Below are positions 1 through 39,204 of a stretch of 39,204 bases of DNA, piece by piece. The stretch comes from an uncultured Blautia sp. (GTDB taxonomy: Bacteria > Bacillota > Clostridia > Lachnospirales > Lachnospiraceae): NCBI GenBank assembly GCA_934408705.1, contig CAKRVL010000019.1, positions 1 through 39,204 on the forward strand, given 5' to 3'. A program made the translations under genes and the position numbers. Numbering within the stretch: the stretch's first letter is position 1; each line of letters begins with the position of its first letter. Under the pieces are notes generated by a model. It did no database searches. It was not told the origin of the DNA and saw only the letters and a list, made by a program, of their open reading frames with translations.

Positions 1-80
1 GTTGGCATTATCCAAATCAGGTTTCAGGTCAAGACTATCCAGTCTACTCTCAGCCCATCTCTTTGAGCTCCCTATTTAGG
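1..80 (-). promoter_or_regulatory. TPP riboswitch (THI box), 5' part, cut by window edge
   Basis: Read on the minus strand, this stretch carries the ordered hallmarks of the thiamine pyrophosphate aptamer: GGGAGC near 72-77, GGGCTGAGAG near 47-56, then GACC and CCTGATTTGGATAATGCC running to position 1. The canonical closing GTAGGGA would lie just outside the window. TPP riboswitches control thiamine biosynthesis or uptake genes, so the next gene to the left should be of that kind, but it cannot be seen. The transcription start predicted from the promoter at 85-113 falls right at the 5' end of the aptamer, which supports the call. Confidence 0.88.
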
Positions 81-84
81 CAAT

Positions 85-113
85 ACTATATCGCATTTAC
101 AAGTATTTGTAAA
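85..113 (-). promoter_or_regulatory. Sigma-A promoter of the TPP riboswitch transcript
   Basis: On the minus strand there is TTTACA at 108-113 and TATAGT at 85-90, separated by 17 bp. The start site would be about 78, at the beginning of the TPP aptamer. The -35 box and the adjacent spacer lie inside a perfect inverted repeat (96-113), noted separately. Confidence 0.65.
96..113. repeat. Inverted repeat over the -35 box
   Basis: TTTACAA, 4 bp, TTGTAAA: two perfect 7-bp arms that cover the -35 hexamer of the TPP-riboswitch promoter. The position is right for a repressor operator, but AT-rich palindromes also arise by chance. No repressor gene is adjacent. Confidence 0.3.
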
Positions 114-122
114 GTATTATTT

Positions 123-141
123 TTGTTATAATGTATAACAA
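123..141. terminator. AT-rich hairpin at the end of the rsmJ-like gene
   Basis: TTGTTATA, ATG, TATAACAA is a perfect 8-bp inverted repeat that includes the TAA stop (126-128) of the methyltransferase gene. It is almost pure A/T and has no good U-tract on the minus strand, so it would be a poor intrinsic terminator. Low confidence. Confidence 0.25.
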
Positions 142-857
142 TCATACCGTATGGCTTTCCCTTTTAAGGTATAAGATGGATTTCTTCCTGCGAGAAATTC
201 GCTTTTTAATGGGCGTTTTACAATGATCTTGTCCGGTCCGGCGCTGATAGCGGCATCAAAAAGGTCAGTTTCTGCAGAACATGGTGGTTCCAGCTTCTGG
301 ATCAGCTGAAGCTTTTTATTGATCAAGCTGGACTTCTGTCTTGCCGGAAACATGGGATCCAGATAAATAACATCTACAGGATCCAAAAGAGCGGGCATTA
401 ATTCTGCGCTGTTTCCTTCTACAAGCTTCATTCTGGCTGCGATTTCCTTTAACACCGGATGCTTCTTCGCTCTGCGCAGGGCATCCTTCAGAAGAACTGC
501 AATCACAGGATTCTGTTCATACAGTGTGACTTCATATCCCTGCGCTGCCAGCAGAAATCCGTCCTCACCCATGCCAGCAGTGGCATCAATAGCCTTGCGT
601 CCCTCTTTTTCTGATTTAGATGCCCGTACAAGCATTTCATGTTGCAGACGTCCGTTTGTAACCCGGTGGAGCATATTTTCGAAATCTCCCTGATAGGTCA
701 GTCCATACCCGGTTAAAGAAACTCCTTTAGAATTAAAGAGTACAGTCAGTTGTTCACCCGGCTTTTCAACAATGGGTGCACCTGTACGTCTGGAAAAGGA
801 CTCCGCCATATCCTTTTGTCCGCCTTTTTCCAGACAGACTACGATTTTATCATTCAT
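126..857 (-). CDS. rsmJ: RsmJ-like class I SAM-dependent rRNA methyltransferase
   Basis: 243 residues. Motif I DATAGMGEDGF (about 91-101) is the SAM-binding loop and LDPMFP (about 166-171) the catalytic loop. The stretch after it (ARQKSSLINKK) matches the RsmJ/YhiQ signature of the enzyme that makes N2-methylguanosine 1516 in 16S rRNA. IIVKRP near the C-terminus is also typical. I chose the ATG at 857 (MNDKIVV): a longer frame reaches 935 but would overlap the NUDIX gene by 53 bp, and GGAGA lies 13 bp upstream of this ATG. It follows the NUDIX gene by 25 bp, so co-transcription is likely. RsmJ is best known from Gammaproteobacteria, so the exact target base here is an inference. Confidence 0.8.
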   Translation of the reverse strand: MNDKIVVCLEKGGQKDMAESFSRRTGAPIVEKPGEQLTVLFNSKGVSLTGYGLTYQGDFENMLHRVTNGRLQHEMLVRASKSEKEGRKAIDATAGMGEDGFLLAAQGYEVTLYEQNPVIAVLLKDALRRAKKHPVLKEIAARMKLVEGNSAELMPALLDPVDVIYLDPMFPARQKSSLINKKLQLIQKLEPPCSAETDLFDAAISAGPDKIIVKRPLKSEFLAGRNPSYTLKGKAIRYDCYTL

Positions 858-882
858 ATTATATTTACTTTCTCCATATAAT

Positions 883-1458
883 TTATTCTGATAGTTCTGC
901 TTTCTTAATAAGCTTGGAATATACATTTGCCACAAACCAGGGCTCAGTAGATTTCCTCAGAGCTTCTTCCGGGGTGAACCAGGCAACGCCACTGTTTTCA
1001 TCTGGTTTCACAAAGAGTGCTTCATCAGAGTCAGCCTCTACCAGATAAGTAATATTCAGATGCAGATGGCTGGAAACATACTTCCCCTTTTTTATATGAC
1101 CATCTACAGTCAAAGCTTCCAAAGAAAAAATTTCCTCTGATACAGGCTGTACATTTGATATACCTGCCTCTTCCCTTACCTCCCGAAGTGCCACTGATAG
1201 CAGATCTGTCTCGCCATCTGCATGACCTCCCAGCCAGGACCAGGAATTGTAAATATTGTGATAAACCATAAGCACTTTGCTTCGGTCTTTGTTTACCACC
1301 CAGGCAGAGGCAGTTATATGAGCTATAGTATTTTCTCTGGTGAAAGCATTTTCATTATTTCGGATCCAGTCCAGAATAAGTGGCTTATCCCTCTCCTCCT
1401 GTTCATTAAAAGGTTTATAATTTTCAATTTTCTCAATCAGTTTCTTACGGGTTATCAT
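883..1458 (-). CDS. NUDIX hydrolase
   Basis: 191 residues. A Nudix box lies at about 77-100: GGHADGE followed by REVREEAGI, preceded by WSWLGG as in many Firmicutes NUDIX proteins. The spacing between the glycines and the first glutamate differs by one residue from the textbook G-x5-E-x7-REUxEE pattern. These enzymes cleave nucleoside diphosphates linked to another moiety, using Mg bound by the REUxEE glutamates; the substrate cannot be told from sequence. AGGAG lies just upstream of ATG 1458. A TATACT box at 1487-1492, with TTGGCG 18 bp upstream, may give it its own promoter, and a 7-bp palindrome (1471-1487) sits in the leader. Confidence 0.85.
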   Translation of the reverse strand: MITRKKLIEKIENYKPFNEQEERDKPLILDWIRNNENAFTRENTIAHITASAWVVNKDRSKVLMVYHNIYNSWSWLGGHADGETDLLSVALREVREEAGISNVQPVSEEIFSLEALTVDGHIKKGKYVSSHLHLNITYLVEADSDEALFVKPDENSGVAWFTPEEALRKSTEPWFVANVYSKLIKKAELSE

Positions 1459-1470
1459 ATGATGCTCCTT

Positions 1471-1487
1471 TTTGCTTATTAAGCAAA
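1471..1487. repeat. Palindrome in the NUDIX gene leader
   Basis: TTTGCTT, ATT, AAGCAAA: perfect 7-bp arms immediately downstream of the presumed TATACT -10 box and overlapping the region before the AGGAG ribosome binding site. It could be an operator or an RNA hairpin that masks translation initiation. Nothing in the sequence chooses between these. Confidence 0.3.
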
Positions 1488-1505
1488 GTATAACACATCT
1501 TCTGA

Positions 1506-2156
1506 TTATCCGCCAATCAGATGTTTTGCTTTTTCCAAATTGGATTTTCCTTTTACTTTTAGAAAAACTTTGGTTACATTCAGCCCAGAGCCGGTTTCGA
1601 AGTTCAGATTACTTGCCTGAGAAAAAGGAATGTATATCTGGGCGTCATCCCCGGGTAAAATGGCAGCCACCTTACATGGAAGAAATACAGAATCAGAGGC
1701 ATCTGTTAAGGTATAAGTGATTTCTAAATTCTCTCCCATTTGCAGATATTTCTGTTGTTGTTTTTTTGAAATGATGTGATCATTAGAATCTTTCATATTT
1801 TCCAGGGCGTTGTTACCAAGAAGCAAATGTGGTGTGCACCCAAAGCTTGTTTGATTATCAGATATATGTGTAAAGGCATTAAGGTCAATTCCGTTAAATA
1901 CAGTATTTTTAGTATAATCATCTATTCTTATGGTGACTGGGATTTCTACCACAGGCCATATTTGCTGCATTCCTTTTATTTTTGAAGCATTTTTCAGGAA
2001 ATTCTGATCATAGGAAAGCCCTTGAAGTGAAACTAAGGCTGTGTATTGCTGCTTCTCTTCTTGCATTCCATAGGTAAGCCTCAGAAAAAAGAAGATGCTT
2101 AGTGTAATAAGAAAAAAGCAAAAGCAGGTAAAGTAGTCTGTTTTTTTCTTTCTCAA
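1506..2156 (-). CDS. Membrane-anchored protein with a MacB/FtsX-like extracellular domain
   Basis: 216 residues, starting with TTG at 2156 inside a TTGA overlap with the stop of the upstream gene, with GGCGG about 7 bp before it. That is a translational-coupling arrangement. A single membrane segment (about 8-26, very Phe-rich) is followed by an extracellular domain of about 180 residues that looks like the core domain of MacB/FtsX-type ABC permeases (IKGMQQIWPVVEIPVTIRID, a central FNGID, and a late VTKVFLKVKG). The three C-terminal membrane helices of a real permease are missing and the next gene follows directly. It is therefore either a stand-alone accessory protein or a truncated permease. 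It is the last gene of the lipoprotein/ABC operon. Function unknown. Confidence 0.55.
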   Translation of the reverse strand: MRKKKTDYFTCFCFFLITLSIFFFLRLTYGMQEEKQQYTALVSLQGLSYDQNFLKNASKIKGMQQIWPVVEIPVTIRIDDYTKNTVFNGIDLNAFTHISDNQTSFGCTPHLLLGNNALENMKDSNDHIISKKQQQKYLQMGENLEITYTLTDASDSVFLPCKVAAILPGDDAQIYIPFSQASNLNFETGSGLNVTKVFLKVKGKSNLEKAKHLIGG

Positions 2157-3337
2157 TGAAATGCCGCCTTTCTTGCCTCTTCCAGTAATATGCTTTTCTT
2201 GTGAAGTCTGGCAATAAGAAGCAGAATAATAGAAACCAGTAAAATTGCCACAACTGCAATAAGGGAGTACCACCATCCATTTGTTTCTTCTTGTTCATCG
2301 TCAACCTTTAGTGACTGGATCTGAGTATCTTTGATCTGATAGGTAAAATCAGTTGAGCTTTCATAAGAGCTTCCAGAGGAATCTTCGTATGTAAGTGTGA
2401 ATTTTCCCTCATCACCTAGGACACCCTCTTTTACATATACTTTAATTGTACCCTCTGCAGAATTTCCCGCGTCCACATTTCCAAGGAACACAGTTTCATT
2501 TGGATTTAATCCATCGGCATTCATCTGTACCTTGGCATTATATATTTTGTCCCGTCCTAAATTCATTGCTTTTACCGAAACTTCCACAGTGTCCATCGCG
2601 TAAAAAACAGAGGGAATATCAGATACCTCCAGTTCTGCACAGACAGGCTGTGTAATATTAAATGTAAGAGTTTCTGTGCCAGTGGCACTTGTTGCTCTTG
2701 AGTCTTCGTATTCCAGGGAAAATGTTACAGTTACCTGCCCCGGAGCTGTAGCTTCTTCTATTGAAATATTTTGCTTCAGGGTAATGGCTTCTCCCGGGGT
2801 AAGTCGTTGCACATAGAAGGAATTTCTATCAAAACAGATCCCCTTTGTTTCCGTGGAAAGAGAAATTTTCAGACCATATACATTCTGGCTGCGGCTTTTA
2901 TTTCGGAAGGTTACAGCCATTTCCCGGGTAGTGCCTGCCTTTAAATTCTGGTTGGAAAGATTGCTGTCTTCCAGGAGCAGCTGGGGCTTATGAAAGACCT
3001 TTTCACCAGAAGAAGAGCTTGTACTGCCAGAATAACTTCCATTTCCGAAAGCACCTGTATAAACGTTTTCATAGGTATTATCTACATCTGCCGAAGAAGC
3101 ATCAGATGAAGATTCCGAAGGGCTTTCTGAAATAAAACCATCAAGTTCAGAATCAGCTGGAGCTTCAGAAGGTGTTGTATCAGTTTCGGAGTCAGATTCA
3201 TTGGAATAATCAGTACCGTTTTCTACTGTATCCATCTCTTGTGCAAAAACAGTAAAAGGCATTACAGTAAATAATACGACCAAAATTACAGCTGCGACAG
3301 TATGTTTTCTGTTTTTATATGATTGTCTTTTTCCCAT
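2153..3337 (-). CDS. Secreted, membrane-anchored CARDB/COG1361-like protein
   Basis: 394 residues. A signal peptide (hydrophobic about 13-31, then FAQE) precedes an acidic Ser/Asp/Glu-rich linker (about 35-110). Beta-sandwich repeats of the CARDB/S-layer COG1361 type follow (LKAGTTREMAVTFRNKS; later VEVSVKAMNLGRDKIYN). One membrane helix near 355-378 (SLIAVVAILLVSIILLL) and a short cytoplasmic tail finish it. In Firmicutes such proteins are often encoded beside ABC-2 transporters and may present an extracellular domain to the exporter; that is inference. Its ATG lies 2 bp after the ATPase stop, with AAAGGA upstream, so it is in the same operon. Its TGA overlaps the TTG start of the next gene. 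Confidence 0.7.
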   Translation of the reverse strand: MGKRQSYKNRKHTVAAVILVVLFTVMPFTVFAQEMDTVENGTDYSNESDSETDTTPSEAPADSELDGFISESPSESSSDASSADVDNTYENVYTGAFGNGSYSGSTSSSSGEKVFHKPQLLLEDSNLSNQNLKAGTTREMAVTFRNKSRSQNVYGLKISLSTETKGICFDRNSFYVQRLTPGEAITLKQNISIEEATAPGQVTVTFSLEYEDSRATSATGTETLTFNITQPVCAELEVSDIPSVFYAMDTVEVSVKAMNLGRDKIYNAKVQMNADGLNPNETVFLGNVDAGNSAEGTIKVYVKEGVLGDEGKFTLTYEDSSGSSYESSTDFTYQIKDTQIQSLKVDDEQEETNGWWYSLIAVVAILLVSIILLLIARLHKKSILLEEARKAAFH

Positions 3338-3339
3338 TT

Positions 3340-4008
3340 TCAGATGTTCCTTTCACTTAGAACTCCGCCGTCCATTTCATACACATGGTCGCAAAGAATA
3401 CGGATATCCTCTTCGTTATGGCTTGCCAGCAAAATGGTTTTCCCCATGGCCTTCAGCTCCAGAAGAAGTGCTCTTATCTCTTCAACTCCATGCTTATCCA
3501 GTCCGTTAAATGGTTCATCCAGAATAAGAAATCGAGGATCCTCCATAATGGCCTGGGCAATGCCAAGACGCTGACGCATGCCAAGGGAATATTTTCCTAC
3601 TGGTTTCTTCATATCAGGATCCAGGCCTACCTTACGGAGAATCAGCCGGATATCTGCTTTTGTGATAATTCCGTTCATGTCTGCTAATATTTCCAGGTTT
3701 CGCATACCGGTGTACTGGGTGAGAAAACCTGGCGTTTCTATAATAACGCCCAGACTTTCCGGAAAATCTGTTTCCTGTCCAATCTGTCTGCCAAATACAT
3801 GAATAGTTCCGGTGGTTACAGGAAGAAAACCACAGATGCATTTCATAAGTACAGTTTTTCCGGAACCGTTATTACCTACAATTCCATAAACCTGACCGTA
3901 ATTAAGGTTAAGATTCACTTCCTTCAAAACAAGATCTTCACCAAAGCGTTTGGTAACATTTTTTATTTGTACACAGGAGAATGGTTCATAATTCTTCGAT
4001 CTTATCAT
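3340..4008 (-). CDS. ABC transporter ATPase (ABC-2/LanF-like exporter type)
   Basis: 222 residues with all the ABC hallmarks: Walker A GNNGSGKT (45-52), signature SLGMRQR (141-147), Walker B FLILDEP (160-166), D-loop NGLD and the switch histidine in LLASHNE (197). The short length and the SLGM signature fit ABC-2 exporters of the drug/bacteriocin-immunity type. The start is ATG 4008: GGAGG lies 8 bp before it, whereas the upstream in-frame GTG at 4017 overlaps that Shine-Dalgarno. It overlaps the 3' end of the permease gene by about 20 bp, so the two should be co-expressed as one complex. Confidence 0.9.
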   Translation of the reverse strand: MIRSKNYEPFSCVQIKNVTKRFGEDLVLKEVNLNLNYGQVYGIVGNNGSGKTVLMKCICGFLPVTTGTIHVFGRQIGQETDFPESLGVIIETPGFLTQYTGMRNLEILADMNGIITKADIRLILRKVGLDPDMKKPVGKYSLGMRQRLGIAQAIMEDPRFLILDEPFNGLDKHGVEEIRALLLELKAMGKTILLASHNEEDIRILCDHVYEMDGGVLSERNI

Positions 4009-4717
4009 ACAATACACCTCCGTGAATCCATATCAGCACAAGCAAAAATAATAACAAAAATAACCATAATCCTGATTGACAGTAACCCCAGTCTCCTGAT
4101 GCCGTTATCCATTCTGTAGGATAAAGCCAAAGCTGGTCTTTGAAGTATCGCTGGTGCAGAATGATGCCAAAGTAATAGCAGACAAAGGGAATCCCATACG
4201 CTATATAGGCAGATTCCATGAGGACTCCGCAGATTCCGCCCAGGGAACTTAAGATGCTCCCCAGTACACCTGTTCGTAAAGCCTTAAGAACGAGTTCTTT
4301 CAGTTCATTCCAGGGGAAACCAGCCTTTACTTCCATAGGATAAAATATAACAAAATTAACAAATAGCACTGTGGATATTCCAAGAATCCATACCAGAAAT
4401 CCGGATATCAGAACAGAGAATACTTTTCCCTTCACATAACTTCTGCGATCAGTCCTTGGAAGTGCTCCCTTCAGGAAACCACCCTTGTATTCCTGTAAAA
4501 AGGAGTCACTCCATGGTAATACTGCAGCTACAGGCACTGCGAAGGATACGATCTGTCCCTTTAGAGAATTGTCTAAAAGGTTTATAAAAGTACCACAGGT
4601 TAAGGCTTTACCAGGGAGCGTCGGATAAGAAATGCCAAGAAACAGGGCTGCGCAAGCAATGATCCAGGCTGCCAGAAAATTCTTTCCTGTGAGCATACGT
4701 TTTATTTCTACTCTCAT
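3986..4717 (-). CDS. ABC-2 type permease subunit
   Basis: 243 residues with about six hydrophobic segments (for example AAWIIACAALFLGISY near the N-terminus and LWLFLLLFLLVLIWIHGG at the C-terminus). An amphipathic MRVEIKRMLTGKNF start is typical of ABC-2 permeases. It has no ATP-binding motif. Its ATG overlaps the TGA of the preceding permease gene (ATGA at 4714-4717), and its 3' end overlaps the ATPase start, so it is one of two permeases served by the ATPase at 3340-4008. The arrangement of two small permeases plus one ATPase resembles LanFEG self-immunity exporters. The substrate is unknown. Confidence 0.8.
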   Translation of the reverse strand: MRVEIKRMLTGKNFLAAWIIACAALFLGISYPTLPGKALTCGTFINLLDNSLKGQIVSFAVPVAAVLPWSDSFLQEYKGGFLKGALPRTDRRSYVKGKVFSVLISGFLVWILGISTVLFVNFVIFYPMEVKAGFPWNELKELVLKALRTGVLGSILSSLGGICGVLMESAYIAYGIPFVCYYFGIILHQRYFKDQLWLYPTEWITASGDWGYCQSGLWLFLLLFLLVLIWIHGGVLYDKIEEL

Positions 4718-5604
4718 GCTTTTTCCCCCAGAAATTCAAAGGGATACTTCTTCATGCGGCGGAGTGCCAGATATCCCAGCAGGAATACCAGGATCAGAAA
4801 AAACATACAGGACTGCCAGATCTTAGGCAGTAAAGGATCATAACCTAAGTTATGCTTCCCGTAGACTGCCTGATTAAGGGGACTGATCCAGCAGATCAGC
4901 ACGTTTATCTGATATAGCTGGTATTCCTCCTTGTGGAGAAGAACTCTCAGTACATTGGGCTCCAGAAGGAAACCATAGGCACTGTAGAGTAATCCAAACA
5001 CCATACCTTTTGTCTTCCCGTGATAAAGGTTTCCCACCAGAATCACAAAGCTTAAAGTAAGGGAATAACAAAAAAGTAAAAGAAAAACCTGCATCATACA
5101 CCCATATGGAGAAATACTTTCCATAACTCGCACAGTAGATGGTACCTGAAGATTCTTACCAAGATCAGAATATCCAAGCATAGCAGCTGTCTCACTCCAT
5201 AAATTGCCTGGATAACTGTTCTTCATGCACAATACAGATGTAAATATAAGCATTAGTATGGTGTATAGAACAGTTACCAAAGTGACGTAGACAAATTGAC
5301 CAATAAGCCATTTCTTCTTCGTAGTTCGTATCAGCTGATAAGGAGTCACCGGAGTCATTCTGGGTAGGTCTGAGAACAGAAGAAGTAAAAGCAAGGAGCT
5401 TAACAACACTGCTGTTCCATCTCCAAAGGTTCACAAAAAAGGCTCGATTGCCTGTACCGGCGTATTATAATTCTCCATAACGATGATGATTCTCCCGGTG
5501 AGCAGGAAGCTGAGCACAAATTCCAGAAGAAAGGTGAAGATTACTTTAGGATTGCGAAAAAAGCCAAAGAAATTGTAACGTACAATTCCAAATATCTGCC
5601 TCAT
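4714..5604 (-). pseudogene. ABC-2 permease interrupted by an in-frame TGA (5431-5433)
   Basis: The frame is open from ATG 5604 (MRQIFGIVRYNFFGFF) to a stop at 4714, apart from a single TGA at 5431-5433. Residues read EPFL-stop-TFGDGTAVLL, with both sides in the same frame. The total would be 296 residues, a normal ABC-2 permease length, with hydrophobic segments on both sides of the stop. One G-to-A change of a TGG tryptophan codon would explain it. Alternatives are a sequencing error, UGA readthrough, or re-initiation at GTG 5409, which has GGAG 11 bp upstream and would leave a 231-residue C-terminal piece. Neighbours overlap and are intact. The ATG at 5604 directly follows the lipoprotein TGA (5606-5608). 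Confidence 0.7.
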
Positions 5605-5605
5605 A

Positions 5606-7114
5606 TCAGTAGCCCAGACCGCGATCAATAATGCTGCCATCTACAGCATTAATAGTAAGAAAGCTCCATGTGGGGTAATCTGTAGTATCAGAATAATTTT
5701 CACCATCATATTCTGAGTCTATCTTACGGGATCCGAAGAAATCCCAGACAGGAACCAGAATCCCGGTATGAGCATCTGTAGAGGGTTCATAAATTCTGGC
5801 ATAGCCAAGAACAATACGGTCTATATCATAAATTCTGGAATTCTCATATTCCATATTGTCAGCATTTGTGACAACCATCATTTTTTCGTAAATTTTCATA
5901 ATCTCACTAAATGGGAGCAGACTTAAATTTTCTGTTTTCGTATCTCCGATGGTATAAGGATTGGCATAGGTCATGCTGTCAATCCCATCAGCGTCTACGT
6001 AAAAGTAAAGATTCTCATAAGCCCAGGTTTCCATTGTGCTGTCCATGTCTTCTAAGGCTCCGCCTGCATCCATGGTGTAAGTAAGCGGGACACCATTTAT
6101 GGTGCGATTATAGTAAATGACATAGCCACTTCCAAGATAACTGCTGTTATCATCTGTTCCGATGGATGTATGGATAGCATATTCCCATCCGCATTGCTGC
6201 AAATCAGAAAGCCCCATAGCATCTACCTTTTCCTGAACCAGCTTCTTAGCTTCATCCAGGGAAATACCAACAGCTTCTTCAGTTGGCTTATCATAGGGGC
6301 TCTGGCTTGAATACTCAGACCAGACAGCGTCTGACGGTATTTCTTCTCCACCTTTTTTTAGAGTTTTCTTTATGGTTACGTTTAAAGGATAAGGTCCCCA
6401 GGTTGAGGTACTGTAATAGAATTCGGATCCGTCCTTCATCTGAGCTACACCGTTGAATTCATTGTTTCCCATAACTTCCCCGTCATCACTGTAGCTCTGG
6501 GTTCCTGCTATAGGTCTTCCCTCTACCAGGCTCTTCGTCTCGGGGGCAGATTCATACTGCTCTTCCCAGTATTCAATATCATCATAAATATTATAGTTAA
6601 GGTTACCATCTTCATCCGTTCCCCAATTATTGGGATCCAGATTTCCATTGGCAACATCTTCTTTTAGTTTGTCAATGGTTTTCTTAATTTCTTCTTTCGT
6701 CTTGGTATAATAGCTCTCAGCCGTATAGATTTTCGCATCTTTGAAAAAAGCATCTGTAATACGATCCAGTAAATCCTGGGTAACTTCCGCCGGGGTAACA
6801 GAAATTGCGGAAATCTTCTCTACATCCGGTATTTCCACTGTGGCATCTGTGTTTACAACAAGCTTAGAGCTGTCGTCGGTTACATGGCTTTTATAATTTG
6901 TTGGCGCATTTATCAGGTCGCGGATGGTTGTGCGGGTTGCAGAATCATCGCTTTTTTCCATATTAACAGAACTGCTGTTATCCGCTTCCTTGTATGCATC
7001 CAGTGATGTACTGCCCTTTTGCTTTACAAGAGAAGAATCAGGAGTTCTGGCACATCCTGCCAGCATTCCCATACAAAGGGTTATTCCGATAATTTTTTCT
7101 ATATGTTTTCTCAT
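5606..7114 (-). CDS. Large lipoprotein of unknown function in the ABC operon
   Basis: 502 residues. A lipoprotein signal peptide ends in LAGC (lipobox cysteine about residue 21). A Ser/Asp-rich linker follows and then a mainly soluble extracellular body. That body has tyrosine- and acidic-rich stretches around 150-190 and a C-terminal part ending in TDYPTWSFLTINAVDGSIID, which resembles PepSY/YycH-like regulatory lipoproteins in style only. I do not recognise the family with confidence; similar lipoproteins in Lachnospiraceae are annotated only as DUFs. It is the first gene after the repeat at 7186-7203 and heads the ABC operon, so it may be a sensor or substrate-binding partner. The ribosome binding site GGGAG is rather far (13 bp) from the ATG. 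Confidence 0.65.
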   Translation of the reverse strand: MRKHIEKIIGITLCMGMLAGCARTPDSSLVKQKGSTSLDAYKEADNSSSVNMEKSDDSATRTTIRDLINAPTNYKSHVTDDSSKLVVNTDATVEIPDVEKISAISVTPAEVTQDLLDRITDAFFKDAKIYTAESYYTKTKEEIKKTIDKLKEDVANGNLDPNNWGTDEDGNLNYNIYDDIEYWEEQYESAPETKSLVEGRPIAGTQSYSDDGEVMGNNEFNGVAQMKDGSEFYYSTSTWGPYPLNVTIKKTLKKGGEEIPSDAVWSEYSSQSPYDKPTEEAVGISLDEAKKLVQEKVDAMGLSDLQQCGWEYAIHTSIGTDDNSSYLGSGYVIYYNRTINGVPLTYTMDAGGALEDMDSTMETWAYENLYFYVDADGIDSMTYANPYTIGDTKTENLSLLPFSEIMKIYEKMMVVTNADNMEYENSRIYDIDRIVLGYARIYEPSTDAHTGILVPVWDFFGSRKIDSEYDGENYSDTTDYPTWSFLTINAVDGSIIDRGLGY

Positions 7115-7149
7115 TGGTATATAAAGTCTCCCTTCATGTTCTGAGCCTG

Positions 7150-7155
7150 ATTATA
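7150..7155 (-). promoter_or_regulatory. -10 box of the lipoprotein/ABC operon
   Basis: TATAAT on the minus strand. There is no recognisable -35 hexamer at 17 bp. The direct repeat at 7186-7203 begins 30 bp upstream of the -10 edge, which suggests an activator-dependent promoter. Confidence 0.5.
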
Positions 7156-7185
7156 GTCTCTTGTATTACACCGAATCTTCCGTAA

Positions 7186-7203
7186 ATTGTAACCGGATTG
7201 TAA
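7186..7203. promoter_or_regulatory. Candidate response-regulator box A
   Basis: On the plus strand ATTGTAA occurs at 7186-7192 and 7197-7203, an 11-bp period. Read on the minus strand this is TTACAATCCGGTTACAAT. Direct repeats at 11-bp spacing are the usual DNA target of OmpR/PhoB-type regulators. A near-identical element (box B) lies at 9355-9372 upstream of the regulator gene itself. The repeat touches the end of the sensor kinase gene. Confidence 0.6.
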
Positions 7204-7204
7204 T

Positions 7205-8635
7205 TTACCATTTCATGATGATTCGGGTGCCTTTTTCAGGCTCACTTTCAATTTCCATAGGGAATCCATGTAAATCTGCGATTTTCCGACAAAGTGCCAG
7301 TCCAAGTCCAACACTTCCGTTGGCCCGGGAACGTGATTTGTCCACCATGTAAAATGCTTCTGTAACTTTGTCGATATCTTCTGCCGGAATTCCTTTTCCA
7401 AAATCCTGAACTGTCAGTTGTTGTACATCTGCAGTTACAAGGATTCGGGAATTTTCATGAGAGGCCTTTACTGCATTATCAATAAAATTATTTATGGCAC
7501 TTAACATAAGATCTTTATCAAATGTTTTTTTCAGATCAGCAGGCTCACAGTGAAGCTCTAGTGTTATATTTTTCTCCTTCAGGAGGTATAGATTCAGCTG
7601 TTCTGCATCTTCAAGAAAAGATTTTACAAATATTTCCCTGGGAGAGAACTGCTTCTCGCCGGTTTCATATAATCCTGTCAATTCCAGCATTTTGACTGAC
7701 AGTCTGGAAAGCCTGCGGCACTCATTTGAAATGTAGGTGAGTGCACGTTCCTGCTGTTCCTTGCGGATTCTGACGGTGAGGATGGTATCTGCATAGCCGA
7801 TTATTGATGTCATGGGGGTTTTAAGCTCATGAGCCAGACTGCCCATCAGCTGACGCTGGGACTGGTTTACGGTGGAAAGATTTTCTACCTGTTCTTTTAT
7901 TTTGGAAGTCATCTGATTAAAGCTTCTGCCAACCTGGGCAAGCTCTGTATATCCTTCTTCCGGTACCCGTATGTCATAGTTTCCCTGGGATACAGAAACA
8001 GCTGCTTCTTTTAGTCTGGTAAGAGGCGTCATGACTTTTCGCAGGCTGAAAAAAAGAATGATTCCAGTGAGCAGGATCAGAATCAGAGTAAGTGCACCTA
8101 CCTGATAAAACAGGCTTCGGTTACGGGACAGAACATCAGAAATATCCTTGTAGGTAATAATCTGGTAATTGATGTCAGTATTTGCTATTGAGGAAGAATA
8201 AGAAAATAATAAAAGAGTTTTTCCGTCAATCCTGCAGATAACCGGATCGTATCCATAAATCCCATAATCATAGAACCTTTCATTGGTGTTTCCCATCTGC
8301 TTCTTAATATTTACTGCATCAAATTCATAGTTAGTCCCATTATAAAGTTCTTCATCATCCAGATATAACGCTGCAGTATCATGGAAAATCTGACGGAAAT
8401 TGTAGATTAGGATCCGGTTACGGAGTTTCTCGTCGGAAACGACAGACTGATTGATGGAAAGACCACGCTTGTTTTCAAACTGAGAGAGATTATTCCGAAA
8501 TTTATTATCTTCATAGCTGTTGATATATCGGATGCTCTGATCCTTCCAACGAGATGAGGTATAAAAAAATATAGCGGAGGATAAAATAAGGATCACGCAG
8601 CATACCTGTAAATAGATTTTGGTAAAAAGCTTCAA
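7205..8635 (-). CDS. Sensor histidine kinase
   Basis: 476 residues. TM1 (about 8-26) and TM2 (about 176-198) flank an extracellular sensor region of about 150 residues. A HAMP domain follows (LRKVMTPLTRLKEAA to FNQMTSKI). The HisKA box LAHELKTPM has the phospho-accepting His near 268. The GHKL ATPase has its N-box (NNFIDNAVKA), G1 (DFGKGI) and G2 (GLGLALC). It overlaps the regulator gene by ATGA (8632-8635), so the two form one two-component operon. The downstream operon begins 90 bp after this gene and carries the shared repeat, so the ABC/lipoprotein genes are the likely regulon. The signal is unknown; cell-envelope stress or a peptide is a guess. Confidence 0.93.
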   Translation of the reverse strand: MKLFTKIYLQVCCVILILSSAIFFYTSSRWKDQSIRYINSYEDNKFRNNLSQFENKRGLSINQSVVSDEKLRNRILIYNFRQIFHDTAALYLDDEELYNGTNYEFDAVNIKKQMGNTNERFYDYGIYGYDPVICRIDGKTLLLFSYSSSIANTDINYQIITYKDISDVLSRNRSLFYQVGALTLILILLTGIILFFSLRKVMTPLTRLKEAAVSVSQGNYDIRVPEEGYTELAQVGRSFNQMTSKIKEQVENLSTVNQSQRQLMGSLAHELKTPMTSIIGYADTILTVRIRKEQQERALTYISNECRRLSRLSVKMLELTGLYETGEKQFSPREIFVKSFLEDAEQLNLYLLKEKNITLELHCEPADLKKTFDKDLMLSAINNFIDNAVKASHENSRILVTADVQQLTVQDFGKGIPAEDIDKVTEAFYMVDKSRSRANGSVGLGLALCRKIADLHGFPMEIESEPEKGTRIIMKW

Positions 8636-9297
8636 ATCTCCACCTCCAGTCGATAGCCGATACGGGGAATTGTTTTAATCTTGTCCTGCCATCCCAGCTT
8701 CTTACGGATACGTCCTACATGTGCGTCTACAGTTCTGGTCTCTCCTTCAAATTCTACTCCCCAAAGACCTGTGAGAAGCTGTTCTCTTGTAAGGGCTTTG
8801 TTGGGATTACGGACGAACATCATAAGGCAATTGTATTCCATTGGCTTCAGATAGATTTCTTCCCCATTTCTGGTAACACAGTGGCTTATGGTGTCTATGG
8901 TAACGTCTTCAATCTGTATCTGCTCCTGGGTGTTTCCATGGCGTTCCAGAACCTTCTCCAGGCGAACCATGACCTCCAGCATCTCAAAGGGCTTCACAAT
9001 ATAGTCTTCGGCGCCATCCTTCAGTCCCTTCACCTTGCTTGCAATGTCTGCCCGTGCAGTGAGAAAAATCACAGGAATGCTGTAGTTCTTAAGTTCAGGT
9101 AAAAGTGCATAGCCATCTTTGCCAGGAAGCATAATATCTACCAGTGCACAGTGGAAATGGTGGTCTGCCGCAATTCCGGCACTTGCTTCATCTCCATCTA
9201 GGTAGCTCATTGTTTCATATCCGGCGACCTCCAGGTTCATACAGAGCAGATCATTAATTGCAGGTTCATCTTCTATTACTAGGATTCTGGCTTTCAT
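8632..9297 (-). CDS. OmpR/PhoB-family response regulator
   Basis: 221 residues. The receiver domain has the acidic pair D10/E11, phospho-acceptor D54 (ALVDIMLPG), T80 in FLTARAD and K102 in VKPF. The C-terminal winged helix carries the usual ISHCVTRNGEEIYL hairpin and ends with RTVDAHVGRIRKKLG and TIPRIGYRLE. The start is ATG 9297 (MKARILVIEDE), with AAAGGA just upstream; longer reading frames lack a ribosome binding site. It is first in the operon with the sensor kinase. Its own promoter has TATAAT (9331-9336) and the repeat at 9355-9372 instead of a good -35 box, suggesting autoactivation. Confidence 0.93.
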   Translation of the reverse strand: MKARILVIEDEPAINDLLCMNLEVAGYETMSYLDGDEASAGIAADHHFHCALVDIMLPGKDGYALLPELKNYSIPVIFLTARADIASKVKGLKDGAEDYIVKPFEMLEVMVRLEKVLERHGNTQEQIQIEDVTIDTISHCVTRNGEEIYLKPMEYNCLMMFVRNPNKALTREQLLTGLWGVEFEGETRTVDAHVGRIRKKLGWQDKIKTIPRIGYRLEVEI

Positions 9298-9330
9298 TTC
9301 ATATCCTTTCTTTTGGCTTGAGTAATCTTT

Positions 9331-9336
9331 ATTATA
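9331..9336 (-). promoter_or_regulatory. -10 box of the two-component operon
   Basis: TATAAT on the minus strand, 34 bp upstream of ATG 9297. The position of a -35 box is occupied by ACACCA, far from TTGACA, and overlaps the repeat at 9355-9372. That is typical of a promoter needing an activator. Confidence 0.5.
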
Positions 9337-9354
9337 CTCTTTTTTGACATATAT

Positions 9355-9372
9355 GGTGTAACCAGATTGTAA
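9355..9372. promoter_or_regulatory. Candidate response-regulator box B
   Basis: On the plus strand GGTGTAA (9355-9361) and ATTGTAA (9366-9372) are spaced 11 bp apart. On the minus strand this reads TTACAATCTGGTTACA, differing at one position from the TTACAATCCGGTTACA of box A. It lies 18 bp upstream of the -10 box, one helical turn closer than box A. Confidence 0.6.
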
Positions 9373-9378
9373 CGAAAT

Positions 9379-9420
9379 AAAAAAAGAACACAAACGGTCG
9401 TTTCCTGACGGTCTGTGTTC
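9379..9420 (-). terminator. Intrinsic terminator of the NSS symporter gene
   Basis: GAACACA (9386-9392) pairs with TGTGTTC (9414-9420). A further inner stem (GTC/GAC) closes a GTTTCCT loop, and on the minus strand the hairpin is followed by seven T. It separates the symporter gene from the regulator promoter. Confidence 0.8.
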
Positions 9421-9441
9421 TTGATTTGTTTATAGGGTTTT

Positions 9442-10815
9442 TTACATGGAAATCAATCCAAATGCATTTGCCACGGAGCTGAGCAGAATGATCGCTGCAA
9501 AAATCGGGCAAAGATATTTAATCATAAAGTTAAAGATTTTTTTCCTGCGGAAGGTTCCGCCTTCTGCAATAACTTCCTCTTCGATTTTGTCAACTCCAAC
9601 CTTTCTGGAAATCAGAAGGCAGGTTGCAAATGCTGCGATAGGCATCATTACGGAGTTTGTAAGGAAATCAAAGAAATCCAGGAACTGCATTCCGATGATC
9701 TTGACAAATCCAAGTGGTCCATATCCAAGAGAAGAAAGAGTTCCAAGAAGAACCATGACCACACCTACAACAATGGTGGCTTTCTTTCTCTGCCATTTCA
9801 GCTCATCCTGGAAGGTTGACACTGCACTCTCTGTAAGTGCAATGGAGCTGGTAAGAGCAGCACAAAGTACCAGTATGAAGAACAGGATTCCAATAGGTGT
9901 TCCAAATCCCATGCTTGCGAATACCTTGGGAATGGTAATAAACATAAGGGCCGGACCAGCCTGTAAGGTATCAGGATCTCCACCAGAGAATGCGAACACT
10001 GCAGGGATGATCATCAGACCAGCCATGATGGCAATTGCTGTGTCAAAGACCTCTACATTCTTAGTAGAACTCTCAATGGCAACATCTTTCTTCATATAGG
10101 AGCCAAAGGTAACCAGAATACCCATTGCAATAGACAGTGAATAGAACATCTGTCCCATGGCGGCAACAACTGTCATCCAGGAGAAGTTCTCAATATTAGG
10201 TACAAGGAAATATTTCACACCTGCAAGTGCACCTGGTCTTGTCACAGAGTAAACGGTAATGAGCACAGATAAAAATACCAGAATCGGCATCATAAATTTG
10301 GAAACACGCTCCACTCCGTTACGGACACCTGCATAAATGATCGCAACTGTCAAAAATGCAAAAATAAGGAAACAAAATTCTGTAGAGGCTCCGTTTGAAA
10401 TAAATTCAGAAAAATAACCATCTTCTGCAAGTTTCTGACTGTTTCCCTTGATATACTCAAGAAGGTATTTGATAACCCATCCGCCGATAACTGAATAATA
10501 TGGTACGATCAGTACCGGTATGATGGCATTGATCCATCCGCCAAAAGACAGGCATCTGGATTTTCCGAATTTAGCAAATGCACCTACCGGACTCTTTCTG
10601 GTCATTCGTCCAAGTGCGGTCTCAGCTACGATCATAGAATAACCGAAAGTAAGCGCCAGGATAATATAAACCAGTAAGAAAATTCCACCGCCGTATTTCG
10701 CCGCCAGATAAGGGAATCGCCATATATTTCCCAGTCCAACGGAAGCTCCGGCTGCGGATAGTACAAATCCCAGCTTACCAGAGAAAGTGCTTCGCGTATG
10801 ATGATGTTTTTCCAT
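9442..10815 (-). CDS. Neurotransmitter:sodium symporter (NSS/SNF) family transporter
   Basis: 457 residues with about 11-12 membrane helices. The first helix carries the NSS signature AAGASVGLGNIWRFPYLAAK (about 17-36), whose unwound region binds Na+ and substrate in LeuT-type transporters; FSYMIVAE-like and GGDPDTLQAGPALMF regions follow. Bacterial NSS proteins import amino acids or related amines with sodium. The substrate here cannot be read from sequence (tryptophan, tyrosine, leucine or methionine are all known in the family). The gene is monocistronic, with a TTGCCT/TATCAT promoter at 10874-10902 and a terminator at 9379-9420. AAAGGA precedes ATG 10815. Confidence 0.92.
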   Translation of the reverse strand: MEKHHHTRSTFSGKLGFVLSAAGASVGLGNIWRFPYLAAKYGGGIFLLVYIILALTFGYSMIVAETALGRMTRKSPVGAFAKFGKSRCLSFGGWINAIIPVLIVPYYSVIGGWVIKYLLEYIKGNSQKLAEDGYFSEFISNGASTEFCFLIFAFLTVAIIYAGVRNGVERVSKFMMPILVFLSVLITVYSVTRPGALAGVKYFLVPNIENFSWMTVVAAMGQMFYSLSIAMGILVTFGSYMKKDVAIESSTKNVEVFDTAIAIMAGLMIIPAVFAFSGGDPDTLQAGPALMFITIPKVFASMGFGTPIGILFFILVLCAALTSSIALTESAVSTFQDELKWQRKKATIVVGVVMVLLGTLSSLGYGPLGFVKIIGMQFLDFFDFLTNSVMMPIAAFATCLLISRKVGVDKIEEEVIAEGGTFRRKKIFNFMIKYLCPIFAAIILLSSVANAFGLISM

Positions 10816-10873
10816 AAGTTTTCCTTTCCATATCCATAAAATTTGGTTTTACTTTTTAAGTACAACTCTTATG

Positions 10874-10902
10874 ATGATAACACGATTTCGTATTAAAGGC
10901 AA
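10874..10902 (-). promoter_or_regulatory. Promoter of the NSS symporter gene
   Basis: Minus strand: TTGCCT at 10897-10902 and TATCAT at 10874-10879 with a 17-bp spacer, leaving a leader of about 55 nt before ATG 10815. Confidence 0.55.
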
Positions 10903-10941
10903 ATGTTATATAAAAAAAGGTTGAAAAAAGAATAGGAATTA

Positions 10942-10970
10942 TTGCTTTTGCCTAAATAACGTTCTATAAT
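10942..10970 (+). promoter_or_regulatory. Promoter of the plus-strand gene at 11015
   Basis: TTGCTT at 10942-10947 and TATAAT at 10965-10970 with a 17-bp spacer. It gives a short leader ending in the GGAGGG ribosome binding site (11001-11006). It is divergent from the NSS promoter. Confidence 0.65.
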
Positions 10971-11014
10971 TAAAAATATCAATTACCATATATACATTAT
11001 GGAGGGTGCGGATT

Positions 11015-11536
11015 ATGAATGATGAACTTTTTAACGAAGCAACCAAGTCAAATGTTCTTACGAAAAAGCTGATCGATCAGCTTCTGGAGAGCATGTCCTA
11101 CAGCAGTATTTCCTTTATCAACTGGACCATTGAGACCTTATCTCTTATTAAGACACGTTTGCAGCGTGGGGACAGGATCACAGATGAAGTCAGTGGGGAG
11201 GTTTATACCTTATACTCCTTCCAGCAGTTTGTAGAGAAGAATTTCTCCTCTTACATAGCAAGCCAGGTATTCAAGGAATCAGAGAAGCCGGAGAAAATAT
11301 ATTTCTCGCTGCGGCCCTGTGAGGAAGGATATCTTCTTGTAGCTGCTGATTCAGACAGTAATAAGACTTACTCCTGGATTTCCAGCCTGAGTAAACGTTT
11401 CTCATTAGTAGAAATGATCGCCACGGGAATTGTGTATGTAAAAGATACACGTACAGATACTTATCAGCCGTTTATTTCAGGAAATGGCAAGTATTGCAGA
11501 TATGATAAAGAGAAGGGAATACTGGTAGAAATTTAA
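11015..11536 (+). CDS. Conserved-looking hypothetical cytoplasmic protein
   Basis: 173 residues with no signal peptide or membrane segment. The start is ATG 11015 (MNDELFNEA): GGAGGG lies 8 bp upstream, while the earlier in-frame GTG at 11006 overlaps that site. The N-terminal half is helical (KLIDQLLESMSYSSISFINWTIETLSLIK). The C-terminal half looks like a small alpha/beta domain (YFSLRPCEEGYLLVAADSD and TGIVYVKDTRTDTYQPFISG). I do not recognise a family. It is monocistronic, with a clear sigma-A promoter and a strong terminator, so it is surely expressed. Confidence 0.75.
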   Translation: MNDELFNEATKSNVLTKKLIDQLLESMSYSSISFINWTIETLSLIKTRLQRGDRITDEVSGEVYTLYSFQQFVEKNFSSYIASQVFKESEKPEKIYFSLRPCEEGYLLVAADSDSNKTYSWISSLSKRFSLVEMIATGIVYVKDTRTDTYQPFISGNGKYCRYDKEKGILVEI

Positions 11537-11543
11537 CCGAAAC

Positions 11544-11610
11544 AAACGGATACAGCTTATAGGCGTCTGGCTGAAATTCCAGCCAGCATTCCATAGACTG
11601 TATCCGTTTT
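11544..11610. terminator. Bidirectional terminator between convergent genes
   Basis: The outer stem is AACGGATACAG (11545-11555) against CTGTATCCGTT (11598-11608). The inner stem is CTGGCTG against CAGCCAG around an AAATTC loop. T-rich sequence follows on both strands (TTTTAATTT on plus, TTTGTTT on minus). It serves the plus-strand gene at 11015 and the minus-strand operon ending at 11614. Confidence 0.85.
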
Positions 11611-11613
11611 AAT

Positions 11614-13425
11614 TTAAAGCCGAAGCTTTTTATGAAACTCTCTCAGTGTATCTTTGCTATTGAAGATAAACATTCCTGCAAATACTAGCAGACTGACTCC
11701 CCCGCAGATCACAGAAGGGTATGGGAACCGGATCAGGTTAAAGAGCATAAGGATCAGGGGTACAAGGCCCGCAAAGGCAGCTTGAACCAGATAAAACAGG
11801 TATTCTTCTTTTTCCAGTCTCTGAGCCTTTACAATGATAGGAATGGAACCAAGGATAGCCAGAGCACCAAAGGGAAGAACGAAATCCAGGGACCAGCCAT
11901 GCCAGCCACTGTATTTATCCCACAGGACTGCTATCACTGTTACCAATATCAGCTGCAAGATTTCGTTTTTTAATATATTTCTTCGCTTAGCGTAAGCAAC
12001 AGCAACAATCAGCCATCCGCAAAAGCAGCCAGCAGCGGCGAACCAGAACCAGTCCAGTCTATCTCTGGTAAGATAATTGATCATACCACAGAGAATTGCG
12101 GCTGCAATGCAGACAAAGTTAAAAATCTGTACGATTTTTTGTTCCGCTTTCTTTTCTTTCTGGGAGCACCCAGGAAAATCATTAGTTTTTTCTGTGTAGG
12201 GAAGCTCCTCTTTTTTCAACATTTCCATAAAGTTCCGCTGAATATTGTCCTTAGGTAATTTTGAGGTAAAGCCAAGTACCATCTGATTTTCGTATGAACA
12301 TGAGCAAAGCTGCATAGAATTGGTACTTGCGAAAATTCCGAAACGATCAATATATTCGCTGTATTCTTTTGGAAAACGAAGAATCCCAATGTTGGAATAA
12401 ACAGCTGTAATGCTTCTGGAGCCCAGATTTGCACCAACCATAAGGAAATATTTCTTAATTTCCAGGGGTACTGCACGGATTAGTGGATTCTTCTCCAGAC
12501 GGACATAGCCATTCATATGCACCGCAATCTTCTCTTCTGACAGCTGGGATGTAAATTGTTCTTTTACATGGGATAGAACCTCATGAAAGGTTGTATTATC
12601 AGAGAAAACATGTCCGACTTCTATCCAGCCAAAGAAGTTCCCCATTGACTGGGATGGAAAATAATTTCTCAGATTGACAGGCACCATAAGAGCAATTGGC
12701 CGCTTCTGTCTGCTCTTGGGAATCTCTTTATGAATAGCGCACAAAAACATAGCTGTAACCAGAACTGTAATGGAAACGCCATATTCTTTGGCTCTGTCAT
12801 GAAGCTCCTTTACTGGCAATACCACTTCCGTAATATGCATATCCTCATGAATCAGACGTTCTCCCGGAAGACGTACAGCTCGTGGCTTTTTCTCGGAATT
12901 TCTGGGAATATCAGAAGAATAATACTGGGAAAAGCTATCTTCTTCCTGATCACCGGGGGTACTGGCATCCTCCTCCGGCAAGGAAGGGAGATTCTGCTCC
13001 GGATGAGCCTGTTTCAGATAATTTGTCACCAGCTCCTGAAGAAAGTGCATGGCTCCGGTACCATCTGTCAATGCGTGGAAAACTTCAAAATTGATTCTTT
13101 TCTCATAATAGCTGACCTGGAATAGCAGATTCTTTTTATCTGGAATATAAAGTCTGCTGCAGGGCGGTTTTTTCTCTGTTTTTACTACTGGACGGATATC
13201 TCTGTGTTCCAGATAGAACCAGAAAAGTCCTTTACGCAGGACCATCTGGAACAGGGGATATTTCTCCATGGTTTTATCAAGCGCATTCTGAAGCAGTTCT
13301 GGATCAATAGCCTCCTTTAATTCACAATAAAAGCGAAAAACTCTGGTATCATTTTTGCCGGTTACCAGAGGAAAGGCAAGGGCTGCATTGTCAAGCTTTC
13401 TCCAGTTTGAATATCCATTTTTCAA
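11614..13425 (-). CDS. Condensation-like acyltransferase with C-terminal membrane domain
   Basis: 603 residues. Residues 1 to about 400 look like the chloramphenicol-acetyltransferase/condensation fold. The catalytic HALTDG (His117-Asp121-Gly122) fits the HxxxDG motif, and SMGNFFGW lies where the DFGWG-type motif is expected; alcohol O-acetyltransferases share this plan. After an acidic/lysine-rich linker (about 405-430) come about five membrane helices (IFNFVCIAAAILCGMINYL onward). This layout occurs in Lachnospiraceae, I believe annotated as a DUF6320 protein. It follows the esterase gene by 3 bp, so an acyl-transfer/acyl-hydrolysis pair acting on an alcohol or envelope lipid is plausible. 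The substrate is unknown. Confidence 0.7.
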   Translation of the reverse strand: MKNGYSNWRKLDNAALAFPLVTGKNDTRVFRFYCELKEAIDPELLQNALDKTMEKYPLFQMVLRKGLFWFYLEHRDIRPVVKTEKKPPCSRLYIPDKKNLLFQVSYYEKRINFEVFHALTDGTGAMHFLQELVTNYLKQAHPEQNLPSLPEEDASTPGDQEEDSFSQYYSSDIPRNSEKKPRAVRLPGERLIHEDMHITEVVLPVKELHDRAKEYGVSITVLVTAMFLCAIHKEIPKSRQKRPIALMVPVNLRNYFPSQSMGNFFGWIEVGHVFSDNTTFHEVLSHVKEQFTSQLSEEKIAVHMNGYVRLEKNPLIRAVPLEIKKYFLMVGANLGSRSITAVYSNIGILRFPKEYSEYIDRFGIFASTNSMQLCSCSYENQMVLGFTSKLPKDNIQRNFMEMLKKEELPYTEKTNDFPGCSQKEKKAEQKIVQIFNFVCIAAAILCGMINYLTRDRLDWFWFAAAGCFCGWLIVAVAYAKRRNILKNEILQLILVTVIAVLWDKYSGWHGWSLDFVLPFGALAILGSIPIIVKAQRLEKEEYLFYLVQAAFAGLVPLILMLFNLIRFPYPSVICGGVSLLVFAGMFIFNSKDTLREFHKKLRL

Positions 13426-13428
13426 TTT

Positions 13429-14367
13429 TCACACTTCTCTCTTTAAAAATTCATTCATATAAGAAAAACTTTTCTGAACATGTAAAAAGCGGATTCCAAG
13501 AGCAAAGAAACCGTGAAGTGCATCTTTGATCCTATGCACTTCCACGTAATTTCCAGCCTCAGCCAGCTTCCTTCCGTAATCCTCTCCTTCGTCTCTGAGA
13601 GGGTCAAATTCTGCCGTAAGAATCAGTGTCTCAGGCATGTCTGAAAAATCCTTTGCCAGAAGCGGGGCAAAATAAGGATTGATCCTGTCCTCAGGGCAGC
13701 TCTCATACAGCTTCAGATAATCCTGCATTTTTACTGCTGTAAGCAGGTAATCCGTACCATTTTCCTGAACTGAAGCATAAGGGGATGCAGCAGTATATGT
13801 GTTGTACAATGCCGGATAGATAAGGATCTGTCTGTGTACCTGAAATTCCCCTTTATCTCTTGCCATAAGAGCTACTGCTGCGGCAAGATTACCCCCGGCG
13901 CTGTCACCCATAATAGTGATCCGGCCAGGATCTGTGTTCAGAATCAGATTGTTAGTATAAAGCTCCTTTGCTGCTGTGTAGCAATCCATTAAAGCTGTTG
14001 GAAAACGATATTCGGGGGCCAGCCTGTATTCTACAGATACTACAATATGGCCTGTAGACTGAGCCATTCTGGCGCATACCCGGTTATAGGTATCCACACT
14101 TTCTGTTACCCATCCTCCCCCATGAAAAAACAGAAGAACAGGAAAGCTGTGTCCCTTTTCTATGCCATTTGTCATAGCTTCTTCTGTAGGAAAATACAGC
14201 CGCAGAGGAATTTCGTAATCTCCGTTAAAGACATGGATATCCATTTTTTTCAAGAAGATATTCATGGCATCCAGCTTCTTAATATCTACCAGCCTGCGGG
14301 AGGCTCCTACTTCAATATTGCCGTAGGAAAGAGTGTGGAGAATTGTTCGCATAGTTTTGGAAATCAT
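13429..14367 (-). CDS. Alpha/beta hydrolase, hormone-sensitive-lipase (HSL) family esterase
   Basis: 312 residues. HGGG oxyanion motif at 82-85, nucleophile GDSAG with Ser156, acid in FDPLRDEG and histidine in ALHGF near the C-terminus: the full HSL/family IV triad. YRLAPEYRFP (about 114-123) is another family hallmark. No signal peptide, so it is cytoplasmic. The start is ATG 14367, with AAAGGA about 9 bp upstream, rather than the in-frame TTG at 14376. It sits between the YitT gene (14 bp upstream) and the acyltransferase gene (3 bp downstream) in one operon. It should hydrolyse short-chain esters; the natural substrate is unknown. Confidence 0.88.
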   Translation of the reverse strand: MISKTMRTILHTLSYGNIEVGASRRLVDIKKLDAMNIFLKKMDIHVFNGDYEIPLRLYFPTEEAMTNGIEKGHSFPVLLFFHGGGWVTESVDTYNRVCARMAQSTGHIVVSVEYRLAPEYRFPTALMDCYTAAKELYTNNLILNTDPGRITIMGDSAGGNLAAAVALMARDKGEFQVHRQILIYPALYNTYTAASPYASVQENGTDYLLTAVKMQDYLKLYESCPEDRINPYFAPLLAKDFSDMPETLILTAEFDPLRDEGEDYGRKLAEAGNYVEVHRIKDALHGFFALGIRFLHVQKSFSYMNEFLKREV

Positions 14368-14381
14368 GATTGGCAATCCTT

Positions 14382-15245
14382 TCAGATGGACCGGAATCCC
14401 TTACCGATGATCTCACTGCTGTTTACAATGGTAATAAAGGCATGTGGATCAATCTGTCTTAAATGGATACGAAGCCGGTTGGTTTCACTTCTGGTAAGTA
14501 CTGTCATCAGAACCTTCTGCTCCTGCTTGGTGTAAATACCAAATGCTTTCTGTTCTGTTGCTGAACGATGCAGATCGTTGATAATAAAGTCTTCAATCTG
14601 ATCAGGATATTTACAGATAACAGTACAGACCTTACGCAGATTCAGGCTCTCAATAGCACTGTCTACAACAGTACATTTGAGAATCATTCCCAGGATACAG
14701 TAAAGTCCGGTCTGTGCGCCGTAAAGATATGCTGCAACAAGTACAATTCCCAGGTCACTGATCATAAGTGCGCGTCCGATCTCAATACTGGTATATTTGT
14801 GTAAAATCATTGCAACAATATCGGTACCTCCTGTGGATGCACCTACGTTAAATACCATGGCAGCTCCTACAGCAGGAAGGATAACTGCAAAGCATAATTC
14901 CAGAAATACATCCTGTGTAAGCGGAGAACTAAGGGGACAAATATATTCACATGCACTTACATAGAAGGACAGGGCAAATGAGGAATAAATAGTCCAGCCC
15001 ATGGAACGGATGCCCAAAAAGAAAAATCCCAGAACAACAAGTACCGCATTGACGATCCACATAAATATGCCTACATCCCATCTTGGGAAAAGAGTTGACA
15101 GGATAATGGACAGACCGGATGTGCCTCCAAATGCAAAATGGTTGGGGGTTTTGAAAATTGAAATTCCAACTGCTGTGAAAATTAATCCCAGGTTCAAAAG
15201 CAGGAAGAAAATCAGGTTGTCTTTTGTAAAAATTCTCTTTTTCAT
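14382..15245 (-). CDS. YitT-family membrane protein (DUF161/DUF2179)
   Basis: 287 residues. Five or six membrane helices lie in the first 190 residues, with the YitT motifs FGGTSGLSIIL and GASTGGTDIVAMIL. A cytoplasmic DUF2179 domain of about 90 residues follows (VCTVICKYPDQIEDFIIN to DPHAFITIVNSSEIIGKGF). The family is widespread in Firmicutes and its function is not established. It is the first gene of a three-gene operon with the esterase and acyltransferase genes. Its promoter (15278-15306) is embedded in the terminator of the upstream cobalamin operon. Confidence 0.9.
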   Translation of the reverse strand: MKKRIFTKDNLIFFLLLNLGLIFTAVGISIFKTPNHFAFGGTSGLSIILSTLFPRWDVGIFMWIVNAVLVVLGFFFLGIRSMGWTIYSSFALSFYVSACEYICPLSSPLTQDVFLELCFAVILPAVGAAMVFNVGASTGGTDIVAMILHKYTSIEIGRALMISDLGIVLVAAYLYGAQTGLYCILGMILKCTVVDSAIESLNLRKVCTVICKYPDQIEDFIINDLHRSATEQKAFGIYTKQEQKVLMTVLTRSETNRLRIHLRQIDPHAFITIVNSSEIIGKGFRSI

Positions 15246-15277
15246 AAGTTACAATATCTCCTTTTTTCAGTAAACTC

Positions 15278-15306
15278 AGTATAACGTAAAACGCAGTTTC
15301 TGTAAA
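15278..15306 (-). promoter_or_regulatory. Promoter of the YitT operon
   Basis: Minus strand: TTTACA at 15301-15306 and TATACT at 15278-15283 with a 17-bp spacer. The -35 hexamer is exactly the loop of the terminator hairpin at 15292-15315. Confidence 0.65.
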
Positions 15307-15315
15307 GAAACTGCG
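15285..15315 (-). terminator. Intrinsic terminator of the cobalamin-transport operon
   Basis: On the minus strand CGCAGTTTC, TTTACA loop, GAAACTGCG form a perfect 9-bp stem, followed by TTTTACG. It lies 17 bp after the stop of the ATPase gene. The T-tract is short, so some readthrough into the YitT operon is possible. Confidence 0.75.
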
Positions 15316-15332
15316 CCTTAAGATTTTATAAA

Positions 15333-16433
15333 TTATACAAAATGTATTTTCTTGCTTTTTTCAGCTGCTTTTATAAGCTCTCCAAGCCGCTCATTACAGC
15401 TTCCTATCGGTACCTCTGTACAGATTACCCTTTCACAGCTTTCCATCGCCCTAAGAGCCTTCTGGAAGGCTTCTTCGCTGATTTCCATAAAGGGAGCCTC
15501 TGTGATCACCTGTGAAGCCAGCAGCCTTGCCAGACGATAATCTACATCATTTGTATATAGAATACCTGTTATAAAAGGTGTGTGCTCCTTCTGCAGCCGG
15601 CGGAATACAGGAATGCCGGTTCCATTACCGCAGATCACAAATGTCTTTGCCTCTCCTTCTGGCTTTGGAAGCTCAATACTTCCAAATAACGGATCAAAAA
15701 AACCATTATTAATATCGTAAAGCTCCCGGATCATATTTTCCTCAAAAATATCTTCTGGTTTTCCAAAGTGGGAAATAGTATCACCCTTTACACAAATAAT
15801 CTTATCTGCGATTTTCTGTGCCAGATCGATCTCATGCAGAGACATGATAACTGTGATCTTTTTTTTCTTTGCCATATCACGAAGTATGGACAAAAGATCC
15901 AGCTTGTGCTTGATATCCAAAAAAGAGGTTGGCTCATCCAGAATAATTATATCAGGCTCCTGACAGATTGCGCGTGCAAGAAGCACTCTCTGACGCTGTC
16001 CGTCACTGATATTGTTGAAATCACGGCTGCCAAGCGATTCTGCATGTACGGCTCTCATGGCTTCCTCTACTTTTTCTTCATCTTCTCTTGTGAGAAGTCC
16101 AAGTCTTCCGGTATACGGATAACGGCCAGTGGCCACAATATCATGACAGGTCATAAGCTCTGGCTTCATTCGTTCAGTGAGAACAACTGCCATACGTGTA
16201 GACAGATCCCTGAAGGAAAAGGCTGTCAGATTCTGATTGTCGAAATAAACCTTTCCTCCTATGATCTGAAGCTGTCTTGTAATACTTTTCAGAATGGTAG
16301 ATTTACCGGAACCATTAGGACCGATCAGAGTCACGATCTCACCTTTTTCTATTCCGATACAGATATCATGGATCAGGGCCTTTCTGTTATATCCGACAGA
16401 AAGGTTGTCCATGTGAAAATAGTAATTATCCAT
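15333..16433 (-). CDS. btuD: Cobalamin ABC importer ATPase, BtuD-like, with extra C-terminal domain
   Basis: 366 residues. Residues 1 to about 250 are a FecE/BtuD-type ATPase: Walker A GPNGSGKS (38-45), signature ISDGQRQR (142-149, with D instead of the usual second G), Walker B IIILDEP (162-168) and switch His200. Typical members stop near 255. This one continues with about 110 residues starting at TFVICGNGTGIPVFRRL, which look like a small Rossmann-like domain with a glycine-rich turn. The gene lies 2 bp after the permease gene in an operon headed by a cobalamin riboswitch, so I assign it to B12 or corrinoid uptake rather than siderophores. The function of the extension is unknown. Confidence 0.85.
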   Translation of the reverse strand: MDNYYFHMDNLSVGYNRKALIHDICIGIEKGEIVTLIGPNGSGKSTILKSITRQLQIIGGKVYFDNQNLTAFSFRDLSTRMAVVLTERMKPELMTCHDIVATGRYPYTGRLGLLTREDEEKVEEAMRAVHAESLGSRDFNNISDGQRQRVLLARAICQEPDIIILDEPTSFLDIKHKLDLLSILRDMAKKKKITVIMSLHEIDLAQKIADKIICVKGDTISHFGKPEDIFEENMIRELYDINNGFFDPLFGSIELPKPEGEAKTFVICGNGTGIPVFRRLQKEHTPFITGILYTNDVDYRLARLLASQVITEAPFMEISEEAFQKALRAMESCERVICTEVPIGSCNERLGELIKAAEKSKKIHFV

Positions 16434-16435
16434 TA

Positions 16436-17488
16436 TCAGTTCCCTCTCTTCTTTCGTAACATCATGAAAATAACAACTGGTGCTCCAAAGATGGAGGTAA
16501 CGGTGCTGATATTAAGCTCCAGCGGAGCAAATGCCATTCTGGCAATCAGATCACACATCATACAGAAAACCGCACCGCCAAGGAAGGTTCCCGGAATGAT
16601 GATCAACGGTCTTGATGTGTTAAAGCTTCTCTTCATCAGAAATGGAACTGCGATTCCTATAAAGGAAATCGGGCCTGCAAAAGCGGTTACTGTTGCAGAC
16701 AGAATACTGGAAAGCAGGATCAGCGCAACACGGAAAAATTTTATATTTACACCCATGCTCTGTGCATAGGCCTCTCCAAGCTGATAAGCACCGATTGGCT
16801 TTGATAACAGGAAGGTAAGGATCAGAGTGATCCCTATAACTATGCAGGAAATATAAACATTACTCCAGCTCATACCGGAGAAACTTCCCTGTGACCAGCC
16901 GTGAAGATTCACAATATCGGAATCATCTGCAAAGGTTACTACAAAATCAGTTACAGCAGAACAGATATAACCGATCATGATTCCGGCAACCAGAAGTGTT
17001 GCCATGTGCTTTATTCTTTTTGAGATCAGAAGGATAAAGCCAATGGAAATCAGGGAGCCGATAAAGGCTGCAATGATCAAGGTATAAGAGGTTACAGTAG
17101 CTGCTCTTCCAAGATAATAGATCATAGTAAATGCAACCACCATTTTTGCACCGGATGAAATACCCAGTACAAAAGGTCCTGCTATGGGATTTTCAAAAAA
17201 AGTCTGAAGGAGAAATCCGGATAAGGATAGCGCTCCGCCAAGAATCGCAGCCATCAGGATACGGGGAAAACGTATTTTCCAGATAATGCTGTATTCTTTA
17301 GTATCTGTTACTCTTTTCAGCAGGATATCTACGATTTCAGACAGGGAAATATTTACATTTCCTGTATTGATATTAAGTACCGTTATCAGGCCAAAAGCCA
17401 GGATAAGCAATATGAAAACCACAGCATAACGGGATCTTCTTTTAAAGTTTTCCATGTGGAAGCTTGTTTCATGGGATTGTCTGTTCAT
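16436..17488 (-). CDS. btuC: Cobalamin ABC importer permease, BtuC/FecCD family
   Basis: 350 residues with about nine or ten membrane helices. The FecCD/BtuC hallmarks are visible: RFPRILMAAILGGALSLSG (about 69-87), FENPIAGPFVLGISSGA (about 92-108), GWSQGSFSGMSW in the middle and PFLMKR near the C-terminal coupling region. The family exists as homodimers that import corrinoids, haem or ferric siderophores with a BtuF-type binding protein and a BtuD-type ATPase. The riboswitch upstream points to cobalamin. ATG 17488 has GGAG 9 bp upstream. It lies 46 bp after the binding-protein gene and 2 bp before the ATPase gene. Confidence 0.88.
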   Translation of the reverse strand: MNRQSHETSFHMENFKRRSRYAVVFILLILAFGLITVLNINTGNVNISLSEIVDILLKRVTDTKEYSIIWKIRFPRILMAAILGGALSLSGFLLQTFFENPIAGPFVLGISSGAKMVVAFTMIYYLGRAATVTSYTLIIAAFIGSLISIGFILLISKRIKHMATLLVAGIMIGYICSAVTDFVVTFADDSDIVNLHGWSQGSFSGMSWSNVYISCIVIGITLILTFLLSKPIGAYQLGEAYAQSMGVNIKFFRVALILLSSILSATVTAFAGPISFIGIAVPFLMKRSFNTSRPLIIIPGTFLGGAVFCMMCDLIARMAFAPLELNISTVTSIFGAPVVIFMMLRKKRGN

Positions 17489-17534
17489 TTTATTTTACTC
17501 CATTTATGATTGTCCAATGATAGCGGACTGTAAG

Positions 17535-18689
17535 TCAGCTAAGTTTATGAAGAAAAGTCATATCCGCTTCGCTTCCGCCGGTTAACATCAGATTGAAATC
17601 ATTGATCAGCTCTCCAATGGTATCCGTGTGCTGATACATAGAATCATCTGTTACCCATACATTTCCCTCTTTTACTGCCTTGAAATCTGCCATCAGACTG
17701 TCTTTCGCAAGGAGATCGTCAAGACTGTCCACTGTAGCGTCAATACTGGTGTTGTAGATAAGATAATCCGCATCAACAGCAGTATTGTAAAATTCCTCCA
17801 TGGTTATAGATACAGATGTTTTGCCACTGTCGTCCTGAAGATCTGCAAAAGCATTTCTTCCACCTGCAACCTCGATCATACTGGAAATATAATCCTTAGG
17901 ATTGCGGACTACAGGAGAACCGCTGGTGTTGATATAGAAAAAGGCAACTGTTTTCTCTGTATTCTGGAAATCTTTTAATTTCTCAATGATCTGTGCCTGC
18001 TGACTGAAGAAGGATTCTGCTTCCTCCTCCTTATTCATCATAGCGCCGTAAAGCTTGATCCATTCAGTACGTCCAAGGGGCTGGCTTTCGTAGCTGGAAC
18101 GATCAATGAAAACAGGGATTCCCAAAGTCTCGATCATCTCTTGTACTTTTGGAGCATGAAGGATCATGGTGGATTCAATGGCAAGATCACAATCCTCTCC
18201 TACCAGAAGCTCATAATCCGGTTCGTCATATTTTCCTGCATAAGTCATTGCTCCGTCATTGATTGCATCTGAAGCAGCCTGGATATACCAGCCTGAAGCA
18301 TCCAGACCGGATAACTTAATAGAATCCACACTTCCAATGGCATCAAATAATGCCATTGGAGATGTAGCCGCCATATAAATAGTATCAAGAGGCTGCTGTA
18401 ATACACGGATTTCTTCATCCAGACCGTCCGGCGCTTCTTTACCCTCAGGAACCACCAGATACCTGGCACTATCATGGACATCAAGAAGCTTATAACCGTC
18501 ATTATAATAATAAACATCAAAGCACTGGGCAAAGGACAGATCCATAGAAGATTCGTATGTCAGACCTTCAATTTCCGGAGCTTCTGCTTTAGTGCTATCT
18601 TCTGCCCATATAGGAGTAACGTTAGTGAATGTTATGATAACTGCTGTAAAAACACTTAATAATTTATATTTCAGCTTTTGCTTATACAT
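17535..18689 (-). CDS. btuF: BtuF/FepB-like substrate-binding protein of the cobalamin importer
   Basis: 384 residues. A Sec signal peptide (about 1-29, ending in WAED) has no lipobox, so the protein is not an obvious lipoprotein, which is unusual for a Gram-positive binding protein. The N-lobe (about 38-200) and C-lobe (about 205-384) resemble the class III fold, with a long linker helix (EEEAESFFSQQAQIIEKLKDF). The C-lobe includes VAGGRNAFADLQDDSG, typical of this family. The N-lobe is clearly related to the last 230 residues of the upstream 853-residue protein. GGAG precedes ATG 18689. Without a lipid anchor or membrane helix it must be retained by the permease or by the surface protein. 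Confidence 0.8.
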   Translation of the reverse strand: MYKQKLKYKLLSVFTAVIITFTNVTPIWAEDSTKAEAPEIEGLTYESSMDLSFAQCFDVYYYNDGYKLLDVHDSARYLVVPEGKEAPDGLDEEIRVLQQPLDTIYMAATSPMALFDAIGSVDSIKLSGLDASGWYIQAASDAINDGAMTYAGKYDEPDYELLVGEDCDLAIESTMILHAPKVQEMIETLGIPVFIDRSSYESQPLGRTEWIKLYGAMMNKEEEAESFFSQQAQIIEKLKDFQNTEKTVAFFYINTSGSPVVRNPKDYISSMIEVAGGRNAFADLQDDSGKTSVSITMEEFYNTAVDADYLIYNTSIDATVDSLDDLLAKDSLMADFKAVKEGNVWVTDDSMYQHTDTIGELINDFNLMLTGGSEADMTFLHKLS

Positions 18690-18707
18690 TTCGTACTCTC
18701 CTGTAAA

Positions 18708-21269
18708 TTATTCCTCATCATTTGTTACAAAAATTGCCTCGTATGCTTTCTCCCATTCTGCCCTGGCTTCGTCACTCTTCTCATCAGCGGAACGGTCTAC
18801 AATAAACGGGATCTTCAGAGTGGAGTATTTCTCAGCGGCATCAGCCAGAAGCTTTTCCTTAGATTCCACTTCAGAGGCTTCTGCTGGAAGGATATCAGAG
18901 GAAAGAATGGAAAGTCCGCATTTTGTTTTTACGAGAGTTTTATAATCTGTATCCTCAGAGGTTCCTGCAAAAGCAAGAGTTCCATCTTCAAGTGCTGCCA
19001 AAAGGCTGTCCGCTGTGCAATCCTCTTTTGCCACCCCAAGGCTGGTGATCTTGTCGGTGAGCTCAAGCTTGTCCAGAATGTTAAGTGCATCTACGGAAGC
19101 AGCATAAACAGATTCAACAGGCTGATTGATCACAATTACATCTTTGTCAAGGCCTGCAGGAATCACTGCACCATCGGGTACGATCAGATATTTTATAACA
19201 TTGCCCATATAAAGCTTCTCTGTACCTGCTGTGTCCTGGGAATTTTCAGAATCAACAGTTTCTGCCTTTCTGGCGGTATCAGCAGTCATGTCAATTTCAA
19301 GAAGGGTAATACCCTTTGCATAGTGGTAAAGCTTGAAATATCTGGCATGCTCAAGTGTAGTCTCATCTTTGTATTCAAGTCCTGTAATTTCAGGAGCATC
19401 ATCATCCAGTTTTTTGTTTCCGGTAGACAGCATACTGTTATCATTTGCCGGGTTGTCCTTATCGGTTTTCTTAGTATCGTTGGCACCCTTTAATGCAATG
19501 TAAATGGTATAATTGATCTCATGGGCCTGAGACATTCTTGTTGTCATACCGATAATGGTATTATTCTGGTTGAGGGCTACCGGAATAGTAAATGTAGATG
19601 TTCCACCGCCGCATGCTCCATAATATTTATTTCCATTTGCCTTCACATATCCATAATACTCACTGCTGAATATAATGGTGGCATATGCCTGTCCTCCGGT
19701 AACTGTTACTTTACTGCAGGAGATGCTTACCTTTCCGGTTCCACCAGACCATGAAAAACTGTCCGGTGTGTAAGTTCCGTCAGTTAATGTGGTAGAACTG
19801 TTTACAGCTGCTGTTCCACCGTTAAGATCAGATTCATATTTTGACTCCTTATCCGGTTTTTTATCTGGCTTTGGAGTTGGTGTAGGAGTAGGTGTTTTGG
19901 TTGGTTCAACAGTTGGTACAGGGGTAGGTGTGGGTGTTACAGTTGTATCTGCATTATTGTCTGGCACAGGTGTTTCTTCTGGTGCTGGAGTTGTATCCGG
20001 TGTAATGGGATCATCCTGTACATCTCCTATTTTATTTAAGGTTTCAGACTGGAATGTTAAAGTTCTGTCATACCAGATCTGGTTCTTATGAGAAAATGCA
20101 GCTACAGAAAAACCTTTGTCCAGGGCTTCAACAGGAATCTCGTATGTATATTTGCCATTAGATTCATCTACCACATATGGGACCCATGTGGATGAGTCAG
20201 CTGCGGCAGCTTCCTCTTTGGTTCCAAGGAACAGATAATCATAGCCTGTTCCGCTTAAAGTAAGAACTGCAGTCATCTTTCCGTTTTTGGAGGTAAGAAC
20301 ACAGTCAACAACACGGAACATAGATGCACTTGAATTTACAGTTACGTTATAAATTCCACTGTCACAGATTCCCTCAGAAGGAGCAGCAGTTGGTGCTGGG
20401 GAAGCTGTGGGGGCTGGTGTCTGGGTTGCTACAGGTGCTTCTGTAGGCTGTGGCTGGTCAGCTGTTTTGATTCCGGGAATTGTAATGGTAAATTCACCGC
20501 CCTGGGAATATTTGTACCAGGTTCCATCTTTTTGTTTGCGGACTGCAATCTGGTAGGTCTGGTCATTCTCGCTGGCAGGAACTGCAAATTCAAAGGTATA
20601 ACCCTCTCCTGTTGGAACACCTACGCAGACATTTTCAGGATCATTCTGAGCATCTTCCACACTTCCAAGATAGATGGCATCGTAATGGTTCTTTAAGCTT
20701 ACCAGGGTGACGATTGTCTTATCTCCATCCTGTTTAACAGACGTACTTGAAAAACGGAACATACCAAACTGACCGCTTCCATCTGGCTTGTCAACTGTGA
20801 TATCACTGCCATCTGGTTTCACTTCTGCTGAAGTAGTCTCGTCAGTTTTGCCTGTTACTACTGCATCTGTTTTCTCTGTTACTTCTTCTGCTTTTGCAGT
20901 CTCTGCAATCTCTGGTGTGATCTGAGCTGGCTGCTCTGCCTCAGGTAACTGCGCTGGTGATGGTGTCAGCTGTGCGGAAGGTGTTTCTTCTGGAGTCGGT
21001 ATTTCCTCCGGTGTCGGTGTTTCCTCTGGTGCAGGTGTTTCCACTGGTGCCGGTGTTTCTTCCGGAACCAGTGTTGTATCTGGTGTGGATTCTGTATTTT
21101 CTTTCGCTGGAATTTCTGTAACAACTGCTTTTTCTGCATTTGCTTCCTCCTCCGGTGAAGCAGATATCTGCATCTTGGCTTCTTCTTCAGCCTGTGCAAA
21201 TACAGCCGGAGTAATAGTCATTGCTACTGAGAGGAACAGCGCAAGAAAGCGTTTTGAATTTCTTTTCAT
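18708..21269 (-). CDS. Secreted multidomain protein of the cobalamin operon, with half binding-protein domain
   Basis: 853 residues. A signal peptide (1 to about 25, VFAQAEE) is followed by an acidic Pro/Thr/Glu linker with ETPAPEETPTPEE-type repeats (about 60-110). Beta-rich module 1 spans about 165-270 and module 2 about 300-415; they resemble each other (YDAIYLGSVEDA versus YDYLFLGTKEEA). A second Pro/Thr linker (about 430-470) leads to module 3 (about 490-591; DGTYTPDSFSW to MTTRMSQAHEINYTIYIAL), loosely NEAT-like. The last part (about 623-853) matches only the N-lobe of the neighbouring binding protein. No sortase motif, C-terminal helix or lipobox is visible. GAGGG precedes ATG 21269. 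As first gene under the cobalamin riboswitch, it probably captures corrinoids outside the cell; this is inference. Confidence 0.7.
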   Translation of the reverse strand: MKRNSKRFLALFLSVAMTITPAVFAQAEEEAKMQISASPEEEANAEKAVVTEIPAKENTESTPDTTLVPEETPAPVETPAPEETPTPEEIPTPEETPSAQLTPSPAQLPEAEQPAQITPEIAETAKAEEVTEKTDAVVTGKTDETTSAEVKPDGSDITVDKPDGSGQFGMFRFSSTSVKQDGDKTIVTLVSLKNHYDAIYLGSVEDAQNDPENVCVGVPTGEGYTFEFAVPASENDQTYQIAVRKQKDGTWYKYSQGGEFTITIPGIKTADQPQPTEAPVATQTPAPTASPAPTAAPSEGICDSGIYNVTVNSSASMFRVVDCVLTSKNGKMTAVLTLSGTGYDYLFLGTKEEAAAADSSTWVPYVVDESNGKYTYEIPVEALDKGFSVAAFSHKNQIWYDRTLTFQSETLNKIGDVQDDPITPDTTPAPEETPVPDNNADTTVTPTPTPVPTVEPTKTPTPTPTPKPDKKPDKESKYESDLNGGTAAVNSSTTLTDGTYTPDSFSWSGGTGKVSISCSKVTVTGGQAYATIIFSSEYYGYVKANGNKYYGACGGGTSTFTIPVALNQNNTIIGMTTRMSQAHEINYTIYIALKGANDTKKTDKDNPANDNSMLSTGNKKLDDDAPEITGLEYKDETTLEHARYFKLYHYAKGITLLEIDMTADTARKAETVDSENSQDTAGTEKLYMGNVIKYLIVPDGAVIPAGLDKDVIVINQPVESVYAASVDALNILDKLELTDKITSLGVAKEDCTADSLLAALEDGTLAFAGTSEDTDYKTLVKTKCGLSILSSDILPAEASEVESKEKLLADAAEKYSTLKIPFIVDRSADEKSDEARAEWEKAYEAIFVTNDEE

Positions 21270-21316
21270 TTTTTTCCCTCGATTCTTCCTGGTATTAAAT
21301 ATTTTCTGAATAAATC

Positions 21317-21354
21317 ACAAAAAAGTACCTGCTTCCAATATGAAAACAGGCACT
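21317..21354 (-). terminator. Attenuator terminator of the cobalamin riboswitch
   Basis: Minus strand: AGTGCCTG (21347-21354), 15-nt loop, CAGGTACT (21324-21331), then six T. The arms pair fully, counting one G-U. It sits between the aptamer and the start of the 853-residue gene. The switch therefore probably works by transcription termination when cobalamin is bound. Confidence 0.75.
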
Positions 21355-21429
21355 AAAAGTTCAATATATTCTTCAGTCGGATATATTTATGAGAATGAAG
21401 TGCTTTCTTCGGAAGCTTTCATTAACGAA

Positions 21430-21593
21430 TTCAGCAGGTTTCCTGACTCACAGTTCAATACGAAATCCCACCTTCTCAGTAGATTCTACCAATGGTATCA
21501 TAGGATTATCATCCCTGCTTACAGTGACCGGATCGTTCAGGCCTTTCACCTGATTCCCTCTTAGCCTGCAGAGACTTCTGCATAGGCACTGAA
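21430..21593 (-). promoter_or_regulatory. Cobalamin (adenosylcobalamin-type) riboswitch
   Basis: On the minus strand the conserved blocks appear in the expected order: GGGAATCAGGTGAAAGGCCT, then CGGTCACTGTAAGC, then GAGAAGGTGGGATTT, and finally the B12 box GAGTCAGGAAACCTGC (about 21434-21449). TTCAG at 21589-21593 can pair with CTGAA at 21430-21434 to close P1. It lies 16 nt after the predicted start site and upstream of a terminator hairpin. This element identifies the ligand of the downstream transport operon (18708-15333) as a cobalamin. Confidence 0.93.
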
Positions 21594-21616
21594 ATCGGAT
21601 TTATTCAATTCAACTC

Positions 21617-21645
21617 ATTATATCAGACTGATTTGTCGAAATCAA
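21617..21645 (-). promoter_or_regulatory. Promoter of the cobalamin riboswitch operon
   Basis: Minus strand: TTGATT at 21640-21645 and a perfect TATAAT at 21617-21622 with a 17-bp spacer. The start site is about 21609, a few bases before the aptamer. It lies just after the VanW gene stop (21667). Confidence 0.75.
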
Positions 21646-21666
21646 TAGATTATAACAGTGAAACTT

Positions 21667-23097
21667 TCATTGCTTATACTTACTGTAACCTACCTCATCT
21701 GTATGAAGAAGGACTCCATCCTGGTCATAAACACTTCTGTAGGTTCGGCAAGTATTAGGATCAGAATGCTCTGTTGTGATTTTCACCGTGTTATTGTCCG
21801 TTTTGGTTCCGTAAACAGATACGGATACAGCTTCTTCCTTCTCATCATAAGAAGCTGTTATCCTGATAGGATAAGCTGTATTATTCTGAAAACGGAAATC
21901 CTGTCCTCCCCAGACAACAGCTGCGTCAAGTCCATCTTCTACATAGTCAATGCGGGCGGCATGGTTATGACGTTCCACGATAGTCAGATCTGACTGCAGA
22001 CATGCCATAAACAATGTAGTGGATATCTGGCAGATTCCACCTCCGATATCCTGTGCATGTTCACCGCCGACAATTACGGTTGCTTCCTTATACCCGCGCT
22101 CTTCTGTACGAGGTCCTAAAGTATCATTATAGGAAAAAATCTGCCCCGGCTGTAATTCAACACCATCACATGCCTCTACAGCAAGCTTAAGATTGGCAAC
22201 ACGATTTTTTGTTCCACCACCATAAGTGGTATATGTTCCCAGAAGATCAAGGAATGGAAGAGCCTCAATCTCTTCTGTAGATACATCTGGCAGCGTAATC
22301 TTAAGAGGAATAGTGATAGTCTCACCCTCTTTAGCTTTTTTTAGTTTCCGTGCTGCTGCTTTTACATCAAAAGAAATTCCATTTACAGCAGGAATAATCA
22401 CATTATTCTCTCCGAGAGAAGCATCCCTGGCTTCTGTATGTATTTCCTCAAAATAAGCATCCATATCCAGCTCATCCGGAGCCTGCTCAACAGTAGGACA
22501 TTCAATAACAGCATCATAATCTTCAATGGAAATTGCTTTAAGGATGGCTTCCTTCAAAGCATCCATATCAGGTCCTGTTCCGGTTTTTCCTTTTGTAATA
22601 ATAAGTTCTGTGTCTGTAAGCTCACAGGTGGTCTGAACAGTGGCAGAGCCTTTCATTATATCAGCATCCTCAAGGACCTTATCCAGCTCACTTTTATTTC
22701 TGGCTTCAGGCATCAGTGTAACCTCTTCTTTGGTCTTACTGTTCATTAGCTCAATCCTGTCCGTTCCGTGTGTAAACCAGGAACCGTGCCCTAAAGAATA
22801 TGCACTTTCTACAATAGACTTCACATCCAGACCAAGAACCGGGTAGACACACACCTTAAATTCCTTGTCATTTAGGATAACTGTCATCGTTGCATCCTGG
22901 TATTTCTCCTGAAAGTCTCTGGAGATAGCATCGATGGCCTCCTCCTTTGTCATTCCCTGGATGGCAATACCGTTTATCTTAAGTTTCTTCCAGATCACAT
23001 TATCTGTGAGGAAATGACACCACAGTCCATATGCGCCAACCAGAATCACCAGCAACAGTAAAAGCCGGATAATACTGTTTTTCAATTGTTTTTTCAT
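21667..23097 (-). CDS. VanW-family protein with N-terminal membrane anchor
   Basis: 476 residues. One membrane helix at about 10-30, then an extracellular part with a peptidoglycan-binding-type region (INGIAIQGMTKEEAIDAISRDF and a second copy-like region near 100-200). A VanW domain lies at about 300-430 (GQIFSYNDTLGPRTEERGY, DIGGGICQISTTLF, ERHNHAARIDYVEDGLDA). VanW-type proteins are common on Firmicutes cell surfaces; their biochemical role is not settled despite the link to vancomycin clusters. It lies 29 bp after hisI, with AAAGG a little far from the ATG, and may be the last gene of the his transcript. No clear terminator follows before the cobalamin promoter. Confidence 0.85.
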   Translation of the reverse strand: MKKQLKNSIIRLLLLLVILVGAYGLWCHFLTDNVIWKKLKINGIAIQGMTKEEAIDAISRDFQEKYQDATMTVILNDKEFKVCVYPVLGLDVKSIVESAYSLGHGSWFTHGTDRIELMNSKTKEEVTLMPEARNKSELDKVLEDADIMKGSATVQTTCELTDTELIITKGKTGTGPDMDALKEAILKAISIEDYDAVIECPTVEQAPDELDMDAYFEEIHTEARDASLGENNVIIPAVNGISFDVKAAARKLKKAKEGETITIPLKITLPDVSTEEIEALPFLDLLGTYTTYGGGTKNRVANLKLAVEACDGVELQPGQIFSYNDTLGPRTEERGYKEATVIVGGEHAQDIGGGICQISTTLFMACLQSDLTIVERHNHAARIDYVEDGLDAAVVWGGQDFRFQNNTAYPIRITASYDEKEEAVSVSVYGTKTDNNTVKITTEHSDPNTCRTYRSVYDQDGVLLHTDEVGYSKYKQ

Positions 23098-23126
23098 ACG
23101 ATAATTTTACCTTTGGCTATTCTTTT

Positions 23127-23471
23127 TCAGAGCAGTCTGGTAAAAAAACATGTTCGGTTTCCAGTGTGACATGCGGCACCTATCTGCTCTACTTTCGCCA
23201 AAATTGTATCATTATCGCAGTCAATAGTCAATGATTTCACATACTGAACATGACCAGAGGTCAGTCCTTTTGTCCACAGTTCATTCCTGCTGCGACTCCA
23301 GTAAGTCATTTTGCCAAGCCTCAAAGTGGTAAGATAAGCTTCTTCATTCATATAAGCAAGCATAAGGACTTCATTTGTCTGATAATCCTGTACAATAACA
23401 GGAACCATCCCATCGCTGTTTAATTTAAAGTCGGACCATGTCAATTCATTTGTCAATTCTTTAGTTTTCAT
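23127..23471 (-). CDS. hisI: Phosphoribosyl-AMP cyclohydrolase
   Basis: 114 residues, the normal size of a stand-alone HisI without a fused HisE. It hydrolyses the adenine ring of phosphoribosyl-AMP, the third step of histidine synthesis. Visible motifs: [26 protein letters not shown], the metal ligands in DCDNDT, and the cysteines in [11 protein letters not shown]. It starts 2 bp after the hisB stop, in the same operon. The HisE partner must be encoded elsewhere. Confidence 0.95.
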
Positions 23472-23473
23472 TT

Positions 23474-24061
23474 TTATAGGCTTCCTTTTGTAGAAAGTAC
23501 ATCTGTGATACGGGGATCATAAGCAACAGCCATATCCAGTGCTTTTGCAAAGCTTTTAAACATGGCTTCTGCCATATGATGATTATTCCCGGGAGTGAGA
23601 ACCTTAATGTGAAGATTCATAGCTGCTGTATAGGAAATTGCATAGAAAAATTCTTTCACCATCTCTGTAGACATATCACCTGTTTTTTCTGCGGTAAATT
23701 CACCATCAAAAGAAAGATACGGGCGTCCTCCAAGGTCAACCGCACAAAGCACCAGACATTCATCCATGGGAAGAATGCAGCTTCCATAGCGACGGATTCC
23801 CTTCTTATCTCCAACAGCCTCTTTGATAGCAGTTCCAAGAACAATACCAGTGTCTTCCACAGTATGGTGATCATCTACCTGAAGATCTCCCTTTACTCTT
23901 ACGTAAAGATCAAAAAGACCGTGTCGGGCAAAACCATCCAGCATATGGTCAAAAAAACCGATGCCTGTATCAAGACTGCTTTTTCCTGTTCCGTCAAGAT
24001 TCAGCTTCAGGGAAATACTGGTCTCCTTTGTATTACGCTCTACCGTAGCTTCTCTTTTCAT
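23474..24061 (-). CDS. hisB: Imidazoleglycerol-phosphate dehydratase
   Basis: 195 residues, a monofunctional HisB without the phosphatase domain. It dehydrates imidazole glycerol phosphate to imidazole acetol phosphate. The duplicated metal-binding motifs are clear: [13 protein letters not shown] with [10 protein letters not shown] in the first half, and [19 protein letters not shown] in the second. Its ATG overlaps the hisD TGA (ATGA, 24058-24061), indicating translational coupling. Confidence 0.96.
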
Positions 24062-25371
24062 GATCTCTCCTTTTTATCTTCCTCTTCGAAACGGACTGCA
24101 ATAGAATTAGCATGTGCTGTAAGCTGTTCAGAAGCTGCAAACTGGATAATATCCTTATGGATCTCTCTCAGAGCAGATCTGGAATAATACACAATACTGG
24201 ATTTTTTTATAAAATCATCAACGGAAAGGGCGGAGAAGAACTTGGCTGTTCCATTGGTAGGAAGAACGTGGTTCGGACCTGCAAAATAATCTCCAAGAGG
24301 CTCAGAGCTATATTCTCCAATGAAAATGGCACCTGCGTTACGCACCTTCATCATTACCTCAAAGGCGTCCTTTGTGACAATTTCCATATGCTCAGAAGCT
24401 ATCTCGTTAGCAGCTTCAATAGCTTCATCCATATCTTCTGCAATTAGAATATATCCAAAATTTTCCAGGGATTTACTGATGATTTCTTTACGAGACAATA
24501 CCTTAAGGTATCCCTCAATCTCTTTTTCTACATTTTGTGCCAGCTCTGTGCTTGTAGTGATCAGAATTGCAGAAGCCATTTCATCATGCTCTGCCTGGGA
24601 AAGAAGGTCTGCTGCTACATAATGAGCATTGGCTGTCTCATCTGCAAGAACAAGTATTTCACTTGGTCCGGCTATAGAATCAATGTTTACATGTCCATAA
24701 ACAGCTTTTTTCGCAAGGGCTACAAAAATATTGCCAGGACCTACGATCTTGTCAACCTTAGGAATACTTGAGGTACCATAAGCCAGAGCACCGATGGCCT
24801 GAGCGCCGCCAACCTTATAAATTTCATCTGCTCCGGCTTCTTTGGCGGCAACCAGGGTTGACGGATTTACTTTTCCATCTTTTCCCGGAGGTGTTGTCAT
24901 AACAATATGAGGAACTCCTGCGACCTTGGCTGGGACAATGTTCATCAGTACAGAGGATGGATAAACTGCTTTCCCACCTGGAACATATACGCCAACACGG
25001 TCTAAGGGGGTAATCTTCTGACCAAGCATTGTACCATTTTCCGTGCTTGTGAACCAGCTGTTCTGACGCTGCTTCTCATGATAGGTACGGATATTTACAA
25101 GAGCTTTGCGGATAACCTCCAGCAGGGAAGCATCAACCGCTTCGTATGCTTCTTTTATTTCTTCTTCGGTTACACGAATAGTTTCAGGGGTAACTTCCAC
25201 CTTATCAAATTCTCTGGTATAAGAAAAAAGAGCTTCATCTCCCTTTTCTTTTACATTGGCAAGAATATCTGCAACTGCAGCTTCGAATTTACCATAATTA
25301 TTAGGGCTTCTTTTCAAAAGATTTTCCAGAATATCTTTTGTAGATTCCTTTGTTAATCTTACTGTACGCAT
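24058..25371 (-). CDS. hisD: Histidinol dehydrogenase
   Basis: 437 residues, full length. It catalyses the last two steps, L-histidinol to histidine, with two NAD+ and a bound zinc. Family landmarks: LDRVGVYVPGGKAVYPSS, the GGAQAIGALAYGT and KIVGPGNIFVALAK segments, SIAGPSEILVLAD, QAEHDEMASA with metal and catalytic residues, and FAGPNHVLPTNG. GGAAGG precedes the ATG. It lies 65 bp after hisG, the only sizeable gap in the operon, in which I see no clear promoter or terminator. Confidence 0.97.
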   Translation of the reverse strand: MRTVRLTKESTKDILENLLKRSPNNYGKFEAAVADILANVKEKGDEALFSYTREFDKVEVTPETIRVTEEEIKEAYEAVDASLLEVIRKALVNIRTYHEKQRQNSWFTSTENGTMLGQKITPLDRVGVYVPGGKAVYPSSVLMNIVPAKVAGVPHIVMTTPPGKDGKVNPSTLVAAKEAGADEIYKVGGAQAIGALAYGTSSIPKVDKIVGPGNIFVALAKKAVYGHVNIDSIAGPSEILVLADETANAHYVAADLLSQAEHDEMASAILITTSTELAQNVEKEIEGYLKVLSRKEIISKSLENFGYILIAEDMDEAIEAANEIASEHMEIVTKDAFEVMMKVRNAGAIFIGEYSSEPLGDYFAGPNHVLPTNGTAKFFSALSVDDFIKKSSIVYYSRSALREIHKDIIQFAASEQLTAHANSIAVRFEEEDKKERS

Positions 25372-25436
25372 TTTGATCGGTCCTTCCCATTTATATTATG
25401 TCAGCTGTTTATCAGCCTGTGATTGTTAAAAGATTG

Positions 25437-26072
25437 TCAGATTATTTTCCGTAAATCTTCAATAAGCTTACTGATACGTTCATTTTCCATTTTCATGCTT
25501 ACCTGATTCACTACCATTCTGGCAGAAAGCGGACAAACCTCTTCCAATACCTTCAGGCCATTTTCCTTAAGGGTGCTTCCTGTCTCTACAATATCCACGA
25601 TCACTTCTGAAAGACCTACAATAGGTGCCAGTTCAATGGAGCCGTTCAGCTTGATGATCTCTACGGTCTGATGCTTCTTGTTATAGAAATAGTCCTTAGC
25701 AATGTTAGGGTATTTGGTCGCTACGCGGATCAGCTGATTGGAATTCAGAAGTGGCCTTGCAATCTCCGGTCCGCACACACACATACGGCAGGCACCGAAA
25801 CCAAGATCCATTACTTCATAAAGCTTACGCCCTTCTTCCAGAATAGTGTCCTTGCCAACAATCCCGATGTCAGCAGCGCCGTATTCTACGTAAGTAGGTA
25901 CATCCGGTCCTTTTGCAAGGAAAAAACGGAGCTTTAATTCTTCATTTACAAAAATCAGCTTACGGGAATCCTTATCCTTCATTTCCTCGCAGGTGATTCC
26001 GATCTTCTCCAGCATGGCCAGCGTTTTGTCAGCAAGCCGTCCCTTAGTAAGGGCAAAAGTCAGATATCTCAT
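25437..26072 (-). CDS. hisG: ATP phosphoribosyltransferase, short form catalytic subunit
   Basis: 211 residues, the short HisG that lacks the C-terminal regulatory domain and needs HisZ. It commits ATP and PRPP to histidine synthesis. Motifs include [30 protein letters not shown] and the PRPP-binding [18 protein letters not shown] with [15 protein letters not shown]. Its ATG overlaps the hisZ TGA (26069-26072), which suits subunits made in fixed ratio. Confidence 0.96.
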
Positions 26073-27205
26073 AATTCCACCTCACAAACCTTAGTCACTT
26101 TCTCTGGGCGAAGAGCTACATTTCGTCCCTGGGAACGGAGCTCTTTTGCTTTCTGGATCGCCTGAATACGATTCTCCCTGCCATAAGTGATCACTGTAAT
26201 CTCCTCATCCTCTTCCTGAGCAATCTTTTGTCTGGAGAGTGCCATAAGAAGGTTATCTACTACAATGGCAAATCCAATGGAAGCAGCCGGTTTTCCGAAG
26301 TGCTTCATCAGCTGATTGTAACGTCCTCCCTTGATCAGTGCTTCACCGGTACCATAGGTATAAGCCTGGAAAATGATTCCTGTGTAATAATGATATTTAC
26401 TTAACATGGCGAAGTCAAAAGTAATATATTTTTCATAGCCATAAATCTTTAACAGCTCATAGATTTCCTCCAGCCGTGCTACTGCTTTCAACGCTTGAGA
26501 GTTATCTGTAAGAGCTTTCGCCTTCTTCAGAACCTCTGCGGAACCAAACTGCTGAGGCAGCTGGGAAAGGACTCTGGAAAGAGATTTATCCATGTTCTTA
26601 CTTTTTACAAGTTCTTCCACTCCGAAATAATTCTTCTGTGAGATCAGCTCCCGAAGCTCTTCTTCCTCTTCCTGACACATACCTGTCTGGGCAAAAATTG
26701 CCTTATAATAATCTACCTGACCTACGCTGACCTGGAACTCTGTAAGCCCTGCCGCAAGGAGACATTCTACAGTCATTGCAAGAATTTCTGCATCTGCTTC
26801 CGGTGAATCATCTCCCATACGCTCTACACCCATCTGGGTAGTTTCCTTTAGTCTGCCGCGGAAACTGGAATTGTTGATAAAGGTATTTCCAGTATAACAC
26901 AGACTGACAACTTCTTTTTCCGGATTAAAATATGTGGCACATGCTCTGGAAACAGAAGGGGTAAAATCCGGACGGAGTACCAGCGTATTACCCTCTCTGT
27001 CAAAAAATTTATAAAGTTCTCTGGAAGGAATGGTTCCTACTTCTTTACTGAACACTTCAAAATATTCGAAAGTAGGAGTTTCTATATCTTCAAATCCATA
27101 CTGATGGAATACATGGTGGAGCTTCTCCTGAAGTCTGCGCTTTCTGCTGCATTCCTGGCTGTAAATATCCCGTACACCCTCTGGCGTATGAAAAATCCTC
27201 TGCAT
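26069..27205 (-). CDS. hisZ: ATP phosphoribosyltransferase regulatory subunit
   Basis: 378 residues, a histidyl-tRNA-synthetase-like protein without aminoacylation activity that assembles with short HisG and senses histidine. Class II synthetase motifs are visible: [16 protein letters not shown] at the N-terminus, [17 protein letters not shown] (motif 2 region) and [20 protein letters not shown] (motif 3 region). The anticodon-binding domain is absent or short, as expected for HisZ rather than HisS. It is the first gene of the his operon. ATG 27205 has GGAGG 9 bp upstream; a nearer ATG at 27210 is out of frame. Confidence 0.93.
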
Positions 27206-27320
27206 ATCATGTTTCCTCCATCTTGTTCTTATAATAGTTATCTTATATTGATGATTTCATAAATAAAGTAATTACAAATATACTTCACTGCGCTACCATA
27301 ACAATGTGAAATTAATGTAG

Positions 27321-27349
27321 ATTATAGTGGAAACGGATTAGATTGTCAA
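27321..27349 (-). promoter_or_regulatory. Consensus sigma-A promoter of the his operon
   Basis: Minus strand: perfect TTGACA (27344-27349), 17-bp spacer, perfect TATAAT (27321-27326). The leader of about 110 nt before hisZ contains no T-box or histidine-rich leader peptide that I can recognise. The TGA inside the -35 box is the stop codon of recU. Confidence 0.85.
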
Positions 27350-27879
27350 TCCCTCGATTCAAGATCCAGCTTTAACCCCTCCAGATAAGGAACCAAAAAG
27401 CCATTCTTTCTGGGCAGATAATATTTGTCGGGCAATTCTTCCCTGCGAAAGCTCTTTCGCCCCCCATCTTCCATCCTTCTCCAGAACACGAGAAGTTCCC
27501 TGAAAGGCAGATAATAAAAAAGGTTTTCCTGGCTGAAAAAGATAAGAAAAAATGCCACGCCATTCTGTCTTTCAAAGTCCTCCATAAACTTCACCTGATG
27601 AGGATGAATATTTGCCAGAGGAAACGTCTGGGCGCTGCATTCTTTTGCATCAAAGCAGACAGGAATTCCCTGTACTGCACCTATGTAATCAACGGTGCTT
27701 CGCTGGTCAAAATATGCCAGAGTAATGTGGCGGTTCTCTTTGTCCATGCGCACCGGAGTGATGGGAGTGGGGATTTTCTGTACCAGTGCAAGTCCCTTTT
27801 CCCTGTATTGTTCATTTGTACGGTTTACAAGGTCCTCCAGGGTAGAACCCCGGAGACCTCTGCTGTTCCATGTTGCCAT
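27346..27879 (-). CDS. recU: Holliday junction resolvase RecU
   Basis: 177 residues. WNSRGLRGSTLEDLVNRTN at the N-terminus is the RecU signature. The nuclease core follows as FDQRSTVDYIGAVQGIPVCFDAKE, holding the metal-binding Asp and the E-x-K type residues. RecU resolves Holliday junctions in Firmicutes recombination and chromosome segregation. It begins 2 bp after lepB at the end of a six-gene operon. Its stop lies in the -35 box of the his promoter. Confidence 0.93.
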   Translation of the reverse strand: MATWNSRGLRGSTLEDLVNRTNEQYREKGLALVQKIPTPITPVRMDKENRHITLAYFDQRSTVDYIGAVQGIPVCFDAKECSAQTFPLANIHPHQVKFMEDFERQNGVAFFLIFFSQENLFYYLPFRELLVFWRRMEDGGRKSFRREELPDKYYLPRKNGFLVPYLEGLKLDLESRD

Positions 27880-27881
27880 TA

Positions 27882-28451
27882 TTACTGCTCCTTATAGTCA
27901 AGAAGCTTGATTGAAGGATAATATCTTACTACTGCTTTTCCTACGATCTGGTCGAAGCGTACAAAGGTATTCTTCCAGTAACGGGAATCCTTGGAATCAT
28001 TTCTGTTATCTCCCAGCATAAAATAGCAGTCTTCCGGAACGGTATATGGTCCGAAGCTTCCTCTCATTTTCTCTGGAATAAAGGAATCATCAAGGGCTGT
28101 CTCGGAACCATCGATGTATACCTTTCCATCTATGATCTCAACAGTTTCTCCCGGAAGTCCGATCACACGTTTAATGAAAAGCTGGCTTTCATCGTCCGGA
28201 TACTTGAAAATCACAATGTCAAAACGTTCAGGATCCTTAGTCTTCTTGGAAATTTCATGACCAAAAAGATCCAGGTTAATACCATATGCCAGGCGGAAAC
28301 CAAAAATACGGTCACCAGTCATAATAGTTTTCTCCATGGAGGGAGAAGGAATTTTTGCGTTGATCAGTACTACGTTGTTGATGACAAGGACTACTGCCAC
28401 TACAATGATAATCATTTTTACATAGTCCCATACTTCATGCCAGATTTTCAT
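27882..28451 (-). CDS. lepB: Signal peptidase I
   Basis: 189 residues. One N-terminal membrane helix (about 13-31), nucleophile Ser38 in PSPSMEKT and general base Lys94 in LFIKRVIGLPGE. Box E is GDNRNDSKDSRYW near the end. It cleaves signal peptides of secreted proteins outside the membrane. The short, single-helix form is typical of Firmicutes SipS-type enzymes. It starts 1 bp after the pseudouridine synthase stop. Confidence 0.95.
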   Translation of the reverse strand: MKIWHEVWDYVKMIIIVVAVVLVINNVVLINAKIPSPSMEKTIMTGDRIFGFRLAYGINLDLFGHEISKKTKDPERFDIVIFKYPDDESQLFIKRVIGLPGETVEIIDGKVYIDGSETALDDSFIPEKMRGSFGPYTVPEDCYFMLGDNRNDSKDSRYWKNTFVRFDQIVGKAVVRYYPSIKLLDYKEQ

Positions 28452-28452
28452 A

Positions 28453-29433
28453 TTATTTATTCTCCTCTACGTGTTCCTCTTTCAGGATATTTTGAAACTG
28501 TGGGGGCAAAGAAGCTGTAAACTCTCTGCCTGACAGATAGGAAAGCCGCCCTTCGATTTTGGGGATTTCCAGTCTGTATGCGTGAAGCAGCTGCGATTTC
28601 AGACCATATTTACTGCGGTACATTTCATTAAAAGAACGAAGACCATACTTGTAATCTCCCACAAGAGGATGCCCCTCTCCGGCAAGATGTGCCCTGATCT
28701 GATGAGTTCGTCCGGTAATAAGCTCCACCTCAAGAAGTGTAACCTTCCCGTTATCTCTAAGAGGCCGGTATCTGGTCTCAATAGGAAGTGCTTCTGGTGT
28801 TCCAAATTCCTGTACTGTTACTTTATTACATTTTTCATCTTTATGCAAATACCCTTTGATATATTTTTCGTTTTTTATCACACCCTTTACAAGACAGCGG
28901 TAAAATTTATGAAGACTTCTGTTGTGGAAAAGTGTCGAAAGCTCCTGAAGTCCTGTCAGGGATTTACCTGCAGCTACAAGTCCGCTGGTATTACGGTCCA
29001 GTCGATTGCATACGGATGGACGGAAGGTATGTAATGACTCTTCTGTGACAGCTCCTGTATCCAGTAAATATCCCGTAAGATATTCTACCAGGGAGGGAGT
29101 TTTGTCATCTGCAGGCTGGGAAAGCATTCCGGCGGGTTTGTTAATGAAAAGAACATTGTCATCCTCATAAATGATATCCAGCTCCTGGTGAGCTCTTGCC
29201 ACGGTTTCTCCTGTTCCGGCAAATTTTTCAAAGGTATCGTCGGAGAGAAACAGCTTTATATGGTCACCGGTAGTAAGCTTTTCATTGCCTGTAGCCTTAC
29301 TTCCGTTCAGAGTGATATTTTTCTTGCGGAGCATTTTATAGAAAAAGCTTTTTGGGGCATCTCTGAGAAGCTTTCCGAGGTACTTATCAAAGCGTTGCCC
29401 CGCTTCGTTTTCATTGATTATAAATTCTTTCAT
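28453..29433 (-). CDS. RluA-family pseudouridine synthase
   Basis: 326 residues. An S4 RNA-binding domain lies at about 12-70 (RFDKYLGKLLRDAPKSFFYKM). The pseudouridine synthase domain has the catalytic Asp146 in NRLDRNTSGL, LFINKPAGM upstream, and GRTHQIRAHLAGEGHPLVGD downstream. It isomerises specific uridines in rRNA or tRNA. Firmicutes carry several RluA/RluC/RluD-like paralogues, so I give no symbol. Confidence 0.93.
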   Translation of the reverse strand: MKEFIINENEAGQRFDKYLGKLLRDAPKSFFYKMLRKKNITLNGSKATGNEKLTTGDHIKLFLSDDTFEKFAGTGETVARAHQELDIIYEDDNVLFINKPAGMLSQPADDKTPSLVEYLTGYLLDTGAVTEESLHTFRPSVCNRLDRNTSGLVAAGKSLTGLQELSTLFHNRSLHKFYRCLVKGVIKNEKYIKGYLHKDEKCNKVTVQEFGTPEALPIETRYRPLRDNGKVTLLEVELITGRTHQIRAHLAGEGHPLVGDYKYGLRSFNEMYRSKYGLKSQLLHAYRLEIPKIEGRLSYLSGREFTASLPPQFQNILKEEHVEENK

Positions 29434-29448
29434 ATAGTTAATATCCTG

Positions 29449-30060
29449 TTAAATACATAAATTCAGTATTACATGTCTTATCATTTCGTCCCTTGTATAG
29501 TCAGGATATCTTGGATCCGGAGTATAACGCAGTCCTTCTTCCAGGGATTCCTTATGCTGATTCATAGAATCAAGACGTTCCAGAAATGGACGAAGCTCAC
29601 CAAGGATTTTTACATCTACCTTGTATCCGTTTTTGCGAACCAGTTTCTGGGCTTCTTCAGCCATAAAGCCTGTGTCTGCTTTAGGATCACTGGTGTATCC
29701 CACTACTGTATTTCCGCATATGGCAATGGCGTCTATGGCACATTTCTTTTCATAGAAGGTCATATACATTTCATATGCCATTACAAGTTCTCCTTGATGT
29801 GCCTGGATTTTTTTGTATAAGGCAGGATCCACAGGTCTGGCAAGATAAACCATGATCACATCTACGATAGCTTTACATCCTGGCAGAGAGCCTACCAGAG
29901 CTATGATCGTCCAGATGGAATTTCTTGTGCCAAGATAGATCCACATGCTGATAAAAATAAACAGAGGCACACCAAGCATAATGGCTGCAATGATAATTCT
30001 GCGTTTTCGTTCACGCTTCAGATATCCGAATTCTCCTTTGTTTGTCTGGGTAAGTTTCAT
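29449..30060 (-). CDS. Conserved membrane protein of unknown function
   Basis: 203 residues. A basic N-terminus (GYLKRERKRRI) is followed by two membrane helices (about 24-70: IIIAAIMLGVPLFIFISMWIYL and TIIALVGSLPGCKAIVDVIMVYLA). A cytoplasmic domain of about 130 residues follows (YEMYMTFYEKKCAIDAIAICGNTVVGYTSDP). The start is ATG 30060, with AGGAGTG about 6 bp upstream; a longer frame to 30171 would run far into the YgiQ gene. I do not recognise the family. It lies within a tight operon between the YgiQ and pseudouridine synthase genes. Confidence 0.75.
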   Translation of the reverse strand: MKLTQTNKGEFGYLKRERKRRIIIAAIMLGVPLFIFISMWIYLGTRNSIWTIIALVGSLPGCKAIVDVIMVYLARPVDPALYKKIQAHQGELVMAYEMYMTFYEKKCAIDAIAICGNTVVGYTSDPKADTGFMAEEAQKLVRKNGYKVDVKILGELRPFLERLDSMNQHKESLEEGLRYTPDPRYPDYTRDEMIRHVILNLCI

Positions 30061-30070
30061 GAAAACACTC

Positions 30071-31963
30071 CTATTTCTGCTTTTTTCTTGTGTGATTGTT
30101 GCGGATGGTTTTCTTTGGAGCTTTGCTGCGGCCTGGATTTCCAGAATGCTGATTTCCTCCCCGGCCTTCACGGATAGGGCGTATCAGACATTTTTCTCCA
30201 TACCCTATCAGATCCATACGCCCGGCAAGCTTAAGCCCTTCCAGCACAAGTTCTCTGTTGGCTGGATTTTTATATTGCATCAGAGCGCGCTGGATGGATT
30301 TCTCATGAGCATTTCTGGGTACATAAACCTTCTCCCCTGTAAGTGGATGGATGCCTGTGTAATACATACATGTAGATAAGGTAGATGGAGTAGGATAAAA
30401 ATCCTGCACCTGTTCCGGTGTAAAGCCAAGATCACGAACATACTCTGCCAGCTTCACTGCTTCCTTCATGGTGCATCCTGGATGGGAGGACATGAAATAA
30501 GGAACAGCATACTGCTGTAAGCCGGCTTTTTTATTCGCTTTATCAAATTCCTTCAGGAATCTCTCATATACTTCATGGGACGGCTTTCCCATATATTTCA
30601 GAACCTGATCAGATACATGCTCAGGTGCCACACGAAGCTGCCCGCTCACATGATATTTTGCAAGCTCATTTAAAAAAGTCTTATCAGGATCAGCAAGCAC
30701 ATAATCGAAGCGCACTCCTGACCGGACAAATACTTTCTTTACTTTAGGAAGATCGCGAAGCTTGCGAAGAAGTGCAACATAATCCTTGTGATCAGCGGTC
30801 AGGTTCTTACATGGTTCAGGAAAAAGACAATGCCGGTTTTTACACACGCCCTTAGTAAGCTGCTTTTTACAAGATGGGAGACGAAAATCGGCAGTAGGAC
30901 CGCCTACATCATGGATGTAGCCCTTGAAATCTTTATCCTTAGTCATATGAACTGCTTCTTTTAGAATAGATTCATGGCTTCTGGTCTGCAGGATTCTTCC
31001 TTGATGGAATGTCAGGGCACAAAAGCTGCAGCTACCGAAGCAGCCGCGGTTGCTTGTAAGGCTGAACCTGATTTCCTCCAGGGCGGGGATTCCTCCCTCC
31101 TTCTCATACATAGGATGATAACTTCCGGTATATGGAAGATCATATACATCATCCATTTCCTCCTGTGTAAGAGGCAGTGCCGGCGGATTCTGGATCACAT
31201 AGCCCTTGTTCCCATAGGATTCGGCCATAGTACCGGCAGTGAAGGGATCTGTATTCTGATACTGGACAGCAAAGCTTCTGGCATAGGCCTGTTTGTCTGT
31301 CTGCACCTCCTCAAAGGATGGAAGCACAATGGGTTCATAGGTGCGGGATAAATCTTTACATTTATAGACCGTTCCTGCCACATACGTGATCTCGCTGACT
31401 GGAATCCCACTGTCCAGTGCCTCTGCTATCTCAATAATTGAGTGTTCTCCCATTCCATAGGAAATCAGGTCTGCTCCAGAATCTATAAGAACGCTGTGCT
31501 TTACTTTATTTTCCCAATAATCGTAATGTGCCATCCTTCTCAGACTTGCTTCGATTCCACCCAGAATAATGGGAGTTTTCTTAAAAGTCTGACGAATCAG
31601 ATTACTGTACACAATAGTAGCACGATCCGGGCGTAAACCCATTTTACCGCCAGGAGAATAAGAATCCTTCTGGCGGTGCTTTTTTGCAACTGTGTAATGA
31701 TTGACCATGGAGTCCATATTACCGGCAGTAACTAAAAACCCAAGACGAGGCTCTCCGAATACGGCAATACTCTCCTTTTTCCGCCAGTCTGGCTGCGGAA
31801 TGATTCCCACCCTATAACCATGACGCTCAAGAATGCGGCTGATGATAGCGCTACCAAAAGAGGAGTGGTCTACATAGGCATCTCCTGTTACATAGACAAA
31901 GTCCACCTGATCCCAGCCTCTGGCCTCCATATCTTTTTTATCAACTGGTAAAAACTGTGACAT
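30071..31963 (-). CDS. YgiQ-family radical SAM protein
   Basis: 630 residues. An N-terminal B12-binding-like/UPF0313 domain starts FLPVDKKDMEARGWDQVDFV. The radical SAM cluster is CFGSCSFC (about 306-313), and a C-terminal DUF3362-type segment ends in a Lys/Arg-rich tail (KKTIRNNHTRKKQK). This UPF0313/YgiQ family is widespread and its reaction is unknown. The gene follows the alarmone synthetase gene by 12 bp. Confidence 0.93.
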   Translation of the reverse strand: MSQFLPVDKKDMEARGWDQVDFVYVTGDAYVDHSSFGSAIISRILERHGYRVGIIPQPDWRKKESIAVFGEPRLGFLVTAGNMDSMVNHYTVAKKHRQKDSYSPGGKMGLRPDRATIVYSNLIRQTFKKTPIILGGIEASLRRMAHYDYWENKVKHSVLIDSGADLISYGMGEHSIIEIAEALDSGIPVSEITYVAGTVYKCKDLSRTYEPIVLPSFEEVQTDKQAYARSFAVQYQNTDPFTAGTMAESYGNKGYVIQNPPALPLTQEEMDDVYDLPYTGSYHPMYEKEGGIPALEEIRFSLTSNRGCFGSCSFCALTFHQGRILQTRSHESILKEAVHMTKDKDFKGYIHDVGGPTADFRLPSCKKQLTKGVCKNRHCLFPEPCKNLTADHKDYVALLRKLRDLPKVKKVFVRSGVRFDYVLADPDKTFLNELAKYHVSGQLRVAPEHVSDQVLKYMGKPSHEVYERFLKEFDKANKKAGLQQYAVPYFMSSHPGCTMKEAVKLAEYVRDLGFTPEQVQDFYPTPSTLSTCMYYTGIHPLTGEKVYVPRNAHEKSIQRALMQYKNPANRELVLEGLKLAGRMDLIGYGEKCLIRPIREGRGGNQHSGNPGRSKAPKKTIRNNHTRKKQK

Positions 31964-31975
31964 TTAAAAACTCTC

Positions 31976-32818
31976 CTATGAAATACAGCTCTTCCCCGGC
32001 TGATGCCCCACATTGTGGTAAACTGCCTGGGCGCGGTAACCTTCCGCGATGATATCAAGCTGTCTGTGAAATCGTTCCAGTTGCTTCAGGTCCTTGGTAC
32101 GGAAAACCCGAAGAAATTCTGCCTGAATCTTAATTACCTCTCGCTCGCTGGAAACACGGTAAAGGTTTTCTATATTATTAAGAATATCTTTTACAAGATT
32201 AGACTGCATCTGTGAAGAGTTCTGGGCGTCCATAATCTCATCCCGCACAGAGGACATCTCCTGATCCAGCAAAATAATAGCATCTGCAGCATTTGTCAGA
32301 CGTTCAGCCACATGAGGCGGCATGTCCCCTTTATACTTATACTGAAGGGAATGCTCAATAGTAGCCCAGAAATCCATTGCCATAGTACGGATCTGTATCT
32401 CTGCCTGAAGTCTTCGCGGACCATTTAGGGTTTCTACTGTATAATAAATAATAAGATGAAGGCTTCTGTAGCCACTCTGCTTTACATGCTTCAGATAATT
32501 CTTCTCACTCTTAATGGTCATATCTGACCGGTTCTGAATCAGAGAGGCTACTGTTTCGATATCCTCCTCGAACTGGCAGATAATACGGATTCCCGCAATA
32601 TCTTCTATTTCTTCTTCCATACGTTCCATAGGAATATGCTTGCGCTGCATTTTCTCCAGAATACTGGATACACTTTTTACGCGTCCGCTTACCTGTTCAA
32701 TGGGGGAATACAGATCATTCTCTCTGTGTTCACTGATAATATGTTCAAATTTGACGATCATTTCCTGAACCGCCAGCTCGTAGGGGCATAAAATGCTTCT
32801 CCATAACTGTATTTCCAT
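31976..32818 (-). CDS. Small alarmone synthetase (RelA/SpoT-domain GTP pyrophosphokinase)
   Basis: 280 residues, with only the synthetase domain and no hydrolase, TGS or ACT domain. Motifs: GRVKSVSSILEKMQRK, the catalytic stretch IEDIAGIRIICQF, YLKHVKQSGYRSLHLII, and LQAEIQIRTMAMDFWATIEH. It transfers pyrophosphate from ATP to GTP or GDP to make (p)ppGpp, like RelQ/RelP (SasB/SasA). GGAG lies about 10 bp before the ATG. It is the first gene of the operon running to recU, with an extended -10 promoter at 32877-32885 and a possible leader hairpin. Confidence 0.9.
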   Translation of the reverse strand: MEIQLWRSILCPYELAVQEMIVKFEHIISEHRENDLYSPIEQVSGRVKSVSSILEKMQRKHIPMERMEEEIEDIAGIRIICQFEEDIETVASLIQNRSDMTIKSEKNYLKHVKQSGYRSLHLIIYYTVETLNGPRRLQAEIQIRTMAMDFWATIEHSLQYKYKGDMPPHVAERLTNAADAIILLDQEMSSVRDEIMDAQNSSQMQSNLVKDILNNIENLYRVSSEREVIKIQAEFLRVFRTKDLKQLERFHRQLDIIAEGYRAQAVYHNVGHQPGKSCIS

Positions 32819-32876
32819 ATAATTCGCTCCTTACAAATATGGACAATGTAACAAAAAGCTGCCCATATATTTTTTC

Positions 32877-32885
32877 ATTATAGCA
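32877..32885 (-). promoter_or_regulatory. Extended -10 promoter of the alarmone synthetase operon
   Basis: TGCTATAAT on the minus strand; a weak TTACAT lies 18 bp further upstream. In the leader, ATATGGGC and GTCCATAT can pair (with one G-U) around a 16-nt loop, ahead of the GGAG ribosome binding site. Confidence 0.6.
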
Positions 32886-32906
32886 TATATTTCTAAAAAA
32901 ATGTAA

Positions 32907-33740
32907 TCAATATGGTATTTTTTTCACTTTTTTCTCCATTGCCAATAAAACATAATAGGGATTTACGCTTAGCTCCTTTATTCCCTGGGGATTTACATAG
33001 ATTCCAAGGTGAAGATGAACAGGAAATTTACCTGCTGTTCCTTTTTCACCGTATCCAGTGTTTCCCATAAATCCAAGGATCTGACCTGCCTCTACCTTTT
33101 CCCCAACCTGAAAATTCTTTTCATAGGATGCCAGATGAGCATAATAAAAATAACCTCCGTGAGGAGAACGGATTCCGATCCGGTATCCCCCGAGAGGAAG
33201 CCATCCGATTTTTTCCACATTGCCAGAGGTCATTGAGATCACAGGATAAAATCCGGATTGAGAAATTTTTCCAAAGAGATCACAGCCTTCGTGCTTCCGG
33301 CTTCCACCATAGCTTCGGTCTGCTCCGAAGGTGTTTTCGTAAAAAATCTCTTTAGAAATCTCTCTGTTCTTTCTGGCTGGAATGGGAAATACTTCCAAAT
33401 CTTTCCAGATCGCCAGATAGCAGCTTCTCAAAGCATAGTATGCTTCTGGTTTAAAACGTAGATAGGCTTCGTTACTTCCGGAAAGAACCTTTGGATGAAA
33501 TTTTCCATTTAGCATAGTTGCAGTAAGAAGATCGGCAAATTCTCTCTCAGTGTTCTCTTTATTCCGCAGCTCTGCGTAGAGCTCAGGTGTCAAAGCCTGT
33601 TCGCGAAAGTTCTCTGTAAAACAGATATCCGCTTTTAACAGGGAAGCCCGGCTTCTTTGCTGAATAAAATTCTGAAGCAAGGTAAGCAGAAGCAGAAGAA
33701 AAAACAGAAGGAGCAATTGTTTTCCGGTCTCTCTTTTCAT
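32907..33740 (-). CDS. M23-family (LytM-like) metallopeptidase, membrane-anchored
   Basis: 277 residues. An N-terminal membrane helix (about 9-24, LLLLFFLLLLLTLL) is followed by an extracellular stem. The peptidase M23 domain has zinc ligands in HEGCDLF (about 150-156) and HLHLG (about 241-245), with HGGYFYYAHL and VEAGQILGFMGNTG between them. All expected ligands are present, so it may be an active peptidoglycan endopeptidase; it resembles SpoIIQ/LytM-type proteins. GAGAGG precedes ATG 33740. It appears monocistronic, with a hairpin in its leader (33800-33833). Confidence 0.85.
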   Translation of the reverse strand: MKRETGKQLLLLFFLLLLLTLLQNFIQQRSRASLLKADICFTENFREQALTPELYAELRNKENTEREFADLLTATMLNGKFHPKVLSGSNEAYLRFKPEAYYALRSCYLAIWKDLEVFPIPARKNREISKEIFYENTFGADRSYGGSRKHEGCDLFGKISQSGFYPVISMTSGNVEKIGWLPLGGYRIGIRSPHGGYFYYAHLASYEKNFQVGEKVEAGQILGFMGNTGYGEKGTAGKFPVHLHLGIYVNPQGIKELSVNPYYVLLAMEKKVKKIPY

Positions 33741-33799
33741 GGCATTTCCTCTCTTTTAACATATGGAAAAAATGCAGAAGGCAGTTATTGCATAAAATG

Positions 33800-33833
33800 T
33801 CCTGCCATATATCAGAAATTCTGTCAGGCAGGA
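33800..33833 (-). promoter_or_regulatory. Leader hairpin upstream of the M23 peptidase gene
   Basis: TCCTGCC (33800-33806) and GGCAGGA (33827-33833) pair perfectly, and CAGAA/TTCTG form a second stem inside. On the minus strand only a short TTTT follows after two bases, so it may be a weak attenuator or a stable 5' structure. A loose TATTAT -10 box lies near 33848-33853. Confidence 0.35.
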
Positions 33834-33876
33834 TTCTAACCCTCAGATAATATATGAAGAAATGCATAAAATAGAA

Positions 33877-33919
33877 CAAAAAAATCAGCTGCACGGGAAA
33901 TATTTTCCTGTACAGCTGA
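33877..33919 (-). terminator. Intrinsic terminator of the pepD gene
   Basis: TCAGCTG (33885-33891) pairs with CAGCTGA (33913-33919), and the inner CGGGAAA/TTTTCCTG continues the stem. On the minus strand seven T follow. It lies 13 bp after the pepD stop. Confidence 0.9.
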
Positions 33920-33931
33920 CAATAGCAGTTA

Positions 33932-35383
33932 TCAATCCTTCAGATTCTTCAGAACTTCTGTAAGATACTCCCAAACACGTTTCACAGAGCACATATCCAG
34001 TCGTTCTTTATATGTGTGTATATCAAGAATATCCGGTCCCAGTGAGGTGCAATCCAGATTCTCTATTCTTTCGTAGAAAAGGCCGCATTCCAGGCCTGCA
34101 TGAATGGCAATTACGCTTAAATCTTTACCATACATGTTCTTATATACTTCTACCATTTTGTCGCGGAGGGGGGAATCTTTACGATATTCCCAGGCTGGAT
34201 AAGCCCCCTCTGTCTCATATTCGCCACCCAGAAATTCAGTCAGGTACTGAATTTTATGGGAAAGAGCTTCTTTTGCTGTTCCAACGGAGCTTCGGATGCT
34301 GGTCTGAACAAAGAGCTCATCTCTGTATAGCTTCAGAATTCCCGGATTGCAGGAGGTTTCTACCAGTCCCTCGATGGTGCCACTCATTTTCTTAACACCA
34401 AAAGGCATGTTCATTAAGTAAAAGATTACCTTCTCCTGACTGGTAGGATGGAGAACCTGGGCATCTTCATTACCTTCTTCTGTTATCTGAATAGTGATGT
34501 TATCATCGGTGCCGGTATATTCTGTCCGGAAATCATGCTGCATCTTTTGGGCAAGGTCTGTAATTGCATGGATTTCCTCAGGAAGGACAAGAATAGATGC
34601 CTCACATTCCTTCGTAATAACATTATCCTGCTGCCCTCCTTCCAGTTCTTTAAGGGCATAACCACATACATCTGCAAGCTCATAGAGAAACTGTCCCATA
34701 AGAATATTGGCATTTGCACGGCTTTTGTGAATTTCTGCGCCGGAATGGCCACCTGTAAGTCCACATATTTTTACAGACACTTTCCTGCCGGAGGCTTCCA
34801 CGCGCTGAACTGGAAGGTAAGAATTTCCGGCAATACCGCCAGCACAGCTTACCCACAGGCACCCCTCTTTCTCAGAATCAAGATTAATCATTCGTCTGCC
34901 TTCTAAAAGGCTGCAATCGAAACCATCTGCTCCCAGAAGCCCTGTCTCCTCATCTACAGTGAACACTACCTCTAGCGCGGGATGAGGTAAATCTGTGCTG
35001 TCAAGAAGTGCAAGTCCATAAGCAACTGCAATTCCGTCGTCTCCCCCAAGGGTAGTTCCTTCTGCTGATAAAAAACCATCCTTTACAACCAGCTTCAGCC
35101 CGTCCTTTGTGAAATCATGCTCTACCTCAGGTTTTTTGGCGCAAACCATATCCATATGTCCCTGAAGGATAACTGTAGGTGCATTTTCGTAACCGGGAGC
35201 AGCTGGCTTATAAATTACAACATTATTCATATCATCCTGCACATATTTTAAATCATGCTCCCTTGCAAAATCAACCAGATAATCACTGATCTGCTTGGTA
35301 TTTCCTGAGCCATGGGGAATTCTGCAGATTTCTTCAAAATAATGGAATACACTTTGTGGCTCGTAGTTCTCTAAAACTGCCAT
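33932..35383 (-). CDS. pepD: M20-family aminoacyl-histidine dipeptidase
   Basis: 483 residues. Metal-binding and catalytic motifs of PepD/M20C: LQGHMDMVCAKKP (His and catalytic Asp, about 78-90), GGDDGIAVAYGLALL (bridging Asp) and VFTVDEETGLLGADGF (catalytic Glu pair). A dimerisation domain follows (GGHSGAEIHKSRANAN), with a distal HAGLECGLF segment. It cleaves Xaa-His dipeptides such as carnosine in the cytoplasm. The start is ATG 35383 (MAVLENYEP): AGGAGG lies about 10 bp upstream, while the frame extends to 35407 across that site. It is divergent from ylbJ across a 100-bp AT-rich gap. Confidence 0.93.
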   Translation of the reverse strand: MAVLENYEPQSVFHYFEEICRIPHGSGNTKQISDYLVDFAREHDLKYVQDDMNNVVIYKPAAPGYENAPTVILQGHMDMVCAKKPEVEHDFTKDGLKLVVKDGFLSAEGTTLGGDDGIAVAYGLALLDSTDLPHPALEVVFTVDEETGLLGADGFDCSLLEGRRMINLDSEKEGCLWVSCAGGIAGNSYLPVQRVEASGRKVSVKICGLTGGHSGAEIHKSRANANILMGQFLYELADVCGYALKELEGGQQDNVITKECEASILVLPEEIHAITDLAQKMQHDFRTEYTGTDDNITIQITEEGNEDAQVLHPTSQEKVIFYLMNMPFGVKKMSGTIEGLVETSCNPGILKLYRDELFVQTSIRSSVGTAKEALSHKIQYLTEFLGGEYETEGAYPAWEYRKDSPLRDKMVEVYKNMYGKDLSVIAIHAGLECGLFYERIENLDCTSLGPDILDIHTYKERLDMCSVKRVWEYLTEVLKNLKD

Positions 35384-35483
35384 TAAAAAATTACCTCCTG
35401 GATTCATAGTGATTTATATTAAATTTGTAATTAAACCTGAATTTTAAATATATATTTTATATATAAGTTTTTGTGAGGTCATA

Positions 35484-36410
35484 ATGAAGAAAAAAATATC
35501 TTTGCTTCTCATTTTCCTGCTTCTGATTTTTCTTCTGTGCTTTCCTTCAGAAGCTCTCGCAGCATCCCAAGAGGGATTGCGATTATGGCTGGATACCCTT
35601 CTTCCAACCCTTCTGCCTTTTCTTATCCTTACAGGGATTCTTATCCGCACAGACAGGATTACGAAAATTTTACATCCAATTGCCCCTTTTTTCAAGGTGG
35701 TTTTCGGACTTTCTCCTGGAGGGGCTTATGTATTTATCCTGGGTATGCTTACAGGTTATCCAATGGGTGCAAAGCTGGCAGCAGATTTATATTATGCGGG
35801 AAAAATCAGCAGACAGGAAGCGGAATATTTACTAACCTTCTGTAATAATCCCAGTCCTGCTTTTCTGATTACTTACGTAGGAAGGATTTGCCTGGAAGGA
35901 AAAATACACACAAAAACTCTTATTGGAATATTATTATTGACAGATATGCTCTGTATGGCTTTTTTTCGGTTTGCAGTCTTTAGAAGAAAAGAACATAAGG
36001 AATTTTATTCCCCTAACCTCTTAGCTGTGGAAAATACAGACACTGGATTGTTACTGGATACAGTTATTATGAGTAGCTTTGAAACCATGACAAAGCTGGG
36101 GGGATATATACTTTTGTTCTCTGTTTTATCTGCGGCAGTCGGACATTTCTGGTTCCTTCCTGCTACCGGAAAATATATTTTTCTTAGCGCTCTGGAAATA
36201 ACCACAGGTCTGCATAGTCTGCAAACAGCTGACATTTCATATTCTTTTCGTGTATTTCTGGCCTTTTGCATGAGCGCATTTGGCGGTTTCTGCATCATGG
36301 CACAAACAAAAAGCGTACTTGGAAAAGAACTCTCCTTTCATCAGTACGCTTCTGCTAAATGTATGAATGCAGCTATTACGGCTATACTCACACTAATATT
36401 CTTATTATAA
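35484..36410 (+). CDS. ylbJ: YlbJ-type sporulation integral membrane protein
   Basis: 308 residues with about eight membrane helices. The nucleoside-recognition (Gate) fold is indicated by WLDTLLPTLLPFLILTGIL near the N-terminus and GMLTGYPMGAKLAADLYYAGKIS. FCNNPSPAFLITYVG and a second Gate-like stretch near 270 (FGGFCIMAQTKSVLGKEL) also match YlbJ. In Bacillus YlbJ is needed for proper spore formation. GAGGT lies just before ATG 35484. It is the only gene of its strand in this part and converges on the coiled-coil gene; no clear terminator is visible in the 30-bp gap. Confidence 0.88.
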   Translation: MKKKISLLLIFLLLIFLLCFPSEALAASQEGLRLWLDTLLPTLLPFLILTGILIRTDRITKILHPIAPFFKVVFGLSPGGAYVFILGMLTGYPMGAKLAADLYYAGKISRQEAEYLLTFCNNPSPAFLITYVGRICLEGKIHTKTLIGILLLTDMLCMAFFRFAVFRRKEHKEFYSPNLLAVENTDTGLLLDTVIMSSFETMTKLGGYILLFSVLSAAVGHFWFLPATGKYIFLSALEITTGLHSLQTADISYSFRVFLAFCMSAFGGFCIMAQTKSVLGKELSFHQYASAKCMNAAITAILTLIFLL

Positions 36411-36440
36411 AATATGATCTGCTAAATATAAGCTGCAGAA

Positions 36441-37076
36441 TTAGTTATCTCCGATCTCATCCAGCAGTGCTTCATCTTCCTTGGATGCATCTGCGTCAGC
36501 AGTCTGATAAGAACCAGACATAGCTGCTGCCTGAGCTGTCTGTGGTGCAAGCTCCTGACGGTTATGATTTACAACATCCATACAAGCCTGAAGAGCATCA
36601 ATAAATCCTTTATACTTGCCACCAGCATCTTCAAGTGTCTGTGTAAGAACAGAACCGATGTTCGCCATCATATCGTCTGTATATGTGATCGCACTGAGAC
36701 GAATGCTGTTAGCATCCTGTGTAGCAGAGTCAAGAATCTCCTGTGCCTGACGGTTCGCTGCGTTAATAGTCTCATTTGCCTGAGCATATGCCTTCTGCAT
36801 GATCTCATGCTGGGTAACAAGCTCCTGGGCTTTATTCTGTGCATCAGCGATCAGAGCGTCAGCCTTAGTCTGTGCATCCTCAAGGATAGCATCTTTATTG
36901 CTGATAATCTTCTGATAACGCTTAATCTCGTCCGGTGTCTTAAGACGAAGCTCACGAAGGAGTTCTTCAATCTCTTCCTTATTCACTACAATCTTAGTTG
37001 TAGAAAGTGGCTGGTATTTACAGCTGTCTACATACTCTTCGATTTCTTCAATGATCTGTTCAATTCTGCTGCTCAT
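36441..37076 (-). CDS. Coiled-coil protein, DivIVA/V-ATPase subunit-like
   Basis: 211 residues, soluble, with no signal peptide. It is Ala/Gln/Glu-rich with a long coiled coil (about 50-130: AILEDAQTKADALIADAQNK and QANETINAANRQAQEI), followed by a short helical region and an acidic tail. Proteins of this type are annotated variously as ATPase-like or DivIVA-domain in Clostridia; only the coiled coil can be seen. It follows coaD by 17 bp, the last gene of the mgsA-like/rsmD/coaD operon. A structural or cell-division scaffold role is a guess. Confidence 0.7.
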   Translation of the reverse strand: MSSRIEQIIEEIEEYVDSCKYQPLSTTKIVVNKEEIEELLRELRLKTPDEIKRYQKIISNKDAILEDAQTKADALIADAQNKAQELVTQHEIMQKAYAQANETINAANRQAQEILDSATQDANSIRLSAITYTDDMMANIGSVLTQTLEDAGGKYKGFIDALQACMDVVNHNRQELAPQTAQAAAMSGSYQTADADASKEDEALLDEIGDN

Positions 37077-37093
37077 AGTAAACTCTCCTTATT

Positions 37094-37582
37094 CTATTTC
37101 TTCAAATCGTGCATCTTCTTCTTAACAGCTTCGGTAATTTCTGGCGGAGCAAATTTACTCAAATCGCCATCATAGCCCGCTACCTCTTTCATAATAGTAG
37201 AGCTAAGGTATGCATATTCCAGGCTTGTCGTCAGAAACACGGTGTCAACATCCGGTGCAAGTACCCGGTTAGTCTGCGCCATCTGCAGTTCAAATTCGAA
37301 ATCTGTAACTGCACGAAGCCCACGCACGATTACCTGTGCATGATTTTCTCTGGCAAAGTTCACAGAAAGACCTTTAAATGCCTTGATTTCTACATTCTCC
37401 ATGTCTTTCGTTGCCTTTTCTAGTATATTAACACGTTCTTCAACAGAAAACAACGGACTTTTTGCAGAATTATGCAAAACTCCAACGATTACTTTGTCGA
37501 AAGATACGCTTGCCCGTCTGATTATGTCCAGATGACCATAAGTAGCCGGATCAAAACTTCCTGGATAAACAGCTATTACCAT
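37094..37582 (-). CDS. coaD: Phosphopantetheine adenylyltransferase
   Basis: 162 residues, full length. It transfers AMP to 4'-phosphopantetheine, the penultimate step of coenzyme A synthesis. The nucleotidyltransferase motif TYGH (14-17) follows YPGSFDP, and [21 protein letters not shown] binds substrate. [10 protein letters not shown] is the C-terminal family motif. It lies 9 bp after rsmD, a classic Firmicutes neighbourhood. Confidence 0.97.
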
Positions 37583-37591
37583 GTATTATTC

Positions 37592-38146
37592 TCACTTTCC
37601 CCGGCATAAAAAGATATGCTTGTTGGTTTTATATTCTTTGGAACGTAGCTGTCTGTAGCCTAAATCTTCCACATAACTAAAATCTGTAGCAAGGTCTGCT
37701 TCTATGACGATCAACGTATTCTCATCAAGAATACTGCTGGTCTCCAAGTATTCCAGCACCTGACGCTCCAGCTCATGATTATATGGCGGATCCATAAATA
37801 TGCAGTCAAAAATGCCCTTTCCCTCTAAAGAACGAAGGGCCTGCAGCACGTCCATGTTCAGCAGTTTACCACTATCTGCAAGTTTTGTAAATGTAAGATT
37901 TTCTCTTATGCAGGTACATGCCTTGGGGTTTTTCTCAACAAAAACAGCCTGAGCAGCTCCACGACTTAATGCTTCAATACCGATGGCGCCACTGCCGCTG
38001 AACAGATCCAGAAATCGACAGTCCAGAAGTTGAGGCTGAAGAATATTAAAAAGAGTTTCTTTGATGCGGTCTGTAGTGGGGCGTGTTTCCATACCCGGTA
38101 CAGTCTTAAGGTTTAGTCGCCTTGCTTTTCCTGCGATGACTCTCAT
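37592..38146 (-). CDS. rsmD: 16S rRNA (guanine966-N2)-methyltransferase
   Basis: 184 residues. The RsmD N-terminus MRVIAGKARRLNL and TRPTTDRIKETLFNIL precede SAM motif I FLDLFSGSGAIGIEALSRGA (about 45-64). The catalytic MDPPYNHE lies near 125. It methylates G966 of 16S rRNA. The start is ATG 38146, in an ATGA overlap with the upstream stop; the earlier TTG at 38164 overlaps the GGAG that would serve it. Confidence 0.94.
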   Translation of the reverse strand: MRVIAGKARRLNLKTVPGMETRPTTDRIKETLFNILQPQLLDCRFLDLFSGSGAIGIEALSRGAAQAVFVEKNPKACTCIRENLTFTKLADSGKLLNMDVLQALRSLEGKGIFDCIFMDPPYNHELERQVLEYLETSSILDENTLIVIEADLATDFSYVEDLGYRQLRSKEYKTNKHIFLCRGK

Positions 38147-38538
38147 TTCAGATTCAATCTCCAATCCAGATCACCACGAGCCAGTCCCAGAATAAGAAGC
38201 TCTGCTGTAGCAATATTGGTTGCTACAGGAATATTATACTGGTCACAGCGCTTAACAATTGCTGTGATGTCTGGTTCCTTCAGATCTATCATAACAGGAT
38301 TATAGAAAAGTATTACCATATCCAAATCCTGTCTCTCTACCATTTCCATGAACTGCTTATCGCCTCCGATACTGCCCGGTAAAAATTTATGGACATGAAG
38401 ACCGGTAGCTTCTTCAATTCGTCTTCCTGTAGTGCCGGTAGCATAAACCTCATGCTTAGCCAGGATGTTCTTATAAGCAATACAGAAATCTTCAATGAGA
38501 ACTTTTTTGCTATTATGTGCAATGATACCTAAGTTCAT
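38143..38538 (-). CDS. mgsA: Methylglyoxal-synthase-like protein with altered active site
   Basis: 131 residues with the MgsA fold landmarks GIIAHNSKK, YATGTTGRRIEEATG, LPGSIGGDKQ and NIPVATNIATAELLI. MgsA converts dihydroxyacetone phosphate to methylglyoxal. By alignment from memory to E. coli MgsA, His19 and catalytic Asp71 are kept (His8 and the Asp of GGDKQ) and Asp101 is kept. Asp20 and Asp91 become Asn, and His98 becomes Lys (YNPVMIDLKEPD instead of WDPLNAVPHDPD). It may be a divergent enzyme or a regulatory relative, so the symbol is tentative. GAGAGGTG precedes the ATG. It heads an operon with rsmD and coaD. Confidence 0.75.
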   Translation of the reverse strand: MNLGIIAHNSKKVLIEDFCIAYKNILAKHEVYATGTTGRRIEEATGLHVHKFLPGSIGGDKQFMEMVERQDLDMVILFYNPVMIDLKEPDITAIVKRCDQYNIPVATNIATAELLILGLARGDLDWRLNLK

Positions 38539-38575
38539 AGTTCACCTCTCCCATTTTTTTCTGTTTATGGTAATA

Positions 38576-38604
38576 AGTATAGCAAATCAACAAAAAAAGT
38601 GCAA
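38576..38604 (-). promoter_or_regulatory. Promoter of the mgsA-like/rsmD/coaD operon
   Basis: Minus strand: TTGCAC at 38599-38604 and TATACT at 38576-38581 with a 17-bp spacer; the leader is about 30 nt. Confidence 0.7.
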
Positions 38605-38874
38605 GAAAAACGTGTGAATATATACACAATTCATTATTTGTTAAGAATTTGTTTTTAAATGACGTATTGATTTATCTGGTTTTTTATATTTTATTGTGCA
38701 AATTAGCTCCGTATTCTACCGCTACGCTTCTTTTTTTAGTCTTATTACATGAAAATCCTTCTGTATAAATATATGAATACGCTCGATTTTCAAAATATCC
38801 ACACATTTAAAGATAAAATTCTCACAATTTCTTTTTATATGTAAAAAAAATATAACAACCACTTTTACACCATT
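38605..38874. other. AT-rich intergenic region without a gene
   Basis: About 270 bp of strongly AT-rich DNA between the mgsA promoter and the integrase remnant. I see no reading frame with a ribosome binding site, no structured RNA and no clear attachment-site repeat. As flank of a decayed integrase it may be leftover mobile-element DNA. Confidence 0.4.
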
Positions 38875-39174
38875 TTATTTCTCCATTTTCTTCATTTCAT
38901 CAAACAACTTATCATCAGAAACATGGCAATAGAGATTCATTGTCATTTGCAGTGAACTATGTCCCAGAATTCTCTGAAGTGTTTTAGGGGTCATATCATT
39001 TTCAATCACATTATGTATTGACTCAAGTATGACCATTTCATGAAAAGGCTGGTTCTTTTTAGATGGAAATACCAAATTCGTAAAATTTGTATCCTTATAT
39101 TTCTGCACTGTAGATGTATTTAATGTCTTTATGATACTGAGGATATCCCAGCAATACTTGCTATCCCTGATACC
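38875..39174 (-). pseudogene. Decayed tyrosine recombinase/integrase, C-terminal remnant
   Basis: The frame reads from a TAA at 39175-39177 to the stop at 38875. It contains TNLVFPSKKNQPFHEMVI, as in phage/ICE integrases, then IHNVIENDMTPKTLQRILGH with the catalytic GHSS histidine and the tyrosine in NLYCHVSDD. The segment that normally lies between IHNVI and ENDM, carrying the HxLRHT box with a catalytic arginine, is missing. The N-terminal domains are absent or out of frame, and two more stops (TAG, TGA) lie upstream in frame before the window ends. A GTG at 39108 could start a 77-residue product, but the protein cannot be an active recombinase. Confidence 0.75.
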
Positions 39175-39204
39175 TTATTCTTTCTACCAGCGTTTCCTTT
39201 TTCA

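What the first reader, a model, noticed from the sequence alone, without database searches (positions are those of the whole stretch)
15333..21645. Riboswitch-controlled extracellular cobalamin-capture system in a Gram-positive
Seen: a cobalamin riboswitch with promoter and attenuator, then an 853-residue secreted protein with three beta-type modules on Pro/Thr linkers, then BtuF-, BtuC- and BtuD-like genes, closed by a terminator. Known: BtuFCD-type importers serve B12, and Bacteroides uses the surface protein BtuG to capture it. Inferred: the first protein is a Gram-positive counterpart that scavenges corrinoids outside the cell and hands them to the importer. I know of no described protein with this domain order.
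Basis: partly seen in the sequence, partly recalled or inferred. Interest (0 to 1): 0.8.

Follow-up and report, generated by a model that had tools for sequence, protein, structure and literature searches.

The report
Riboswitch-run cobalt or B12 capture system
A Blautia-like bacterium carries a B12-controlled set of secreted binding proteins and an importer, seen also in many related Clostridia and mostly in those with genes to make their own B12, that looks more like a way to gather cobalt for making B12 than a way to scavenge the finished vitamin.

Summary
In detail: cobalamin riboswitch (106.7 bits) with promoter-like site and terminator, an 853-aa secreted protein, then SBP, FecCD permease and ATPase genes. 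A cobalamin riboswitch was found at 54 of 77 related loci and at 16 of 20 sampled later, often with an exported CbiK-type chelatase, SBP, BtuC and BtuD. Corrinoid scavenging is only partly supported: modules are in 109 of 299 family genomes, and 107 of these have CbiD (de novo corrin synthesis) against 64 of the 190 without modules. Among 171 CbiD genomes, modules and the cobalt importer gene cbiN rarely coincide (both 10, modules only 97, cbiN only 44, neither 20); a phylogeny-corrected test points the same way but is marginal (median p 0.057). Best reading: cobalt supply for B12 makers, perhaps as a tetrapyrrole complex formed outside the cell; corrinoid capture remains the main rival. No ligand was tested.

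The parts
21617..21645 (-). promoter-like site TTGATT-17-TATAAT
   Evidence: consensus match only
21416..21608 (-). cobalamin riboswitch aptamer
   Evidence: RF00174, 106.7 bits, E 6.3e-26
21324..21354 (-). intrinsic terminator between riboswitch and first gene
   Evidence: hairpin -17.8 kcal/mol, 7-nt alternative pairing with the riboswitch 3' strand
18708..21269 (-). 853-aa secreted protein: signal peptide (by eye), Pro/Thr-rich linkers, M1, M2, M3, half SBP
   Evidence: homologues scored over residues 160-853 (best 120 of 3957 listed)
20478..20753 (-). module M1 (residues ~173-264), beta-sandwich
   Evidence: pLDDT 83-90 by block in the core; fold match inconclusive; weak sequence similarity to M2
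20031..20363 (-). module M2 (residues ~303-413), NEAT fold, no YxxxY
19473..19784 (-). module M3 (residues ~496-599), NEAT fold
18711..19400 (-). half SBP: N-lobe only (residues 624-853)
17535..18689 (-). full substrate-binding protein, no lipobox seen by eye
   Evidence: PF01497 140.6 bits; sequence; alignment
16436..17488 (-). FecCD/BtuC-type permease
   Evidence: PF01032 256.2 bits; best NCBIfam BtuC 206.9 bits, below its cut-off 334
15333..16433 (-). BtuD-type ATPase with C-terminal extension
   Evidence: PF00005; NF007082 corrinoid ABC ATPase 196.3 bits over residues 7-346, below cut-off 537; FecE 210.9 bits over 7-243
15292..15315 (-). hairpin followed by TTTTA, possible operon terminator
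   Evidence: read; not listed

Best explanation
A cobalamin-riboswitch-controlled cobalt-supply system of B12-producing Clostridia. Shown here by comparison: the gene set, the riboswitch, the predicted NEAT fold without the heme Tyr motif, the half SBP, the association with de novo corrin synthesis and the complementarity to cbiN. Inferred: when cobalamin is low the leader reads through; an exported CbiK-type chelatase (in the operon of many relatives, in a second riboswitch locus in the seven window-like genomes looked at) puts cobalt into a tetrapyrrole outside the membrane; NEAT-like modules hold and relay the cobalt-tetrapyrrole to the SBP (helped by the half SBP, role unknown), and BtuCD-like proteins import it, or its cobalt, for corrin synthesis. 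Free Co(II) passed by the chelatase to the SBP is a simpler sub-version.
For: Riboswitch: 54 of 77 module regions, in 53 of them same-strand and under 2.5 kb upstream of the first module gene; 16 of 20 regions (18 genomes) sampled afterwards (Rfam confirms 11 of the 12 given). 52 riboswitches found in 20 genomes (~61 Mb) predict about one hit in the 1.02 Mb of the 77 regions; 56 were found. In 6 of those 20 genomes it is the only cobalamin riboswitch found. CbiK homologues in 46 of 77 regions, 39 of them with a riboswitch, and beside a riboswitch and M2 in 7 of 7 window-like genomes, picked because a separate M2 hit was already listed. Of 70 CbiK homologues in 69 loci, 67 keep both GHG and GDH and 63 look exported (38 by pattern, 25 by eye). 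Modules in 109 of 299 genomes; 107 of 109 have CbiD, against 64 of 190 without modules. Among 171 CbiD genomes: both modules and cbiN 10 (33.8 expected), modules only 97, cbiN only 44, neither 20. cbiD within 20 kb of a module place in 39 of 93 genomes with both places listed. Five of six riboswitch-less type-C loci sit beside sirohydrochlorin/precorrin genes, mostly named by eye. Precedent: CbtJKL, BtuF-like, riboswitch-controlled, imports Co(II) (PMC7689651 section 18, read).
Against: No binding or transport was measured. The window's own genome is not held; relatives stand in. Phylogeny-corrected complementarity is marginal: 22 pairs, 3 same, 10.7 opposite, 8.3 ties, median p 0.057; on well-supported branches only 5 pairs, which cannot reach 0.05. 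Against any CbiM-family protein (cobalt or nickel type) complementarity is weaker: both 30, modules only 77, CbiM only 45, neither 19. G066 and G259 have modules but neither CbiD nor CbiC. Other cobalt importers (NiCoT, CorA and so on) were not searched; completeness of the genomes is not told, and only the top candidates per genome were scored. B12 makers could also salvage corrinoids. NEAT domains, and FetB, a CbiK relative, are named heme-binding in solved structures; the only PDB hit of the SBP profile is Lmo2184 (35.9 bits), a heme protein from recall. Permease and ATPase resemble BtuC and corrinoid-ATPase models best or nearly best. The window operon itself has no CbiK. In M3 the His that may face the pocket is missing from 7 of 33 sequences.
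Confidence: 0.5

Rival explanations
1. Extracellular corrinoid capture: modules bind cobamides or cobinamide and hand them to a true BtuFCD importer; producers keep it to save the cost of synthesis or recover leaked cofactor.
Against: Nearly absent where salvage would be most needed: 2 of 128 CbiD-negative genomes have modules. Does not predict complementarity with cbiN or an exported cobalt chelatase.
Confidence: 0.27
2. Heme or other tetrapyrrole uptake: NEAT modules plus a FetB/CbiKP-like exported chelatase import heme, siroheme or B12 precursors such as sirohydrochlorin, under B12 control because they feed or compete with corrin synthesis.
For: NEAT fold of heme relays; CbiK relatives in the PDB include heme-binding FetB, described as exchanging metals in porphyrins (PMC13402209, passages); the SBP profile's only PDB hit is Lmo2184; type-C modules lie among uroporphyrinogen/sirohydrochlorin genes.
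Against: YxxxY absent in 33 of 33 M2 and 32 of 33 M3; no heme-uptake genes noticed in the loci read (not searched systematically); precursor import would not be expected to replace a cobalt importer.
Confidence: 0.13
3. Lineage effect: the gene set is linked to cbi clusters by descent and riboswitch, while the split between modules and cbiN reflects clade history rather than functional replacement.
For: Median p 0.057 after pairing on the CbiD tree; few well-supported pairs.
Against: At least 22 changes of module state on 93 rows; direction consistent (10.7 opposite to 3 same), although all 10 genomes with both systems but only 27 of the other 97 module producers were put in the tree.
Confidence: 0.1

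Closest known systems
CbtJKL cobalt ABC importer of Sinorhizobium meliloti (PMC7689651 section 18, read)
   Same: BtuF-like ABC importer under an adenosylcobalamin riboswitch, first taken for a cobalamin transporter, imports Co(II)
   Different: No NEAT modules, exported chelatase or half SBP are mentioned in that section; no sequence comparison was made here
Isd-type heme relay of Gram-positive bacteria (NEAT proteins to SBP to ABC importer; outline from PMC13402209 passages and recall)
   Same: NEAT-fold modules on a secreted protein feeding a FecCD-type ABC importer
   Different: Heme Tyr motif YxxxY missing, cobalamin riboswitch, exported CbiK, cbi linkage
Desulfovibrio riboswitch operon with cbiK-cbiL and btuCDF (PMC545781, passages)
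   Same: One B12-element controls a CbiK chelatase and btuCDF
   Different: No NEAT modules reported in the passages seen; a Gram-negative
Bacteroides BtuG/BtuH/BtuJ surface B12-binding proteins (PMC8941943 and PMC12751083, passages)
   Same: Extra surface proteins in cobalamin transport loci
   Different: Other folds named there; outer-membrane setting; binding of B12 shown there, not here
CbiMNQO cobalt ECF importer
   Same: Nearly the same producer-only distribution (cbiN in 54 CbiD genomes, 1 without)
   Different: Unrelated proteins; no extracellular binding proteins (recall)

Membership tests
Cobalamin riboswitch RF00174 | score above the curated cut-off | tested here: met
   106.7 bits against 31.5
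NEAT domain (fold), modules M2 and M3 | beta-sandwich of the NEAT type | tested here: met
NEAT domain (fold), module M1 | beta-sandwich of the NEAT type | tested here: inconclusive
NEAT domain (Pfam PF05031) | profile match | tested here: inconclusive
   window protein itself not matched; 26 of 33 M2-M3 proteins of A3 match at E<=0.01, best 8.9e-9
Heme-binding NEAT (Isd type) | YxxxY heme-ligand motif on the last strand (motif from recall; seen as YHHFY in 4h8q) | tested here: not met
   absent in 33 of 33 M2, 32 of 33 M3
Heme-binding NEAT (Isd type) | heme binding | not testable with these tools
   needs purified protein
FecCD/BtuCD-type ABC importer | PF01497 + PF01032 + PF00005 in one operon | tested here: met
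BtuFCD (cobalamin-specific) | curated equivalog score | tested here: not met
   BtuC 206.9 bits below 334 and corrinoid ATPase 196.3 below 537; no BtuF model listed for the SBP
BtuFCD (cobalamin-specific) | cobalamin transport | not testable with these tools
   needs uptake assay
BtuG | beta-propeller domain (PMC8941943, passages) | tested here: not met
   no beta-propeller family in Pfam; M2 and M3 model as NEAT-like sandwiches, C-terminus as an SBP lobe; M1 undecided but a sandwich by secondary structure
CbiK sirohydrochlorin cobaltochelatase (relatives' operons) | PF06180 match and two conserved His | tested here: met
   278.7 bits for L062; 67 of 70 homologues keep GHG and GDH (role of these His from recall)
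CbtJKL cobalt importer | cobalt transport and sequence kinship | not tested
   no CbtJKL sequence compared

The most novel reading that the evidence does not exclude
A tetrapyrrole-based cobaltophore: the cell uses an extracellular sirohydrochlorin-type tetrapyrrole, loaded with cobalt by an exported CbiK, carried by NEAT domains re-purposed from heme, and imported through a BtuCD-like transporter, all switched by cobalamin. Type-C loci (modules beside an ABC-2 type transporter, CbiL/CbiK-like and uroporphyrinogen genes) would be the export side.
Probability: 0.28. Interest if true: 0.92.

Novelty: new variant of a known kind. Interest (0 to 1): 0.74.

Why it matters
In the 171 CbiD-bearing genomes of this family sample the cobalt-specific cbiN was found in 54, so how the others obtain cobalt is open. 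97 of the remaining 117 carry this system, which makes the question testable with one deletion and one 57Co assay. It would also give NEAT domains a ligand beyond heme, explain exported CbiK chelatases in Gram-positives, and move some genes now called cobalamin transporters, as happened with CbtJKL, into cobalt supply, changing predictions of who shares B12 in the gut.

Tried and rejected
Scavenging by auxotrophs: rejected as the main role by the distribution. Heme uptake as first choice: lowered by the missing YxxxY, kept as a rival. A frameshifted SBP as the source of the half SBP: rejected, because in the 24 loci classed as window-like the matched half SBPs end at residue 210-238 of the full SBP, each locus also having an SBP gene that scores over 200 bits. 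General antiterminator: the pairing holds in the window and partly in L001 only. M1 as NEAT: inconclusive. PDB search with the single SBP sequence: no hit. Foldseek E-value ranking on the whole model mixed in unrelated beta proteins.

Counting notes. The 77 regions are the distinct places read from the listed part whose match covered a module (plus the half-SBP place G013:C178); matches to the SBP part alone were dropped, G001:C32 was already held as L002, the split contig hits of G249 were not fetched, and unlisted matches were not examined. Of the 23 regions without a riboswitch (all 23 given to Rfam; one tmRNA and no cobalamin riboswitch found): 7 are cut by a contig end before the leader (L050, L058, L060, L063, L079, L080, L111), L106 is borderline, 6 are type C (L091, L093, L096, L098, L099, L101), and 9 are real misses (L052, L061, L065, L075, L087, L092, L095, L117, L119). 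12 of 77 regions show no SBP over 150 bits. The four misses among the 20 later regions: L127, L135 (type-C like), L137 (importer without riboswitch), L139. The 20 genomes were chosen for having a module riboswitch, so 'one in each' is by construction; the counts per genome are not, and that search scores only its top candidates. Class-wide, 36 of 391 genomes matched, 22 at 1e-10 or better by my reading of the table; the other 14 are weak, mostly to the N-terminus. My grouping of CbiM by length equalled the cbiN list exactly (55 genomes). The lipobox pattern found 14 of 24 SBPs in window-like loci and 32 of 45 others. Of the 70 CbiK homologues, 5 lack a signal and 2 are undetermined by eye.
Full report
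OBSERVATION. On the minus strand, a cobalamin riboswitch (RF00174, 21608-21416, 106.7 bits) lies between a promoter-like site and a terminator, followed by an 853-aa ORF, an SBP, a FecCD permease and an ABC ATPase. A hairpin closes the operon (read). It missed that residues 624-853 of the large protein repeat the first ~220 residues of the next gene's SBP (30% identity, E 3e-26).

HOW COMMON THE SYSTEM IS. Close full-length relatives came from Blautia glucerasea and unnamed Clostridia, with the riboswitch upstream in 4 of 5 loci, the fifth being cut at the contig start and from the same genome as the first. I fetched 77 module regions. A covariance model from six of these riboswitches found hits in 54 of 77, in 53 of them directly upstream on the same strand; 60 of 77 hold both SBP and BtuC, 47 of those with a riboswitch. 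Twenty further regions (18 genomes) from a class-wide search, not fetched before, gave 16. The background in 20 of these genomes is 52 riboswitches in about 61 Mb, and in six genomes the module locus has the only one found.

GENE SETS. Type A: riboswitch, exported CbiK (46 of 77 regions have a CbiK homologue, 39 of them with a riboswitch), M2-M3 protein, SBP, BtuC, BtuD, sometimes fused or reordered. Type B, the window's: CbiK is not in the operon, which has the large M1/M2/M3 protein ending in a half SBP (24 loci, 19 of the 77 regions plus L001-L005). Seven type-B genomes with a separate M2 hit were looked at; all 7 have there a second riboswitch with an exported CbiK, and L004 shows the same beside its own type-B operon. 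Type C: no riboswitch, modules beside an ABC-2 type transporter and, in 5 of 6, sirohydrochlorin or precorrin genes (names by eye except those of L091 and the CbiK of L091 and L093). CbiK relatives in the PDB are CbiK 1qgo, heme-binding FetB 9b86 and the chelatase 2xvx.

THE TURN. If this were corrinoid scavenging it should be commonest in auxotrophs. In the same 299-genome family sample, modules are in 109 genomes (E<=1e-10) and CbiD in 171. 107 of 109 module genomes have CbiD; 126 of 128 CbiD-negative genomes have no modules. The two exceptions also lack CbiC. All 23 genomes chosen for having module loci have CbiD and CbiC, and 19 of 23 have a B12-binding_2 domain. cbiN, described as cobalt-specific in PMC2667541 (passages), is in 55 genomes, 54 with CbiD. 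Among the 171: both 10, modules only 97, cbiN only 44, neither 20 (Fisher p 5e-16, not corrected for kinship). With any CbiM-family protein instead of cbiN the split is weaker: 30, 77, 45, 19 (p 9e-8). On a CbiD tree of 93 genomes, holding all 10 double carriers but only 27 of the other 97 module producers, 22 independent pairs gave 3 same, 10.7 opposite, 8.3 ties (median p 0.057, range 0.035-0.092); on well-supported branches alone 5 pairs gave 0.1 same and 3.6 opposite for cbiN-type CbiM, 0.3 and 2.6 for any CbiM. Where both places are listed, cbiD lies within 20 kb of a module place in 39 of 93 genomes. Genome completeness is not told, and other cobalt importers were not searched.

MECHANISM. 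The pattern is that of a cobalt supply system: nearly limited to producers, complementary to cbiN, and switched by cobalamin. A BtuF-like, riboswitch-controlled ABC importer that moves Co(II), first mistaken for a cobalamin transporter, is known in Sinorhizobium (CbtJKL, PMC7689651 section 18, read). FecCD-type importers usually carry metal chelates (recall), the exported CbiK is a cobalt-chelatase relative, and NEAT domains hold flat tetrapyrroles (recall); together these suggest the cargo is a cobalt-tetrapyrrole, but that step is inference. The SBP has invariant Cys167, Glu172, Met175 and His178 in 18 of 18 sequences, which could serve a metal or an axial ligand (inference). The half SBP is conserved and unexplained.

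KNOWN AND NOT KNOWN. Searches for NEAT with cobalamin, corrinoid, B12, cobamide or cobalamin riboswitch (in one search only 20 of 263 papers were listed) and for Firmicutes B12 surface proteins listed no paper whose title, abstract start or passages read describe this system; the library lacks most subscription journals, so this is not proof of absence. [quoted passage not shown] PMC545781 (passages) reports one riboswitch over cbiK-cbiL and btuCDF in Desulfovibrio, the nearest precedent for the chelatase link. PMC6593275 (passages) counts BtuFCD as B12 uptake in gut genomes, an assignment this work would question for part of them.

VERDICT. Real, widespread and tied to B12. The whole case is comparative; an uptake assay would decide it.

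Noticed in passing
L140-L146 (genomes G001, G003, G235, G121, G194, G240, G105) and L004:3521-5891: Second cobalamin-riboswitch locus with an exported CbiK and a single M2 module in window-like genomes.
   Followed up: yes
L091, L093, L098, L099, L101: Module proteins without riboswitch beside an ABC-2 type ATPase and sirohydrochlorin/precorrin genes (mostly named by eye); possible tetrapyrrole export side.
   Followed up: partly
L100:5887-10209, L049:2306-7090, L056:13006-17985, L055:2-3427: Very large module proteins directly behind cobalamin riboswitches (Big_2 in L100 and L049, LRR_5 and FMN_bind in L056; L055 not scanned); in L100 without importer genes in the region.
   Followed up: partly
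window:17535-18689 and L001-L005: The full SBPs of the window and its close relatives lack a lipobox, unlike many homologues, so how they stay at the cell is unclear.
   Followed up: partly
window:21667-23097: VanW-domain protein just upstream of the riboswitch; a similar gene lies there in L001-L003 by eye.
   Followed up: no
window:5606-7114 and 2153-5409: DUF6034 protein beside an ABC ATPase and several ORFs without Pfam match, next to a two-component system at 7205-9393.
   Followed up: no
window:30071-31963: Radical SAM protein with DUF3362 next to a RelA/SpoT-like gene; unrelated to the finding.
   Followed up: no
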